Assembly (NCBI GenBank): GCA_028285415.1
Contig: JANQPF010000009.1
Coordinates: 620,001-684,000 of the forward strand
Source of the DNA: Pseudomonadales bacterium
GTDB taxonomy: Bacteria > Pseudomonadota > Gammaproteobacteria > Pseudomonadales > Azotimanducaceae
Reading direction: 5' to 3'
DNA length: 64,000 nucleotides
The stretch's first letter is position 1; the number at the start of each line of letters is the position of its first letter. The position numbers and the translations under genes are program-made. The notes below the pieces were generated by a model that was not told where the DNA came from, made no database searches, and worked only from the letters and a program-made list of their open reading frames with translations. Positions 1-64,000 of the stretch are shown one piece after another.

Positions 1-89
1 CCGGCGCATCGCGGTTACGGACTGCCGCACAATTGCTTCCGGGGGGCATTGGTGTGAAGCTTCTGCAAGCTGGACTGGAGGGGGGAATT

Positions 90-1247
90 GTGGATAGCGC
101 TGCAATCAAAGCCAACGTGGCCGCACTGGCGGAGGAGATTCGCGAGCGCGATCTGGCACCCGAGTTCGATGCGCTGCGCATGCTCCCGCAGGACGTCGTC
201 GAAAAGCTTCGTGCCGCCGGCGTCTTTCGGATGAACATGCCCAGATCCTGGGGCGGTCCGGAAATGACGGCGATGGATCAGGTAGAGGTCATCGAGACGC
301 TGTGCCGCGCGGACGGCTCGGTCGGCTGGTGCTCGTTCATCTGGACGGATTCAGGCATCTATTCCGGCTATCTCGAAGACGACGTTGCGCGGGAGATGTA
401 CCCCAAGCTCGACATGGCGCAATCCGGCTGGGTATACCCCGCCGTTCCGGCGGAGAAGGTCGACGGCGGCTACAACGTATCCGGTCGCTGGATCTTCGGC
501 TCGGGTTGCAATCACTGCGATCGGCTGGCTGCGGGGGTGGTCGTCGTCGAAGACGGCAAACCCGTACTCCGCGACAACGGCCGGCCCGAATGGCGCATCC
601 TGCTGGCAAAGCCCGAGCAGTTCGAGATTCAGGACACATGGTACACCATGGGCTTACGTGGCACGGGCAGCAACGACTACGTCGTTGAGGATCTTTTTGT
701 GCCGGAGGAACACTCTTTCAACTTCGCTGACAAGGCGCCCCGGGAAGGCACGATCTGGTCCCGGCCCGATCATCTGCTGCGCAAAATGAGCGGTGTGCCC
801 CTCGGGATCGCCCGCGACGCGCTGGATCGCGCCATTGATATGCTGAAAGATAAAGTAGACCGCCGCACCGGTGCTGCGTACCGCGACGGCGAGATTGTGC
901 AGCGTACCATTGGTGAGTGCGAGGCCATGCTCGGCGCAGCACGAGCTTACGTGTTCAACTCCCTGGAAGCTCAGTGGGAGAAGCTCGAGACCGGCCAACC
1001 CATGACGGAACGGGAACGCGCAGCCACCATGCTCTCGCGGCAGCACGCCTTCCAGACGGGACGGCAGATTGTCCAGTCGCTCTTCGACCTCATTGGCGGT
1101 GAAGCGGTTTACGCCCGCAACCCTTTCGAACGGCAGCTGCGTGATATGAACACCGCCTGCCAGCACATTGTCGCGCAGCAGAAAACGCTGCAGGCTCCAG
1201 GTGCACTCCTGCTGGGCGCTGACACCTCCATGGAAATCATGCTCTAG
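90..1247 (+). CDS. Acyl-CoA dehydrogenase-fold flavin monooxygenase
   Basis: About 385 residues, the usual size for acyl-CoA-dehydrogenase-fold enzymes. The sequence lacks clear acyl-CoA dehydrogenase signatures and reads more like the group D flavin monooxygenases (HsaA/DszC type), which oxidise aromatic or steroid-derived substrates with reduced flavin from a partner reductase. Visible landmarks are the helical N-terminal domain, the MPRSWGGPEM segment near residue 55, the beta-domain stretch GRWIFGSGCNHCD, and TMGLRGTGSNDYVVEDLFVP near residue 190, typical of this fold. I chose the GTG at 90 because GGAGGGGGG lies just upstream; an in-frame TTG at 33 has no ribosome site. No reductase partner is adjacent, so the substrate is unknown. 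Confidence 0.75.
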   Translation: MDSAAIKANVAALAEEIRERDLAPEFDALRMLPQDVVEKLRAAGVFRMNMPRSWGGPEMTAMDQVEVIETLCRADGSVGWCSFIWTDSGIYSGYLEDDVAREMYPKLDMAQSGWVYPAVPAEKVDGGYNVSGRWIFGSGCNHCDRLAAGVVVVEDGKPVLRDNGRPEWRILLAKPEQFEIQDTWYTMGLRGTGSNDYVVEDLFVPEEHSFNFADKAPREGTIWSRPDHLLRKMSGVPLGIARDALDRAIDMLKDKVDRRTGAAYRDGEIVQRTIGECEAMLGAARAYVFNSLEAQWEKLETGQPMTERERAATMLSRQHAFQTGRQIVQSLFDLIGGEAVYARNPFERQLRDMNTACQHIVAQQKTLQAPGALLLGADTSMEIML

Positions 1248-1425
1248 CCCGACGCATCGTTCCCACCTGATCCTTTATCGCGATCTGCAGCCGGTTCTGC
1301 TCTTGACGAGCATCACACCCTGAGCCGCATTTAACAATTCCTCTACGCCGAAGTGCGCTCAATCACAGAAAGCGGGCGCGTACTTTTCTACCGTACGCGT
1401 GGGACAAATTGAGAGAGACACTAGC

Positions 1426-2532
<1,107 letters not shown>

Positions 2533-2547
2533 AACGGTCGCTCCGCC

Positions 2548-2590
2548 AGGGCGTCATGTTCCAGGACGGAGCATGGCGCCCTTCTCTTTT
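2548..2590 (+). terminator. Rho-independent terminator after the repeat protein
   Basis: AGGGCG-T-CATG pairs with CATG-G-CGCCCT, an 11-bp stem with one U·G wobble and a 13-nt loop, followed by TTCTCTTTT. It lies 16 bases after the stop codon of the proline-rich protein and before the next promoter. Confidence 0.7.
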
Positions 2591-2608
2591 GGGCTGATCT
2601 CAAATGGG

Positions 2609-2658
2609 TTGACGAAGATTTTTTCTTACGTACAATAATTTCTGTCATTACAGAAATT
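2609..2658 (+). promoter_or_regulatory. Sigma-70-like promoter with perfect inverted-repeat operator
   Basis: A good promoter, TTGACG (2609-2614), 16 bp, TACAAT (2631-2636), is followed directly by AATTTCTGT-CATT-ACAGAAATT (2637-2658), a perfect 9-bp inverted repeat with a 4-bp spacer. A further half-site-like TTACAGA follows. The repeat covers the expected transcription start and lies 13 bp before the regulator's start codon. Inference: the GbsR/MarR protein binds here and represses its own operon. Confidence 0.7.
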
Positions 2659-2671
2659 ACAGACGAAAAGA

Positions 2672-3241
2672 ATGATCACAATCACACCCGTCATGGAACG
2701 CTACATCCTTCACTGGGGCGAGATGGGTACACGCTGGGGTGTGAACCGCACCATCTCGCAGATCCACGCCCTGCTGTACCTGAGCGAAGAGCCACTCAAC
2801 GCAGAGGAAATAGCCTCACTTCTGGCCGTCGCCCGCTCCAACGTCAGTAACAGCCTCAAGGAATTACAGAGCTTGCAACTCGTCGACATCACCCACCGCC
2901 TGGGTGACCGCCGCGATTACTTCACCGCAAAAACCGATACCTGGGAGATGCTGCTGACGATTGTAGAAGGCCGCAAAGCTCGCGAGATCGACCCCACGCT
3001 GTCGATGCTGCGTCAGTGCATGCTGGAAATGGACGACGACAGGGAGACGCCGGAAGCGACCAAGGCCCGTATCCAGCAGATGCTCGAGTTCATGACGACG
3101 ATGACGGACTGGTATGACCAGGTGAAGACGCTGTCACGGCCCACGCTCATTGCCCTCATGAAGATGGGCAGCGCGGTCGGCAGCCTCCTGCCGAAAGGCA
3201 AAATTGTCAGCGCCAGAGGACGCAAACGGTCGTCGTCATGA
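2672..3241 (+). CDS. GbsR/MarR-family transcriptional regulator
   Basis: A 189-residue winged-helix repressor. The N-terminal part (about 10-90) reads as a GbsR-type HTH: GVNRTISQIHALLYLSEEPLNAEEIASLL, then the recognition helix ARSNVSNSLKELQSL and the wing DRRDYFTA. The C-terminal part is helical and probably forms the dimer. It is the first gene of a tightly coupled operon; its stop overlaps the next gene's start as ATGA. The perfect inverted repeat immediately upstream suggests autoregulation. Because the third gene is a fatty-acid desaturase, the sensed signal may relate to membrane state; that is inference. Confidence 0.82.
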   Translation: MITITPVMERYILHWGEMGTRWGVNRTISQIHALLYLSEEPLNAEEIASLLAVARSNVSNSLKELQSLQLVDITHRLGDRRDYFTAKTDTWEMLLTIVEGRKAREIDPTLSMLRQCMLEMDDDRETPEATKARIQQMLEFMTTMTDWYDQVKTLSRPTLIALMKMGSAVGSLLPKGKIVSARGRKRSSS

Positions 3242-4188
3242 ACCGCCTGAAGGCATGGTTCAAGCAAGAACCATCCGTCATCGTTCTACTGCTGATTGCC
3301 GCTTTTACGCTGACGGTTCGCGCGCTCGCGGGCGCCGACCTCGATCACACGGCACTACTGTACATAGCATGCCCCTTCCTGATTGCCCTGGCGCTGTCGT
3401 TCTTTACGCGCAACGCCGCCAACACACGCTGGTGGCACGGCTGGTGGAACACAACGCGCAACGCGCTCATCGTGCTGTTTGGCAGCTCGATTGTCCTGTT
3501 CGAGGGCTGGCTTTGCGTCGCCTTGTTTCTACCCATCTTTCTCCTCTTTGTGCTGACAGGCTTTCTCGTTGCCGTCATGATCAAGGCCGTCAAACGTCGT
3601 GGCAGAGGCGTCTTTTCCGCCTCCGTCCTACCCCTTGCGATCCTTGCATTTGCCCTCGAAGGAACGACGCCCGCCTTTACGGCTGAGCGAGAGAACCGGG
3701 TATCGAGAAGCCTCCTCGTCGCAGCCACGCCCATGGAAATTCACGCGCGTCTCGCTCGACCCCAACACCTGCCGGAGGGGAGCGGGTTGTTTATCAGCTG
3801 GTTCCCCATGCCTCATACAATCGACGTTGGGGACCTCGAAGCCGGCGAGGTGCACGACATCCACTTCCGCTACAAGCGCTGGTTTGTCACCAACGTGCAC
3901 GAGGGAACCCTGCGCCTGAAAATTCTGGAGGTAGCGCCGCGGCGGATCACCACCCGGTTCATCGCAGACACCAGCTACCTCGCCAACTACATGACGTTTC
4001 ACGGCACGCAGGTCGATCTGCTTCCGGTCGGACGCAATCACACCCGCGTTACCTTGACCGCCGCTTACAGCCGCAACCTCGACCCGGCGTGGTATTTCGG
4101 TCCGCTGCAGGAGCTTGCGGTCGGTGAAGCGTTGGCTCACGTGTTGAGGGAGTTCATCGATGACAAATCCATCATTTCAGCCGTATGA
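3238..4188 (+). CDS. Membrane protein with SRPBCC-like C-terminal domain
   Basis: 316 residues. The N-terminal part holds about four hydrophobic segments (IVLLLIAAFTLTV near 15, YIACPFLIALALSF near 45, an IVLFGSSIVLF region near 80, and a long LPIFLLFVLTGFLVAVMI segment). The C-terminal half (about 150-310) is soluble and resembles a START/SRPBCC-like beta-alpha domain: RSLLVAATPMEIHARLA, then alternating strands and DPAWYFGPLQELAVGEALAHVL as a long final helix. It starts within the regulator's stop (ATGA) and overlaps the desaturase by 29 bp, so the three genes are probably translated together. Proposed role: lipid-linked membrane component; the exact function is not recognised. Confidence 0.6.
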   Translation: MNRLKAWFKQEPSVIVLLLIAAFTLTVRALAGADLDHTALLYIACPFLIALALSFFTRNAANTRWWHGWWNTTRNALIVLFGSSIVLFEGWLCVALFLPIFLLFVLTGFLVAVMIKAVKRRGRGVFSASVLPLAILAFALEGTTPAFTAERENRVSRSLLVAATPMEIHARLARPQHLPEGSGLFISWFPMPHTIDVGDLEAGEVHDIHFRYKRWFVTNVHEGTLRLKILEVAPRRITTRFIADTSYLANYMTFHGTQVDLLPVGRNHTRVTLTAAYSRNLDPAWYFGPLQELAVGEALAHVLREFIDDKSIISAV

Positions 4189-5110
4189 CAATCCGCGTGT
4201 CACCGGCGGCGCGGACCCCTGCCGCGGGCGGGTCCGCTGGTCGCCTGGCCAGTCCCTCTTTGTGTGCATCATGTACGGCGGGGCAATCACGGGGCTCGTT
4301 TTCGCCACTCCGGGTGCAGTCGCGCTTTTTCTCGCAAGCTCAGCCATCACGCTCTGCCTCGGACACTCACTTGGGATGCATCGACGTCTGATACACAAGA
4401 GCTACACCTGCCCGAAGCGCCTGGAAGCTATGCTCGTCTACCTGGGTACGCTCGTGGGTATGGGCGGTCCATACACCATGACGCACACGCACGATCTACG
4501 GGACTGGGCTCAGCGCCAGCCTGCCTGCCATGACTTTTTTGCACACCGCCAGCCCATGCTCAAAGACTGGTGGTGGCAGCTGCACTGCCGCATCGAACTT
4601 GATGAACCACCGCAAATCGACAGCAAGACGGGCGTGGCGAATCCACACTTCTATCAGTGGCTGAACGACTATGCCCGCGTACAGCAGATCCCGTGGGCTA
4701 TGCTGTTTTTCGTAATTGGCGGGCTGCCGTGGCTGCTGTGGGGGGTATGCATGCGGGTTGCGGTGAGCCTGACCGGACACTGGCTGGTGGGCTACTTCGC
4801 CCACAACCAGGGCGGCAGGCATTTCTACATTGCAGGAGCGGCCGTGCAGGGCTTCGACGTCCGCGGCTGCGGGCTCATCACGTTCGGGGAGTGCTGGCAC
4901 AACAATCACCACGCCTACCCGGGCTCCGCAAAACTGGGCCTGTTTCCGGGTCAGGCTGACCCCGGTTGGTGGGTACTCGTGTGGGCTGCGCGACGCGGCT
5001 GGGTCAAGGATATTCGCCTACCAAAAGATCTTCCGCCGAGACCCGAGCTCATGCCCGCGGCTTGCGCGCCGGGGTCCTACTGCGCGGCCAGCACCGGTCG
5101 GGGCGTTTGA
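4160..5110 (+). CDS. Delta-9-type acyl-CoA (fatty-acid) desaturase
   Basis: A 316-residue integral-membrane di-iron desaturase. The histidine clusters are present: GMHRRLIH (HxxxxH), THDLRDWAQR, and FGECWHNNHHAYP near residue 250, as in stearoyl-CoA/acyl-lipid desaturases that insert a cis double bond using O2 and electrons from ferredoxin or cytochrome b5. Hydrophobic segments lie near residues 32-70 and 175-210. It is the last gene of the regulator-membrane protein-desaturase operon. The start at 4160 has GAGGGAG upstream. The 3' end overlaps the convergent DUF3108 gene by 34 bp. Confidence 0.85.
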   Translation: MTNPSFQPYDNPRVTGGADPCRGRVRWSPGQSLFVCIMYGGAITGLVFATPGAVALFLASSAITLCLGHSLGMHRRLIHKSYTCPKRLEAMLVYLGTLVGMGGPYTMTHTHDLRDWAQRQPACHDFFAHRQPMLKDWWWQLHCRIELDEPPQIDSKTGVANPHFYQWLNDYARVQQIPWAMLFFVIGGLPWLLWGVCMRVAVSLTGHWLVGYFAHNQGGRHFYIAGAAVQGFDVRGCGLITFGECWHNNHHAYPGSAKLGLFPGQADPGWWVLVWAARRGWVKDIRLPKDLPPRPELMPAACAPGSYCAASTGRGV

Positions 5111-5796
5111 GTCACGAGCGGCATGCGCAGGCGAAAGACCGCGTCCGGCAGTACCGGAATCTTGGCGCGCAGCTGCACCGCCACCGTGGTGTCACCGACA
5201 TCGGCCAGGGATACGATGACGCGCCGTTTGCGGTCTTTGTGATCACGCACGTCGTAGTCGCAATCGACCACCTCACCCTTGTAGTACTCGCTGCCGCTGC
5301 TCATCGTGCGGGTGCGGCTGGAACGGAGCTTCAGCTGGTAGGCATCTTCGCCGTCGTGCACAACGCCACCCTTGTAACAGGACGGGCTGAAAAAGAGCGC
5401 GGAGATGAGATCGTTGCCGGCGGGCTTGTCGATGGTTTCGAAATCACCATCGGGACTGTCCAGAAGGCGTGCTTCGTTCTCCGTATTGAGCACAATCTTG
5501 AGATCGTCGTCTTTGCCCGATGAGCGGGCGAGGTACGCCTTGGTGACCGGTCCGTCCATGTTCCAGATACCCGTCGCCGCGAAGACGCCGTTCCAGGTGT
5601 AGTAAGTGCTCATCGCGCGGGACGTCTGAAACTCTCCGGTCACCTCGTACTGCTCACCGAAACGGTTGAGGTTGAGGGCAAGTTCTCCCGCTTTCAGAAA
5701 CGCCATGCGCGCATCGTAGTGAAACGCACCGCCGCCCGCCCAGGCTGGGAACGCCAGGGTGAGTAAAATCATCGTTAGAACAGCGCGGCAGGGCAT
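5077..5796 (-). CDS. DUF3108-family secreted protein
   Basis: 239 residues with a clear signal peptide (LTMILLTLAFPAWA, cleavage near GGG). The rest is mainly beta: YDARMAFLKAGELALNLNRFGEQYEVTGEFQTS near the mature N-terminus is typical of DUF3108 envelope proteins, which probably adopt a barrel-like fold. The C-terminal LRAKIPVLPDAVFRLRMPLV fits the family. No catalytic residues are evident. The coding 3' end runs 34 bp into the convergent desaturase gene. Family assignment from recalled sequence character; cellular role unknown. Confidence 0.65.
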   Translation of the reverse strand: MPCRAVLTMILLTLAFPAWAGGGAFHYDARMAFLKAGELALNLNRFGEQYEVTGEFQTSRAMSTYYTWNGVFAATGIWNMDGPVTKAYLARSSGKDDDLKIVLNTENEARLLDSPDGDFETIDKPAGNDLISALFFSPSCYKGGVVHDGEDAYQLKLRSSRTRTMSSGSEYYKGEVVDCDYDVRDHKDRKRRVIVSLADVGDTTVAVQLRAKIPVLPDAVFRLRMPLVTQTPRPVLAAQ

Positions 5797-5845
5797 TTCT
5801 AAATCTCGTGAAGTCTCGTGAGAGGAGCGCGTACCCGCGCGGTGG

Positions 5846-6202
5846 TCAAGACTTTAACACACGCAGGACGTCTTCCAATTCAACAATCATCTGACGCACC
5901 AGTAATTTGAACTGCGTCTGATCTTCTTTGGCATCTTCGCTCGTCAGACGCTGTCGGGCACCGCCGATGGTGAAGCCCTGGTCGTAAAGTAACCCGCGGA
6001 TCTGGCGAATCACAATCACGTCCTGACGCTGATAGTAGCGGCGATTACCTCTCCGCTTGACCGGAGACAGCTGCGGGAATTCCTGTTCCCAGTAACGCAG
6101 CACGTGCGGCTTGACGTCGCACAGCTGACTGACTTCACCGATGGTGAAGTAACGCTTGCCGGGAATGGGCGGCAATTCGTCGTTGTTACTCGGTTCCAGC
6201 AT
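5846..6202 (-). CDS. MerR-family transcriptional regulator
   Basis: 118 residues. The N-terminal MerR winged helix is clear: YFTIGEVSQLCDVKPHVLRYWEQEFPQLSPVKRRGNRRYYQRQDV (about residues 18-63), followed by the IRQIRGLLYDQGFTIGGARQRL helix and a short coiled-coil tail. It lacks a C-terminal effector domain and metal-binding cysteines. A small MerR gene directly after ihfA is the arrangement found in Pseudomonas, where it is annotated only as a MerR regulator. Target genes are not evident here. Confidence 0.85.
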   Translation of the reverse strand: MLEPSNNDELPPIPGKRYFTIGEVSQLCDVKPHVLRYWEQEFPQLSPVKRRGNRRYYQRQDVIVIRQIRGLLYDQGFTIGGARQRLTSEDAKEDQTQFKLLVRQMIVELEDVLRVLKS

Positions 6203-6269
6203 GCATCCACTCTTTACCTAAGCTACCAGAGCGATCCTGCACGTCAGCTGAACGTGCATCGCGCGGCGC

Positions 6270-6608
6270 CTAAAACCCGGATTCCTCCGGCGTTCCATCT
6301 AGTTCACCGGCTGTTTCACCGGCATAGGCTTCAACTCGCGCTTTGAGCTTCTGCCCGGGGCGAAACGTTACCACGCGCCGCGCGGTAATGGGAATTTCTT
6401 CTCCTGTCTTAGGATTGCGGCCGGGCCGCTCGCCTTTCTCGCGCAAATCGAAGTTGCCGAAGCCCGACAGCTTGACCTGGGTATTGCCCTCCAGGGAATC
6501 CCGGATCTCGTCAAAAAAGAGCTCAACAATTTCCTTGGCTTCGCGCTTGTTGAGGCCCAGTTCCTCAAACAGCTGATCTGCCATTCTCGCTTTGGTCAGC
6601 GCACCCAC
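6270..6608 (-). CDS. ihfA: Integration host factor subunit alpha
   Basis: 112 residues. IHF-alpha is a nucleoid protein that bends DNA as a heterodimer with IHF-beta. The HU/IHF fold is complete: [52 protein letters not shown], then the DNA-arm signature [33 protein letters not shown] with the Pro that intercalates DNA. The C-terminus is about 10 residues longer than in E. coli (acidic [12 protein letters not shown]). I chose the GTG at 6608 because GGGAGG lies 6 nt upstream and gives the family N-terminus. It follows pheT, as in other gammaproteobacteria. Confidence 0.95.
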
Positions 6609-6714
6609 AAGCTGCCTCCCTTCAAAGGTTGATGTGGCATTGCCATGCCCGCGCATCCGTGTCGGCTCATCTTTTTGTTGTGTGTACCGTTACCCCCCGG
6701 TACGAGCCGTGTGG

Positions 6715-9096
6715 TCAACGCAGGCGGGCATTTACGGCCTTTTCCAACGCTGCCAACGCAGATTGCGCATAGTGTCCAATTTCTGCTTCCGTAAGGGTGG
6801 CGTCTCGACTCTGTAACGTCAACCCTAAGGCGACACTTTTTTCATTAGAATCAATGCCTTTGCCCTCATATACATCAAATAACCTGAAGTCAACCAGTAT
6901 TGGCCCGAGGGCATCGCGCACCGCGGCTTCGATGGAGGCGGCGCTGACGCTCCTCGCCACCACCACCGCCAGGTCACGGCGCACCGACGGATACTTTGAA
7001 ATACCGTCATAAATCCGTCGCGGTTTGCGCAACGCCACGTCGGCGCTCAGCTCAAAAACATAGACGCCTGTAAAATCGAGATGCTTCTCGATCTCCGGAT
7101 GCAGCCGGCCGAGATAGCCCGACCGCTCGCCGTCAACGGTCACATACGCGCTCTGACCCGGATGCATGACCGGCAGATCGCAGGCCACGTAGCCGACATT
7201 CGCCACCCCCGCCCAGGCGAGGAGCCCTTCCACGGCCCCTTTAACGTCAAAAAAATCAACTGTCTCATCTCCGCCGTGCCAGGATTCGGCCCGTCGGCGC
7301 CCCCACATGAGGCCACCGAGAAACTGCTGTTGTACAAGCCCGTCCGCGCCGGGTACAAACGTCAACCCCAGTTCGAAGAGCTTGAGGCTTTCGGCCTGAC
7401 GGGCGCTGTTACCACGCGCGGCATCAACCAGTCCGGGCAGGAGATTCGTGCGCATGACGGACTGTTCTGACGACATCGGATTGGCAAGCGTCAGCGGCTC
7501 GTGCCCCGGATCGAGCAGATCCTGCAGGGTCGGGTCGACAAAACTGTAGGTGATGACCTCGGAAAAGCCCGACGCGGCCACCTGCTTTTTGAGCTCAGCT
7601 TCCGGACTTGCCTCGAGCACAACCGTGCGCAGCGTCAGATCCGTGGTGGGCGTGGTGAAAGGAATGTTGTTGTAGCCATAGATCCGGCACACCTCCTCGA
7701 CGAGGTCCGCTTCGATCGCAATGTCGAATCGGTGACTAGGTGGTTTGACAAGCCACTCAACACCCGACTCACTTTCGTTCCGCTCGACCACCTCCAGATC
7801 CAGCCTGGCAAACGCTTCGTCCACCTGACCGGCGTCAATCTCGACACCGAGGAGCTCGTGCAACCGCGCCTGGCGCAGCGATACAGCAGGCGCCACGGGC
7901 AGGTGATCGGCATTGCTGGTGTCGACCACCGGACCGGGTTCGCCGCCTACAATATCCACCAACAGCTGCGTCGCACGCTCTACCGCCGCCGCCTGCAGAT
8001 CAAAATCGACGCCGCGCTCATAGCGGTGGGCAGCATCCGTCTGCATCCCGTACCGACGCGCCGTACCGGCAACCGAAAGGGGTGTAAAGAACGCACACTC
8101 GAGAAACACGTCTCGAGTATCCGTTTGCACACCACTGCGCTCACCACCCATCACCCCCGCCATTGCCACCGGACCGTTGGCGTCGGTGATCAGGAGCGTC
8201 TCCTCATCAGGCTCAACCTCGGTGCCGTCAAGCAGCGCCAGCTTGTCACCGGACCTGGCTTTGCGCACGACAATACCACCGGATAGCTGATTGAGATCGA
8301 ACGCGTGCATGGGCTGGCCGAGCTCGATCAGGACGTAGTTGGTCACGTCCACCACCGGGTCGATGGCGCGCAGGCCACAGCGGCGCAGGCGCTCCACCAT
8401 CCACTGAGGCGATGAGCGGCTCAAGTCTACGCCTTTGATGATGCGTCCGAGATAACGCGGACAATCCGCCGGGTCGTCGAGTTGGACCGGAAATGTCTCG
8501 TCGTGGGTGGGTGCCACGGGGTGAATCTCCGGGTACGTGACGGTGACGTTGTTGAGAACGCCAACCTCACGGGCAATCCCTTTGAGGCTCAGACAGTCAC
8601 CACGATTCGGCGTCAGGTCGAGATCCACGGTGACGTCGTCGAGCTGCATGAGCTCTTTCAGATCGCCACCCGGCTGCCAGTCGGCCGGCAGCTCCATGAT
8701 GCCGTCGTGATCATCGCCGATGCCGAGCTCAGCGGCGCTGCACAACATGCCGCGGGATTCGACACCGCGCAGCTTTGCTTTCTTGATCTTGAAATCGTCC
8801 GGGAGCACGGCACCCACGCGGGCAAACGCCGTGACGAGACCCGCGCGCGCGTTCGGCGCACCGCAAACCACCTGCGCCCGCTCGCTGCCGTCGAAAACCG
8901 TGCAGACCGACAGTTTGTCCGCGTCCGGATGCTGCTCGCAGCTTTCCACCAGACCCACACACACGCCGGTAAAAGATTTGGCAACCGGCTCAACGCCGTC
9001 AACCTCGAGCCCGGCCATGGTGAGCTGTTGCAGCAGCGCATCCCGGTCGAGATCCGGATCCACCCACTCGCGGAGCCATGCTTCACTGAATTTCAC
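6715..9096 (-). CDS. pheT: Phenylalanine-tRNA ligase beta subunit
   Basis: 793 residues, the usual bacterial length. Forms the (alpha-beta)2 synthetase with PheS and charges tRNA-Phe in the cytoplasm. Recognisable parts are the N-terminal MKFSEAWLREWVDP, the tRNA-binding OB domain (FTGVCVGLVESCEQHPDADKLSVCTVFDG, about 40-150), B3/B4 editing domain (around 210-380, with DVTNYVLIELGQPMHAFDL), B5 domain, and the C-terminal anticodon-binding FDX-ACB domain (KYPSVRRDLAVVVARSVSA, about 700-793). It begins 24 nt after pheS and shares its transcript. Confidence 0.97.
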   Translation of the reverse strand: MKFSEAWLREWVDPDLDRDALLQQLTMAGLEVDGVEPVAKSFTGVCVGLVESCEQHPDADKLSVCTVFDGSERAQVVCGAPNARAGLVTAFARVGAVLPDDFKIKKAKLRGVESRGMLCSAAELGIGDDHDGIMELPADWQPGGDLKELMQLDDVTVDLDLTPNRGDCLSLKGIAREVGVLNNVTVTYPEIHPVAPTHDETFPVQLDDPADCPRYLGRIIKGVDLSRSSPQWMVERLRRCGLRAIDPVVDVTNYVLIELGQPMHAFDLNQLSGGIVVRKARSGDKLALLDGTEVEPDEETLLITDANGPVAMAGVMGGERSGVQTDTRDVFLECAFFTPLSVAGTARRYGMQTDAAHRYERGVDFDLQAAAVERATQLLVDIVGGEPGPVVDTSNADHLPVAPAVSLRQARLHELLGVEIDAGQVDEAFARLDLEVVERNESESGVEWLVKPPSHRFDIAIEADLVEEVCRIYGYNNIPFTTPTTDLTLRTVVLEASPEAELKKQVAASGFSEVITYSFVDPTLQDLLDPGHEPLTLANPMSSEQSVMRTNLLPGLVDAARGNSARQAESLKLFELGLTFVPGADGLVQQQFLGGLMWGRRRAESWHGGDETVDFFDVKGAVEGLLAWAGVANVGYVACDLPVMHPGQSAYVTVDGERSGYLGRLHPEIEKHLDFTGVYVFELSADVALRKPRRIYDGISKYPSVRRDLAVVVARSVSAASIEAAVRDALGPILVDFRLFDVYEGKGIDSNEKSVALGLTLQSRDATLTEAEIGHYAQSALAALEKAVNARLR

Positions 9097-9120
9097 GAGA
9101 CTCTCCTCAAGTAACCGGCT

Positions 9121-10200
<1,080 letters not shown>

Positions 10201-10291
10201 TCACGGCCAGGCCGCCTCCGGGAAGGATACCTTTTTAGGTCCCCCGAAAGCAGGCGTTCGGTGCTGCCGGCGCATCCGCGCCGACATGACA

Positions 10292-10660
10292 TCAGGCCGC
10301 TTGTGCCGACTGAGCCGCCTTTGCGCGCTCCGCGAGCGCTGCAAACGCTTCTTTCTCGTGCATGGCAATGTCCGCCAGCACCTTGCGATCAACCTCTATG
10401 CCTGCTTCCTTGAGACCGGCGATAAAGCGTGAATAGCTCAATCCGTGCTCCCGGGCGGCAGCGTTGATCCGCACGATCCACAGCTGACGGAACTGGCGCT
10501 TACGTTGACGGCGATCGCGATAGGCGTACTGGCCTGCTCGTATGACCGCTTGTTTGGCGACCTTGAACGTACGGCTGCGAGCGCCGTAGTAACCGCGCGC
10601 TTGTTTTAAGACCTTTTTCCGACGGGCTCGAGAAGCCACGCCACGTTTAATTCTCGGCAT
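10292..10660 (-). CDS. rplT: 50S ribosomal protein L20
   Basis: 122 residues. Early-assembly 23S rRNA-binding protein; in E. coli it also represses its own operon by binding rpmI mRNA. The sequence [18 protein letters not shown] then [20 protein letters not shown] is diagnostic, and [35 protein letters not shown] is the conserved core. The short Ala-rich C-terminus ([13 protein letters not shown]) varies between species. It lies 9 bp after rpmI. Confidence 0.98.
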
Positions 10661-10669
10661 GTTTCTCTC

Positions 10670-10870
10670 CTAGCGAGCCTTGGTCGGCAACATCCGGCGC
10701 AAACCGGGTACGTCGGCTGCAGCCACGTCCTGGAAACCACGCAGCTGACGCTTACGCTTGGTCCCTTTCTTGGTCAGGATGTGATTACGGTTGGTTTTGC
10801 GGTGTTTGAAACCACTCGCAGTGCGGCGAAACCGCTTGGCGGCGCCGCGATTCGTTTTCAGCTTAGGCAT
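10670..10870 (-). CDS. rpmI: 50S ribosomal protein L35
   Basis: 66 residues, basic. [20 protein letters not shown] and [24 protein letters not shown] are the L35 signature. It follows infC by 90 bp. In E. coli the mRNA at this point is the L20 operator; I cannot show the same pseudoknot here, though a short GCCTC/GAGGC hairpin lies between infC and rpmI. Confidence 0.98.
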
Positions 10871-10960
10871 TTGCCTTCTCCACGCTATTGTTGAGCCGCG
10901 TTGCCGCGACTGATAGTCACCGTACGGAAGGTGGGGGTTCAGCGCCTCAGGTGAGGCTCT

Positions 10961-11500
10961 TTATCCCTTTTTCTTCTTTTTGGGCGCTAGGACCATGATC
11001 ACCTGCCGGCCCTCGAATTTGGGTTCGGTTTCGATCGAACCCAACTCCTCGAGGTCGTCAGCAATGCGATTCATCAGCGTCATGCCAATTTCGGGGTGAA
11101 CCACTTCTCTACCGCGAAATCGCAACGACACCTTCGCCTTGTCACCTTCTTCCAAAAAGCGCTTCAGGTTGCGTAGTTTTACCTGATAGTCGCCTTCTTC
11201 CGTTCCGGGACGAAACTTCATTTCTTTGACCTGGATCTGCTTCTGCTTTTTACGCTGAGCTGCCTTGGTTTTCTTCAGCTCAAACAGATGCTTTCCATAG
11301 TCCATTACTTTGCAGACCGGGGGTTCCGCGTCTGGTGCCACCAGCACCAGGTCCAGACCCGAGGACCGCGCTTCTGCCAACGCTTCATCACGGGAGACAA
11401 TTCCGCGTTGCTCGCCTGCAGCACCGACCAACCGGACGCTCGATGCGCGTATCTCTTCGTTCAACAGTGAACGCTCGACGCGCTTCATTCCCTTTTTAAT
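10961..11500 (-). CDS. infC: Translation initiation factor IF-3 (probable AUU start)
   Basis: 179 residues from the ATT at 11500 (175 from the ATG at 11488). IF-3 binds the 30S subunit and checks start-codon pairing. The N-domain ([15 protein letters not shown]...[12 protein letters not shown]), the Lys-rich linker ([24 protein letters not shown]) and the C-domain ending [10 protein letters not shown] are all present. I favour the ATT: GGAG lies 6 nt upstream, whereas the ATG is directly abutted by GGGA with no spacer, and the extra IKKG matches the E. coli MKGGKR-like N-terminus. In E. coli the rare AUU start lets IF-3 repress its own translation. The usual neighbour thrS is not upstream. 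Confidence 0.93.
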
Positions 11501-11743
11501 AGGACTCTCCCGTCATTCTCAGCATAGGTCTCCAGACATCTTCCAAAAATTTTTCGTACTGACAGCAAATGGCCGAACGCATCTCGTGCGTTCAGCCCAT
11601 TCAATTTCCCGATCGGGCCAGGCCAGCAATCGGGCAGGCGCGCATTCTACTGCCGCTTGAACAGGGCTTCAAGCACGTCCGACAAGCCATTTCGGGCCCA
11701 AATGAGCCAATTTTGCTAGGATCCGCGGTTCGAATTCATCACT

Positions 11744-13708
11744 GTGACGACAACACCCATGAACATACCCGGCACCGATCAGGATCTACGCAACGCCCTG
11801 GAAGACGTCAATCTGCCTAACCTTTTGATGGTGCTGGCCTGTATCACCGGCAGCGACGAGTGGCTGGACGCCAGATTTCAACCCGCGCCGATCGAGGCGC
11901 CGGAGGGTTCGCTCTTTCCCGACGACACCGGCCGCTACAGCGACGCGATTGCCGCAGAAATCAAAGACGCGGCGGTGCGCATCATCGGCGAAGTGCGTGA
12001 CGGCAAGCGGGAACTGGCACCGCCGCCCACCCAGGAACGCCTGCAACGGATGATGACGTTTTCGACCGCCGACGAGGTCGACATCGGCTATGCGGCCATG
12101 CTGATGGAAGAAATGTGCTTCAGCGATCGCGACGACGTCTGGCGGGCACCGCTCGAAAGCGCTGTCTCCGAGGGCAAAACCGACGGCTTCAACGTGCTGA
12201 TTATCGGTGCGGGCATGTCGGGCCTCGGTACCGCGGCTAAGCTCAAAGCCGCGGGCATCAACTTCACCATCATCGAGAAGAATCCCGAAGTCGGCGGCAC
12301 CTGGTATGAAAATACCTACCCCGACTGCGGTGTCGACACGCCCAACCACTACTACTCGTTCTCTTTCAACCGCAACCCGAACTGGTCCGGTTACTTCTCC
12401 AAACGCGACGAACTCTTTGCCTACTTCGACAGCTGCGCCGACGAATTCGATGTCCGCAAACACATTCGTTTCAATACCGAGGTGGTATCCGCCGCGTACA
12501 ACTCGGATACGCGCCAGTGGGAGGTGCACTATCGAGATACGGACGGTGATCATGCCGCGAGCTTCAACGTGGTGGTCAGCGCCGTTGGTCAGCTCAACCG
12601 GCCGTCCCGACCGGATATCGAAGGTCTCGAAGACTTCAGCGGCGACATGTGGCACTCCGCGCGCTGGAATCACGATGTGGATTTGACCGGTAAGCGCGTC
12701 GGCGTCATCGGCACCGGCTGCTCCTGTGTGCAGCTCCTGCCCAAGACCGCAGAGGCGGCAGCACACACCACCGTCTTTCAACGCACCCCACATTGGGTGG
12801 CACCGGCGCGGGACTACTATCGTCCCGTCGAGCCCGGTCAGCTGTGGGCGCTGAATCACATTCCCTTTTATGCCGAATTCCACCGCGCGCGCATGATTCT
12901 CGTCTTCGGCGATCGCGTGTGGCCGGCGGTGGTTGCCGATCCTGAGTGGGAGCAGACCGACATTTCGCTGAACGAAACCAACCACGGCATGCGCGAGGCG
13001 CTGGTCGAGTTCATCAAAGAAGGCCTGGGTGACAAGCAGCACTACGTCGAGCATTGCGTGCCTGACTTTCCGGTCTGGGGCAAACGCCTGATCGTCGACA
13101 ACGGCTGGTACCCGACCCTTGGCCGCGAAGACGTCGACCTCACCACCGATCCGATCGTGCGCGTGCGACCCGAGGGCGTCGAAACCGCCGACGGCACCGT
13201 GCACGAACTCGATGTGCTCATCCTCGCAACGGGTTTCCATACCAACCAGTTTCTCTGGCCGATGGAAATCAAAGGTCAGAGCGGCCGGACCCTGGAATCC
13301 GTCTGGGGTGACAGCGCCAATGCTTATAAAGGTGTGTCAGTGCCAGACTTTCCCAACCTCTTCTGTCTCTATGGCCCGAACACGAACATCGTGCACGGCG
13401 GCAGCATCATCTATCAGGTGGAGTGCCAGATTCACTACGTGATGCAGTGCATATCGACCATGCTCGACAAATCGGTCGACGCCATAGACGTGCGCGCGGA
13501 AGTAAACGATGCCTACAACGAGCGGGTGCAGGCCATCAGCCAGACACTCGCCTGGGGTCATCCCAACGTGGAAAGCTGGTACAAAAACAGTGACGGACGG
13601 GTGATCAACAACTCACCCTTCAGCCTGCAGGAGTATTGGGCGGTTACCCACGATCTGAACCTCGAGGACTACCACCTGCAGCAGGCGGGCGACAACGAGG
13701 CGGCGTAA
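11744..13708 (+). CDS. Type I Baeyer-Villiger monooxygenase (HAPMO-like)
   Basis: 654 residues. FAD/NADPH flavoenzyme that inserts oxygen next to a ketone. FAD motif GAGMSGLG (about 153-160), the BVMO fingerprint FSGDMWHSARW (FxGxxxHxxxW, about 297-307), and the NADPH motif GVIGTGCSC (about 325) are all present. A roughly 150-residue N-terminal extension ahead of the FAD motif is like that of 4-hydroxyacetophenone monooxygenase (HapE). The start may be GTG 11744 or ATG 11759; neither has a strong ribosome site. It converges with an SDR and a CmcJ-like oxidoreductase, which suggests ketone or cyclic-alcohol catabolism. Confidence 0.88.
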   Translation: MTTTPMNIPGTDQDLRNALEDVNLPNLLMVLACITGSDEWLDARFQPAPIEAPEGSLFPDDTGRYSDAIAAEIKDAAVRIIGEVRDGKRELAPPPTQERLQRMMTFSTADEVDIGYAAMLMEEMCFSDRDDVWRAPLESAVSEGKTDGFNVLIIGAGMSGLGTAAKLKAAGINFTIIEKNPEVGGTWYENTYPDCGVDTPNHYYSFSFNRNPNWSGYFSKRDELFAYFDSCADEFDVRKHIRFNTEVVSAAYNSDTRQWEVHYRDTDGDHAASFNVVVSAVGQLNRPSRPDIEGLEDFSGDMWHSARWNHDVDLTGKRVGVIGTGCSCVQLLPKTAEAAAHTTVFQRTPHWVAPARDYYRPVEPGQLWALNHIPFYAEFHRARMILVFGDRVWPAVVADPEWEQTDISLNETNHGMREALVEFIKEGLGDKQHYVEHCVPDFPVWGKRLIVDNGWYPTLGREDVDLTTDPIVRVRPEGVETADGTVHELDVLILATGFHTNQFLWPMEIKGQSGRTLESVWGDSANAYKGVSVPDFPNLFCLYGPNTNIVHGGSIIYQVECQIHYVMQCISTMLDKSVDAIDVRAEVNDAYNERVQAISQTLAWGHPNVESWYKNSDGRVINNSPFSLQEYWAVTHDLNLEDYHLQQAGDNEAA

Positions 13709-13737
13709 CACCGCCTCAAACGCTTTGCGCTACAGGG

Positions 13738-14553
13738 CTACTGATGCGCCCGGTCGGCGTAACGCACTGTCGGCCGGGAGCCGTTCTCGTCGTAGAGGTC
13801 GAACTCATCGATTACGTCCTCGACCCACTGAATCGTTCCCGTGCGCTCCATCAAGTTGTCCGTGGCTAGGAGTGCTGCAACCGCACGACCAACGAGTAGC
13901 GGCGTCTGCGACTGGCTGAGGTCCATTTCCCGCTCCTGGGCCGCGTCCTGAATGAACTCTGTCGCTACGGATCCCGGGTAGATCACCACAGCGGGAATAC
14001 CCTTCGGCTCGAGCTCAACGGCCATGTCGGCCGTCAGGCGGTCGAGGCCCGCCTTGCCCGCACCATAGGAGCACGAAAAGTGATAGCTCTGCCCGCCCGG
14101 TGAGGAGATGTTCATCATCGCCGCACTCGGAGAGGCGAACATGAGCTTCGCCGCATGCCAGCTCGCCACGTAGTGTGCGCGCAGGCCAATCCCCACCTGA
14201 TCGTCCCACACCTGTATCGGGTGGTCCCAGTAGCCACCGCCCCACGCGGGCGGATTCGGAATCTTGTAGACGTTGTTGACGAGAATGTCGATGTGATCAA
14301 CCTCTTCACCAATCCGGGCGAAGAGCGCCTCTATCTGACTGTCGTCGCCATGATCACACTGGATGGCGCGACCTTCGCCGCCGGCTTCGGTCACGAGCCG
14401 CGCAGTGGTGTCGATGGTTCGCTCGCCGTCACCCGTGGAACGGCCTGTTACATAAACCGTGGCGCCTTGCTCGCCCAGCGCGATCGCAACACCCTTGCCT
14501 ATGCCACGGCTGGCACCGGTCACCACCGCAATTTTTCCCTGCAGGTTCCCCAT
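13738..14553 (-). CDS. SDR-family NAD(P)-dependent oxidoreductase
   Basis: 271 residues, classical short-chain dehydrogenase. Cofactor motif TGASRGIG near residue 14, NNVYKIP (a variant of NNAG) near residue 90, catalytic Ser in ISSPGG near residue 150 and catalytic YGAGK (YxxxK) near residue 163. The C-terminal lid differs from common SDRs. The gene starts 32 bp after the upstream CmcJ-like gene in the same direction, so the two are probably co-transcribed. Likely interconverts an alcohol and ketone, perhaps supplying the facing Baeyer-Villiger enzyme; the substrate is unknown. Confidence 0.88.
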   Translation of the reverse strand: MGNLQGKIAVVTGASRGIGKGVAIALGEQGATVYVTGRSTGDGERTIDTTARLVTEAGGEGRAIQCDHGDDSQIEALFARIGEEVDHIDILVNNVYKIPNPPAWGGGYWDHPIQVWDDQVGIGLRAHYVASWHAAKLMFASPSAAMMNISSPGGQSYHFSCSYGAGKAGLDRLTADMAVELEPKGIPAVVIYPGSVATEFIQDAAQEREMDLSQSQTPLLVGRAVAALLATDNLMERTGTIQWVEDVIDEFDLYDENGSRPTVRYADRAHQ

Positions 14554-14585
14554 GAGTTACCCCCTGAATAAAGAGACGAGGGAGC

Positions 14586-15404
14586 TTACATGAAGAGACA
14601 GGTTGCGCGCACCTCGATGCTGCGCCGATCGGGTGCATCCGGAAAGTGAGGGTCGCGAAACGCTGAGTGCGGCGTCCAGAACGGTGCTTCGCTACCGACA
14701 CGCTCGCTGTCGAAGGTGCGGAACGCTACCACCTCATCCACGCTCATTTCAGGGAAAACATACCAGCGGTGTGCCTTTTCGGTTGCCGGTCGTTTAACGC
14801 CAAACGCGTCAAAGGGTAGCCCGCTGTCAGCATAGTTGGGCACATGAATGGCTACCATCTCCTCGTGCGGCACGGACGTTGCGTCGCAGAAGGCAAGCGG
14901 GAGATCCATGACCTCAGGCCCGACGTTGCGCCAGAACTGCAGGATCATGAGGCGCTTTGCTTTGCGGAAATCATCAGCTGACATACCCGCCTGCGCGAGC
15001 ATGCGCTGGTGCTCGGGATCCTCTTTGAGGTATCGATCTTTGATCAGCTCACCATAGTTGTCGGTGAAGTCGGAGTGGACGTATTGGATGGGTGCATAAT
15101 CACTGTGCTCGCGCGCGCTCTCGGGATTGCGGCTGATGTGGCCCCCAATGAGCGCATGGTCGGCTCCGGTCAGCGCCCTGGCAAAGGCGCGCATCTCCGC
15201 GTAGTAGACCCGCGTAATTTCATCATCGTCATCCCAGCGCTCTACGGCTGACGTGTGCTGCATGAGCTCGAAGCCTTCACGCTCCCAGGACAGGTTGTTC
15301 GCCAACCGGCCGTTGTGGATCGGCATGTTGACCGTCGCCACGTCTTCCAGGCCGCTCATATAGTAGAGCGGCGCTTCACAGTAGATGTTCTCAGCAGCGG
15401 ACAT
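14586..15404 (-). CDS. CmcJ/NvfI-family oxidoreductase
   Basis: 272 residues. The sequence resembles the CmcJ/NvfI (GA4-desaturase-like) family, known from cephamycin methoxylation and fungal secondary metabolism; members are thought to be oxygenase-like, but catalysis is poorly defined. Visible landmarks: PIQYVHSDFTDNYGE (HxD, a possible metal site) near residue 100, KRLMILQFWRNVGPEVMDLPLAFCDA near 150, and a C-terminal SEAPFWTPHSAFRDPHFPDAPDRRSIEVRATCLF. I chose the ATG at 15404, with GAGGAG 6 nt upstream; the open frame extends further but that part is low-complexity and has no ribosome site. Co-directional with the SDR. Confidence 0.7.
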   Translation of the reverse strand: MSAAENIYCEAPLYYMSGLEDVATVNMPIHNGRLANNLSWEREGFELMQHTSAVERWDDDDEITRVYYAEMRAFARALTGADHALIGGHISRNPESAREHSDYAPIQYVHSDFTDNYGELIKDRYLKEDPEHQRMLAQAGMSADDFRKAKRLMILQFWRNVGPEVMDLPLAFCDATSVPHEEMVAIHVPNYADSGLPFDAFGVKRPATEKAHRWYVFPEMSVDEVVAFRTFDSERVGSEAPFWTPHSAFRDPHFPDAPDRRSIEVRATCLFM

Positions 15405-15467
15405 ACATGACTCCTCGTTCTCGAGCCATAGTACACTTACCGGCGCGCAGTCAGAAAAGCAACAATC

Positions 15468-16082
15468 TTGGCTTACCTTCTCACGCTCCTCGTGTTCGGC
15501 ATCTGTTTGCTCAACGCCCCGCTGGCATCCGGCGGCTGGCAGTGGGACGCCGCCAACGCGCTCGGCTTCATGGGATTTGCCGGGATGCTGTATCTCTTTG
15601 TCGACGTCGGCGCGGGACGGCGCAACCGTATTCACCAGTGGGTGAGCTACACCGTGTGCGCTGCGCTCATCGGCCACGTCGCCTGGTTCATCGTGGTCGA
15701 TCCAACCGTCTGGCATTACCTGGCCTGGGATGCACCGTGGTACATGCTGTGCGGCCTGGGAGCGCTTTTTGCGGTGATTGCGATTGTGCTCCTGGCACTC
15801 CCTACGTGGCGGCGCTGGTTCGGACAGAGTCGTCCGAGTTTCCGCAACTGGCACTACACGCTCTCACTCCTCGGCGTCATCGGCGCAGCGCTACACGTCC
15901 TCGGATCAGGTTTTTACGTCAATGGCCTACTCGAGGTCATCCTGTACACGGCCTTGTGCACGGCCGTTGCGCTCATCAGCCGATTTGAACATACCCGCCG
16001 GCCGACGACGCCGACCCCGCAGCTTGCGGGTGCGTTGCTCGTCATGATTGTCTTTGTCGGCATCAAGGCCATCCCCACATGA
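15468..16082 (+). CDS. Ferric-reductase-like membrane cytochrome b protein
   Basis: 204 residues with about six membrane segments (LLTLLVFGICLL, AANALGFMGFAGMLYLFV, YTVCAALIGHVAWFIVV, YMLCGLGALFAVIAIVLLAL, HYTLSLLGVIGAALHVLGS, GALLVMIVFVGI). Two His in separate helices, GHVAWF and HYTLS with a further HVL, could be haem ligands as in ferric-reductase-like transmembrane proteins. It overlaps the tetrahaem cytochrome by ATGA, so they probably form one electron-transfer unit at the membrane. The start is uncertain: TTG 15468 lacks a good ribosome site. Confidence 0.6.
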   Translation: MAYLLTLLVFGICLLNAPLASGGWQWDAANALGFMGFAGMLYLFVDVGAGRRNRIHQWVSYTVCAALIGHVAWFIVVDPTVWHYLAWDAPWYMLCGLGALFAVIAIVLLALPTWRRWFGQSRPSFRNWHYTLSLLGVIGAALHVLGSGFYVNGLLEVILYTALCTAVALISRFEHTRRPTTPTPQLAGALLVMIVFVGIKAIPT

Positions 16083-16453
16083 GGGCACTCACCTTGGTTG
16101 GCGTGCTGGCAGGCATCGCACTTGCGGTCATGGCCGCCGCCGCGCACATTGCGGAAGACCCCGCTTCCGCCCAGTACGTTGCCCATCCCGAGGGCGCCAT
16201 GCTCGCCGTCACCTTTGCCCATGCCGACCACACCGAGCAGAACTGCGTTGTCTGCCATCACAATTTTTCCGACGACACCGGCACGGGGCTGTGCTTCGAC
16301 TGCCACAAAACCGATCCTGAGGTGGCGCCGCTCATCGAAGAACAGTTCCATGACCTCTGCCGCGGCTGTCATCTCAAGCAACAGCTGGCAGGCGACGAGC
16401 ACGGCCCCACCCGTTCGTGTATCGACTGCCATCAGCGTGATCTGGCCCCGTGA
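16079..16453 (+). CDS. Periplasmic tetrahaem cytochrome c3-like protein
   Basis: 124 residues with an N-terminal membrane anchor/signal (LVGVLAGIALAVMAAAA). Four CxxCH motifs (CVVCH, CFDCH, CRGCH, CIDCH) bind haem c covalently, and extra His residues (AHADHTEQN, HHNF) could be axial ligands, as in small class III cytochromes. It starts inside the stop of the b-type membrane protein. Inference: electrons pass between the quinone pool or a cytoplasmic donor and a periplasmic acceptor through these two proteins. No terminal reductase gene is nearby. Confidence 0.85.
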   Translation: MRALTLVGVLAGIALAVMAAAAHIAEDPASAQYVAHPEGAMLAVTFAHADHTEQNCVVCHHNFSDDTGTGLCFDCHKTDPEVAPLIEEQFHDLCRGCHLKQQLAGDEHGPTRSCIDCHQRDLAP

Positions 16454-16576
16454 TTCGGGTCTTTTCAACCCGAATGTGCATTTTTGCAACACCTTCTCTC
16501 ACGTTTTGGGAATTTTCGTAACACTTTTATCTCCCTAGACTGGTGCCTCGTCTTTCAATCATCCAAGGCTCCACTT

Positions 16577-16897
16577 ATGAAAACCCTTCCCCTCCTGGCC
16601 GCTACTGCACTCGGCACGGGCCTCGCGGTCAGCGCCGCGCCCGCACACGCCGGTGCTTCCGCCAGCGAAGCCGTCGCCACGTGTAAAAACGAAATTGCCG
16701 CCCGCTACGGTGAAGAAGCCAAAACCAAGATCCATCGCGTGCGCGAACGGTCCGTGACCAAGGTGACGCTGATCGTACGCGGCGTCGGTGAAGAATCGTT
16801 TCGCGTGCAGTGCAACGTCGACGGCAAACGTCAGGTGACTGAGCTCATCGACAGCCGTGGCAACGACGTAGCTGCCCGCACCACGACCACGGGCTGA
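16577..16897 (+). CDS. Small secreted protein of unknown function
   Basis: 106 residues. A signal peptide (LPLLAATALGTGLAVSAAPAHA) is followed by about 84 residues with AVATCKNEIAARYGEEAKTKIHRVRERSVTKVTLIVRGVGEESFRVQCNVDG. Two Cys (in ATCK and VQCN) may form a disulfide. The mix of an N-terminal helix and three strands suggests a compact alpha+beta domain. AAGG lies 8 nt before the ATG. Not recognised; expected in the periplasm. Confidence 0.65.
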   Translation: MKTLPLLAATALGTGLAVSAAPAHAGASASEAVATCKNEIAARYGEEAKTKIHRVRERSVTKVTLIVRGVGEESFRVQCNVDGKRQVTELIDSRGNDVAARTTTTG

Positions 16898-16899
16898 AC

Positions 16900-16940
16900 G
16901 TGACGCCAACGCCGGCGCGTCACCGCGCTGGCGTGCTTTT
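16900..16940 (+). terminator. Possible terminator after the small secreted protein
   Basis: GTGACGC/GCGTCAC (16900-16906 and 16917-16923) and ACGCCA/TGGCGT (16903-16908 and 16929-16934) are alternative stems, followed by GC and TTTT. It lies just after the stop codon and between convergent genes. Confidence 0.4.
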
Positions 16941-16960
16941 GCCCCCCCCCTTTCACCCGC

Positions 16961-17719
16961 TCAGGCGGCGTACGTCTCGTTCAAGTAGTCGAGAATCGCC
17001 GACGACTCAGCCATCTCGGTCCCGGTATTGGCATCCACCAGATAGGGAATGGAAACGAAGCCGGCGCGCTCTGCAAGCGCGCGGCGGTTGCGGGTCTGCG
17101 GCAGCGTCTGCGACTTGCCCCGTAACGCCGGCGGCACCCAGTCGGCAAGCTGCGTACGTCCAACCGAGCGCAGCACGTAAGGAATTTCCATTTCGCACAG
17201 CCGGTCACGCACCGGCCGGGCAAACGGCGACGCTTCGAAACTGAAGAGTTCCAGCGGGCGCTCCGGCGCTCTGGACGAACGCACCCAGGTACCCGCGCCA
17301 AGCCGGGTCATTCCCGCCAGCACCGAGCCCAGACGCTGCAGCTCGACGAGCCGCCACGGCCAGGTGGGCGCGCCGTTGCCATACGTTGCAAAAAGGTAGT
17401 GGACGATATCCGCAGACTCGTACATCGACTGCCCGGTGTTCGGATCCTCGAGAAACGGAAACTGCGCGGTGCCGCCTTTTTCGACGACAGCTTCGCGAAA
17501 CCGCTTGCCGCCTTTCGGACACGGCAGAATCAAGGCATCCAGATCCAGCTCCGTCAGCACTTCGCGCACGAGGCGACAATGCGGACAGCCCTCGAATTCA
17601 TAGAGCACCAGAAGCTCCTGCGGCTGACGCGCAGCCGGCGTCGCGCTGACACCAGCCCCGCCGCGGAGCACCGTCGAGGCGAGCGAAGTGGCAATGTTCA
17701 GGGGATACAGGATGCTCAT
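16961..17719 (-). CDS. Tandem thioredoxin-fold (glutaredoxin/GST-N) protein
   Basis: 252 residues with two thioredoxin-fold N-terminal-GST modules. Module 1 (about 35-115) has the glutaredoxin-like active site CPHC in LYEFEGCPHCRLVREVLTEL, and ends with FPFLEDPNTGQSMYESADIVHYL. Module 2 (about 155-250) repeats the pattern as FSFEASPFARPVRDRLCEMEIPYV and ends with IPYLVDANTGTEMAESSAILDYL, but the Cys pair is replaced by SPFA. The second copy is therefore probably structural or binds glutathione. A hydrophobic N-terminus (about 1-25) could be an anchor. It lies 5 bp after the lysozyme-like gene, co-directional. Confidence 0.75.
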   Translation of the reverse strand: MSILYPLNIATSLASTVLRGGAGVSATPAARQPQELLVLYEFEGCPHCRLVREVLTELDLDALILPCPKGGKRFREAVVEKGGTAQFPFLEDPNTGQSMYESADIVHYLFATYGNGAPTWPWRLVELQRLGSVLAGMTRLGAGTWVRSSRAPERPLELFSFEASPFARPVRDRLCEMEIPYVLRSVGRTQLADWVPPALRGKSQTLPQTRNRRALAERAGFVSIPYLVDANTGTEMAESSAILDYLNETYAA

Positions 17720-17724
17720 CCGGA

Positions 17725-18543
17725 TCAGGCCAGGATGTAGTCCCGTGGCACGTACGCGCGATCCGCGCCGGCAACGAGGTCCGCTTCAGCATCGCGACGT
17801 TTGAGCAGGCCGTCGAGACCTTTACCCACCCACAGCCGCTTCATGTCGCGTATGAGCTGCGCAATGGCGGCCAGATCGCGAGCGGCTATGGCGCCTTCCA
17901 GGGCAGCCATTTCCCGCCGCGTACTGCCGCTCTTTCTCGTGCCACGGTTGTACACCAGAGAGAGGATAGCACCCTGAGCATCGGGCGGGAGCTTCTCCAC
18001 GCCCGGATAGGCTCTGAGCGTGCGGGCGGCATAGGTGGGAATCGTGGATTCGTAGAACACGGCTTTTGCAGTGTCCCAGGGTACGGTGAGCTTGTACTCG
18101 GCCAGCTTCTCAGCGGCCGCTTTTGCCGGCAGCCCGATCACGCCCACAACACCGAGCAGATCTTCGACAAACGCGTCCGCGAGGCGTCCGCGCCAGGCTT
18201 GTTCAACCTGTGCACGGCTGGCGTGACCCACATCAAACCCGATACCGATGGTGACGCCGCTTGCGCCCTTGGGCCAGGTGGGCTTCGCATATCGCCGTTT
18301 ATAGGTCTGCTCGCTCGATACTTCGCTGACGATGATGAGATCCAGCGCTCGCTTGGACGGCGTCATGCTGTGGAGGGCATCAGGTGTGGGCCGAGGCGCG
18401 AGCGTGTTCACGCCAGCCGGTTTCACCATCTCGATGCCCAGCGCCCGCTCCAGAGCGGTCAGCGTGGCGCTACCGATGATGCCGTCGTCGACGACGCCGA
18501 GCTTCTTCTGAATGCGCTTGATGCGCGGCACTATATTGGTCAT
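17725..18543 (-). CDS. Lysozyme-like protein with N-terminal peptidoglycan-binding motif
   Basis: 272 residues. The first 35 residues (RIKRIQKKLGVVDDGIIGSATLTALERALG) read as a peptidoglycan-binding repeat. The rest resembles phage/pesticin-type lysozyme: a possible catalytic Glu in IIVSEVSSEQTY, the strand GVTIGIGFDVGH, and LVYNRGTRKSG, then a C-terminal LWVGKGLDGLLKRRDAEADLV. No signal peptide, so export would need another route, or the protein acts inside. GGGAGG precedes the ATG. No phage structural genes surround it. Moderate confidence in the fold, low in activity. Confidence 0.6.
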   Translation of the reverse strand: MTNIVPRIKRIQKKLGVVDDGIIGSATLTALERALGIEMVKPAGVNTLAPRPTPDALHSMTPSKRALDLIIVSEVSSEQTYKRRYAKPTWPKGASGVTIGIGFDVGHASRAQVEQAWRGRLADAFVEDLLGVVGVIGLPAKAAAEKLAEYKLTVPWDTAKAVFYESTIPTYAARTLRAYPGVEKLPPDAQGAILSLVYNRGTRKSGSTRREMAALEGAIAARDLAAIAQLIRDMKRLWVGKGLDGLLKRRDAEADLVAGADRAYVPRDYILA

Positions 18544-18633
18544 GACGCCTCCCTGGCGTTCGTCCGGTCTACAGATACTCTAGTCTGCCGCCAGTGCTGG
18601 GGAGGAGTGTCGCCCTTCAGGACGCGGGTGTCA

Positions 18634-19335
18634 TCAGCGACCGAAGCGGCGATCGCGGCTCGCGTACCACGCCAGCGACTCCTGCCAGCTGTCACCGTCA
18701 AATTCCGGCCACAGGCGATCTGAGAAAAAGAGCTCCGCGTTGGCGCACTCCCACAATAGAAAATTACTCAGGCGTCGCTCGCCACCGGTGCGTATGAGGA
18801 GGTCCACGCTGCCGAGCCGCGCTGTCAGATGTTGTTGAACCGCTTCAGGCGAAGGTGTCGGAGCTGCATCGGCCAGCGCCGCCGCGATGGCATGTTGAGA
18901 CGAATAATCGATGGCAATGCGCAGCCGCCTCGAGCCGGTTGCCGTGCGTCGCTCTGCCACGGCCATGAGGTCCTGCAACGCACGCGGCAGGCGATCGCGC
19001 CGGCCTAAAAATGTCAGCTGCACTTTCTCTTCTACCGCCCTGGGGGTAAATCGCCTGACGGCACGCATGGCCAGACGCATGAGGTCTCTCACCTCGCCGC
19101 TCTCGCGCGACCAGTTGGCAGACGCAAACGCAAACAAGGTCACGCACTCAACAGGCAGATCTCGACACCAGCGCAGCACGTCAAGCGCGCGCTCCAGGCC
19201 TTCTGCGTGACCATCGCGCACGCTACGGCCACGCGCGCGTGCCCAGCGACGATTGCCGTCCATGATGATGGCAACGTGCCTTGGCACCGACTGTCGCATC
19301 GGCAAAGACCATTCAAGGGGGAGCGCTTCGGACAC
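18634..19335 (-). CDS. Cis-prenyltransferase (UPP synthase family)
   Basis: About 233 residues. Family signature HVAIIMDGNRRWARARGRSVRDGHAEG holds the substrate-binding Asp, with FAFASANWSRESGEV and the C-terminal RTGGERRLSNFLLWECANAELFFSDRLWPEF. These enzymes condense isopentenyl diphosphate with farnesyl diphosphate to make long cis-polyprenyl carriers. The start is uncertain: GTG 19335 has GGAG upstream and gives the 18-residue lead usual before HVAIIMDGN; ATG 19419 would add a hydrophobic stretch. It is not beside cdsA or dxr, as housekeeping uppS is, and the core is more Arg-rich than usual, so it may be a paralogue. Confidence 0.82.
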   Translation of the reverse strand: MSEALPLEWSLPMRQSVPRHVAIIMDGNRRWARARGRSVRDGHAEGLERALDVLRWCRDLPVECVTLFAFASANWSRESGEVRDLMRLAMRAVRRFTPRAVEEKVQLTFLGRRDRLPRALQDLMAVAERRTATGSRRLRIAIDYSSQHAIAAALADAAPTPSPEAVQQHLTARLGSVDLLIRTGGERRLSNFLLWECANAELFFSDRLWPEFDGDSWQESLAWYASRDRRFGR

Positions 19336-19528
19336 TGCTCGTTCTCCGATCATAGAGAAGCTCAACATAGCGCGGACGGCCGTGACGACAAGCACAAAGA
19401 CCGCGTCCATTATGTGCAAATACTGTGCAGACGCACCCGATGCGGCCGCTGCATTGCGGCTAACCCTGATAGGAGCCGATGCCGCGGTGCGCTAATGTCG
19501 TGGTTTTCTGCCGCCCGGGAGCCGCGCC

Positions 19529-20164
19529 ATGCCACGCATCAAATTCACCAAGCACCACGCTTCCGAGCGCCTGCATTTCTGGACCTGGCGTGATCTCAAT
19601 CGCAAGCTGCAATCCGCGCGGGGCGAGGACGAGGCCCAGGCGGAGCAGTTTTCCCAGCGTGCCAACGAAGTCCGGGAAGAAGTGCAGTTCCTGCTGGGTG
19701 CCGGCCTCTCGGATGGTGCCGAGCAGGCGCTCAACAGCCTGGCCGAGGGGGACATGAGCGACTTCTGCATCCTCGTCGATCTGGCTGAACCCGTCGACAT
19801 TCCGGGGGTGACGCCGTTGCCCGAGGAGACCCGCAAGCACCTGCACCAGTTCCTCGACCAGGAACCCTGGCACTCCCTGGCGATCGACAACGACATCACC
19901 GTTGCGCTTGCGCTCCTCGATGAGGTTGGCGCAACGGTGACCAACCGGCCGTGGTACGAATATGCCCCGCACCTGGTCTCCCTGGTCGCGCGGCTCATGG
20001 ACGAAGTCAACAAAGAGCAGCTCCTGCGCTTCGTCGGCGAATACAACGTGTTGGCCGAACGCGACAACCTGCACCTGCCGCAGGAACTGCCGCAGGTGTT
20101 CGAGTCTCTCGTGCACGGTGCGGCCAACCGCCTCGGTGTACAAATGCCTGCGATTCGGGAGTAG
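19529..20164 (+). CDS. Hypothetical protein, function not recognised
   Basis: 211 residues, soluble, acidic and mostly helical, without signal peptide or membrane segments. Notable stretches are KHHASERLHFWTWRDLNRKL at the N-terminus, a coiled-coil-like AQAEQFSQRANEVREEVQFLL, DITVALALLDEVGA and LVSLVARLMDEVNKEQLLRFVGEYN. I recognise no domain. It lies 67 bp upstream of the selenoprotein gene on the same strand and may share its transcript. A good gene by length and composition; role unknown. Confidence 0.6.
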   Translation: MPRIKFTKHHASERLHFWTWRDLNRKLQSARGEDEAQAEQFSQRANEVREEVQFLLGAGLSDGAEQALNSLAEGDMSDFCILVDLAEPVDIPGVTPLPEETRKHLHQFLDQEPWHSLAIDNDITVALALLDEVGATVTNRPWYEYAPHLVSLVARLMDEVNKEQLLRFVGEYNVLAERDNLHLPQELPQVFESLVHGAANRLGVQMPAIRE

Positions 20165-20231
20165 CCTGCTCGGCTTTGCAATTTGGCGATACGCGTGCCA
20201 ACGTGGGCGTTTTCGCCAACCGGGGAAGATC

Positions 20232-21389
20232 ATGGCTGACATCGACATCAAGCGGATGGTGGCAGACCTGCCCTGTCCAGAGTTCGACGAGCCGGCGTTT
20301 GCACCGACAAAACCGCTCCACCAGGCGCGCGTTGCCGTGGTCACTTCCGCCGCGCTGCACCACCCGGAAGACAATCCCTTCGACGCCCAGGACACGAGCT
20401 TCCGCGTCCTCGATCCCAACCGGCGCGACGTGCAGCTCGGGCATTGGAGCCCGAACTTCGACCGTTCCGGCTTTGCCGAGGACATCAACGTCGTCTGGCC
20501 CATCGACCGCCTGACCGAGCTCGCCGAGCAGGGAGTCATCGGCAGCGTTGCCAACGTGCATCTGGCCTTCGCGGGCAATCAGGACGAAACCATGACCAGC
20601 ATCCGGCTGGATAGCGGACCGGCGGCGGCGCAGATACTCAAAGATGACGAAGTCGACGTTGTCCTGCTGACGCCCGTCTGACCGCTCTGCACGCGTACGG
20701 TCAGTACGATAGCCCACGTTCTCGAAGCCGCCGGTCTTGCCACACTCACCGTCGGCAGCGTTCCGGAACACATCCGCAAGGTCGCGCCGCCGCGCGGGCT
20801 CCTGTGCAACTTTCCCCTCGGGCGTCCACTCGGCAAACCCAACGACCCATCATTCCAACACGACGTGCTCAAGGCGCTCTTTGCCATGCTGGACGCGGCA
20901 GAGGGGCCGGTTCTCGAGACCTATCCCGAACACATCGACGCTGCCGACACCGAGCCGCTCGTCTGCAGCCTGCCGCCGCGCATGGATGACTCGCTCCACC
21001 CCGCGGTGGATGAGGCCCAGGCGCTGCGTAACGCCTACGATCGCGCGCTCGAAAAACGCGGCAACCGGATTGGCGCCGCGCGCGAAATCAGCGCCGACGA
21101 CGTGCCCGCAGCCGTTGCCGCCTTTGTCAGAATTACCGAAGGTGTGGACTGGAAGGAAGCGGAGATTCCCGGCAATCCGATGCGCGTGGCGCAGGATATC
21201 CGCGGCTACTATCAGACCGCTGCAACCGAGCTTGCCGAACACACACCGGCAGCATGGGCAGGCGAAGACTGGTTCTACGAGCAGACCGAAACCGGCCGGC
21301 TGATGCTGGCTGCGCGTACCGCGCTCAAAGCCGCCGGCGCGCCGCAGCCGCTCTGGTTCTACCTCAGTCCGGGAGATCGTCCCGCATGA
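20232..21389 (+). CDS. Selenoprotein, GrdB/PrdB-like reductase family (UGA as Sec)
   Basis: 385 residues if TGA at 20679-20681 is read as selenocysteine (Sec150). The frame stays open from ATG 20232 (GGGGAAG upstream) through the TGA to TGA 21387, and protein-like sequence continues without a break: DEVDVVLLTPV-U-PLC-TRTVSTIAHVLEAAG. U-x-x-C is a redox pair; the setting LLTPVUPLC followed by a TVxxIxxxLExAG helix resembles the Sec site of the glycine/sarcosine/betaine/D-proline reductase selenoprotein B family (B-type subunits). A SECIS-like hairpin follows the TGA. Substrate unknown. selA, selB, selC and selD are not in this window. The stop overlaps the next start as ATGA. Confidence 0.85.
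20679..20708 (+). promoter_or_regulatory. Candidate bacterial SECIS element
   Basis: Directly after the TGA, CGTAC (20694-20698) and GTACG (20704-20708) form a perfect 5-bp upper stem with apical loop GGTCA. The loop GGU occupies nucleotides 18-20 after the UGA; in E. coli fdhF the SelB-binding GGU is at 19-21. An internal loop and a GC pair extend below. An alternative TGACCG/CGGTCA pairing (20679-20684, 20698-20703) also exists. Confidence 0.7.
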
Positions 21390-21838
21390 AGTCAATTGCC
21401 ACTGTCATCGTCACGCTGGTTGTGCTGCTCTACGTTGCCGCCCGTGTGGTGCCGATCGAGCCGGACGAGCAGCGTCCGGGCACGGCGCTATCGGGCACGC
21501 TGGTAAGCGATCCGAACCCCGACTGGGGGTTCGTCCGCAGCCGGCAGCAGATCTTCGTGCAGACGAACACCTGGTACGGCATTCCGCATTCGGTAACAAC
21601 CATTGCGTTCGTTGCCGACGGCGAACTGTATGTGCCCTGCGGCTGGTGCGACACCAAACGCTGGCCGAAGAACGTGGTCGCGGACCCGCAGGTTGTGCTC
21701 AAAGTCGACGGCAGGCTGTTTCCGCGCACCGCGGTCCGCATCGAAGACGAGGCAACGCGAAATCGCGTGTTTGCGGTTTTGACCGAAGATGAAATTCCGT
21801 CGGATTGGGCACTTTATCGGATGGACGCGAGCGGCTGA
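21386..21838 (+). CDS. Membrane-anchored PNPOx/nitroreductase-like protein
   Basis: 150 residues. A hydrophobic N-terminus (SIATVIVTLVVLLYVAARVV) anchors or exports the protein. The rest looks like a split-barrel flavin-binding fold: TNTWYGIPHSVTTIAFVADGELYVPCGWCDTKRWPKNVVADPQVVLKVDGRLFPRTAVRI resembles the pyridoxamine-oxidase / deazaflavin-dependent nitroreductase type. It contains a CGWC pair that may be redox-active. It starts within the selenoprotein stop (ATGA), so translation is probably coupled and the two may work together. Family call is tentative. Confidence 0.55.
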   Translation: MKSIATVIVTLVVLLYVAARVVPIEPDEQRPGTALSGTLVSDPNPDWGFVRSRQQIFVQTNTWYGIPHSVTTIAFVADGELYVPCGWCDTKRWPKNVVADPQVVLKVDGRLFPRTAVRIEDEATRNRVFAVLTEDEIPSDWALYRMDASG

Positions 21839-21903
21839 GCCAGCCTTGCTCCACCGCGATGGCTTGGGTAACGTCTCCCGCACTATCTGGAGGGAGACAC
21901 GTT

Positions 21904-22884
21904 TTGCGCGCATGGCAGATGCCTGAACTCGGCGACCCCTGGGACGTGATGACAGCGACAGACCTTATCGTGCCGGTGGCGGACGCCAATCGCATTCGCG
22001 TGCGCGTACTGGCAACCGACCTCAACTTCGCGGACATCCTGCAATGCCAGGGACGCTATCAGGTGAAGCTCGACCCGCCATTCGTGCCAGGCATGTACAG
22101 CGTCGGCGAAGTGCTCGATACGGGGGGTAACCCGGAGTTCAGCATCGGCGATCGCGTCATTGGTCCCAGCGTCGACGGCTGCGGCGGGTTCGCCGAAGAA
22201 GCAGCCCTCGCCGCCGACCAGGCGACCGTACTGCCGTCGTCAGTCGATCCCGTGAAAATGTGCGCCATGCACGTCACCTACGGCACCGCGTGGTTCGGAT
22301 TACATCTACGCGGACATCTCGCGCCGGGCGAAACCGTGCTCGTGCTGGCCGCGGCCGGCGGCGTGGGCTCAGCCGCCGTAGAACTCGCCAAGCTGCACGG
22401 CTGCTGGGTTGTCGCTGCCGCCGGGGGAGCATCCAAAGTGGCCGCCTGCCGTGAGCTTGGCGCGGACGAAGTCATCGACTACAACTCGGAGGACCTGTAC
22501 GAGCGGGTCATGGCGCTGACCGACGGCCGCGGCGTCGACGTCGTCTACGATCCGGTCGGGGGCAAGTATTTCGACATTGCCCGCAGGCTGGTTGCCTGGG
22601 AGGGGCGCCTTCTGGTGATCGGCTTCGCCAGCGGCGACATACCAACCGTGCCTGCCAACCACGCTCTCGTAAAAAATTATTCGATTGTCGGCGTCCACAT
22701 GGGCGGCTATCGCGGCCGTGATGCAACACCATTCAAGCGCTGTTACGACGAGCTCACGCAGCTTCTGCTCGATGAGAAAATCGCGCCGTTGATCGACTCG
22801 GTGACGGACTTCGACGAGCTGCCGTCTGCGCTCAAGCGCCTCAACGATCGCGCTACCGTCGGACGCGTGATCCTGGTGCCCTGA
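21904..22884 (+). CDS. NADPH:quinone oxidoreductase-type MDR protein
   Basis: 326 residues of the medium-chain dehydrogenase/reductase superfamily. An N-terminal GroES-like fold (PFVPGMYSVGEVLDTG, near residue 60) is followed by the Rossmann fold with LVLAAAGGVGSAAVELAKLHGCWVVA (about 145-170) and the quinone-reductase-like ELGADEVIDYNSEDLYERVMALTDGRGVDVVYDPVGG. Zinc-binding cysteines are absent. I chose the TTG at 21904: GGAGGGAG lies 7 nt upstream, and the resulting MRAWQMPELGDPWDV start fits the family. Possible roles include reducing quinones or enoyl thioesters. It precedes a VOC protein by 25 bp, likely one transcript. Confidence 0.85.
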   Translation: MRAWQMPELGDPWDVMTATDLIVPVADANRIRVRVLATDLNFADILQCQGRYQVKLDPPFVPGMYSVGEVLDTGGNPEFSIGDRVIGPSVDGCGGFAEEAALAADQATVLPSSVDPVKMCAMHVTYGTAWFGLHLRGHLAPGETVLVLAAAGGVGSAAVELAKLHGCWVVAAAGGASKVAACRELGADEVIDYNSEDLYERVMALTDGRGVDVVYDPVGGKYFDIARRLVAWEGRLLVIGFASGDIPTVPANHALVKNYSIVGVHMGGYRGRDATPFKRCYDELTQLLLDEKIAPLIDSVTDFDELPSALKRLNDRATVGRVILVP

Positions 22885-22909
22885 CAAACCAACAGTCGAG
22901 GAACCAACC

Positions 22910-23641
22910 ATGAAACTACGCCAGCTTGCACTCGCCTCCGCCACGCTCGATGACACCCGAGCGACGCTCTTCGAGCTTCTGGGTCTCGACGGGGACTTTG
23001 CCGATCCCGGGGTCGGCGAGTTCGGCCTGGTGAACTCGGTCATGGCCATCGGCGATACGTTCCTGGAGATTGTCACCCCGTCCACCGACAACACCGCCGC
23101 CGGGCGCATGCTGGATAGACGCAACAGCACAACGTGCGGCTACATGGCGCTCTTCCAGGTTGACGACTTTGGAGATTTTGACGCCCATCTGGACAAACTC
23201 GGCGTGCGCAAAGTGTGGCGGACGGAGCGTGCGGAAGTGTCAGCGTGCCACGTACATCCCAAAGACATCGGCGGCGCGATCGTGTCGTTCGACGCCATGC
23301 GCCCGCCGGAGTCGTGGCTCTGGGGTGGTCCGGATTGGAGAATGCACCCGGCTACGCACGTCAGCCGGATCCTCGGCTGCACCCTGCAGTCCCCCGTCGC
23401 CGATGCCCTGGCCCGGCGCTGGGCGGAGGTTCTGGACCAGCCCCTGAGCGGCAACCGCATTACGATGGATGACGGCACGTTTGTGTCTTTCGTCCACGGT
23501 AATGCCTACGAGGGTTTGTCGTCATTCACGTTTGCAACGACCGATCCCGCCGGGTGTCATGCGCGGGCGGCAGCTCTGGGTCTGGGTGACACGCCACACA
23601 TCGGCGATCTGACAATCGAGTTCGTCCCCGAACCCGACTGA
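22910..23641 (+). CDS. VOC-family (glyoxalase-like) protein
   Basis: 243 residues with two to three vicinal-oxygen-chelate beta-alpha-beta modules: LRQLALASATLDDTRATLFELLGL at the N-terminus, GDTFLEIVTP as a strand that would carry a metal Glu, and ATHVSRILGCTLQSPVADALARRWAEVL as a second module start. The general pattern fits glyoxalase-like domain proteins; no specific substrate motif is visible. GAGGAA precedes the ATG. It is co-directional with the MDR oxidoreductase and abuts the convergent LLM gene with no spacer. Confidence 0.75.
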   Translation: MKLRQLALASATLDDTRATLFELLGLDGDFADPGVGEFGLVNSVMAIGDTFLEIVTPSTDNTAAGRMLDRRNSTTCGYMALFQVDDFGDFDAHLDKLGVRKVWRTERAEVSACHVHPKDIGGAIVSFDAMRPPESWLWGGPDWRMHPATHVSRILGCTLQSPVADALARRWAEVLDQPLSGNRITMDDGTFVSFVHGNAYEGLSSFTFATTDPAGCHARAAALGLGDTPHIGDLTIEFVPEPD

Positions 23642-24634
23642 TCAGCTGACCGCAGCCGCCGCGGCGATCATGGTCCGACGCGTCACCTCGTAGCGGTCCT
23701 CACCCCACGGCATCGGCATCAAAACCGGGTGCTCCACGCCGGCGTCCACGTAGCTGCGTATGAAATTCGTGACCTCGTCAGCGCCGCCGACGAAGTTGAT
23801 CGCCTGAATCATGTCTTCAGATATGGCCTGCATGGCGCCGTCGCGGTCTCGCTCGGCCGCGCGGGCGCGCAGCTCGTCCACCTCGCCGCCAAACCCGGCA
23901 GCGCGAAACATGTTGGCGTAGCCGTCCGCCATGGCGTAGTTGAAGATATCTTTACGCGCGGAGCGTGCCGCACCGTCGAGCTCACCAACCGCGGCATGCG
24001 CGTAGGCGAAGATACACGCGTCGCCGCCGCGCCGAACCTGCTCGACAGACGCGGGCACGTGCGCGACGGGGATGTAGTTCAGCAGCACCCCATCGGCAAT
24101 TTCGCCCGCCAGCTTCAACATCTGCGGATTGAGTGCGGCCATGACAATTTTCGGACGCCGCTCACCCAGACGCACTGCAAGACGGAAACGTTTGACCTGC
24201 CAGAAATCTCCTTCGAACGTCACCGACTCGCCGGACAGGCACTCGCGCAGGAGCGCCACGTATTCACGCATCATCGCAATTGGACGATCCGCGGCAGACG
24301 CGCCGTGCTGGCGCAGGATTCCGGGCGCTGACACGCCCAGGCCCAGCCAGACATCAGCGTCCGGGGACAGACTCTGGAGCGTCGCCGCGCTCATGGCTGC
24401 CAACGGTGGTGTGCGCACCTGAACCGGCACAATACCTGTCGCGAGATCCAGATTGGGTGCCACTGCTGAAACCGCGCCCAGCAGACTGAACGCGTCGGTG
24501 CCCGTAGCCTCCACGGTCCAGAGCGAACGATAGTTGAGCTCCTGAGCGAGCTTCGCGATATCGAGAATGCGTCGCGAACCGAGCACCGCAAGGCTGCCAT
24601 ACGTCACGCCAAGCGGCGTCGTTTTGTCACTCAT
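23642..24634 (-). CDS. LLM-class flavin-dependent oxidoreductase
   Basis: 330 residues, luciferase-like TIM-barrel. LGVTYGSLAVLGSRRILDIAKLAQELNYRSLWTVEATGTDAF at the N-terminus, LDLATGIVPVQVRTPPLAAMSAATLQSLSPDADVWLGLGVSAPGILRQHG and IVMAALNPQMLKLAGEIADGVLLNYIP are typical of FMN- or F420-dependent members. The ATG at 24634 follows AAGGA by 6 nt; an upstream in-frame start adds unrelated residues. The distant partner, presumably a flavin reductase, is not adjacent. Likely oxidises a small organic or sulfur-containing molecule; the substrate is unknown. Confidence 0.85.
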   Translation of the reverse strand: MSDKTTPLGVTYGSLAVLGSRRILDIAKLAQELNYRSLWTVEATGTDAFSLLGAVSAVAPNLDLATGIVPVQVRTPPLAAMSAATLQSLSPDADVWLGLGVSAPGILRQHGASAADRPIAMMREYVALLRECLSGESVTFEGDFWQVKRFRLAVRLGERRPKIVMAALNPQMLKLAGEIADGVLLNYIPVAHVPASVEQVRRGGDACIFAYAHAAVGELDGAARSARKDIFNYAMADGYANMFRAAGFGGEVDELRARAAERDRDGAMQAISEDMIQAINFVGGADEVTNFIRSYVDAGVEHPVLMPMPWGEDRYEVTRRTMIAAAAAVS

Positions 24635-24674
24635 TTGTGTTCCTTGTTGTCGTACTGCCGACCGACGTTGCCAG

Positions 24675-26912
24675 TTAGACGGAAAAACCAAGCTCGGTCA
24701 GCGGCATTTTCCGTACTCGCTCACCGGTGGCAGCAAAGATGGCGTTACCAACAGCCGGGGCAAGTGGCGGCAACGCGGGCTCGCCTAGACCCGTCGGCGT
24801 GTAGTCACTCTGGATAAAGTGCACATCCACCGGTGGCGCTGCGGGCATCCGCAAAACCGGATATTGATGGAAATTGGTCTGCTGCACGCGCCCCTCCTCC
24901 ATCGTGATTTTCTGCCCAACCATCGTCGACAGTCCATCGATGATCGAGCCTTCAACCTGGGACAAGGCACCACTCATGTTGACAATCGGGCCAACGTCAA
25001 CCGCCGCGGTCACTCTATGCACGGTCAGCTTCTTGTTGGCATCAACGCTGACCTCAGCCACTTCCGCGACGTGGGCTGCGTGACAGAAATAGAAGGCAAG
25101 GCCTAAACCGCTTCCCACCGGCATCTCACGGCCCCATCCGGACTTCTCTGCCGCGAGGCGAATCACATCCGCGGCACGGCCGGTGTTCAACGACTGGACA
25201 TTGGCCGGCTCGAACCAGCGGGGCTCGCCGAGGATCTCGAGCAGAAATTCAACGTAGTCCCGGCCGGCAACGTGGGCCATCTCACTCAGGAAGCTCTGCA
25301 CGACAAACGCATTGGTATTCGAGCCAGGCGCCCGCCATGGACCGCACGGCGTATTGATACCGAACATGGTCCTGGACACGAACCCATCATCGAGGTTCTG
25401 CAGCGGAAACTGCTTGGGACCAAATGATGAGCCGGAAACCGGCCGCCCGCCGGTCTGCATTCCTACAAAGTGATTCTCGAAGGCAACGAGCTTTCCAGAT
25501 GGGTCCACCGCGCCCTTGATGGATTGAAAACCACCAACCCGGAAGAAGTCATGGCGCATGTCGTCTTCTCTGGACCAGGTTAGCTTCACCGGCGCATTCA
25601 CACGTTCCGATATTGTCACCGCCTCAAGAACATATTCCGAAAAGACACGGCGTCCGAAGCTGCCCCCCATCCGTGTCTGGTGCACGGTGATCCGCTCTTC
25701 AGCGACGTTGAATTCCCTGCTGAGCAGCGGAATGCTGCTGCCTGGAAACTGATGCGGCAGCCATAGCTCGATGCTGTCCTTGCTGCGTTCGCCACGACGA
25801 TAGTGTGCCGTGCAGTTCATCGGTTCCATGCACAAGTGGGCAACGAAGGGGTACTCATAGAACGCTGCAAGCGTCGTGTTCTTGTTATCGCGAAACACGT
25901 CATCCACATTGCCTTTGTCCAGCGTAACGTCCCGGCCACGCTGGCCGTAAAGGGACTCCGCGCGGGCCTTAATCTGAGCCCAGCTATCTTTTGACGCACG
26001 CCGCTCATCCCATTCGATCTGCAACCGCTTCCGGGCTTCAAAGACCGCCCAAGTGCTTGTGCCAACAACCGCTACGCCATCTAATAGTTGCCTGGGATCG
26101 TCATTGCCGCGAAGCACAAACGCATCAACGACGCCAGGCAGAGTCTTGATTTCCTCCACATTGGCCGAACGGATCCTGCCACCAATCGCCGGACACTTCT
26201 GATAGGCCGCATACAGCATATTCGGTAGGCGCGTATCAATACCGAAAAGTGCGGCACCCGTGGCGATCTCGAGATTGTCGACACCCGTCATGGACTTGCC
26301 GAGAATCGTGTACTCATCGCGGGATTTGAAGACGAGTCCGTCCGGATCCGGCACAGACTGCTTCGCCGCAAGACCAGCCAGCTGGCCAAAAGTCATGAAA
26401 CGACCCGAACCGTGCCGCACAGTACTATCTGCCGCCACCAGTTCGTCGCGAGGAAGTTCCATAACGGTCGCGCCAGCGTCGATCAGCATCTCCCGGGCCG
26501 AGGCACCAAGTTGCCGCATCCGGTTCCACTCCCGCGGAATTGTGGTGGAGCCACCAGCTCCCTGGCCACCAAAGCTCGCCGAATCAACTGGCGCTGTAAC
26601 GACGTTGACGTCTTCCCAGCGGGCACCAAGCTCTTCAGCGATGATCATCGGCAGGGCTGTCTTGATCCCTTGACCCATTTCCGGTCTCGGCGCGTAAATG
26701 GTGATTGTGCCGTCCGATGCAATGTGAACAAATGTGTTCAACTGACCGCCGCTACCGTCCGCGTCGGTTTCAGCAGCAGTTGTCAGACGCGTCCCCAGCA
26801 CCAGCCCTCCGCCGACAACTGCTGCCAGTTTGAAGAACCCGCGCCGGTTCATGCCAAGCTCGGCTACATCAGCCTGCAATGCGCGAAACGTCTCGTCATG
26901 GACGCGGCTCAT
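24675..26912 (-). CDS. Molybdopterin-binding dehydrogenase large subunit (IorB-like)
   Basis: 745 residues of the xanthine dehydrogenase/aldehyde oxidase family, closest in character to isoquinoline 1-oxidoreductase beta subunits (IorB). A Tat signal [14 protein letters not shown] (about 22-35) shows export of the folded protein. Molybdopterin-binding stretches are visible: [89 protein letters not shown], and the C-terminal [28 protein letters not shown]. The gene begins 4 bp inside the 3' end of the 2Fe-2S subunit (ATGA). It would pass electrons to a cytochrome or other periplasmic acceptor. Confidence 0.88.
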
Positions 26913-27427
26913 GTGCGCACCTCCCGCGCCGCATCATAGAAGAGCCCGGCAGACGCCTCGTCACCGGACATCTGCACCGCGGCGCTGTGTATCGCAGCGC
27001 GAATGCGGTTGTAAGTGCCGCACCGGCAGTAATTCCCCACCATGGCAGCGTCGATATCCGCGTCCGTCGGAGCAGGGTTGTCAGCAAGAAGCGCGGCAGC
27101 AGACATGATCTGACCGGATTGACAGTAGCCGCATTGGGCAACGTCCAGATCGATCCAAGCCCGCTGCACCGGATGCAGCCGAGTGCCGTTGCCAAGACCC
27201 TCTATGGTGGTAATGGCCTTTCCCGCCGCCCCTGCCACGGACAGCACGCAGGCGCGCGCGGCAACGCCGTCGAGATGCACGGTGCAAGCGCCACACTGAG
27301 CAATCCCACAGCCGAACTTGGTTCCGATCAGACCAAGCACATCGCGCAGTGCCCAGAGCACCGGCATCTCGCCGGGTACGTCGAGGCGATGCGTTTCTCC
27401 GTTCACTTCGAGTTCAAATTGCGCCAA
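26909..27427 (-). CDS. 2Fe-2S subunit of molybdopterin dehydrogenase (IorA-like)
   Basis: 172 residues. The plant-type 2Fe-2S domain has [23 protein letters not shown] (CxxxxCxxC...C, about 40-65), and the helical domain holds the second cluster, QCGYCQSG...[16 protein letters not shown]. These carry electrons from the molybdopterin centre. I chose the TTG at 27427: GGAG lies 6 nt upstream and the product starts [11 protein letters not shown] as in the family. It has no signal peptide; it probably crosses with the Tat partner. FAD is not part of this two-subunit design. Confidence 0.88.
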
Positions 27428-27606
27428 AGCCCACTCCTTATATATGGCCCAGTTGCATGAAAGGTTGCGATGAAAAGCTTCGACTTTAGCGCTCGGTCCC
27501 GACGGGTCAAGGGTTACAGCCTGATCGCACACAATTGCCCGACGAGTTTTTACAGCACCGCCGTTTCCGCCTATGATCGAGGTGAGCATCGCGGGAGAGG
27601 AATATC

Positions 27607-28689
27607 ATGCAACGCGTTCAACTACTGGCTTACTGCATCGCTCTGACGGGGTTCAGTGCGAACGCCGTGGCTGACATACAACGAACCGCAGACGGCAAAC
27701 CGGATCTTTCCGGGACGTACGACGTGTCCACGCTGACGCCGCTGCAGCGTCCGGAGGAGTTTGGCGACAACCTCGAACTCACACCCGAGCAGGCGAAGAC
27801 GATCATGGACGTGGCCGCCGCAAGGTCGGCAGAAGCGAACCGCAATCGCGGACCCATCACCGAAGCGCCACCTGAGGGGGGCGCTGCGCCCATCGGCGCT
27901 GATGACTCGGAGCGGGAGAACCTTGGCGCGGGCAACGTCGGCGGCTACAACAACTTCTGGGTGGATCGCGGTGAAGAAGTATTCACGGTCGACGGCAAGT
28001 TCCGCACATCGATCATCGTCGACCCACCCAACGGGCGGATGCCCGCACCCACCAAGGCGGCAATGGCGCGATACGCCGAACGCGCCAAGCTGCGCCGCCC
28101 CAACGACGGTACGGCGTGGTGGGTGGACGTCGATGGTCCGGGACCCTATGACGGCCCGGAGAGTCTGGGCATCTCCGAGCGCTGCATCGTGGGATTCACC
28201 GGCGCGACGCCAACCTTTCCGAGCCTCTACAACAACTTCAAGCGGATCGTGCAGAGCGACGATCACGTCATGATCCTGATTGAGATGGTGCATGACGCGC
28301 GCATCGTACGCATGAACGCCGAGCATCGCGACGGCGCTATGCGTACGCATCTCGGCGATTCGGTCGGACGCTGGGAAGGCGACACGCTGGTGATCGACAC
28401 CATCAATTTCAAAGCCGGCAGCGGCCAGGGCCGCGGTGGCACGGAAAACCTGCGTGTCGAAGAACGATTCACAGCGCTCGGCGACGGCAACCTGCTGTAT
28501 CGTTTTACGGTCGACGATCCGAGCGTGTGGACGGCCCCCTGGACGGGCGAGTACGTCTGGCGCAAAACCGAAGACAAAGTCTACGAATACGCCTGTCATG
28601 AAGGTAACTACTCAATGGGCGGCATCCTGCGCGGCGCCCGCCTGCTGGAGGCCGAGGCGATGGCTGAAGACACCAGCAGCGGAGAGTAA
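27607..28689 (+). CDS. Secreted protein of unknown function
   Basis: 360 residues with a signal peptide (MQRVQLLAYCIALTGFSANAVA). The mature part begins DIQRTADGKPDLSGTYDVSTLTPLQRP, a start shared by a widespread family of unknown secreted proteins. LGDSVGRWEGDTLVIDTINF near residue 260 and VYEYACHEGNYSM near residue 330 look like the family's best conserved parts. There are few Cys and no recognised catalytic motif. It is divergent from the iorAB-like operon with about 180 bp between them, so co-regulation is possible. Function not known to me. Confidence 0.65.
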   Translation: MQRVQLLAYCIALTGFSANAVADIQRTADGKPDLSGTYDVSTLTPLQRPEEFGDNLELTPEQAKTIMDVAAARSAEANRNRGPITEAPPEGGAAPIGADDSERENLGAGNVGGYNNFWVDRGEEVFTVDGKFRTSIIVDPPNGRMPAPTKAAMARYAERAKLRRPNDGTAWWVDVDGPGPYDGPESLGISERCIVGFTGATPTFPSLYNNFKRIVQSDDHVMILIEMVHDARIVRMNAEHRDGAMRTHLGDSVGRWEGDTLVIDTINFKAGSGQGRGGTENLRVEERFTALGDGNLLYRFTVDDPSVWTAPWTGEYVWRKTEDKVYEYACHEGNYSMGGILRGARLLEAEAMAEDTSSGE

Positions 28690-28716
28690 ATCGGCAATAA
28701 GGTGGGGTAAGCGGGG

Positions 28717-29142
28717 CTACTCCACTTCTTCTTTGATGCCGTGCTCTTCGAATTTTTCGTGAATGACGTCGAGGAAGAGATCGCGTAACGAGATCATGCC
28801 AATGGCTCTGCCCGCTTCGACGACCGGGAGGTGGCGCACATGGTGCTTGCGCATGAGCGCCACGCAGTGCACCACCGTATCGTCTCGCGTCACGGTGACC
28901 ACGTCACGGGTCATGACTTCCGACACCTTGAGCTTCTTCGCCTCATGGGTGTCCAGGATCACTTTGCGGACGTAATCCCTTTCGGAAAGAATGCCAACGA
29001 GGTATTCGTCGATCTGCACGAGCAGCGCGCCAACGTTGCGCTCGTTCATCATTTTCAACGCATCGTAAACAGATGCCAGCGGATCGATCCAGACGACCTC
29101 TTCGCCCTGCCGCGCGTCCAATAAATCACCGACGTGATGCAT
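28717..29142 (-). CDS. CBS-domain protein
   Basis: 141 residues, a pair of CBS domains. CBS1 covers about 1-60 (VGDLLDARQGEEVVWIDPLASVYDALKMMNERNVGALLVQ then YLVGILSERDYVRKVI) and CBS2 about 75-135 (VSEVMTRDVVTVTRDDTVVHCVALMRKHHVRHLPVVEAGRAIGMISLRDLF). CBS pairs bind adenine nucleotides and usually sense energy state for a partner. There is no fused effector domain. GGGGGGACAC lies before the ATG at 29142. Confidence 0.92.
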   Translation of the reverse strand: MHHVGDLLDARQGEEVVWIDPLASVYDALKMMNERNVGALLVQIDEYLVGILSERDYVRKVILDTHEAKKLKVSEVMTRDVVTVTRDDTVVHCVALMRKHHVRHLPVVEAGRAIGMISLRDLFLDVIHEKFEEHGIKEEVE

Positions 29143-29238
29143 GTGTCCCCCCCGAAATCGCACATGTGCTGCAACCTTAACGAAGGCTATCGAAAGCGTA
29201 AATAAGCAAAAATCCCTGTATCAGACTCCACTTTTTAC

Positions 29239-30456
29239 TCAGCGTTCTCCCGCATCAACGACCGCGCCGGCTGCGAGCAGACCCTCTATGTCCGCATCGC
29301 CGTAGCCCAGGTCCGCAAGGACCTGGCGATTATGCTCACCCAGGGCAGGTGTGTGCGTATGTATGTTACTCGGCGTGACCGAGAACTGCGCCGGCGGGCG
29401 CGGCGTCCGCACGGGTCCGCCGTCAGGATGGTCGTAAGTCCACAGCGCCTGCATGGCCTGAACCTGAGGATCACCGGCCACCTCGTCACGCGCGTTGACC
29501 CGCGAGTAAGGCACGTCCTCAGCCTCGAAACGCTCGCACAGCTCATCCGTCGTGAAGCGCAGATAAGCTTCGTCCGTCAGCTGCTTCAAGAGCTCACGGT
29601 TGCGTGCCCGGGATTCGTAGGTGGCAAACCGCTCGTCACCGTAAAGATCCTCAATCTCGAGCGCCCTGAAGGCACCCTGCATCTCCGCCTGCTGCACCGG
29701 CATCGAGGCGATCCAGCCGTCTTTCGTTTTGCGAATGAAAGTACGGTGATCGAGGTACGGCACCTTGTCTACCGCATCGTCGAGAAACGTGAAATTCGCC
29801 ATCACGTCAGGCCACAGGAAAAAGAGATTGGCGTCCAGCATTGACAGCTCCACCCGTTGTCCATGTCCCGAACGCTCAGCAGCAAAGAGCGCCGCCACCA
29901 CCGCCTCGGCTGCCGTCAGCGAGGTGACCTTGTCACAGACGAGGCTGTTCACCATGGCCGGATCACTGTCAATCTGCAGCGCCGTGAAACCCGAAATCGC
30001 CTGAATCACGGCGTCGTAAACGCGCCGGTTTGCATATGGACCCACGGTGCCGACGCCCGTAATCGAGAGATAAACGAGCTTCGGGTGCTCGTCTTTGAAA
30101 GAGTCGTAGCCAAGTCCCAGCCGGTCCATGACGCCCGGCCGGAAATTCTCCATCACAACATCAGCCGTGGCGACGAGCTTGCGAGCCACCGCAACCCCTT
30201 CAGGCGTCTGCAAATTGAGACACACGCTCTTCTTGTTGCGATTCATCGTGGCAAACGGGCTGCCAACGCCGTTGCTAGCTGGCAGACCGCGACGCATGAA
30301 ATCACCCGTGGGCGACTCGACCTTGATGATTTCGGCACCCTGATCGCCCAGTATCCCGGCGGCAATGGGGCCGGAATAGATGGCGGTAAAGTCGATGATG
30401 CGTACCCCCGCCAGCGGTCCCGTGGCGGCTCCGCCCAGATCAACGCGCTCGGTCAT
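29239..30456 (-). CDS. Type III CoA transferase (CaiB/BaiF family)
   Basis: 405 residues. The N-terminal GPLAGVRIIDFTAIYSGPIAAGILGDQGAEIIKVESPTGDFMRR and FATMNRNKKSVCLNLQTPEGVAVARKLVATADVVMENFRPGVMDRLGLGYD are typical; the family's catalytic Asp lies near residue 170. Members move CoA between carboxylic acids, in carnitine, formyl/oxalyl or bile-acid metabolism. I chose the ATG at 30456, with GAGGGAACGAG upstream. No acyl-CoA partner is adjacent. Probably activates a carboxylic acid for further breakdown. Confidence 0.9.
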   Translation of the reverse strand: MTERVDLGGAATGPLAGVRIIDFTAIYSGPIAAGILGDQGAEIIKVESPTGDFMRRGLPASNGVGSPFATMNRNKKSVCLNLQTPEGVAVARKLVATADVVMENFRPGVMDRLGLGYDSFKDEHPKLVYLSITGVGTVGPYANRRVYDAVIQAISGFTALQIDSDPAMVNSLVCDKVTSLTAAEAVVAALFAAERSGHGQRVELSMLDANLFFLWPDVMANFTFLDDAVDKVPYLDHRTFIRKTKDGWIASMPVQQAEMQGAFRALEIEDLYGDERFATYESRARNRELLKQLTDEAYLRFTTDELCERFEAEDVPYSRVNARDEVAGDPQVQAMQALWTYDHPDGGPVRTPRPPAQFSVTPSNIHTHTPALGEHNRQVLADLGYGDADIEGLLAAGAVVDAGER

Positions 30457-30530
30457 ATCTCGTTCCCTCAACCCTCAAAGGCGCTAGCCTACTAGACCGG
30501 CCGGGCAGGCATAAAGACCGAAGATCAAAG

Positions 30531-31586
30531 TCAGGCGAGGGACGCATTGATGAGCCAGGCAACCAGCAGTACCTGCGGCAGTGCGAGGAGCGGCAGAAAG
30601 AGCGCCACGCGCCAGGAACCGGTGGTGTCTTTGAGCACCATGACTTCCGTGTAGTCGGTGGCAACGCCGCCCATCAGAAAGGCGAACCCGTTTCCCGGCG
30701 CCCCTGCGCGTTGCACAAAGTCCACCGCGAGCGGCGTCGAGCCTTCGGAGCACACCTCCATCACGCTGGTCACCGCTACCGTCGCCAGCAATCCGAGAAG
30801 CGTCGGACCAAACCAGGCGGCAAACCAGTCGAGCGGCACAAACGCCCGCACCAGCACGGCCAACAACACCCCGAAGAGCAACCAGCGCACCACCATGCGC
30901 GACGCTTTGACGCCCCCTGCCAACACGTCGATGCACCAGCGCCAGCCGAAGTCCACGTCACCGAGCGCGCGCCGTGCCCGTGGCCAGAACTCAAAGTCAG
31001 GATCAACCTCAATTCGATGCGGATTGGCCGGCAGCCGGCCTGCACGTTCGAGCCGGTCAAACAGAACGCCCGTGCAGATGCCGATGAGCATCGACGCCAG
31101 CACAAACAGGACGGTCAATCCTGGACCCAGCATCGCCAGCAGAATCAGGGTGAGCGACAACGAGTTCCAGGGACTGGCGAGCAGAAACGCGACCACCTGC
31201 CCGATGCTTGCGCCGCGTTCATAAAGCTGCGCGCCCACCATCAGTATGCCGTGACTGCACATGTCGAGGAGCACGCCCGCGCAGGTTGCCCGCAGCACGG
31301 GCTTAAGGCCCCTGCCCGAACCCATGATGTGGGTGACGAACTCTCGCGGAATGCGCCGCAGCAAACCAATCGAGACCATGCCGAGCGCAATGCCCCACCA
31401 CATGATCATCATCATCTCCGTCGTATCCGCGGCCATGTTTCGAAGCGCCGGCGACCAGGAGGACGGTGCGGCGACATGGACGACCATCAACATCGCGACC
31501 AGGGAGGCACAGACGCGTAACAGCCAGTCCGGTTTCGCACGGGTTGGCGCTTCATTCTGAACCTGTGAATCGCTGGTGTGACGCAA
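30531..31586 (-). CDS. Permease of the UPF0718/ArsP-like family
   Basis: 351 residues with about eight to ten membrane segments. Two similar halves are visible: VLLDMCSHGILMVGAQLYERGASIGQVVAFLLASPWNSLSLTLILLAML (about 110-165) and EVCSEGSTPLAVDFVQRAGAPGNGFAFLMGGVATDYTEVMVL (about 280-325). This duplicated pattern is that of COG0701 permeases. A cytoplasmic linker (RIEVDPDFEFWPRARRALGDVDFGW) separates them. Substrate is not known; relatives carry organoarsenicals or other metabolites. Signal-like Cys residues near each half (CAGVLLDMC, EVCSEG) may matter. Confidence 0.75.
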   Translation of the reverse strand: MRHTSDSQVQNEAPTRAKPDWLLRVCASLVAMLMVVHVAAPSSWSPALRNMAADTTEMMMIMWWGIALGMVSIGLLRRIPREFVTHIMGSGRGLKPVLRATCAGVLLDMCSHGILMVGAQLYERGASIGQVVAFLLASPWNSLSLTLILLAMLGPGLTVLFVLASMLIGICTGVLFDRLERAGRLPANPHRIEVDPDFEFWPRARRALGDVDFGWRWCIDVLAGGVKASRMVVRWLLFGVLLAVLVRAFVPLDWFAAWFGPTLLGLLATVAVTSVMEVCSEGSTPLAVDFVQRAGAPGNGFAFLMGGVATDYTEVMVLKDTTGSWRVALFLPLLALPQVLLVAWLINASLA

Positions 31587-31678
31587 ATCTCGAGACCTCG
31601 AGCGGTATGCCGTCGAGGCTAGGCAGCAGCGCGCGGCGCGGTATCCGCAAATCTACTTAGCGAAACAGAAGTAAGGGA

Positions 31679-31755
<77 letters not shown>

Positions 31756-32126
31756 AAAGTGCGTTTTTCCCGGCGTCCATGCCGCGACAGTGTTGAGTCG
31801 GCGTCCATGCCGCGAGGGGCGCCTATGATACTCAAAACCATCGTCAATACCACTCACCGGCGGTTTGCCGCGGCCGGTATGTAAGCCGATTCTAAAACGA
31901 CGGTCGTCGCCGTTTTTCCTGCCGATTCCGCCGTTTTCCTCAGGCGTCCGCCGAATTTATGACGAATGTCGCGTGATGTAAGCCGCCGTTTTTCCCGGAT
32001 CGCAGCTAAGCCTTTGATTTTTATGGTTTTCATTATTCTTACGTATGCCCACCCAAACTGGCACCGGGGTTGCACTACCAATGCGTACCGCCGCACACGG
32101 TTTGTGCGAACCCAGGAAAAAAGAAG
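31756..32126. other. Gene-free stretch with short repeats, upstream of the subtilase
   Basis: 371 bp with no convincing gene. It holds two 17-bp copies of CGGCGTCCATGCCGCGA (31771-31787 and 31799-31815, period 28), and three close copies of CGCCGTTTTTCC (31908-31919, 31929-31939 with one T missing, 31984-31995), with a CGTTTTTCCCGG at 31762 repeated at 31987. TGTAAGCCG occurs before two of them. The last part must contain the subtilase promoter, but I cannot place it. Confidence 0.6.
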
Positions 32127-34127
32127 ATGAATTTGCGACTGACACTTGGCTTGGCGACCACCACCCTGATTCTTGCCGGCTATCTGTGGGATGACAGAAA
32201 CGGACACACCAGTGGTCACGATACAAGCGTGACGACGGGAACGTGGACCGCGCAGCTCGACAAGACCGCCGCTGATGCCAACACGGTAAATGCCGCCGCC
32301 ATAGGTGCTTTCGAGGTCGAAAACCTCGCTGTTCCGGGTGAGCTGCCCGCAGTACCTGTTGTCGCCGCAACATCCAGCGCGTCATCTAGCGTGCCCGCTG
32401 ATGAGGCATCCACGCCGTCGACAAGCCAGGCGCTCCCGCAATTCGCAGCCGTGCGCATGACGCCGGCCGTGCAGCGCCTCGCACAAGCCGGTGGCGATGA
32501 GCCGGTGGATCTCGTGGTGGCCTATCGCAAGCAAGGTGACGACGCAGAACTACAGCGCGTACAGAGTCTCGGCGGCGAACAGCTCGCCGCCTACGAGCGC
32601 CTGCCCATGCGCGCCTTGCGCGTACCTGCCAGCGCCCTGGTGGACCTGGCTACCAGCAGCAGCGTGCAGATCATCGACGTAAACGCTGAGGTGCGCGCCT
32701 CTTCCGTCGCCGGCCGCCAGACCGCTCGCGCGCCGCACACGATCTTCAACGAAGCCAACAGCGGCCTGCCTACCGTGAACAGTTTCAACGGCAGCAACCT
32801 CAGCGGGATCAACGTTGCCGTCATCGATTCCGGTGTCGCCGCCCACGCAGATCTGAGTATCGCGGCGAGCTATGACTGCCGCACGAACGAATACGCGCTG
32901 CAGAATCTCTGGATATCTACGGCCGACGACTATGTGCCGACCTGCACGCTGCAAAGCGGTGAAATCGACCAGTTTGGTCACGGTACGCATATCGCTGGCG
33001 TGATCGGTGGTACGGGTGCTGAATCTCTCGGTAAGCACGTCGGTGTCGCGCCGGGCGCGACGATCACGTCGCTCCGCGTTCTGGATGCTTTCGGGATCGG
33101 AACCATGCAGGACGTCATTGCCGCGCTGGACTGGGTTCTCGCGAACCAGCACGTCCACAACGTTCGCGTAGTGAATATGTCTCTCGGCAAAGTCGTCGAA
33201 TCAACGGCTGCCACGGATCCACTGGTGCTTGCCGCTGAAGCTGTCTGGGACGCGGGTATCGTCGTGGTAGCCAGCGCAGGCAACTACGGCAACTACGGCG
33301 GTCTCACGATTACCAGCCCGGGTAATGCGCCGAAAATCATTACCGTCGGTTCCATCACCGACAACATGACGGGTGCAGACTTTGGCGACGACTATATGTC
33401 CACCTATTCTTCTCAAGGTCCTGCGCCGATGGACCTGACATTGAAGCCCGATCTGCTGGCGCCGGGTAACCGCGTCATTGGTGCTGCCACCAGCAACTCA
33501 TACCTGAAAGTGGCTGTCGGAAACCTGAACGTCAACTGCGGCAACGGATGTAATCAAAAATACGTCGAGCTTGCCGGTACCAGCATGGCCGCGAGTGTCG
33601 TATCGGGCGCTGCTGCCATCCTGCTCGCCGAGGATCCCAATCTGAGCCCGGCGACTATCAAGGCCCGCCTCATGAGCTCCGCTCGCAAGATCAACGGCGA
33701 CCCTGTCGACGTTGGCGCAGGCGTCCTCGACATCGCTGCCGCCATGGCAGCTACCGGCAGCGTTACCGGCGACGCCTTGTCGCCGAAGCTGATTCCTTCC
33801 GCGGACGGTTCGGCTGTGCTCATCGAAGACATCAGCCCCCTGTGGGGTGGCGGTTTCACGTCAGCCGACATCTGGCAGGCGGGTAACGCCTGGACGCCAG
33901 CTACCGGTGCTGATGTCCCGGCAGGTTATCTGGACACGGGCGCTGCGGTCTGGAACGGCGCTGGCGCGTTCATCGACGGTCTGGACATCGAAGCCAACAG
34001 CTATCTGTGGGCAAACAGCTATCTCTGGGCTAACAGCTATCTGTGGGCGAACAGCTACCTGTGGGCCAACAGCTATCTGTGGGCGAATAGCTATCTCTGG
34101 GCCAACTCCTCAGCGACTGCGGACTGA
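32127..34127 (+). CDS. Secreted S8 (subtilisin-like) serine peptidase with C-terminal hexapeptide array
   Basis: 666 residues. An N-terminal hydrophobic segment (LRLTLGLATTTLILAGYL) is followed by an I9-like pro-region (about 120-200), then the S8 catalytic domain: Asp234 in NVAVIDSGV, His285 in GHGTHIAGVIGG, Ser486 in GTSMAASVVSGAAAILL, and the oxyanion region ASAGNYGNYGG. The triad is complete. The domain ends near residue 555; the tail ends in six exact-length copies of AN-SYLW (residues 623-658) then NSSATAD. The tail could bind the cell surface, carry an export signal or form a solenoid. AGGA lies 9 nt before the ATG. Confidence 0.9.
   Translation: MNLRLTLGLATTTLILAGYLWDDRNGHTSGHDTSVTTGTWTAQLDKTAADANTVNAAAIGAFEVENLAVPGELPAVPVVAATSSASSSVPADEASTPSTSQALPQFAAVRMTPAVQRLAQAGGDEPVDLVVAYRKQGDDAELQRVQSLGGEQLAAYERLPMRALRVPASALVDLATSSSVQIIDVNAEVRASSVAGRQTARAPHTIFNEANSGLPTVNSFNGSNLSGINVAVIDSGVAAHADLSIAASYDCRTNEYALQNLWISTADDYVPTCTLQSGEIDQFGHGTHIAGVIGGTGAESLGKHVGVAPGATITSLRVLDAFGIGTMQDVIAALDWVLANQHVHNVRVVNMSLGKVVESTAATDPLVLAAEAVWDAGIVVVASAGNYGNYGGLTITSPGNAPKIITVGSITDNMTGADFGDDYMSTYSSQGPAPMDLTLKPDLLAPGNRVIGAATSNSYLKVAVGNLNVNCGNGCNQKYVELAGTSMAASVVSGAAAILLAEDPNLSPATIKARLMSSARKINGDPVDVGAGVLDIAAAMAATGSVTGDALSPKLIPSADGSAVLIEDISPLWGGGFTSADIWQAGNAWTPATGADVPAGYLDTGAAVWNGAGAFIDGLDIEANSYLWANSYLWANSYLWANSYLWANSYLWANSYLWANSSATAD
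33993..34100 (+). repeat. Six tandem 18-bp repeats coding for ANSYLW
   Basis: Six contiguous 18-bp units, each coding A-N-S-Y-L-W, at 33993, 34011, 34029, 34047, 34065 and 34083. Codon differences (GCC/GCA/GCT/GCG, TAT/TAC, CTG/CTC) are all synonymous, so the amino-acid sequence is maintained by selection while the DNA drifts. A partial seventh (GCC AAC TCC) follows. Confidence 0.97.
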
Positions 34128-34201
34128 ACTGACAGCTAAGAGGCATCGGGGATACGTCCCACCCGCTGAGGGCACCAAGGGAAAAGTAGGGAGCAAGGAC
34201 C

Positions 34202-35062
34202 ATGCAGGACCGTCTGGATCCGGGGAGTGGCAGCGCAAGCATTCTCCCCTTTCCGCAAAGACAGAGCGCACACGGTAGAACGCAGCGCATTCACGTACTG
34301 CTCGACGGCGGCGCCATCGGGGTGAACTATCAGCCCCAGATGCATCTGGAGGACGGCAGCGTCGTCGGCCTCGAAGCCCTGCTCAGGGTGGAGCACAGCG
34401 ACCATAGATTCGTCAATACACAGCAGCTGATCGCCAACGCGGAGCGCAGCGGTCTCATCGGCGAACTCGGTCGGGAGGTGATGCGCAAGGCCTGTGTGGA
34501 ATTTGCCGCCATGCGCGCCAGCGGTTACCAGAGCGGCAAGCTTGCGATCAACATGTCACCGCTGGAGCTGCGCCAGCGCGACTTTGCAATCCGCTTCGTG
34601 GAGACGGTCAAAACCACCCGCCTGCGCTTCAGCGATCTCGAGCTCGAGATCACCGAAAGCTGGCCGCTGGACGATCCTTCGCTCGATCTCGATCAGCTGA
34701 AACTCCTCGCCGATCTCGGCGTCACGCTGACGCTCGACGACTTTGGTTCCGGGCACGCCAAATGGGCCAACCTGCTGAAGCTTCCCATTACGAAGCTCAA
34801 AATCGATCGATCACTGGTTTCCATCATTGCGCACAGCAAGCGTGCCCACGCAGTTGTGAAGAACACCTGCCATGCGTGCAGCGATCTCGGTCTCGACGTC
34901 ATTGCCGAAGGGATCTGCACCAGTACCCAGGTTGATCTCCTGTTGGAGATGGGGTGTTATATCGGCCAGGGATTCGGGCTCGGGCTACCCGGGTCGGTAC
35001 GCGAAGCCGTTGCTATGAAGCCTCAGATCCTTCGACGAAAGGCAGCTTCAGAGGCTCTCTGA
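34202..35062 (+). CDS. EAL-domain cyclic-di-GMP phosphodiesterase
   Basis: 286 residues. After a short N-terminal extension the EAL domain runs from about 38: GVNYQPQMHLEDGSVVGLEALLRVEH (EALLR), LAINMSPLELRQRDFA, LELEITES, TLTLDDFGSGHAKWANLLKLPITKLKIDRSLV (DDFGSG and KID), DVIAEGICT (in place of AEGVET) and CYIGQGFGLGLP. Metal and catalytic residues (Glu, Asn, Glu, DD, Lys, Glu, Gln) are present, so activity is likely. No sensor or membrane segment. Its 3' end overlaps the convergent diguanylate cyclase gene by 50 bp. Confidence 0.9.
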   Translation: MQDRLDPGSGSASILPFPQRQSAHGRTQRIHVLLDGGAIGVNYQPQMHLEDGSVVGLEALLRVEHSDHRFVNTQQLIANAERSGLIGELGREVMRKACVEFAAMRASGYQSGKLAINMSPLELRQRDFAIRFVETVKTTRLRFSDLELEITESWPLDDPSLDLDQLKLLADLGVTLTLDDFGSGHAKWANLLKLPITKLKIDRSLVSIIAHSKRAHAVVKNTCHACSDLGLDVIAEGICTSTQVDLLLEMGCYIGQGFGLGLPGSVREAVAMKPQILRRKAASEAL

Positions 35063-38000
35063 TCGAGGTTGTCATCTGCGCTTTGCCTGCATCGAGCAGG
35101 GATTCCAAATGGCTGCTGATGTGATCGTTGTCCGCCGACGTGAATGACGGCGTGCCGTGCATCACCGCCCAACCGTTCCGACCGTTGCCTTTGACCACGT
35201 ACGCACACGTATCTGCAAGATTGAGCGCCTGTTCCCAGGTCATCAGATCCGGCCTTAACGGCACGAACGGATAAGGCACCGCACCAATCGAACAGGACAG
35301 CTGCGCGGAGCGGCCATTGCCGACTCGATAGATCTGTTCGGTTACCGCAAAACGCACGCGTTCGGCGAAGTTGGCAATACCGGCAATCCCGAGGGTCTGG
35401 CCGACGATGAGAAATTCGTCGCCGCCCCAGCGAATGATGATGTCAGATTCCCGCACGCAGTCGAGCAGAACGTCGCGCACCTGCAGGAGCGCCTTGTCTC
35501 CTGCAGCATGCCCGTAGGTGTCGTTGATGGCCTTGAAACCATCGAGGTCAATCATCATGAAGCTGAGCACGGTCTGCTGATAGCGCGAGTAGTCCACGTC
35601 GTCCCTGTGCCGCTTGTCGTGACTGTCACGATCGATGATATGAACCTGCTGCTCGATGAACTCGTTGAGATAGCGGCGGTTGTAGAGATCCGTCAGAGAG
35701 TCTTTGAAGCTCGCTTCCAGGAGACGTTGATTCAAGCTTTCCAACTGCCGGTTTCGCTCACCGATCTCGGCCGTGCGCTGGCGTACCTGGGCTTCGAGCA
35801 GCTCGCGGCGCTTGGACTCCCGCTTACGCCGTGCCAGGTACCAGCGCACGGCGTATACCATGAAGACCACAGCAAGCACCCCATAGAACGAATACGCGTA
35901 GACGGTCTGCCAGGGCGCTGGCAGAACCTGTACCGCCAGCTCCGTCCCCTGTTCGTTCCAGATACCGTCGCTGTTTGCCGTTTTAACGCGAAAGAGATAA
36001 CTGCCGGGTGACAAGTTGGCATACGTAATGCGCCGAACCGTACCCGGATCCTGCCACTCCTTATCGAACCCCTGCAGCATGTAGCGAAACTTATGCCTGT
36101 TCGGAGAAGCGTAATTCAACGCGGCAAATTCGAAGGCAATGAAGTTGTCTTCGTATTCGATTTCGGCTGGCATTTCAGCCGGGTTGCCCGTGTAGCTCAC
36201 AGCCAGCCGCTTGAAAGGCGAATAGGCCCGCACCACCGTCGGCGGCACGCTTTCGTCGTCCTGAATCTGCCCGGGAACAAACGAGACGACGCCACCCGAA
36301 CCGCCGAACAGTAACTGCCCCATACGGCTGCGATACCGTGCCCCGAGATTGAATTCATCGCCGGAAAGGCCGTTGCGCCGGTCGTAGTGGCGAATGTCAT
36401 ACGTCTTCAGATTGAAGCGGCTGATACCCCGGTTGCTCGACAGCCAGAGCCGTCCCTGGTCGTCCTCGAGGAGTCCGTAAATCGTGTTGGAAACGAGCCC
36501 GCTGGCTTTGGTCCACCGGCGGAACTTTTTGCGATCTGCCGCCCGGTCCGCGGCCTGCCACTGATTCAAACCGCCGTTCAGCGTCGCAATCCAAAGCGAG
36601 CCATCCGTCGTCTCCGCAATCTCCCAGGCGGTGTCCGCGCTGAGCGACAGGGGATCATCGGGGTCATGAAGGATCCGTTCGAACGTACCGGTTGCCGCGT
36701 CGAAACGATTGAGACCGCCCTCTTCCGTGCCGATCCACAGCGTGCCGCGTTTGTCCCGCGTCACCGAGAGCACCCGATCGCTGCCGATGCTGGTCGCATC
36801 CTCAGGGTCGTGCTGGAACCAGGTCAGCGTACCGTCCGGCAAAAGACGGTTGAGTCCGCCGCCAAAGGTGCCGATCCAGAGCGTGCCGTCCGGATCCCCC
36901 CAGAGCGCGGAGATGGCGTTGCTCGTGAGTTCAGGCTTTCTGAGATGGGTTATCTCGCCGGTTTCGGGATCATAACGGTTGAGGCCGTTGCGCCGCGTTC
37001 CCGCCCAGACTTTGTCGTCGGCATCGGTAAAGACGACCATGATGACATCGCTCGAAAGCGACGTCGGATCGTTCTCGTCGTGACGCAGCTCCATGACCGC
37101 ACCGTTACGCCGGTCAATGCTGGTCAGACCGCCACCATAGGTGCCTATCCACAGCACCGAGTCCGACGTTTCGCCGATGTCGGTGGCCAGATCAGCCGGC
37201 AGCATGCCGTTACTTTTGTGGTAATGCGTAAACGCATCACTCATGTAGTTCCAGGTGCTGACCCCGCGATACGAGCCGACCCAGAGCACGCCGCTGGAAC
37301 TTTGAAAGAGCTCCGACAAACGGCTCGTGCTGAGACTTGCGCTGTCGGTGTCTACGGCAAAGTACTGCGCAAAGCCGCCTTCGTTGGGGCGCCACTCGTT
37401 GAGACCGAAGTCGGTTGCAATCCAGAGCGTGCCGTCTTTGTCCTCCAGAATGTCCCGCACATAGTTGTTGGAGAGCGAGTTGGGGTTGCCAGCCTCTCGC
37501 TGAAACATCACCCACTTACCGGTTTCGGTGTCGAGCCGCTGCAAACCGGCGTCCCGGGTACCAATCCAGAGAGCACCGTCGCGATCTTCGACCACGGCGG
37601 TGACCTCGCGGCCGCGCATCTCCCCTTCACCGCCATCAGCATCTGGTTGATACCGCAGAAACCGGTCGGCGGTGGGTTCATACCGGGCGAGTCCCCCGCC
37701 ATCGGTACCAATCCACAGCCGCCCGCGTCGATCCTCGTTGATGACGAGAATCGAATCATGCGGGAGTGAATCCGGCTGTTCCGGGTCGTGTCGATAGCGC
37801 TGGATGATCCCGGTCGAGCCGTCGATGCGATTGAGACCGGCATCCACCGTGCCGATCCACACGTTGCCGATGCTGTCCTGGTAGACAGAGCGCACGCGGT
37901 CGCTCGATAACGTTGCCGGGTCATTCGGGTTGTGCGAGAGGTTTCGGAACGATTCCGTTTCGGGATCGTATATGCTGACGCCGCCGCCATCCGTTGCCGC

Positions 38001-38333
38001 CCACAGCTCGCCGTTTCTGGCAACAAACAGATCGTAGACGAAGTTGTGACTGAGCGAGCTCAGCGCGTCCGGCTCCCGCTCGAACACGACGATGTTCTGA
38101 CCGTCGTAGCGGTTGAGTCCTTCTTGAGTAGCAATCCAGATGAACCCGTTGTGGTCCTGAGCGATCGCCTGAACGCTGTCCTGCGACAATCCGCTCACCG
38201 TATCGAGATGATTGAATCGCATGTTGCGTTCGGTGATCTGTGACGAAACGCGCTTCGATATTTCGGAGCCGACGGCGGACACGGGCGCAAAGTACGCCAG
38301 GAGGCAGATAAGCAGCAGAAAACCGGTTTTCAT
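35013..38333 (-). CDS. Propeller-type sensor diguanylate cyclase (Reg_prop-YYY-GGDEF)
   Basis: 1106 residues. Signal peptide (about 1-22, LLLICLLAYFAPVSAVG), then about a dozen two-component-propeller repeats (WIATQEGLNRYDG, WAATDGGGVSIYDP, WIGTDGGGLARYEP and so on, about 45-700) making a periplasmic sensor. A Y_Y_Y-like beta domain (around 720-790) precedes one membrane helix (about 815-835), a coiled coil (KRESKRRELLEAQVRQRTAEIG) and a GGDEF domain with WGGDEFLIVG near residue 970. GGDEF is intact, so cyclic-di-GMP synthesis is expected. It starts inside the stop of the upstream sigma-54 activator gene (ATGA), so the two are coupled. Confidence 0.93.
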   Translation of the reverse strand: MKTGFLLLICLLAYFAPVSAVGSEISKRVSSQITERNMRFNHLDTVSGLSQDSVQAIAQDHNGFIWIATQEGLNRYDGQNIVVFEREPDALSSLSHNFVYDLFVARNGELWAATDGGGVSIYDPETESFRNLSHNPNDPATLSSDRVRSVYQDSIGNVWIGTVDAGLNRIDGSTGIIQRYRHDPEQPDSLPHDSILVINEDRRGRLWIGTDGGGLARYEPTADRFLRYQPDADGGEGEMRGREVTAVVEDRDGALWIGTRDAGLQRLDTETGKWVMFQREAGNPNSLSNNYVRDILEDKDGTLWIATDFGLNEWRPNEGGFAQYFAVDTDSASLSTSRLSELFQSSSGVLWVGSYRGVSTWNYMSDAFTHYHKSNGMLPADLATDIGETSDSVLWIGTYGGGLTSIDRRNGAVMELRHDENDPTSLSSDVIMVVFTDADDKVWAGTRRNGLNRYDPETGEITHLRKPELTSNAISALWGDPDGTLWIGTFGGGLNRLLPDGTLTWFQHDPEDATSIGSDRVLSVTRDKRGTLWIGTEEGGLNRFDAATGTFERILHDPDDPLSLSADTAWEIAETTDGSLWIATLNGGLNQWQAADRAADRKKFRRWTKASGLVSNTIYGLLEDDQGRLWLSSNRGISRFNLKTYDIRHYDRRNGLSGDEFNLGARYRSRMGQLLFGGSGGVVSFVPGQIQDDESVPPTVVRAYSPFKRLAVSYTGNPAEMPAEIEYEDNFIAFEFAALNYASPNRHKFRYMLQGFDKEWQDPGTVRRITYANLSPGSYLFRVKTANSDGIWNEQGTELAVQVLPAPWQTVYAYSFYGVLAVVFMVYAVRWYLARRKRESKRRELLEAQVRQRTAEIGERNRQLESLNQRLLEASFKDSLTDLYNRRYLNEFIEQQVHIIDRDSHDKRHRDDVDYSRYQQTVLSFMMIDLDGFKAINDTYGHAAGDKALLQVRDVLLDCVRESDIIIRWGGDEFLIVGQTLGIAGIANFAERVRFAVTEQIYRVGNGRSAQLSCSIGAVPYPFVPLRPDLMTWEQALNLADTCAYVVKGNGRNGWAVMHGTPSFTSADNDHISSHLESLLDAGKAQMTTSIREPLKLPFVEGSEAS

Positions 38334-41191
38334 CGGCGCACCTCCAGAGACGATGACATCGCGGAAGGCGGCTCGCCCATCTTCTGTAGCCGTTTGACGT
38401 AGGTTGGCGGCGTGACGCCGAGAAGCGCGGCGCCACCGGCGTGATTAGCCCCAACCACCGCGTCGATCTGCTCGAGCAGGCAGAGATCTATCGCTTCCGC
38501 AAGGGCGTCGGGCGCCTGTGCGTCAGTCATCACGCGGAGTAAAACCTCTTGCAGGGTGGGCAGCGCTGCCTGCCACTGAGGGCTGCGCAGGGTCAGCGGA
38601 TTGTCCTGGTGCTGCTGTGCTTTGGCGAGCTGGCGCCTGAGCGTCGTTTCCGGCACGCCCAGTAAACGTGCGGCTGATACCACAACGCGGTCATTCAGCT
38701 CCCACGCGGACAGTACCGTGAGCTCGCTGAGCCAGCGGCCGATGGGGCCTTCCGGCTGCCCGTCGTTGAATACGGCGGTGATCTGATCGCTGAGGAGCGA
38801 AGCCAGTGCAAACCACGGGTCTTCGTCAACAGTGCTCTCCTGCGATGACACGGCCGGCGGTTGCCCGAGCGAAGCAGAACCGGGTAGCGCTGCCTGCTCG
38901 TTGAGCTCCAGATCATCCGCCTGGAGCCGGCCGGACTTGACGAGCAGCACCGCACGCATGAGAACGTTCTCCAGCTCCCGAACGTTGCCGGGCCAGGGGT
39001 ACGTGCGGACCTTGAGCCACGCAGACTCCGTCAGTCCCTCGATGCGGCTGTCAAAACGACTGTTGAAATCATGAACAAAGTGCTCCACGAGCGCCGGAAG
39101 ATCATCAACCCGCTGGCGCAGCGGCGGCACTTTGACCTGGATCGCCTGAAGACGGAAGTAGAGGTCAGCCCGGAATCGGCCCTCCTGCACTTCCGCCTGC
39201 AAGTCGCGGTTGGTTGCGCAGATGATGCGTGTATCAATCTGTTGCGTTGCTGTGGCGCCTACGGCAACCAGCTCTTTTTCCTGCACAAAGCGCAGGAGCT
39301 TCGCCTGCACGTCGAGTGGCAGTTCGCCAATCTCGTCGAGAAAAAGCGTCCCGCCGTGTGCCTGCGCAATGCGGCCTTCCGAGGCGGCATCTGCGCCGGT
39401 GAACGCACCTTTGACCCGGCCAAACAGCTCGCTTTCGATGAGGCTGGGCGTAATTGCGCTGCAGTCGACGACGACAAACGGCGCGGTACTGCGCTGGCTG
39501 ACAGCGTGGATGGCGCGCGCCATGACTTCCTTGCCGGCGCCGCTCTCGCCCATGACCAGCACGGAAACGTCCGTCGGGGCAATCCGCGCGACGAAGTCCA
39601 TGACGTCGCGCATGGCAACCGAGTGATGGATCTGTACAGATCGAACGACGTCGTCCTGTGGGTGAAGATCGCTGAGCTTTTCACGCAGCGCTTCACTCTC
39701 CCGCTCGTGCAGCGCCAGGTGATGTAGGACAAGCTTGGCGCGATCGAGCGCACCAGCCACCTGGTCGGCAAGCGCGCAGAGAAAGAGATCGTCGGCAGTG
39801 TCCAGCGGCTCGCGGCGCTCAATGTAAAGACACCCCTGAATCTGGTGTCGGGCGATCAACGGTATGGCAATGCCAGTGCCGGCGACAGGGTCGTCCGCAC
39901 GCACGGATTCCCGACGTCGCAGCGCCTGGGCAATGGTCCGACGGCTGCGTCCCGTCAGCACGTCTTCCGCACCTGCATCCACCCGGCCGAGGGGCTGGAG
40001 TTCGCCGGCAACGTCTTCGACCAGGACCACAATCTCGGCCCCAAGACGTACCTGTAAAAGATCGCCAAACTGAGAAGCCACTTCGTCAGGTGCGGTTTCA
40101 CCGGCAATGAGCTCGAGCGTCTGCCAGAGGATGTAGTTGTTGCGGTAGCCGCGCTCCGGATCGGTCAAGAGGCTGCTCGCCAGATGGTGCTGATTGAGCT
40201 CGCTCTCCGGCAGCGCCTCGGAATAGGCGACGCTGGTCTGTCCGCCCCTGAGGCGCGCATAGTCGAGTGCCTGCTCGGCCGCGAGGCAGAGCGTTTGCGG
40301 GTCATCGCCACCGGTGGCCAGCACGTAGCCGATACTCGTGCTGATGTCCCCGATGCCCGCCGTTCTTCGCAACGGATCGAGCGCCCGCTCGAGCTTCTCT
40401 GCCAGCAGGCGGCTGCCCTCGTGATCCTGGACCTGCGCAATCACTGCAAACTGCGCTTCGCGATAGCAGAAGAGCCCATCGTCCTTGCGCACCACCATCT
40501 CCAGATGGCGGGCAGCGTCTTGCAACAGCTGTTCAGCACGTTCCTGACCGAAGGTGTTGCGCTGCTGGGCATACCCGTCGACGCTCAAGAGATAAAGGGC
40601 TGTTGTGCCGACGTCGGCACCATCGAACGGGCGGCGCAGCCGCGAGCGAAATTCTGCGGCTCCGGGAAGTCCGGTAATCGGGTCGGCATGCGCCTGACGA
40701 CTCTGGTAAAGCCCCCACAGTGCCTGGGCGGCAACGCCAATCAAAAGCTCCGCAAGTGCCCCGGTATCCGGCTCGTAGTCAAAACGCCCGGCAAGGTCCT
40801 CGCGATCGGCAAACGCCAGTGCAAACCACAGGGAACCCAGAACTTCGCGGGTTGCGCCGCGCTTCTCGAACGTCTTGAACTGGCTGGGCATGGCCGCCAG
40901 CAGCTGATCGGAAACGTCGATCTGCATGGCGACGCAGCTTTGTTCTTCACAAATGTAGAGCTTGAGCGCCTCTGGCAGCCCAAAAATCGCGCGCTGTATC
41001 GGCGCAACCGGTGGCGCCGGCACACTCTGGTCTTCGGACCAGGATAGCGCCTGCAGAAGTGCCGTATCACCAACGGCCACATCGAGAGGTTGCCAGGCAT
41101 CGCCGCGCGGCAGGAGCCGCATGGCAGCGGCGTCAGCGTCCAGCAGCCGCAGCGTGCTCGACAGAACATTGTGTAGCGGTACCAGCCGCAT
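38330..41191 (-). CDS. Sigma-54-dependent activator with degenerate GGDEF and GAF-like N-domains
   Basis: 953 residues. The N-terminal part includes a GGDEF-like domain (about 165-320, starts DPITGLPGAAEFRSRL) whose signature is CYREAQF, not GGDEF, so it probably senses or binds a nucleotide instead of making it. A GAF-like domain follows (about 350-510, LQPLGRVDAG, AIPLIARHQIQGCLYIE). The AAA+ domain (about 540-770) has Walker A GESGAGKE, the sigma-54 contact loop GAFTGA, Walker B GGTLFLDEIGEL and YPWPGNVRELENVL. The C-terminus holds two HTH-like helices pairs, one Fis-like (GGAALLGVTPPTYVKRLQKMG). Translation is coupled to the diguanylate cyclase. Target promoters are not shown. Confidence 0.88.
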   Translation of the reverse strand: MRLVPLHNVLSSTLRLLDADAAAMRLLPRGDAWQPLDVAVGDTALLQALSWSEDQSVPAPPVAPIQRAIFGLPEALKLYICEEQSCVAMQIDVSDQLLAAMPSQFKTFEKRGATREVLGSLWFALAFADREDLAGRFDYEPDTGALAELLIGVAAQALWGLYQSRQAHADPITGLPGAAEFRSRLRRPFDGADVGTTALYLLSVDGYAQQRNTFGQERAEQLLQDAARHLEMVVRKDDGLFCYREAQFAVIAQVQDHEGSRLLAEKLERALDPLRRTAGIGDISTSIGYVLATGGDDPQTLCLAAEQALDYARLRGGQTSVAYSEALPESELNQHHLASSLLTDPERGYRNNYILWQTLELIAGETAPDEVASQFGDLLQVRLGAEIVVLVEDVAGELQPLGRVDAGAEDVLTGRSRRTIAQALRRRESVRADDPVAGTGIAIPLIARHQIQGCLYIERREPLDTADDLFLCALADQVAGALDRAKLVLHHLALHERESEALREKLSDLHPQDDVVRSVQIHHSVAMRDVMDFVARIAPTDVSVLVMGESGAGKEVMARAIHAVSQRSTAPFVVVDCSAITPSLIESELFGRVKGAFTGADAASEGRIAQAHGGTLFLDEIGELPLDVQAKLLRFVQEKELVAVGATATQQIDTRIICATNRDLQAEVQEGRFRADLYFRLQAIQVKVPPLRQRVDDLPALVEHFVHDFNSRFDSRIEGLTESAWLKVRTYPWPGNVRELENVLMRAVLLVKSGRLQADDLELNEQAALPGSASLGQPPAVSSQESTVDEDPWFALASLLSDQITAVFNDGQPEGPIGRWLSELTVLSAWELNDRVVVSAARLLGVPETTLRRQLAKAQQHQDNPLTLRSPQWQAALPTLQEVLLRVMTDAQAPDALAEAIDLCLLEQIDAVVGANHAGGAALLGVTPPTYVKRLQKMGEPPSAMSSSLEVRR

Positions 41192-41335
41192 CCCTAAGGC
41201 CTACACCCGTGACAACGAGCCGCAATATAGCGGTGCCACCCACCCGAAAACTGGCGGTACTTCTCATTGCCGCCACAAAAACGGCGGACGCGTCAAAACA
41301 ACCGGCAAAATGTAAATTATATTGACTTAAACGCG

Positions 41336-42571
41336 CTAAATCCGGCGCCAGCGACCGGCCAGGACCAGCGCCGGCCCGTATTCAGGGTGGAAGGCGAGAA
41401 TCTGCTCGAGCATGCGCTCGGCGCTCTCCTCAAAGCCGTCCGCGTGGGCGGCACGGGCTTCTGCCAGCAGGGTTTCGGCGAGCGTTTCACGCAGTTCGAG
41501 AGCCCGCGGATTGTTAGGCGCCTGTGCCAGCACGCGACTCAGCACCGTGACGGCATTTTCTTCTGGCGGCCATGTGAGATACCCGTTTGCCAGCAGCGCT
41601 GTCACTTCACCGAGCGCTATTGGCACGTCGACGGGCGGTGCCGACTGGGGCGACCCGTTTTCGTCCTGCTGCAGGATTGACGCCGGTACGCCCGCATCGT
41701 CTGCCGCAGTGATTCCATCGCGATCTGCAGTCCCAGGCCGGGCCTGGTCTGCAGAGATCCCGGTCGTTTCGGGCACCGGTTCACTTATCTGCGCTTCGTC
41801 GAGTGGCGAGGTCGACGTCTCCGCCACAACGCTGTCAACCGGCGGCGGGTCAGCGGCGCCCGGTGTGGGTTCGACAGATTCGCGGACCGCTTGCGGTGAT
41901 TCGGATGTGGGGCTGAGAAACCGATCGAACAGGAGCAGTCCCACCACTGCCGTCAGCACCAGCAGCGTGCCGGACAAAAGCCACACGGCACGGCGGTTGC
42001 CGCGGTTGTAGGGCATCGGCGTGTAGCGCATATCATCCGGAATCTCCGGCACCACAATCACGCCGGATTCGCCCACCTTCTGCTCACGAGCGGTCGTTAT
42101 TTTCGGTGCCGGCCGAGCCGGGCTGCTGGCGGCAACGCTGGCGGCGGCAGCACGGCGCGCTTCTTCCGCCTCTGCCGCTGCAGCCTTGGCGTCGAACGTG
42201 ACCGCAACGCGCATGTCAATTTGACCCCGATGCAGCGACTGGCTGACATACACCTCGTTGTGTGGAAACTCGAGCAAAGTGCCCCGTGATAGCACGAGAC
42301 CCGCGGCATCGGTGCTCCACTTTTCACCGCGAGCAAGCTGCGCTGGCCCGGCCAGACTCGACACGACCAGCTGCACACCCTCCCGCGCCAGCGTCAGCCA
42401 GCGCTCCGCCGGATCACGCCCATCGAGACATAGACCACCGAGCGCGTCCTCCCCCAGAGTCACCGTGTTGCGAATCTTGATGGCAAGACCGTCCTGATTG
42501 GCAATCAGATACCAATCTTCGTTTTCATAGTCTTTCCGGGTCGTCACGCACAGGTCCGCTACTCGAGGCAA
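41336..42571 (-). CDS. FHA-like / TPR membrane protein
   Basis: 411 residues. The N-terminal part (about 15-125) is a beta-rich domain that looks FHA-like (LAIKIRNTVTLGEDALGGLCLDGRDPAERWLTL, NEVYVSQSL). An Ala-rich linker leads to one membrane helix (AVWLLSGTLLVLTAVVGLLLF, about 200-220). A long Ser/Pro/Glu-rich spacer follows, then a TPR-like pair (about 325-410: LANGYLTWPPEENAVTVLSRVLAQAPNNPRALELRETLAETLLAEARAAHADGFEESAERMLEQILAFHPEYGPA). The TPR unit matches those of the protein at 62496-63878. No enzyme motif; possibly a scaffold. It is co-directional with the sigma-54 activator, with 144 bp between. Confidence 0.6.
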   Translation of the reverse strand: MPRVADLCVTTRKDYENEDWYLIANQDGLAIKIRNTVTLGEDALGGLCLDGRDPAERWLTLAREGVQLVVSSLAGPAQLARGEKWSTDAAGLVLSRGTLLEFPHNEVYVSQSLHRGQIDMRVAVTFDAKAAAAEAEEARRAAAASVAASSPARPAPKITTAREQKVGESGVIVVPEIPDDMRYTPMPYNRGNRRAVWLLSGTLLVLTAVVGLLLFDRFLSPTSESPQAVRESVEPTPGAADPPPVDSVVAETSTSPLDEAQISEPVPETTGISADQARPGTADRDGITAADDAGVPASILQQDENGSPQSAPPVDVPIALGEVTALLANGYLTWPPEENAVTVLSRVLAQAPNNPRALELRETLAETLLAEARAAHADGFEESAERMLEQILAFHPEYGPALVLAGRWRRI

Positions 42572-42678
42572 GCCGCTTACTATGGCACGCCGGGCGCGTA
42601 TTGAGTAGATCCCGGCACCGGGAGCCAGCGGGACTCAGGCGTTGCATCTTCCCGCCGGATACCGGATGCTTAGGGCAT

Positions 42679-42705
42679 CTCTATGCAAAAGGGGTGCATA
42701 GGGGA
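42679..42705 (+). promoter_or_regulatory. Strong leader hairpin upstream of the TonB receptor
   Basis: CTCTATGCA pairs with TGCATAGGGG around an AAAGGGG loop, about nine pairs with wobble. No T-run follows, so it is not a terminator. It lies 97 bp before the receptor start, in an AT/GC-mixed leader of 231 bp. I found no match to the cobalamin riboswitch core. It may stabilise or regulate the leader RNA. Confidence 0.35.
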
Positions 42706-42802
42706 CGTAATAAAGCCGGTGTCGATAGGGAGTTACGTCGAAAGCCGGATGCTCGACATCAGGAGCTGCAATGGCTGCTGCGGGCAATGAGGAGGGGTAA
42801 AC

Positions 42803-45661
42803 ATGTCTTACGCGTTACGCAGTGGCGTCGCACTATCGTGCCTGCTGGCTGCATTTAATCTGTGGGCGGAAGAAACTGGCCGCGTCATTGAGGAAATGGT
42901 TGTCACCGCCGAAAAGCGGCAATCCACCGTTTCCGATACATCCATCTCGATCACCGCAATCAGCGAAATGATGTTGGAAGAACAGGGCATTCAATCCGCC
43001 AACGAGTTCGTCAACTTCATTCCCGCAACCACGCGGGATAACTTCGACATCCGGATCCGCGGCGTTGGCCGCAACTTCAGGAGCCTCGGCGGCGACCCCG
43101 GGGTGGCCACCTACTACAACGGCATTTATTCGGAGGACGCGCTCATTGCGCTGACCGAGAACGCGTTGTGGGATATCGAACGGATTGAGGTGCTGCGCGG
43201 ACCGCAGGGTACGCTCTACGGCCGCAACTCCATCGGCGGCGCGATCAACTACATCACGAAAAAGCCCAGCGACGAGTTCGAAGGAGAGCTGCGCGGGCAG
43301 TTTGGTGAGTTCGACACCCGCGAGTACTACCTGATGTTGTCCGGACCCATGACCGATACCACCGGGTACCGTATCAACGCGTCCAAGCTCGAGCGCGACG
43401 GCTGGCAGGAAGGTCAGTTCGGCACCGAAGACGTGGATTCGACCAATGACCAGACCTTCGCGCTGTCGTTGAAATGGGAACCCACCGACAACTTCTCCAT
43501 CAACACCCGCTACAACAATCGCCGCAGCTATCGAATCATCGGTCAGAGCATGATCATGAACGAAGGCTGGGGCAGCCGCAGAGGCACGCGCAGCACCGAC
43601 CTCTACGCCTTCGGTATCCGGCCGGTCTGCACTGGCTTATTCGTAAGCGACCAGGCCGGATGTCTCGCCGCTGCACCCGCCGGGGTTGAAATGTTCACCG
43701 ATCCCGCCACCGGCGCGGTCGGCTACGGCGCCGCCATTCGGCCCGGAGTGGACGGCGCAGGCAGCGCCTTCCCCAACCCCGAGTTCAACGGCCGCGGCTA
43801 TCTCAACGATTCGGATTTCGACGACGTTGACCCGGAAGCCTTCACAAACGACCTCAATGATGAAGAGTTCGACCAGGAAGCCGTTTCCCTCGAAGCGGTG
43901 TGGGATGTCAGCGACAACCTGACGGTGAAATACCTCTACGGCTACACGGACTTCCTGTACACGTTCAACATCCAGGGCGACTACTCCGACTCGACGTTCT
44001 CGGATACGGGCTCACGGACGCACGAGGAAGTCTATTCCTGGTCCCATGAGCTGACGTTCATCTGGGATCCGACGGACAACCTCAACATCACCGCCGGCGC
44101 CTATAAGTTCTTCAGTAACCGCTTGCAGGACTTCTCGTTCCAGAACAACTTCGACCAGAATCGTCTGCGCATGCCGGCCAATTACGGGCAGCTGGACACG
44201 CCTCAGGCGCTGCTGGGCAACTTCAGCGTGCTGCAGATCTCGGGCATCGGCCCTGCTGTCGGCCTGGGTGATGCCCCCATCGGCAGCACCATCTCCGGCA
44301 GATGGGATGGTGATATCGACGGTCGCGGATCGTTCTACGTGCAGAAAAACAAGAACAGCACCACCCAGAACGCGGTCTATGCTCAAGGTACCTACACGTT
44401 CAACGAGAACTTTGCGCTGACCCTGGGTCTGCGCTGGGCGGAGGACGAAAAAGACGTCTTCGAGAACCGCGGCGGCTACGTTGAAGCCAACTTCGTGGGC
44501 GGCTTCAGCGACGCATTCGCGTTGTTCCCGCCCCTCGTGGGCATTGGCTTTGCGGAGTATGCGGCGCTGACCTACAACCACCCGTTCAACGCGCTTTTCA
44601 ATCCCAACGACCCGATCATTAATAGCGGGCTTGCGCTACAGAACGTGCTGATGGGCAACGCCATTGCGACCGCCGATCCCGCCAATCCGATCATCCCGGT
44701 CTGCGCGCTCGACGATCCGAACTGCACCACGCCGCTGCGCCTGCAGGGGGTGCCGTTGTCCTGGAACGGGCGAGCTGAAGACGACGACACCTGGGATGAC
44801 ATCACCTGGCGTATCAATCTCGACTGGACCCCGAACGATGACACGCTGATTTATCTGTCGGCGACAACCGGGTATCGAGCGGGCGGTTATGCTCTCGGTC
44901 TCGCCGACGCTCGTGTGGGTCCCACCCCAACCGAGCTGAAGCCGCTCTCCTACGATGAAGAGACGGTCATCGCATACGAACTCGGCTACAAAGGCACGCT
45001 GCTCGACGGCACGCTGCAATTGAACACCGCCGTCTATCGCTACGACTATGAGGGTTATCAGGACAGCGTCGATATCTTCGATCCAACCCAGAATGCCTTT
45101 CGCAGCATTGCCACCAACACTGGAGATGCCATCAATCAGGGCTTCGAAGTCGAAATCACGTGGCTGGCAACGGATAACCTGACCATCAACGGCAACTACA
45201 GTTGGACGGATACCGAGTACCAGGACGAGTTCTTTCTCCTGGAAGACGACAATCCGCTTGCACCGGAGCCGCTGTTCGGTGAGCGCCCGTTTGCCATCGA
45301 AGGCAATCGTCTGAAGGGTATCCCGGAACACAAGGCCACCGTCTGGGGCAGCTACGAGTGGCGCACGGAAATCGGCAAAATCGTCGCCGGCGCGTCGGTC
45401 GCCTACACCGGCGAATACAATACTTCCGGCATCGAACGCCCGCTCGACGAGCTGGATTCGCGCTTGCGCACCGACGTCAGCCTCTCCTGGTACAGCAAGG
45501 ACGAGAAAATCCGCGTCCGCGCATTTGTCGACAACGTATTCGACGAGCGCATGTACCGTGGCATCGACACCGGCACAGCGGCCAACAACTTCCGCTACAC
45601 CGCCCAACTCCTGTATCCGCGATACTGGGGTGTCGACATCCGCTACGGATTCGGCGGCTAG
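42803..45661 (+). CDS. TonB-dependent outer-membrane receptor
   Basis: 952 residues. Signal peptide (LRSGVALSCLLAAFNLWA), then a TonB-box-like VIEEMVVTAEKR, then the plug (about 40-160: ISEMMLEEQGIQSANEFVNFIPATT, IRIRGVGRNF, IERIEVLRGPQGTLYGRNSIGGAINYITKKP, the classic plug end). The rest is a 22-strand barrel ending with FRYTAQLLYPRYWGVDIRYGFGG. Substrates of this type include siderophores, vitamin B12, carbohydrates, nucleosides and sterols; nothing here specifies one. AGGAGGGG precedes the ATG. The adjoining acyl-CoA synthetase and P450 suggest a hydrophobic substrate, as inference. Confidence 0.93.
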   Translation: MSYALRSGVALSCLLAAFNLWAEETGRVIEEMVVTAEKRQSTVSDTSISITAISEMMLEEQGIQSANEFVNFIPATTRDNFDIRIRGVGRNFRSLGGDPGVATYYNGIYSEDALIALTENALWDIERIEVLRGPQGTLYGRNSIGGAINYITKKPSDEFEGELRGQFGEFDTREYYLMLSGPMTDTTGYRINASKLERDGWQEGQFGTEDVDSTNDQTFALSLKWEPTDNFSINTRYNNRRSYRIIGQSMIMNEGWGSRRGTRSTDLYAFGIRPVCTGLFVSDQAGCLAAAPAGVEMFTDPATGAVGYGAAIRPGVDGAGSAFPNPEFNGRGYLNDSDFDDVDPEAFTNDLNDEEFDQEAVSLEAVWDVSDNLTVKYLYGYTDFLYTFNIQGDYSDSTFSDTGSRTHEEVYSWSHELTFIWDPTDNLNITAGAYKFFSNRLQDFSFQNNFDQNRLRMPANYGQLDTPQALLGNFSVLQISGIGPAVGLGDAPIGSTISGRWDGDIDGRGSFYVQKNKNSTTQNAVYAQGTYTFNENFALTLGLRWAEDEKDVFENRGGYVEANFVGGFSDAFALFPPLVGIGFAEYAALTYNHPFNALFNPNDPIINSGLALQNVLMGNAIATADPANPIIPVCALDDPNCTTPLRLQGVPLSWNGRAEDDDTWDDITWRINLDWTPNDDTLIYLSATTGYRAGGYALGLADARVGPTPTELKPLSYDEETVIAYELGYKGTLLDGTLQLNTAVYRYDYEGYQDSVDIFDPTQNAFRSIATNTGDAINQGFEVEITWLATDNLTINGNYSWTDTEYQDEFFLLEDDNPLAPEPLFGERPFAIEGNRLKGIPEHKATVWGSYEWRTEIGKIVAGASVAYTGEYNTSGIERPLDELDSRLRTDVSLSWYSKDEKIRVRAFVDNVFDERMYRGIDTGTAANNFRYTAQLLYPRYWGVDIRYGFGG

Positions 45662-45678
45662 GCGCACCACCACCGCAA

Positions 45679-45707
45679 AGCCCCATCATTCGATGGGGCT
45701 TTTTTTT
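45679..45707 (+). terminator. Rho-independent terminator after the TonB receptor
   Basis: AGCCCCATC-ATTC-GATGGGGCT (9-bp perfect stem, 4-nt loop) followed by seven more T, 18 bp after the stop codon. A textbook intrinsic terminator. Confidence 0.95.
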
Positions 45708-45743
45708 GCCTGTCGCGGGCACCGCACGGTTTGACTATTTTGT

Positions 45744-45776
45744 TTACTTGCAAGCAACAGACCGAATCCGTATACA
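45744..45776 (+). promoter_or_regulatory. Promoter with TTGCAA palindrome before acyl-CoA synthetase
   Basis: TTGCAA (45748-45753), 17 bp, TATACA (45771-45776) form a fair sigma-70 promoter 33 bp before the start of the synthetase. The -35 box sits in TTACTTGCAAGCAA (45744-45757), a near-perfect palindrome of the sort bound by TetR-type repressors. No regulator gene is adjacent. Confidence 0.5.
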
Positions 45777-45808
45777 TCGTTTGAGGAGTAAGGGGGACAA
45801 AAGCAGTC

Positions 45809-47359
45809 ATGGCCGTACACGAACTGGAGGCATCCGTCGCAAACGGGATGCTGATTGCCTATCACGCTGAGCGCACGCCAGATGCCTCCGCGGTTGTCAC
45901 CGAGTATGGCGAGCGCACGTTTGCCGAGCTGAACGCCAATGCCAACCGCCTGGTGCGTCTCTTCGCAGAGCACGGTATCGGACCGGGAGACAGCGTGGCC
46001 GTCGTGAGCAAGAACCGCCCCGAGTTCATCGACGTCCTGGCCGCAACGACCCGTGCCGGTATTCGCTTCACGCCCATCAACTACCACCTCAAGGGCGAAG
46101 AGATTGGTTACATCGTCGACAACTGCGAAGCCAAAGCTTTCGTCGCCGACGCCCACCTCGGGCCACCGGTGGAGGAGGCTCCGCAATACGCCCCGAACGC
46201 TGCGCTGAAACTCTCCGTGGGCGGCGACATTCCAGGCTTTACGCCGTTCGATGACGCCGTAGCAGGCCGCGATGGCAGCGACGTCGACAATCCCACCCTG
46301 GGTTCGCGCATGCTGTATACCTCCGGGACTACCGGACGACCCAAAGGGGTCTACCGCAAAGAGCGCATCCCGGAAGCGCCGAACTGGGACGATACGCCGG
46401 CGGGTTACCAACCCGGGCACGATCGAGAGCTCGTCACCGGGCCGGCCTACCACGCTGCCCCGCTCCTCATCGACATCGTGCAGCCGCTCTGGTCCGGCGT
46501 CGGCATTGTCATGATGGACAAGTGGGACGCCGAGGAAACGCTGCGTCTCATCGAGGAACACCGCATCACGCACACCCACATGGTGGCGACGATGTTCCAT
46601 CGCCTGCTGATGCTGCCGGACGACGTGAAACGGCGCTACGACATCAGCTCCATGAAATTCCTGATCCATGGCGCGGCGCCGTGCCCGGTGCACGTCAAGC
46701 ACGCGATGATCGAGTGGTTCGGCCCTGTCATCTGGGAGTACTACGCGGCAACCGAGGGTGGCGGCGGCTTTCTTGTTGGATCGGAAGAGTGGCTGACGAA
46801 ACCGGGCACCGTCGGCTGTCCCGGCCCGGACTTCGACAACAAAATCCTCGATGACAACGGCAACGAGGTTGCGGTCGGCGAGGTCGGCACCATCTACATG
46901 CGCGCTCCGGAGAAAGGCCGCTTCGAGTACTACAAGGATCAGGAGAAAACCGGCAAGTCCTACATCGGCGAGTACTTCACCCTGGGCGACATGGGGTACT
47001 TCGACGAAGACGGCTATCTGTTCCTGACCGGTCGCAGCGCCGAGCTGATCATCTCGGGCGGGGTAAACATCTACCCGCAGGAAGTCGACAGCGAACTTTT
47101 GAAACACGACGCGGTGCTGGACGTCTGCACCATCGGCGTGCCCAACGACGAGTGGGGCGAGGAAGTGAAATCCGTCGTACAGCTGCAACCCGGCATCAAC
47201 CCTACGAACGAGCTGACGGAAGAGCTGATCACCTGGGCGCGTGACCGTCTGGCCAACTTCAAATGCCCGCGCACAATCGACTACACGGTTGAGCTGCCTC
47301 GGTCTGCGGCCGGCAAAATCCAGCGCCGGGTCGTGCGGGCGCCCTACTGGGAGTCCTGA
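45809..47359 (+). CDS. AMP-dependent acyl-CoA synthetase
   Basis: 516 residues, adenylate-forming enzyme (fatty-acid/aromatic acid CoA ligase type). P-loop-like motif YTSGTTGRPKGVYRK near residue 168, YYAATEGGGGFLVG near residue 314 (A5), TLGDMGYFDEDGYLFLTGRSAELIISGGVNIYPQEVD (A7-A8, around 390-430) and the catalytic Lys in PRSAAGKIQRRVVR at the C-terminus. It activates a carboxylic acid with ATP and CoA. It starts behind the palindromic promoter and lies 4 bp before the P450 gene, so they are one transcript. Substrate unknown. Confidence 0.93.
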   Translation: MAVHELEASVANGMLIAYHAERTPDASAVVTEYGERTFAELNANANRLVRLFAEHGIGPGDSVAVVSKNRPEFIDVLAATTRAGIRFTPINYHLKGEEIGYIVDNCEAKAFVADAHLGPPVEEAPQYAPNAALKLSVGGDIPGFTPFDDAVAGRDGSDVDNPTLGSRMLYTSGTTGRPKGVYRKERIPEAPNWDDTPAGYQPGHDRELVTGPAYHAAPLLIDIVQPLWSGVGIVMMDKWDAEETLRLIEEHRITHTHMVATMFHRLLMLPDDVKRRYDISSMKFLIHGAAPCPVHVKHAMIEWFGPVIWEYYAATEGGGGFLVGSEEWLTKPGTVGCPGPDFDNKILDDNGNEVAVGEVGTIYMRAPEKGRFEYYKDQEKTGKSYIGEYFTLGDMGYFDEDGYLFLTGRSAELIISGGVNIYPQEVDSELLKHDAVLDVCTIGVPNDEWGEEVKSVVQLQPGINPTNELTEELITWARDRLANFKCPRTIDYTVELPRSAAGKIQRRVVRAPYWES

Positions 47360-47363
47360 AGCC

Positions 47364-48557
47364 GTGCAGATTGATCTGCTGAGTCCTGAAACCTACGCCC
47401 GGGGACACCCGCTCGAGATGTATGCCTGGTTGCAGGAAAACGCACCGGTGTACTGGCATGAGGAGCCCGACGGTCCGGGGTTCTGGGCGCTGACCCGCTA
47501 CGAAGACGTCGCCGAGGTAGGACGCCAGCCGCACGTGTTCTCATCAGAACCCACCATCATGATTGCGGACCCGGATGCCAGCAGCGTGGGCCTGCCGGAG
47601 GATGAGCACAAGATGATGCTCATGATGGATCCGCCGCAGCATACGCAGTTCCGCAAGATCATCAGCCGCGAATTCACCCGCGGACCCGCGGCGGAGCTGC
47701 GCCCGCGCATATCGGAGCTGTCGGCGCGCATCGTCGATAGAGTTGCTCCACGCGGCGAGTGTGAATTCGTCTCCGACATTGCCGGCGAGCTGCCGTCGTA
47801 CGTGATTGCCGAGCTGACGGGCATCCCGCTGGAGGACGGACGGGAGCTCTACAAGCTCACGGAGGTCATTCACACGGCGGCCGAGGCGCTACCCGATGGG
47901 GCGCAGGCGGAAGCCGTGGGGAGAATGTTCGACTACGCACAGAACGTCTACCGGCAGAAGCGTGACAAGCCAGGCGACGACCTGGCGAGCCAGATTGTGC
48001 ATGCTGAGGTTGACGGACGCTGTCTCGATGAAATCGACTTCCAGCTCTTTTTCATGCTGCTGATTGATGCCGGCGGCGATACCACCCGCAACCTCGTCGC
48101 CGGCGGTCTGCACGCGCTGATCGCCAATCCGGAGACGCTGGCTGAATGGCAGGCACATCCCGGTGACTGCGCCGCCACGGCACGCGAGGAACTCCTGCGC
48201 TACGTCAGCCCCGTCATCTACATGCGCCGCACGGCGCTAAAAGACGTCACTCTGCACGACACCACCATCAAAGCAGGGGACAAAGTCGTCAGATATTTCG
48301 GCGCTGCCAACTTCGATCCGCGCGCCTTCGAAGAGCCACGTCAACTCGACATTCACCGTCATCCGAACGAGCAGATCGCTTTCGGTACCGGCACCCACGT
48401 CTGCCTGGGACAACACATTGCGCGGGTAGAGATTGATTGCATGTTCAGCGAGATTCTGCACCGCCTCAGGGACTTCCGGTTGGCTGAAGAACCCGCGTGG
48501 CTGGAATCGAACTTCATCTCCGGCATCCGCTACATGCCAATCACGTTCAGCACCTGA
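47364..48557 (+). CDS. Cytochrome P450
   Basis: 397 residues, soluble bacterial P450. I-helix oxygen site DAGGDTTRN (about 235-243), the ExxR in ATAREELLRYVSP, and haem loop FGTGTHVCLGQHIAR with Cys347 as the haem ligand. The N-terminus has MYAWLQENAPVYWHEEPDGPGFWALTRYEDVAEV, typical of this class. GTG 47364 follows the synthetase stop by 4 bp, with GGGAG upstream. Since it sits with an acyl-CoA synthetase, it may hydroxylate a terpenoid, steroid or fatty acid before or after CoA activation (inference). No ferredoxin gene is adjacent. Confidence 0.93.
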   Translation: MQIDLLSPETYARGHPLEMYAWLQENAPVYWHEEPDGPGFWALTRYEDVAEVGRQPHVFSSEPTIMIADPDASSVGLPEDEHKMMLMMDPPQHTQFRKIISREFTRGPAAELRPRISELSARIVDRVAPRGECEFVSDIAGELPSYVIAELTGIPLEDGRELYKLTEVIHTAAEALPDGAQAEAVGRMFDYAQNVYRQKRDKPGDDLASQIVHAEVDGRCLDEIDFQLFFMLLIDAGGDTTRNLVAGGLHALIANPETLAEWQAHPGDCAATAREELLRYVSPVIYMRRTALKDVTLHDTTIKAGDKVVRYFGAANFDPRAFEEPRQLDIHRHPNEQIAFGTGTHVCLGQHIARVEIDCMFSEILHRLRDFRLAEEPAWLESNFISGIRYMPITFST

Positions 48558-48572
48558 TCAGCCGTCTGGCGC

Positions 48573-50591
48573 TCAGTGCTTCAAGCGGGCGTCGCGAATT
48601 TCCCGGAGCTGATCGCGGATAGCTGCAGCTTCTTCGAACTCGAGGTTTTGCGCGTGATCGAGCATCTGCTTTTCGAGATCATCGAGCAGCTTACCCAGCG
48701 CTTTGGGATCTGCCGGTATCTCTACCTTGTCGGCTCCGCGCCCTGCCTGGCGCCGTGACCGCTTGGGCGCACCGGGCGCCACCCGCGCACCTTCCATGAT
48801 GTCGGCAATCTGCTTGGAGATGGAGCGCGGCGTGATGCCGTGCTCCTCATTGTGGGCGAGCTGCTTCTCCCGGCGGCGGGTGGTTTCGCCAATGGCCCGT
48901 TCCATCGAGCCGGTCATCTGATCCGCATACAGGATTGCACGCCCATCGACGTTGCGCGCCGCGCGGCCGATGGTCTGTATCAGCGATCCTTCCGAGCGCA
49001 GGAAACCTTCCTTGTCGGCATCGAGAATCGCTACCAGCGCCACCTCCGGCATGTCGAGACCCTCCCGCAGGAGGTTGATGCCAACGAGGACATCAAATTC
49101 ACCGAGGCGCAGATCGCGGATGATCTCCATGCGTTCCACGGTGTCGATGTCCGAGTGCAGATAGCGCACGCGGATCTTGTGCTCGTCGAGATACTCGGTG
49201 AGGTCTTCAGCCATGCGCTTGGTCAGCGTCGTGACGAGCACCCGGTGCCCACCAGCAACCACCTCGTTGATCTCGCCAAGCAGGTCATCCACCTGGGTCG
49301 ATGCAGGCCGAATGATGACCTCGGGGTCGACCAGGCCCGTAGGACGCACAACCTGTTCCACCACCTGCCCACCTTTTTCACCCTCGTAAGGGCCGGGCGT
49401 TGCGGAAACGAAAATCATCTGCGGCGCCAGCCGCTCCCACTCATCAAACCTGAGCGGCCGATTGTCGAGCGCGGAGGGGAGCCGGAACCCGTACTCGACC
49501 AGCGTCTCTTTGCGCGAACGATCCCCTTTGTACATGCCGCCAATCTGCGGGACGGTGACGTGGGATTCATCGATGACCATCAGCGCGTCGTTAGGCAGAT
49601 AGTCGAAGAGCGTTGGCGGCGGCTCACCCGGCGCACGGCCGGAGAGATAGCGGGAGTAGTTTTCGATCCCCTGACAGTAGCCAAGCTCTGCAATCATCTC
49701 GAGATCAAACCGCGTGCGCTGCTCCAGACGCTGCGCTTCCACCAGCTTGTTATGCGAGTTGAGATAGTTCAGCCGGTCCTGCAGCTCTTCTTTGATGTCA
49801 TCGAGCACGCTGAGGATGCGTTCGCGCGGAGTGACGTAGTGGGTCTTCGGAAACACCGTGTAGCGCGGCACCCGATTGATGATTTCCCCGGTCAGCGGAT
49901 CGAAGATCGACAGATCCTCAATCTCGTCATCAAAGAGTTCCACGCGAACCGCTTCTTTTTCGGACTCCGCGGGAAAGATATCGACCACGTCTCCGCGCAC
50001 CCGGTAGGTGCCGCGCTGAAAGACCTGATCGTTGCGCGTGTACTGCAGCTCCGCCAGGCGCAGCAGAAGCTTCCTCTGATCGATGCGGTCGCCGCGGTCG
50101 AGGTGCACGACCATCTTGAGGTAGGACTGCGGATCACCCAGACCGTAGATCGCCGACACCGAGGCGACGATGATGGCGTCGCTCCGTTCGAGAAGCGCCT
50201 TCGTGGCAGACAGGCGCATCTGCTCGATGTGCGCATTGATGGACGCGTCCTTTTCGATATAGGTGTCCGACGCCGGCACGTAGGCTTCGGGCTGGTAATA
50301 GTCGTAGTAGGAGACGAAGTACTCGACGGCGTTATGGGGGAAGAATTCGCGGAACTCGCCGTAGAGCTGGGCCGCAAGCGTTTTGTTGGGCGCCATGACC
50401 AGAGTCGGGCGCCTGACCTGCTCGATGACGTTGGCGATCGCAAAGGTTTTGCCCGAACCCGTGACGCCGAGCAGGGTCTGGTGGCTGAGGCCGTCCTGCA
50501 CGCCTTCCACCAGCGCATCGATTGCCCCCGGTTGATCCCCGGCGGGCTTGTAGTCGGCAACAACCTCGAGTTCGCGGACGGCTTGTACCAT
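48573..50591 (-). CDS. uvrB: UvrABC excinuclease subunit B
   Basis: 672 residues, full length. UvrB is the damage-verifying ATPase of nucleotide excision repair and loads UvrC. Walker A GVTGSGKT near residue 45, [18 protein letters not shown], the beta-hairpin region [30 protein letters not shown] (about 92-120), helicase motifs ([31 protein letters not shown]), and the C-terminal UVR domain [28 protein letters not shown] that binds UvrC. Convergent with the P450 gene. Confidence 0.98.
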
Positions 50592-50670
50592 GGGGACAGT
50601 CTATGCCATCGAGATCAGCACACAAGCCGGGGGGCCGACACTGCTGCCACCCCCCTGCCATGGGCAGCGA

Positions 50671-51030
50671 TCAGTCCTTCTTTTCCGCTTCCTCAGCATC
50701 CGCCTCAGAGTCTGCGTCGTCTGCCTCCGCGGCAGCTTCGTCAGCGGGCGCCTCTTCTGCCGGGGCTTCCTCTTCTGCAGATTCTTCCGCCGCGTCAGCG
50801 GTGTTTTCCTCTGCAGCGGCGTCTTCCGCAGCCGCCTCTTCTTCCACCACCTCTTCCGCCGCTTCCGGCTCAGGTGCCTTGGGTTCGGCCGCCACGATCA
50901 GCTCGTGCTTCAGGAGGATGGAAATCTTGGCATCACCGTTGATGGGCTGCTTGTCCGCGCCTTTGACGGCATAGCGGTTATCGCGGCGCTGGTAGATGGT
51001 GTACTCGTCTGTACTCGCGATGACTTTCAT
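50671..51030 (-). CDS. Small protein with conserved N-domain and acidic Ala/Glu tail
   Basis: 119 residues. The first 48 (MKVIASTDEYTIYQRRDNRYAVKG, then ADKQPINGDAKISILLKHELI) are a compact domain I have seen among unknown gammaproteobacterial proteins. The next 70 are almost only Glu, Ala, Asp and Pro (PEAAEEVVEEEAAAEDAAAEE and so on), a disordered acidic tail. No signal peptide. Predicted very acidic; a chaperone-like or nucleic-acid-mimic role is conceivable but unproven. It is divergent from korA with 157 bp between. Confidence 0.7.
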   Translation of the reverse strand: MKVIASTDEYTIYQRRDNRYAVKGADKQPINGDAKISILLKHELIVAAEPKAPEPEAAEEVVEEEAAAEDAAAEENTADAAEESAEEEAPAEEAPADEAAAEADDADSEADAEEAEKKD

Positions 51031-51187
51031 GACTTTCTCCAGATGATCGGTAAAAAAAGACGCGGCACTTTACCACCTCGGCCAGCACTCACCAAAATAT
51101 GGTTATAGCTTCTACGTACAAGGCACCACTACTTTTAATAACCAGATCCGCTACAATGCGCCGCTATTTTCGGCGAGAAATTGTAAC

Positions 51188-53047
51188 GTGGTACAAGAAT
51201 CTCAAGGTAAGACCAGCCATGTGGTCCGCTTTGCCGGCGATTCCGGTGACGGCATCCAGCTGCAGGGCCAGCAGTTCACCGTTGCGTCCGCGATGGCCGG
51301 TCACGACCTGGCGACCCTGCCGGATTTCCCGGCGGAAATCCGCGCTCCCGCCGGTACCCGCTACGGCGTTTCCGCCTTCCAGATTCAGTTTGGCGGTGAT
51401 CGCATCACCACCCCGGGAGACGAGCCTGACGTGCTCATCGCTTTCAATCCCGCAGCGCTGGTGGTGAACCTCGCCCATCTGGCACCGCATTCACTCATTC
51501 TCGTCGACGAAGCCGCGTTCACCGACCAGCGCCTGAAGCGCGCGGATCTGACCAGCAATCCGCTCACCGACGGCACCCTGAGCGAGCACGAGGTGGTTGC
51601 GATCGATATCTCGCACCTCACGCTCGAAGCCGTGAAGCCCCATGGTCTTGGGACCAAAGACGCCGGACGCTGCAAAAACTTCTGGGCGCTGGGACTGGTG
51701 CTGTGGATGTTCGATCAGCCCCGCGAACCCACAATCAATTGGATCAAGGCGAAGTTTGCCGCGAACGAGCAGGTACGCGACGCCAACCTCGCGGCGCTCG
51801 ACGCGGGTCACATCTACGGCGAAAGCACCGAAGCCAGCCACGTGCTGAAGCATGAGACCATGCCGGAAGCGCCGCTGGACGCCGCTGAATATCGAACGAT
51901 TACCGGCGCCGAAAACCTGGCGCTTGGGCTCGTTGCCGCGGGAGAGCTGGCTGATACGGAGCTCATGTTCTGCTCCTACCCCATCACGCCGGCATCGTCA
52001 CTGCTGCACAACCTCGTCAATCTGGAAGAGGCCGGCGTCAGCACCTTTCAAGCGGAAGACGAAATTGCCGCCGTCTGTGCCGCCATTGGCGCATCGTATG
52101 CCGGCAAGCTCGGCGTGACGTCTTCCAGCGGGCCGGGTGTGGCTCTCAAGACCGAGGCGCTCGGGCTCGCCGTCGCCACCGAGCTGCCGCTCGTGGTCGT
52201 CAACTCCCAGCGCGCCGGCCCCTCAACGGGCATGCCCACCAAAACGGAGCAGAGTGATCTGTATCAGGCCGTGTACGGACGCAACGGCGACACGCCGCTG
52301 CCCGTCGTCGCGGCACGCTCGCCCGCCGACTGTTTCGATACCGCCATCGAGGCGGTGCGGATTGCGCTCAGACATATGACGCCGGTCATCCTTCTGACCG
52401 ACGGCTACATTGCCAACGCCTCGGAGCTCTGGCCGCTGCCGGACTTCGAAAACTACCCGGCCATCGACACCAACAAGCCGGACGCCGAGACGGACCAGCC
52501 CGTGTTTCAACGGGACCCGGCAACGCATGCACGCCTCTGGGCAAGCCCGGGCGACGATCGTTTCATCCACCGCGTCGGTGGCATCGAGAAAGACGTCGAC
52601 ACCGGCAACATCTCGTATGACGCAGACAACCATCAGGCGATGACAGATATTCGCGCAGCCAAGGTTGCAAGCGTCGCCGACTTCATTGCCCCGCAGACGA
52701 TCGACCAGGGTGTGAACGGCGGGCTTGCCATCGTCGCGTGGGGATCCACCTACGGCACGATCTACCGTGCGGTCAAAGACGCCATCAACGCGGGCCTGAG
52801 CGTTGCACACATTCATCTGCGCCACATCAATCCGCTGCCTGCCAACCTCGGCGAGCTGCTGGCGGGCTTCGACACCGTCCTCGTGCCGGAGCTCAACACC
52901 GGTCAGCTGGCGACGGTGCTGCGCGACCGACTGAACGTCGACGTCGTGCAGCTGAACAAAGTGTCGGGGCAACCGTTAACCGTTGCAGAAGTGGCCAACG
53001 CCATCGGCGAACACGCCAAACCGCGCATCCAGCAGGTAGGAGGCTGA
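51188..53047 (+). CDS. korA: 2-oxoacid:ferredoxin oxidoreductase, fused gamma-alpha subunit
   Basis: 619 residues. The gamma domain (about 1-185: VVRFAGDSGDGIQLQGQQFTVASAMAGHDLATLPDFPAEIRAPAGTRYGVSAFQIQFG) is fused to the alpha/pyrimidine-like domain (about 200-600: NLALGLVAAGELADTELMFCSYPITPASSLLHNLVNL, then GVTSSSGPGVALKTEALGLAVATELPLVVVNSQRAGPSTGMPTKTEQSDL). With KorB it decarboxylates 2-oxoglutarate (or a related 2-oxoacid) to the acyl-CoA with reduced ferredoxin. GTG start at 51188. The specific 2-oxoacid cannot be read from sequence alone; korA is the commonest choice in such gammaproteobacteria. Confidence 0.88.
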   Translation: MVQESQGKTSHVVRFAGDSGDGIQLQGQQFTVASAMAGHDLATLPDFPAEIRAPAGTRYGVSAFQIQFGGDRITTPGDEPDVLIAFNPAALVVNLAHLAPHSLILVDEAAFTDQRLKRADLTSNPLTDGTLSEHEVVAIDISHLTLEAVKPHGLGTKDAGRCKNFWALGLVLWMFDQPREPTINWIKAKFAANEQVRDANLAALDAGHIYGESTEASHVLKHETMPEAPLDAAEYRTITGAENLALGLVAAGELADTELMFCSYPITPASSLLHNLVNLEEAGVSTFQAEDEIAAVCAAIGASYAGKLGVTSSSGPGVALKTEALGLAVATELPLVVVNSQRAGPSTGMPTKTEQSDLYQAVYGRNGDTPLPVVAARSPADCFDTAIEAVRIALRHMTPVILLTDGYIANASELWPLPDFENYPAIDTNKPDAETDQPVFQRDPATHARLWASPGDDRFIHRVGGIEKDVDTGNISYDADNHQAMTDIRAAKVASVADFIAPQTIDQGVNGGLAIVAWGSTYGTIYRAVKDAINAGLSVAHIHLRHINPLPANLGELLAGFDTVLVPELNTGQLATVLRDRLNVDVVQLNKVSGQPLTVAEVANAIGEHAKPRIQQVGG

Positions 53048-53051
53048 CACC

Positions 53052-54041
53052 ATGAACGCTTTGACTTTCAAAGACTTCGCCACCGACCAGGAGGTTCGCT
53101 GGTGCCCCGGCTGCGGCGACTACTCGATTCTGAAGGGCGTGCAGCGCGCGCTGGCCGACGGCGGCTCGGATCCGGCCAACACGGTGTTCGTGTCCGGCAT
53201 CGGCTGCTCCTCGCGTCTACCCTACTACGTCAACACGTACGGTTTTCACACGATCCACGGACGCGCCCCGGCGTTCGCCTCGGGCATCAAGCTTGCCAAT
53301 CCCGAGCTCGAAGTCTGGGTGGTCACGGGCGACGGTGACGGCCTGTCCATCGGCGCCAATCATCTGCTGCACACGCTGCGCCGGAACATCGACCTCAACG
53401 TTCTGCTCTTCAACAACGAAATCTACGGCCTGACCAAGGGCCAGTACTCGCCCACCTCACGGCCGGGTACAAAGAGCCCGACCAGTCCGACGGGATCGAT
53501 AGAAACGGCGCTTGAGCCAGGCAAGTTCGCCATTGGCGCGGGGGCTACGTTCTTCGCCCGCTGCGTCGACATCGACCAGAAGGCCATGCCGGGCCTCTTG
53601 AACGAAGCCAAAGCCCATCGCGGCACATCGTTCGTGGAGATTCTGCAGAACTGCATCGTGTACAACAAAGACGTCTTTGATGACGTTGCGGCGAAAAAGA
53701 CCGCACCGGAAACCCAGGTCCACGTCGAACACGGCAAACCGCTCGTCTACGGCAAGGAACAGGACAAAGGCCTGCGCTTGAATACCCAGACGCTCCGGCT
53801 CGAGCCGGTTGTCATCGGCGAAGACGGCGTCACGCTGGAAGATATTGCCGTTCACGACGAAACCAATCCGATGATGGCGCAGCTCCTGGTCGACTTGCAG
53901 GGTCCCATGGCCATGGGCGTCATCCTGCGCAAGCCCGCCCAGGCGTTCGAGGAGGACTACTGGCAGCTGCACCCCAAAGGGCGCCGCCAGAAAGTGCTGG
54001 AGCTCATCCACACGGGCAATCTGCTCGATCGCCGCAACTGA
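53052..54041 (+). CDS. korB: 2-oxoacid:ferredoxin oxidoreductase beta subunit
   Basis: 329 residues, thiamine-diphosphate-binding subunit. The cluster-side motif WCPGCGDYSILKG is near residue 18, the TPP fold covers FVSGIGCSSRLPYYVNTYGFHTIHGRAPAFASGIKLANPELEVWVVTGDGDGLSIGANHLLHTLRRNIDLNVLLFNNEIYGLTKGQYSPTS (GDGD...NN motif), and DPVGLVG-type loop follows. GGAGG lies 9 nt before the ATG, inside the end of korA. Together with KorA it can drive a ferredoxin-linked TCA-cycle step. A loose GACGCCG/CGGCGTC hairpin (54040-54068) follows the stop. Confidence 0.9.
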   Translation: MNALTFKDFATDQEVRWCPGCGDYSILKGVQRALADGGSDPANTVFVSGIGCSSRLPYYVNTYGFHTIHGRAPAFASGIKLANPELEVWVVTGDGDGLSIGANHLLHTLRRNIDLNVLLFNNEIYGLTKGQYSPTSRPGTKSPTSPTGSIETALEPGKFAIGAGATFFARCVDIDQKAMPGLLNEAKAHRGTSFVEILQNCIVYNKDVFDDVAAKKTAPETQVHVEHGKPLVYGKEQDKGLRLNTQTLRLEPVVIGEDGVTLEDIAVHDETNPMMAQLLVDLQGPMAMGVILRKPAQAFEEDYWQLHPKGRRQKVLELIHTGNLLDRRN

Positions 54042-54128
54042 CGCCGTCGATACCCGTTGGTCGGCGTCCATAGCGGCGTTACTTTTTGTGATCTCTCTCA
54101 CATTCCGTTACCCAAGGTAACAGAAAGC

Positions 54129-54182
54129 TTGCATTTGTCGGGCTAACGCCTAGAATTGCACAGACCAATTTGGTCAGACCAA
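54129..54182 (+). promoter_or_regulatory. Promoter and overlapping operators for the FadR-type regulator/RND operon
   Basis: TTGCAT (54129-54134), 16 bp, TAGAAT (54151-54156) form a sigma-70-like promoter. Next come two perfect palindromes that share one arm: GACCAA-T-TTGGTC (54163-54175) and TTGGTC-A-GACCAA (54170-54182). TGGTC/GACCA arms are the classic FadR/PdhR-type GntR site. A third GACCA follows at about 54191. The sites overlap the expected start of transcription, so they suit repression. Confidence 0.7.
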
Positions 54183-54223
54183 TCCGGACTGACCAGACAC
54201 TTGAATACCTGGGAAACCCGCCG

Positions 54224-54943
54224 TTGAGCAAACACGACGAAATTGCCGGCAGCCTGATTGACGACATCCTGTCGGGCCGCTACCGACCCACCGAGCGTCT
54301 GCCCTCCGAGCGGGATCTGGCTGCCCGCTTCGACGCCAATCGCGGTGCGGTCCGTGAAGCCATGAAGAAGCTCGAACAGATGGGTCTGGCCGACGTGCAA
54401 CCCGGTGGCGCGCGGGTCCGCCAGACCGAAGAAGCAAGCCTCGACGTCATCGGCCACATGCTGGGACACGAAAGCCTCCCCGACCTCGAATTGCTCGATC
54501 AGATTCTGGTGGTGATGAACGGCCTCATGACGGTTGCCGCTGAGCAGGCGCTGCAGCTTGCCGACGACCGCGAAATTGCCGGGATCCGGGCGCTCGTCAA
54601 ACCACTGATCGAAGCTGACCTCGATCGCGAAGCGCACGTGCTTGCCCGTTTCGAGCTCATGCACGCCATCATGACCGCCAGCCGCAACCTGCCGCTGCGG
54701 CTGACCGCGCGCACCCTGATGGACCAGTTTGTGCCGAAGATGAGCCATCTGCATCCCTACACGACCGTCGATTTCGACGCCTACCGGAGTTTCGGGCAAC
54801 AGCTCGACGCGGCACTCGAAGCGCGCGACGCGATCGCGCTGCGCGCATCCTTCAAAGCGTTCAACGACTTGAACAGGCAGAACATTGTGCGGGCCATTGA
54901 CGCCGCCCGTGCCGACATGGGCCAGGAGGCCATCAACCAATGA
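54224..54943 (+). CDS. FadR/GntR-family transcriptional regulator
   Basis: 239 residues. The N-terminal winged helix is KHDEIAGSLIDDILSGRYRPTERLPSERDLAARFDANRGAVREAMKKLEQMGLADV; the C-terminal FCD effector domain (about 75-225) is all helical with His/Asp/Asn candidates for metal-ligand binding (FELMHAIMTASRNLPL, VPKMSHLHP). I chose the TTG at 54224: an upstream TTG at 54170 lies in the operator and has no ribosome site. Its end overlaps the RND adaptor start (ATGA). Inference: it represses its own operon with the pump, with an acidic small molecule as inducer. Confidence 0.85.
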   Translation: MSKHDEIAGSLIDDILSGRYRPTERLPSERDLAARFDANRGAVREAMKKLEQMGLADVQPGGARVRQTEEASLDVIGHMLGHESLPDLELLDQILVVMNGLMTVAAEQALQLADDREIAGIRALVKPLIEADLDREAHVLARFELMHAIMTASRNLPLRLTARTLMDQFVPKMSHLHPYTTVDFDAYRSFGQQLDAALEARDAIALRASFKAFNDLNRQNIVRAIDAARADMGQEAINQ

Positions 54944-56082
54944 TGCGAACCATAATCATCCCTTTGATCATCCTGGTGGTGTTCGCATTCGGCGCCATCA
55001 CGCTGATGGCCACCGCCCCCGTGCTGGAACCCACCGCCCAGACGCCGGTGCCCGTGACCGTACGTATCCAGGAAGTGGCACCGGAGTCGGTCAATCTGAA
55101 AGTGCACTCTCAGGGCACGGTCAAACCGTCCACGGAAAGCCAGCTCATTCCCGAAGTATCAGGCCGTGTGACCTGGATGTCGCCAAAGCTCGTTGCGGGC
55201 GGCTATTTCAAGCAGGGTGACGTGCTGGCCCGCGTCGACGAGCTCGACTACCGCAACACCAAAGATCGTGCCCGTGCCACGCTGGAACGTGCCCAGGCTG
55301 AGCACCAGCATGCCCGCTACGAGTATCAGCGCCTGCAGAGCCTTGAAGAGCGCAAGCTCACCTCGCGCTCGCAGCTCGAGAACTCACTGCGCGCCGCACG
55401 CGTTGCGGAAGCGGCACTGCAGGATGCCCGCGTTGCTTTCGAGCAGGCACAGCAGAACCTGGAGCGCACGGAGATCCGCGCACCGTTCACAGGGCTCGTG
55501 CGCAGCGAAAACGTTGATATCGGGCAGTTCATCTCGCGCGGCGCCGCGATCGCTACCCTATACGCCAGCGACCAGGTTGAGGTGCGTCTGCCCATCGCGG
55601 ACCGACAGCTCGCCTTTCTGAACCTGCCGGTCACGCTCCGTGGTGAGCTGCCGAGCCAGTTTCAGCCGGAGGTGACGCTCTCGACCGAATACGCCGGGCA
55701 GCGTCTCGTGTGGACGGGAAACATCGTGCGCACAGAGGCGGAGATCGACATTTCCAGCCGCATGGTGCAGCTCGTGGCACGCATTCCGAACAACCCGGAG
55801 CACGCACCGCTCTCCGTTGGCCTGTTCGTCGAAGCTGAGATTGAGGGCCTGTCCGCAGACAACGTCATTGTCCTGCCGCGCTCGGCGCTGCGTAACGACG
55901 ACCAGGTGCTCGTTGTCGATGCCGAGAATCGGTTGCGCTTCCGCGCCATCGAAACCCTGCGTCTGTATCAGGACAACGTCCTGGTTTCGAGCGGCCTGGA
56001 ATCGGGCGAGCGCGTGATTCTGTCGCCGCTGCAGACTGCGGTGGACGGCATGACGGTCAATCCCGTCATCGAAGACGCTTAA
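54940..56082 (+). CDS. RND efflux periplasmic adaptor subunit
   Basis: 380 residues. An N-terminal membrane/signal anchor (IIIPLIILVVFAFGAITLMA) precedes the membrane-fusion protein: a barrel-sandwich hybrid lipoyl-like domain (HSQGTVKPSTESQLIPEVSGRVTWMSPKLVAGGYFKQGDVLARVDELDY), a coiled-coil hairpin (about 100-165, RARATLERAQAEHQHARYEYQRLQSLEE), and the second half IRAPFTGLVRSENVDIGQFISRGAAIATLY. The C-terminal membrane-proximal domain ends DGMTVNPVIEDA. It starts within the regulator's stop and precedes the permease by 12 bp. No TolC-type gene is present, so the outer-membrane partner is elsewhere. Confidence 0.92.
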   Translation: MMRTIIIPLIILVVFAFGAITLMATAPVLEPTAQTPVPVTVRIQEVAPESVNLKVHSQGTVKPSTESQLIPEVSGRVTWMSPKLVAGGYFKQGDVLARVDELDYRNTKDRARATLERAQAEHQHARYEYQRLQSLEERKLTSRSQLENSLRAARVAEAALQDARVAFEQAQQNLERTEIRAPFTGLVRSENVDIGQFISRGAAIATLYASDQVEVRLPIADRQLAFLNLPVTLRGELPSQFQPEVTLSTEYAGQRLVWTGNIVRTEAEIDISSRMVQLVARIPNNPEHAPLSVGLFVEAEIEGLSADNVIVLPRSALRNDDQVLVVDAENRLRFRAIETLRLYQDNVLVSSGLESGERVILSPLQTAVDGMTVNPVIEDA

Positions 56083-56094
56083 CGGCAAGCCGCT

Positions 56095-59000
56095 ATGCAT
56101 ACCGCGATACGCTGGTTCGCGCACAACCCGGTTGCGTCCAATCTTTTAATGGTGCTGCTGCTCCTGGGCGGCACGTTCGGCGCGATCACCACCAATCAGG
56201 AAGAGTTTCCAAGCTTTGATATCAAAGTTGTGAACGTGCAGGTGCCCTACCTTGGCGCCGCACCCGTCGAGGTGGAGCGTGCGGTATGCGTCCGGGTCGA
56301 AGAAGCCATCGAAGGCGTCGAAGGCATCGACAAGATCCGGTCTACCGCAACAGAAGGCATGTGCAACGTCACCTCCGAGCTCTTTGACGATGCGGACGAC
56401 ATTGCGGTCCTCAATGAAATCAAAAGCCGGGTGGATGCCATCAACAGCTTCCCGGTGGAGACCGAAAAACCCGTCGTCTCTAAAATGGCGATCACCCGCC
56501 GTGTCGTGCAGATTGCCGTTTCCGGCAATACCGACGAGCGAACCCTCAAAGAGATTGGCCGCGAGCTTCGTGACGACATCGCCGCCATCGAGGGCATCTC
56601 CCAGGTTGCGGTCGACTACATTCGCCCGTACGAAATTTCCATCGAAGTCTCAGAGCGCGAGCTGCGTCGTTACGGCATGACGCTCGAGCAGGTGAGTCAG
56701 GCTATTCGCTCGAGCTCACTGGACATGCCGGGCGGCTCCATAAAAACCCGCAACGGTGAAATTCTCATCCGCACAACCGGTCAGGCCTACTGGGGCCGGG
56801 AATTCGAGGATGTCATCGTGCTGACCCGTCCGGACGGCACGCGGGTGGCACTGGCCGATGTGGCGGAGATCCGCGACACATTCGAAGAAGGCGATCTGCT
56901 GGCGCAGTTCAACGGCGCCCGCGGCGTAGTCGTCAACGTCTCGCAGGTTGGCACGGAAGACCTGATTCAGATTGCCGACGATGTCGGTGCACACGTCGAG
57001 AAGTTCCAGCAGGAGCTGCCCGAAGGCATCAGTCTCGACATCTGGATCGACTCGTCGAACGAGCTCGAAGAGCGTATGTCGGTGCTGCTAAAAAACGCCG
57101 GCGGCGGCCTGCTGCTGGTGCTGGTGGTACTGGCGCTTTTTTTGAAATTCAGGGTAGCCATGTGGGTGGCCATCGGCATTCCGGTTGCGCTCCTCGGGAC
57201 GCTCGCAGCGTTACCGTTCACGGACATCAACATCTCCACCATGACGGTGATGGCATTCATTCTCGTGCTCGGGATTGTCGTGGACGACGCAATTGTCGTC
57301 GGCGAACGGGTGTACGGCCACGAGCAGATGGGTAAAACGCCGTTAAATGCGGCGGTTGACGGCACCTGGGAAGTCTCGGTGCCGGTCATCTTCGGCGTTC
57401 TGACCACCATTGCTGCTTTCCTGCCGCTCATCCTCGTGCAGGGCCGGATGTCCGGCTTCTTTGCTCCGATCGGCTGGGTGGTGATGTTCGCCCTCATCTG
57501 CAGCATCATCGAATCTCAGTGGATCCTGCCGTCGCACCTGGCCCATCGCAAACACGGTGAACCGAGCACCGGCGCCTCTGCTGCCTGGAACCGCTTCCAG
57601 AGCCGCTTATCCAAATGGTTAGAAAACGTGGCGTCGCAGAAATACATGCCGTTTGTGCACAAGGTGCTGCGCTGGCGTTACGTGAGCTCGGCGGTGGGGC
57701 TCGGCATCCTGATTCTGGCCGTCTCGCTCATCGGCAGCGGCCGTGTTGTATTCGGCTTTTTCCCCGCCATCGAAGGTGACCGGGTCTATGCGGGTCTCGA
57801 GCTCCCTGAAGGCATCGCTGCGGAAACGACGCTGGCGGCCGCGCAGCACATCGAAGCCGCCGCCGAACGCCTAAACGAAGACTTGACCAAAGAGCTGGGG
57901 CTTTCCCAACCGATCATCCGCAACGTGCTGTCGAGCGTTGGCCAGAATGTCGATCGCGACGGACCCGGACGTCCCATGTCCGCCGGCCGCTCCAACATTG
58001 CGGAAATTGTGATTGACCTTGCGCCGCTGGCTGAGCGCGCGGAGATCAGCTCCAAAGTGGTTGCCGCACGCTGGCGTGACTATGTGGGCTCCATCAGCGA
58101 CGCCGTCAAGCTGACCTTCGACGCCGACCAGTTCTCCGCAGGCAGCCCCATCGAATATCAGCTCAAAGGCAAAGACATCAACAAGCTGCGAGAAGCCGCT
58201 GAGACGTTAAAAGCGGAACTTGCCCGTTACCAAGGCGTGTTCGACATCAGCGATTCGTTTCGCTCGGGCAAGCAGGAGATACAGCTGAACCTACTGCCCG
58301 AGGCTCGCAACCTCGGTCTCACCCTTGCGGATCTCGCAAGTCAGGTACGCTCGGCATTCTATGGATCCGAGGCCCAACGCGTGCAGCGCGGCCAGGACGA
58401 CGTGCGCGTCATGGTGCGTTTCCCGGAATCGGAGCGAAAGTCCATCGGTAACCTGGAAGACATGTACATCCGCACGCCTGACGGCAACGAAGTGCCCTTC
58501 TACAGCGTTGCCAAGTTCGAGCTGTCCCGTGGCTACTCGAGCATCAATCGCATAGACGGACGCCGAACCGTCACGGTGAACGCCGATGTCGACCGCGGTA
58601 CCGTGTCTCCGGAAGAGGTTGCAGCAAGCATCCAGGCGGAGCTCATCCCACGCATTCAAACCCAGTTTCCGAACGTCGACATCGAAGTCGGCGGTGAGCA
58701 GGAAGAACGCCTGACCGCGCTGACGGGCCTGATCATCGGCGCCATGTTCTCCCTGGTTGTCATCTACGGGCTGCTCGCCATTCCGCTGAAGAGCTACCTC
58801 CAGCCCCTTGTCATTATGAGCGTCATTCCGTTTGGCGCCGTGGGTGCCATTGTCGGCCACTACATTCTCGACGTGCAGCTGATGTTCTTCTCCGCCCTCG
58901 GCATCGTCGCGCTGTCCGGCGTGGTCGTGAACGCCTCGCTGGTCCTGGTGGACTATGCCAACCGGCAGCGCCGCGAAGGCAAAGACATCATGGATGCCGT

Positions 59001-59295
59001 GCTGAGCGCCTGTGTCGTGCGTTTCCGACCAATCATGTTGACTTCAGTGACGACGTTCGTCGGCTTGATACCTTTGATGTCGACGCAGACGCCCGCGACC
59101 GGGCCGTTCATACCCATGGCAGTGTCACTGGCCTGGGGTGTACTCTTCGCAACCTTCATCACGCTGTTGCTGGTCCCTTGTCTATACCTGATCGTAGAAG
59201 ACTATCTGCATGCCCTTGCCCGCTTCCGAGCGTGGCTTGGCCGCAAACCGGCACCCGAGGGAGACCCTTCACTGGTCGTTTCGTCCGGCGGCTGA
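56095..59295 (+). CDS. RND efflux permease subunit
   Basis: 1066 residues, usual RND length. Twelve membrane segments are expected: one near 12-30 (PVASNLLMVLLLLGGTFGA), six around 335-550 and six around 880-1050. The proton-relay region has GIVVDDAIVVGERVYG in TM4 with the two Asp intact. The two periplasmic loops between TM1-2 and TM7-8 carry the pore/porter domains. Residues EFPSFDIKVVNVQVPYLGAAPVEVERAV at the start of the porter domain are typical. Drug, metal or lipid specificity cannot be told. Operon with the adaptor and regulator; the MATE gene begins 7 bp later. Confidence 0.93.
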   Translation: MHTAIRWFAHNPVASNLLMVLLLLGGTFGAITTNQEEFPSFDIKVVNVQVPYLGAAPVEVERAVCVRVEEAIEGVEGIDKIRSTATEGMCNVTSELFDDADDIAVLNEIKSRVDAINSFPVETEKPVVSKMAITRRVVQIAVSGNTDERTLKEIGRELRDDIAAIEGISQVAVDYIRPYEISIEVSERELRRYGMTLEQVSQAIRSSSLDMPGGSIKTRNGEILIRTTGQAYWGREFEDVIVLTRPDGTRVALADVAEIRDTFEEGDLLAQFNGARGVVVNVSQVGTEDLIQIADDVGAHVEKFQQELPEGISLDIWIDSSNELEERMSVLLKNAGGGLLLVLVVLALFLKFRVAMWVAIGIPVALLGTLAALPFTDINISTMTVMAFILVLGIVVDDAIVVGERVYGHEQMGKTPLNAAVDGTWEVSVPVIFGVLTTIAAFLPLILVQGRMSGFFAPIGWVVMFALICSIIESQWILPSHLAHRKHGEPSTGASAAWNRFQSRLSKWLENVASQKYMPFVHKVLRWRYVSSAVGLGILILAVSLIGSGRVVFGFFPAIEGDRVYAGLELPEGIAAETTLAAAQHIEAAAERLNEDLTKELGLSQPIIRNVLSSVGQNVDRDGPGRPMSAGRSNIAEIVIDLAPLAERAEISSKVVAARWRDYVGSISDAVKLTFDADQFSAGSPIEYQLKGKDINKLREAAETLKAELARYQGVFDISDSFRSGKQEIQLNLLPEARNLGLTLADLASQVRSAFYGSEAQRVQRGQDDVRVMVRFPESERKSIGNLEDMYIRTPDGNEVPFYSVAKFELSRGYSSINRIDGRRTVTVNADVDRGTVSPEEVAASIQAELIPRIQTQFPNVDIEVGGEQEERLTALTGLIIGAMFSLVVIYGLLAIPLKSYLQPLVIMSVIPFGAVGAIVGHYILDVQLMFFSALGIVALSGVVVNASLVLVDYANRQRREGKDIMDAVLSACVVRFRPIMLTSVTTFVGLIPLMSTQTPATGPFIPMAVSLAWGVLFATFITLLLVPCLYLIVEDYLHALARFRAWLGRKPAPEGDPSLVVSSGG

Positions 59296-59302
59296 CCCTC
59301 TC

Positions 59303-60637
59303 GTGAGCACGACGCTGCCTGCCACGGCGTCGGCGTGGCATCAGCGTATCTGGCAGCTGACCTGGCCGGTGATCCTGGCCAACATCACCATTCCGCTGGT
59401 TGGCGTCGCCGATGCAGCCGTCATGGGCCGTTTCCCCGATCCGGCGCTCATTGCCTCCGTGACCATGGGCGCGGCCATGTTCAGCGCCGTCTACTGGCTC
59501 TTCGGTTTCCTGCGCATGGCCACAACGGGCCTGAGCGCACAGGCATATGGGGCCGGTAATCTGCAGGAAGTGCTGCGCGTCGGGATGCGCAGCGGTACCG
59601 CCGCGCTCATCATCGGGGCGGTCATCGTAGCGCTGCAGGTACCGCTGGCGGCGCTGCTGTTTCGTTTGTTCGACGCCTCGGCCCGGGTTGCCGAGCTGGC
59701 GCAGATCTACTACGACATACGCATCTTCGGTGCACCCGCGCTCCTCATGTACCTGGTTGTGCTCGGCATGCTCTTTGGCCTGCAGCGGATGCGCGAAACG
59801 TTGTGGTTGAGCGTAGGCTTGAACCTGACGAACCTCGTTCTCGACGTGGTGCTGGTGCTGGTTTTCGATCTCGGCGTAGCCGGAGTTGCCATCGGCACCG
59901 TGGTCAGTGAGTGGGGTGCAGCTGTCGGCGGTTTTTTTCTGCTGCGCCGTGCGCTCCGCCAGACGGGATGGGCGGGACAAACGCCGCGCGGTATCTGGCG
60001 CGACGGGGCTCTGGCATCGATGTTCCACGTCAGCGGCAACCTGGTGCTGCGGACCTTTTTTGTGCAGCTGCCGTTTCTCGCCGGAACAATTCTGGCTACC
60101 CGGCTCGGCGACGTAACGCTCGCCGCGCACGGCGTGCTCATGCAGCTTTTCTTCGTCATGACCTACAGCCTGGACGGCTTTGCGCACACCGCGGAGACGC
60201 TCGCCGGTTTCAGCTACGGTGCAAGAGCGAAAGAGAGCCTGCGCAGAGCCACCGTGTATTGCGGGTGGTGGGCACTTGGTCTTGCGCTTGTAACCGGGCT
60301 CACGTATCTGGCGGCCGGCGACCTGTTTGTCGCACTGATCACTACGTCGCCGGAGGTACGAGAGATGGCAGCCGCCTATCTGCCCTGGTTGGCGCTGGCG
60401 CCACTGCTGTGCGTCTGGGCATTTCTCTTCGACGGCGTGTTCATCGGCACCACCCACATTGTGGAGATGCGCAACGCCATGCTGGCATCGACCACGTTGT
60501 GGGCGATTCTGCTGTGGCTTTCCTTCGACCTGTTCGGCTACCACGCGGTGTGGCTCGCAATGAGCGTTTTCATGCTGGCGCGCAGCGGTCTCCTGTTCCT
60601 CTATTACCCACGTATCGAACGGCATGCCGTACGCTGA
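59303..60637 (+). CDS. MATE-family efflux transporter (DinF-like)
   Basis: 444 residues with twelve membrane helices in two bundles of six. Start STTLPATASAWHQRIWQLTWPVILANITIPLVGVADAAVMG is typical; GFLRMATTGLSAQAYGAGN is the conserved TM2-3 region, and the second half repeats it with VSGNLVLRTFFVQLPFLAGTILATRLGDVTLAAHGVLMQLFFVMTYSLDGFAHTAETLAG. The pattern suits the DinF subgroup, which exports with Na+ or H+. I chose the GTG at 59303, just after the RND permease stop; earlier in-frame starts lie inside the permease gene. Likely the last gene of the RND operon. Confidence 0.88.
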   Translation: MSTTLPATASAWHQRIWQLTWPVILANITIPLVGVADAAVMGRFPDPALIASVTMGAAMFSAVYWLFGFLRMATTGLSAQAYGAGNLQEVLRVGMRSGTAALIIGAVIVALQVPLAALLFRLFDASARVAELAQIYYDIRIFGAPALLMYLVVLGMLFGLQRMRETLWLSVGLNLTNLVLDVVLVLVFDLGVAGVAIGTVVSEWGAAVGGFFLLRRALRQTGWAGQTPRGIWRDGALASMFHVSGNLVLRTFFVQLPFLAGTILATRLGDVTLAAHGVLMQLFFVMTYSLDGFAHTAETLAGFSYGARAKESLRRATVYCGWWALGLALVTGLTYLAAGDLFVALITTSPEVREMAAAYLPWLALAPLLCVWAFLFDGVFIGTTHIVEMRNAMLASTTLWAILLWLSFDLFGYHAVWLAMSVFMLARSGLLFLYYPRIERHAVR

Positions 60638-60717
60638 GGCGGTTCAGCTATCATTCAGGCAAGCGGTGCTGCACTATCGACAACGGAGCAGCAGCGCATA
60701 CGCGCCAGGAAAGATTC

Positions 60718-61083
60718 ATGCGAAGACCTATTACGCTCATCTGCTTTACCCTGTTTTGCGCCGGCGCACTGCAAGGGTGCAAGAGCGACCCCATCATTGA
60801 CACCCGCGGCGTGGACATGCGCAAGTACGACCAGGACCTCGCCGATTGTGAGGCATATGCCGAGCAGGTGATGGTCGGTCGTAAAGCGGCCGGTGGCGCC
60901 GTTGCCGGTGCCGTGGTGGGCGCAGCCATCGGCGCCGCCGTGGGAAACAGCGACACCGCCCAGGCAGGCGCTGGTGTTGGCGCCATCAGCGGCGCTTCCA
61001 AAGGCACCGCTCGCGGCTTGACGGAGCAGCAGCGCGTTGTGCGCAACTGTCTCAGGAATCGAGGTTACGCCGTTTTGAACTGA
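60718..61083 (+). CDS. Glycine-zipper outer-membrane lipoprotein
   Basis: 121 residues. Lipobox LQGC (Cys20 or so) after a signal peptide (TLICFTLFCAGA) predicts a lipoprotein. A glycine zipper (GGAVAGAVVGAAIGAAVGN, about 60-80, then AGAGVGAISGASKG) can insert in a membrane. The C-terminus QQRVVRNCLRNRGYAVLN and the DCEAYAEQ stretch contain the only other Cys, which may be paired. The ATG at 60718 has AGGAAAG upstream. An overlapping open frame reaches further upstream but is antisense-like. Function unknown; related lipoproteins act in envelope stress. Confidence 0.8.
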   Translation: MRRPITLICFTLFCAGALQGCKSDPIIDTRGVDMRKYDQDLADCEAYAEQVMVGRKAAGGAVAGAVVGAAIGAAVGNSDTAQAGAGVGAISGASKGTARGLTEQQRVVRNCLRNRGYAVLN

Positions 61084-61168
61084 CTCTACGTGCTTCTCCT
61101 AGTGCGTTCGGTACCCGAATTTGGGTAAACTGGCCTACTCTTTCGTGACCAGAAATTGTGGGGGAAAA

Positions 61169-62425
61169 ATGGCTGAAGCCGCACTGGAGAATCCTGATCT
61201 TTTTGATCTGACCATGTCCGACGAAGCGCAACCGCTTCTCGACGCCGTCAAAAAACACATCCAGGAAAACGTTGCACCGATCACCGAGGAGTTTCATGCG
61301 CTCGGCGAAGGTCGCGAGGACCGCTGGAGCTGGGCGCCGGGGCAGTTGGAGCTGCTGGACGGTGCAAAACAGAAAGCCAAAGAATCCGGCCTGTGGAACT
61401 TCTTTCTACCGGATGCCGACACCGGCGAAGGCCTGTCCAACCTCGACTACGCCTACATTGCCAACGAGCTCGGTAAAAACCCGCTGGCGTCGGAAACCCT
61501 GAACTGTTCAGCGCCAGACACCGGCAACATGGAAGTCCTCGAACGCGTAGGCTCTCCGGAGCAGAAAGAACAATGGCTGAAACCACTCCTGAACGGCGAG
61601 ATCCGCTCGGCGTTTGCCATGACCGAACCGAATCTGCCTTCCTCCGATGCGAAGAACATCAGCACCGCTGCCGTGCTGGAAGGTGACGAATGGGTCATCA
61701 ACGGCGAGAAGTACTATGCCTCCGGCGCCGGCGATCCGCGCTGCAAGGTCATGATCACCATGGTGAAAACCAGCCCGGACGCACCGCCGCACAAGCAGCA
61801 GTCTCAGATTCTGGTGCCCATCGACACGCCCGGAGTCAACATCCTCGAAGGCATGCAGGTATTCGGTGACGATGACGCGCCGCACGGTCACATGCACATC
61901 AAGTTCGACAACGTCCGTGTGCCGAAAGAGAACATCCTGCTCGGTGAGGGGCGCGGCTTCGAAATCTCTCAGGTACGCCTGGGACCGGGTCGCATTCATC
62001 ACTGCATGCGTTCCATCGGTTCCGGCGAGCGCGCTCTGGAGCTCATGATTCGCCGCGCTTCAACCCGCGTTGCCTTCGGCAAGCCTATCATTCAGCTGGG
62101 CAAGAACCTGGAGCTCGTCTCACGCGCCCGCATCGAAATTGATGCCTGCCGCTTGATGGTTCTGCAGGCTGCCAAGGCGATGGACGTGCTCGGTAACAAA
62201 GAAGCACGGGTCTACGTCAGCGCGGTCAAGGCGATGGTGCCCGAAAAAATCTGCAAGATCATCGATCAGGCTATCCAGATGCATGGTGCTACCGGCGTGT
62301 CGCAGTGGACCCCGCTCGCCAAAATGTACACCGGCCAGCGTACCCTGCGGATCGCCGACGGTCCCGATGAGGTGCATCACATGGTTGTCGGACGCGCGGA
62401 AGTGCGTAAGTACGATCTCATGTGA
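61169..62425 (+). CDS. Acyl-CoA dehydrogenase (ACAD10/11-like)
   Basis: 418 residues, a full flavoprotein dehydrogenase. The N-terminal helical domain, the middle beta domain (FAMTEPNLPSSDAKNISTAAVLEGDEWVINGEKYYASGAGDPRCKV, about 145-190) and the C-terminal helices (VRLGPGRIHHCMRSIGSGERALELMIRRASTRVAFGKPII) all fit. HGATGVSQWTPLAKMYTGQRTLRIADGPDEVHHMVVGR at the C-terminus carries the probable catalytic region of the ACAD10/11-like subfamily. GGGGGAAAA lies just before the ATG. It oxidises acyl-CoA to enoyl-CoA and passes electrons to ETF. No regulator nearby; a bidirectional terminator follows. Confidence 0.92.
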   Translation: MAEAALENPDLFDLTMSDEAQPLLDAVKKHIQENVAPITEEFHALGEGREDRWSWAPGQLELLDGAKQKAKESGLWNFFLPDADTGEGLSNLDYAYIANELGKNPLASETLNCSAPDTGNMEVLERVGSPEQKEQWLKPLLNGEIRSAFAMTEPNLPSSDAKNISTAAVLEGDEWVINGEKYYASGAGDPRCKVMITMVKTSPDAPPHKQQSQILVPIDTPGVNILEGMQVFGDDDAPHGHMHIKFDNVRVPKENILLGEGRGFEISQVRLGPGRIHHCMRSIGSGERALELMIRRASTRVAFGKPIIQLGKNLELVSRARIEIDACRLMVLQAAKAMDVLGNKEARVYVSAVKAMVPEKICKIIDQAIQMHGATGVSQWTPLAKMYTGQRTLRIADGPDEVHHMVVGRAEVRKYDLM

Positions 62426-62446
62426 GCCACGCTGTCATCCAGCCAC

Positions 62447-62474
62447 AAAAAAGCCCGCGTCATGCGGGCTTTTT
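62447..62474. terminator. Bidirectional intrinsic terminator
   Basis: AAAAAGCCCGC-GTCAT-GCGGGCTTTTT, a 7-bp GC stem extended by A/T pairs, with T-runs on both strands. It lies between the acyl-CoA dehydrogenase stop and the stop of the convergent TPR/TonB-C gene, so it can end both transcripts. Confidence 0.92.
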
Positions 62475-62495
62475 CAGTTATGGGCTCACCAACTA

Positions 62496-63878
62496 TCAGG
62501 TCTGAAACGAGAAGCGAACGCCGGTGCGGACCGGAATCGGCCGACCACCGTCCTCGAACGGCTCGAAGCGCCACTTGTTGACCGCGTTGATCGCAGGATC
62601 GTGCAGGCTGGCGCTGCTGGACTCAACCACCGCAATGTCTTCGACATCACCGTCCTCGTTGACCGTGAAAAGAAGCTCCACCCAACCGCCCGTGGTGTTG
62701 CGCGGCAGGACCGGCGCCTGTTGACGCTTGGCCACGAGATCGCGAATCGGCAGCACGTCACTGAAGATGCCTGCCCGCGCCTGCGCTCGACGCTTGAGGA
62801 AGTCCAGCTCGTCGCCGAGGCCTGCCAGCTGCGCCTGTGATGCGCCTGCGCTCAGGGCGTGCTCAAACGCACTTTCGACGTCGTCGATCCGGTTGCCGCG
62901 CGCGGCACTCCAGCCCTGCTCGATGAGTCCTTCGACAATGAGCTCAATGCCGGATTGCGCAGCGGCTGAGTTCGGGTCTTTCTTCAAGACCGATCGATAG
63001 TGCTCGAGCGCGCCGACACCCGACGGACTGTCAGCACCAACGAGCTGCCCGGCCTGCATGGCCCGAGCGGCTGCCAGGAGGTCCTCTTTGACAGCCTGGT
63101 CTTTGACCATGTCGGTCCACTGCAACGTGAGTTTTTCTGTTTGCGCAATACCTGGGGCATCCGGGGCAATACTCTTGGCCAGAGTAATGAGCTCCTTGGC
63201 CCTGTCATGATCTTCGGCAAACGCTGCGGTCTGCGCGATGGTTGCCAGGCGCTGGGCAACGGATTCGACACCCTGGAGCGCAGCGGCGTTGCCCGGATCA
63301 ATGCGCAGGATCTCGCGGTAAGAGGCCAGCGCGTTGTCGTTCGCGGGCTTGGTCAGGTTTCCAGAGGCAATCTGCTCAACCGCCCGGTCATTCAGGCGCT
63401 TGATGCGTTCATAGCGCTCGACGCGCGTGATGACTGATTTTGCCGCGATGTTGGCGGAGTTGACGGCCAGAACCTGCTGAGCAAAGTCTGAGGCCGTGCT
63501 CCAGTCTTCCTTCAGAAGCGCACCTTCCGCGCCGTTGATCAGGTAACCGACAACGCGTTGCACGCCCTCCTGTGCGGCTTGGTTCTGCGGATCGCGATCC
63601 AGCATCTTCTGATAGAAAAACAGCGCGCTGTCGCCTTCCGGACGCGTGATGCGCCCCGCCGCATACGCCTGCTCAGCGCGCTCCAGGAACGATACCTCGC
63701 CGACGTCCTGAATGGTCGTCAAAGTGAAAGACGGTATCTCCGGAAGGTCGGCAGCAACCTGGCCCACACCCTGCTTGAGGTAGACCCAGCTGACAACCAC
63801 GCCGATGATGACAACCCACGCAGCCAGGCTGAAGCTCTGCCCCAGGCTCAACGCTTCGCGGTTAAACGCCAGGTTCAT
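62496..63878 (-). CDS. TPR-repeat protein with TonB-C-like C-terminus
   Basis: 460 residues. One N-terminal membrane helix (SFSLAAWVVIIGVVVSWVYL). Then three TPR-like units of about 90 residues (about 70-340), each starting with an xAxGxLxxP line: AGRITRPEGDSALFFYQKMLDRDPQNQAAQEGV, IASGNLTKPANDNALASYREILRIDPGNAAALQGV, MQAGQLVGADSPSGVGALEHYRSVLKKDPNSAAAQSGI. The C-terminus (about 385-460) is TonB-C-like: GGWVELLFTVNEDGDVEDIAVVESS then AINAVNKWRFEPFEDGGRPIPVRTGVRFSF. It follows the upstream partial gene by 3 bp. Perhaps a periplasm-spanning scaffold. Confidence 0.75.
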   Translation of the reverse strand: MNLAFNREALSLGQSFSLAAWVVIIGVVVSWVYLKQGVGQVAADLPEIPSFTLTTIQDVGEVSFLERAEQAYAAGRITRPEGDSALFFYQKMLDRDPQNQAAQEGVQRVVGYLINGAEGALLKEDWSTASDFAQQVLAVNSANIAAKSVITRVERYERIKRLNDRAVEQIASGNLTKPANDNALASYREILRIDPGNAAALQGVESVAQRLATIAQTAAFAEDHDRAKELITLAKSIAPDAPGIAQTEKLTLQWTDMVKDQAVKEDLLAAARAMQAGQLVGADSPSGVGALEHYRSVLKKDPNSAAAQSGIELIVEGLIEQGWSAARGNRIDDVESAFEHALSAGASQAQLAGLGDELDFLKRRAQARAGIFSDVLPIRDLVAKRQQAPVLPRNTTGGWVELLFTVNEDGDVEDIAVVESSSASLHDPAINAVNKWRFEPFEDGGRPIPVRTGVRFSFQT

Positions 63879-63881
63879 GAC

Positions 63882-64000
63882 TCAGTCTCCAAGAAACCAT
63901 TTTTTGAAGCGAGCCCAGGCGCTTGGCTCCTGCTCGACCTGTATGTCCGCCAGGGAGTCAGCGCCAGTCTCGGCAAACCGTTTCAGCGCCGACGTCAGCC
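63882..64000 (-). CDS. C-terminus of an upstream gene (cut by the window edge)
   Basis: Open to the window edge, with a TGA at 63884-63882. The visible 39 residues end LADIQVEQEPSAWARFKKWF-LGD, basic and amphipathic. GGAGACTGAGTC then leads straight into the ATG of the TPR/TonB-C gene with a 3-bp gap, so both are one operon. Identity cannot be told from this end. Confidence 0.55.
   Translation of the reverse strand, partial: LTSALKRFAETGADSLADIQVEQEPSAWARFKKWFLGD

What the first reader, a model, noticed from the sequence alone, without database searches (positions are those of the whole stretch)
20232..21389. Probable selenoprotein with in-frame UGA and SECIS hairpin
One reading frame continues from 20232 across TGA (20679) to 21389, with protein-like sequence on both sides. 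The UGA sits in LLTPV-U-PLC, a UxxC redox pair. Just after it CGTAC-GGTCA-GTACG gives a hairpin whose GGU loop is 18-20 nt from the UGA, against 19-21 in E. coli fdhF. The GrdB/PrdB-like context fits. The next gene is translationally coupled (ATGA). A standard gene caller would break this gene in two.
Basis: partly seen in the sequence, partly recalled or inferred. Interest (0 to 1): 0.9.

Follow-up and report, generated by a model that had tools for sequence, protein, structure and literature searches.

The report
PrdB-like selenoprotein with helical tail
A stop codon in the middle of this bacterial gene is almost certainly read as the selenium amino acid selenocysteine, giving a 385-residue redox protein related to a known selenium enzyme subunit but apparently without its usual partner and with an extra tail of unknown role.

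Summary
The frame 20232-21389 crosses one TGA (20679). The own genome has tRNA-Sec, SelA, SelB and SelD above cut-offs. Of 85 loci examined, 78 have TGA at that codon, including five further paralogues in the same genome, and the other 7 have Cys. The hairpin after the TGA is kept by compensatory changes: 97.2% of cells paired and 97 two-sided changes, against 21 in shuffles. RNAalifold finds the same stem unprompted. The Cys forms have a weaker stem and none has the loop GU. By family it is PF07355 above cut-off but far below the PrdB equivalog cut-off (126.8 versus 300 bits). No PrdA/GrdE-type partner (PF09338) was found, without a positive control. PrdB selenoproteins have been known in marine metagenomes since 2005, so the kind is not new. 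Not found in print: a subgroup with about 160 extra C-terminal, predicted helical residues without a PDB match, no widely conserved neighbour, and six divergent Sec paralogues in one genome. The substrate is unknown.

The parts
20232..21389 (+). Selenoprotein gene (385 aa, Sec at residue 150), PrdB/GrdB-like
   Evidence: start matches three orthologues
20679..20681 (+). In-frame UGA read as selenocysteine (U150)
   Evidence: TGA in 78 of 85 loci examined, TGC/TGT in the other 7
20688..20690 (+). Codon of Cys153, second residue of the UxxC pair
   Evidence: among 76 distinct TGA loci UxxC in 73, UxxD in 3
20694..20708 (+). SECIS hairpin, 5-bp stem, loop GGUCA at 20699-20703
   Evidence: Covariation; model R1 36 bits
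20904..21386 (+). C-terminal extension (residues 225-385), predicted all-helical, no named family above cut-off
21386..21838 (+). Overlapping downstream gene (150 aa): N-terminal hydrophobic stretch and CGWC by eye, weak match to F420H2_quin_red (PF04075, 20.3 bits, cut-off 22)
   Evidence: same neighbour in L022, not adjacent in the other orthologue regions compared
19529..20164 (+). Upstream gene (211 aa), no family above cut-off; shared with orthologue L022

Best explanation
The UGA at 20679 is decoded as selenocysteine by SelB and tRNA-Sec, steered by the hairpin at 20694-20708, giving a 385-residue PrdB/GrdB-like selenoprotein. This is shown by comparison, not by experiment, and the confidence given is for this part. 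Inferred, at about one in three: Sec150 is the nucleophile of a redox domain and Cys153 resolves it to a Se-S bond that a cellular thiol system re-reduces. Because no pyruvoyl-type partner subunit (PrdA/GrdE) was found, it would be a stand-alone reductase rather than a D-proline or glycine reductase, its substrate held by its own core and perhaps by the helical tail, and the six divergent paralogues would serve different substrates.
For: Sec machinery: tRNA-Sec 73.6 bits over cut-off 47, with ARAGORN naming tRNA-SeC, anticodon tca; selB 408.8 bits and selA 523.4 bits on the same contig beside it; selD 271 bits. At the aligned codon 78 of 85 loci have TGA and 7 have TGC/TGT. Five more relatives in the genome, each with one TGA. 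Covariation score 0.710 against 0.193 in shuffles, 0 of 500 reaching it; slid versions at most 0.202. Loop bases 2-3 are GU in 73 of 76 distinct TGA loci (72 of the 75 counted, plus the window) and UU in 3; GU in 0 of 7 Cys forms (read). Core stem: 5 pairs in 65 and 4 in 11 of 76 TGA loci; 4 in 2, 3 in 4 and 2 in 1 of 7 Cys forms. Amino-acid constraint on both sides of the UGA (pN/pS upstream 0.18-0.53, downstream 0.27-0.50 in 7 pairs). A relative in 131 of 150 genomes of the same family, own included.
Against: No biochemical evidence. Single-sequence folding does not favour the hairpin. Genome by genome, a relative and a selA match co-occur only moderately: both 119, relative alone 12, selA alone 13, neither 6 (from; Fisher p 0.013). 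Of the 12 without selA, one search lists a TGA match for 6 (G028, G048, G065, G091, G104, G143); for the other 6 the codon was not shown. Eight of the 12 are under 90% complete, four (G041, G065, G087, G104) are not. Only 125 of the 132 selA matches pass the cut-off. The PF09338 absence has no positive control. The function part rests on family resemblance alone.
Confidence: 0.93

Rival explanations
1. The TGA is a true stop: the gene is a pseudogene, or two genes lie end to end.
For: The mechanical ORF list gives an ORF ending at 20681 and another from GTG 20865.
Against: TGA at the same codon in 78 of 85 loci while the protein on both sides stays conserved; the stretch 20682-20864 before the next listed start is conserved coding; Cys forms read straight through; Sec machinery present.
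Confidence: 0.02
2. UGA is read as another amino acid, by general read-through or a changed code.
For: None beyond the open frame.
Against: TGA is also the terminal stop of this gene and of the next one; tRNA-Sec and SelB are present; the covarying hairpin and the Cys column point to Sec.
Confidence: 0.01
3. It is a genuine D-proline or glycine-type reductase subunit that works with a partner not recognised here.
For: Best family match is PrdB (126.8 bits); the 2005 and 2008 metagenome surveys filed marine Sec proteins with UxxC as PrdB (passages read).
Against: Far below the PrdB equivalog cut-off of 300; PF09338 in 0 of 29 near genomes and 0 of 369 of the class, but with no genome known to have it as a control; no widely conserved neighbour in the 23 regions compared.
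Confidence: 0.12
4. The overlapping downstream gene (hydrophobic N-terminus, CGWC) is the electron donor or partner.
For: ATGA overlap in the window and TAATG overlap in L022; homologues in 116 of 150 family genomes.
Against: Clustered only in the window and L022 among the 23 regions compared; in G112 and G132 homologues lie on the same contig as the selenoprotein gene but about 7-8 kb away.
Confidence: 0.2

Closest known systems
D-proline reductase PrdB (TIGR04483)
   Same: Homologous core; Sec in a UxxC motif (PrdB motif as tabled in PMC2398784 and PMC13188914, passages read)
   Different: 126.8 bits against an equivalog cut-off of 300; about 160 extra C-terminal residues; PrdA-type partner not found (no positive control); no prd genes recognised around the gene
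Selenoprotein B of glycine/sarcosine/betaine reductase (GrdB/GrdF/GrdH; PF07355, TIGR01918, NF040794, NF040795)
   Same: PF07355 above cut-off (39 bits, cut-off 22); residues 7-206 match the C-terminal half of these models
   Different: Nothing matches the first 200 positions or so of these models; 47.7 bits, below the TIGR01918 cut-off of 65.45; PF09338 not found
'Proline reductase PrdB' selenoproteins of Sargasso Sea and GOS metagenomes (PMC1088965, PMC2398784)
   Same: Sec proteins with UxxC filed under PrdB: 42 and 235 sequences (passages read); they may include relatives of this group
   Different: The passages read give no tail, paralogue or partner analysis; the sequences themselves were not compared

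Membership tests
Bacterial selenoprotein | In-frame UGA with coding conservation on both sides | tested here: met
Bacterial selenoprotein | SECIS hairpin just after the UGA, G/GU in loop, conserved across relatives | tested here: met
   single-sequence fold energy does not support it
Bacterial selenoprotein | selA, selB, selC, selD in the genome | tested here: met
Bacterial selenoprotein | Cys at the Sec column in homologues without UGA | tested here: met
   7 of 7 loci without TGA, L075-L081
Bacterial selenoprotein | Se actually in the product | not testable with these tools
   Needs 75Se labelling or mass spectrometry
GRDB domain family (PF07355) | Score above gathering cut-off | tested here: met
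   39 bits, cut-off 22
PrdB equivalog (TIGR04483) | Score above equivalog cut-off 300 | tested here: not met
   126.8 bits; the five own-genome paralogues 62.5-164.4 bits, scanned from the start of their matched part, L021 in its matched part only
PrdB equivalog (TIGR04483) | PrdA-type partner (PF09338, assignment recalled) in the genome | tested here: inconclusive
   0 of 29 and 0 of 369 genomes, no positive control
Glycine/sarcosine/betaine reductase selenoprotein B (TIGR01918) | Full-length match above cut-off 65.45 | tested here: not met
   47.7 bits, only model positions 200-399 of 431

The most novel reading that the evidence does not exclude
An expanded lineage of partnerless, tail-bearing PrdB-fold selenoenzymes has replaced the pyruvoyl-dependent chemistry of Stickland reductases with a single-chain Sec reductase. 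It has diversified into six classes within one bacterial family (Pseudomonadales by the titles of two MAG relatives; perhaps aerobic, judged only from dioxygenase genes nearby), including a UxxD class that has lost the resolving Cys.
Probability: 0.35. Interest if true: 0.65.

Novelty: new variant of a known kind. Interest (0 to 1): 0.45.

Why it matters
PrdB-type selenoproteins rank among the commoner selenoproteins of ocean metagenomes, yet they carry the name of an anaerobic clostridial enzyme whose partner was not found here. If these proteins are stand-alone reductases, a name used in marine surveys for two decades may mislead, and an unknown selenium-dependent chemistry becomes testable from one defined gene.

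Tried and rejected
Other selenoproteins in the window: a codon-usage scan for frames crossing one TGA listed 11 cases. This gene was one; I judged the others by eye to be mostly antisense to long ORFs and ran no family search on them. The hairpin model found no second strong site in the window. The next full-length genome hit, C2:158655 (17.9 bits), has TGG at the codon and was rejected; two partial hits were not looked at.

Conserved operon: of 23 regions compared (18 with the gene or its orthologues, 5 around the paralogues), clusters shared by 15, 9 and 5 regions (numbers 2, 3, 5) proved to be antisense or out-of-frame readings of the gene itself. The widest cluster that looks like a real neighbour (number 4, P450-like by eye) is in 5 of 23 regions; others are in 3 or fewer. 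Only L022 shares the genes directly on both sides. The remaining small clusters were not followed.

Structure: the whole-protein model from four sequences is weak (mean pLDDT 63.6) and gives no PDB match at E 0.001 or better. The tail alone is better (77.4) but also has no match (best E 1.1). No sequence match in the PDB (to E 1, to E 10). The whole-model resemblance to photocobilins (E 0.006, TM 0.27) was not taken as evidence.

DUF416 for the tail: 12.5-14.6 bits, below cut-off 23.7; rejected. Synonymous differences are at or near saturation in most pairs, so the pN/pS values are rough.

Tail homology: of 83 tails, 40 match the window tail at E 1e-3 or better: all 31 of its own clade, 9 of the 28 of the sister long-tail clade, none of the 24 short-tail rows. 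A shared origin of the tail with the rest of the sister clade is therefore not shown. Some tails may be cut by contig ends.

Papers: passages read in PMC2398784, PMC13188914, PMC9312934, PMC1088965, PMC1794560 and PMC9402790; the others were seen in search listings only. 'Not found in print' means the seven searches, in open-licence papers only.

Full report
OBSERVATION. The window frame 20232-21389 has 385 codons before its terminal TGA and one internal TGA at 20679, codon 150. The start is fixed by three orthologues at 70-73% identity that begin at the same residue and carry TGA at the same place: L022 and L024 (MAGs titled Pseudomonadales) and L023 (titled Proteobacteria). The hairpin stands at 20694-20708 with its loop GGUCA at 20699-20703, 18 nt and more after the UGA. 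The next gene overlaps by ATGA; L022 has TAATG at that junction.

SEC MACHINERY. The own genome (99% complete) has tRNA-Sec at C4:3571-3659 (73.6 bits over a cut-off of 47; ARAGORN: tRNA-SeC, tca), selB and selA directly beside it on the same strand, and selD on C21. By the sequence, the selB stop lies about 24 nt before the tRNA gene, so selC follows selB and is not nested in it.

THE SITE ACROSS RELATIVES. The genome holds five more relatives, each with one TGA. Of 150 genomes of the same family, own included, 131 have a relative at E 1e-10. The list of matches there is cut; in it every row that spans the site shows a TGA, and the two rows without one (G016:C81, G028:C44) begin after the site. 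I examined 85 fetched loci base by base: 78 have TGA at the aligned codon (76 after dropping two duplicates) and 7 have TGC or TGT. The 7 Cys forms are the 7 genomes, besides the own one, that a PF07355 search found among 398 of the phylum. That search sees only the part before the UGA, so it says little about how common Sec forms are elsewhere. Among the 76 the motif is UPxC in 73 and UPLD in 3.

THE HAIRPIN. On 76 sequences (71 distinct) the five-pair stem is formed in 97.2% of cells. Ninety-seven cells have changes on both sides (shuffles 21.4), with a covariation score of 0.710 against 0.193, reached by 0 of 500 shuffles. Sliding the partners by 1-3 columns gives at most 0.202. One measure does not separate from shuffles: the number of pairs with any two-sided change, 4 against 3.5 (251 of 500). 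RNAalifold predicts the same stem from the alignment, with one more pair. Loop bases 2-3 are GU in 73 of 76. The 7 Cys forms have 2-4 of 5 core pairs and none has GU there; 11 TGA loci also have only 4 pairs. A model of the element hits the six paralogues in the genome at 35.8-40.6 bits, the next at 19.2 (150 of 3495 first-look candidates scored). Against this, energy folding of the single sequence gives another structure, no better than shuffles.

LINK TO selA. In the same 150 genomes selA matches in 132, 125 of them over the cut-off. Relative and selA are both found in 119, a relative alone in 12, selA alone in 13 and neither in 6 (Fisher p 0.013). The association is weaker than a strict rule would give. 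Of the 12 without selA, 8 are under 90% complete; one search lists a TGA match for 6 of the 12 and does not show the codon for the rest. Of the 13 with selA alone, 12 are at least 90% complete, so these genomes may use Sec in other proteins. I could not tell missing contigs from true absence.

FAMILY. PF07355 GRDB is met (39 bits, cut-off 22), matching up to residue 147; its 347-position model was matched to position 345 there, so it ends near the Sec site. TIGR04483 PrdB gives 126.8 bits against a cut-off of 300, and the stretch after the UGA matches it alone with 23.3 bits. It is therefore a homologue outside the PrdB equivalog. PF09338, the family I take from memory to hold PrdA and GrdE, was not found in 29 near genomes or 369 of the class. 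No control genome rang, so the absence is not proven.

TREE AND TAIL. A tree of 83 core sequences splits into 59 mostly long-tailed rows (motif mostly UPxC-T/P-R) and 24 shorter ones (motif xPxC/D-HQ) that hold all 7 Cys forms. The six own-genome proteins fall in six different places, so the paralogues look old. Own paralogue L020 (Sec) sits inside the Cys group (96/82) on a long branch, which may mean a Sec/Cys switch or a misplacement. The window tail (residues 225-385) is 65-67% identical in the three orthologues, is predicted all-helical (pLDDT 77.4), and has no PDB match. Forty of 83 tails match it: 31 of 31 in its clade, 9 of 28 in the sister clade, 0 of 24 elsewhere.

CONTEXT. In 23 regions compared, the widest cluster that looks like a true neighbour is in 5 (P450-like by eye); apparent wider clusters are readings of the gene itself. 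L022 shares the upstream 211-residue gene and the downstream one. The downstream protein has an N-terminal hydrophobic stretch and CGWC by eye, and an F420H2-quinone-reductase-like match just below cut-off. It has homologues in 116 of 150 family genomes but is adjacent only in the window and L022 among the regions compared. Pfam tests gave a TauD-type dioxygenase next to paralogue L017 and a zinc-type dehydrogenase two genes downstream in the window; other neighbours were judged by eye only.

MECHANISM. Shown by comparison: Sec insertion at codon 150. Inferred: Sec150 attacks, Cys153 resolves, a thiol system recycles. In PrdB and GrdB the substrate is held on a pyruvoyl partner (recalled; a reference title seen names the pyruvoyl group of D-proline reductase). 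Without one, the substrate must be bound otherwise, and the tail is a candidate. I put about one in three on a stand-alone reductase family.

KNOWN OR NEW. PrdB selenoproteins were counted as 42 in the Sargasso Sea set and 235 in GOS (passages), and proline reductase as 6.4% of 4324 marine selenoprotein genes. [quoted passage not shown] So the kind is known. The tail, the six paralogues, the missing partner and the UxxD class were not found in seven paper searches, which cover open-licence papers only.

Noticed in passing
L019:1879-1890 (own genome C15); also L112, L115: Sec-type paralogues with UPLD in place of UPxC: the resolving Cys is Asp while the hairpin is kept.
   Followed up: partly
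L020 (own genome C30:121366-122031): A Sec paralogue placed inside the Cys-form clade (support 96/82, long branch): possible Sec/Cys interconversion or misplacement.
   Followed up: partly
window 21386-21838: Small protein with N-terminal hydrophobic stretch and CGWC, weakly like F420H2-dependent quinone reductases; homologues in 116 of 150 family genomes.
   Followed up: partly
L013 (own genome C21:106114-107010): SelD match lies in an open frame of 729 residues, so it may be a fusion.
   Followed up: no
L001:1498-1617: tRNA-Sec gene lies about 24 nt after the selB stop on the same strand.
   Followed up: no
L049, L051, L052: Three Sec-type loci have loop CUUGU in place of xGUxx, an unusual SECIS loop.
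   Followed up: no
window 24675-27589, - strand: Two ORFs (745 and 226 aa) that look by eye like a two-subunit molybdenum hydroxylase; no family search was run.
   Followed up: no
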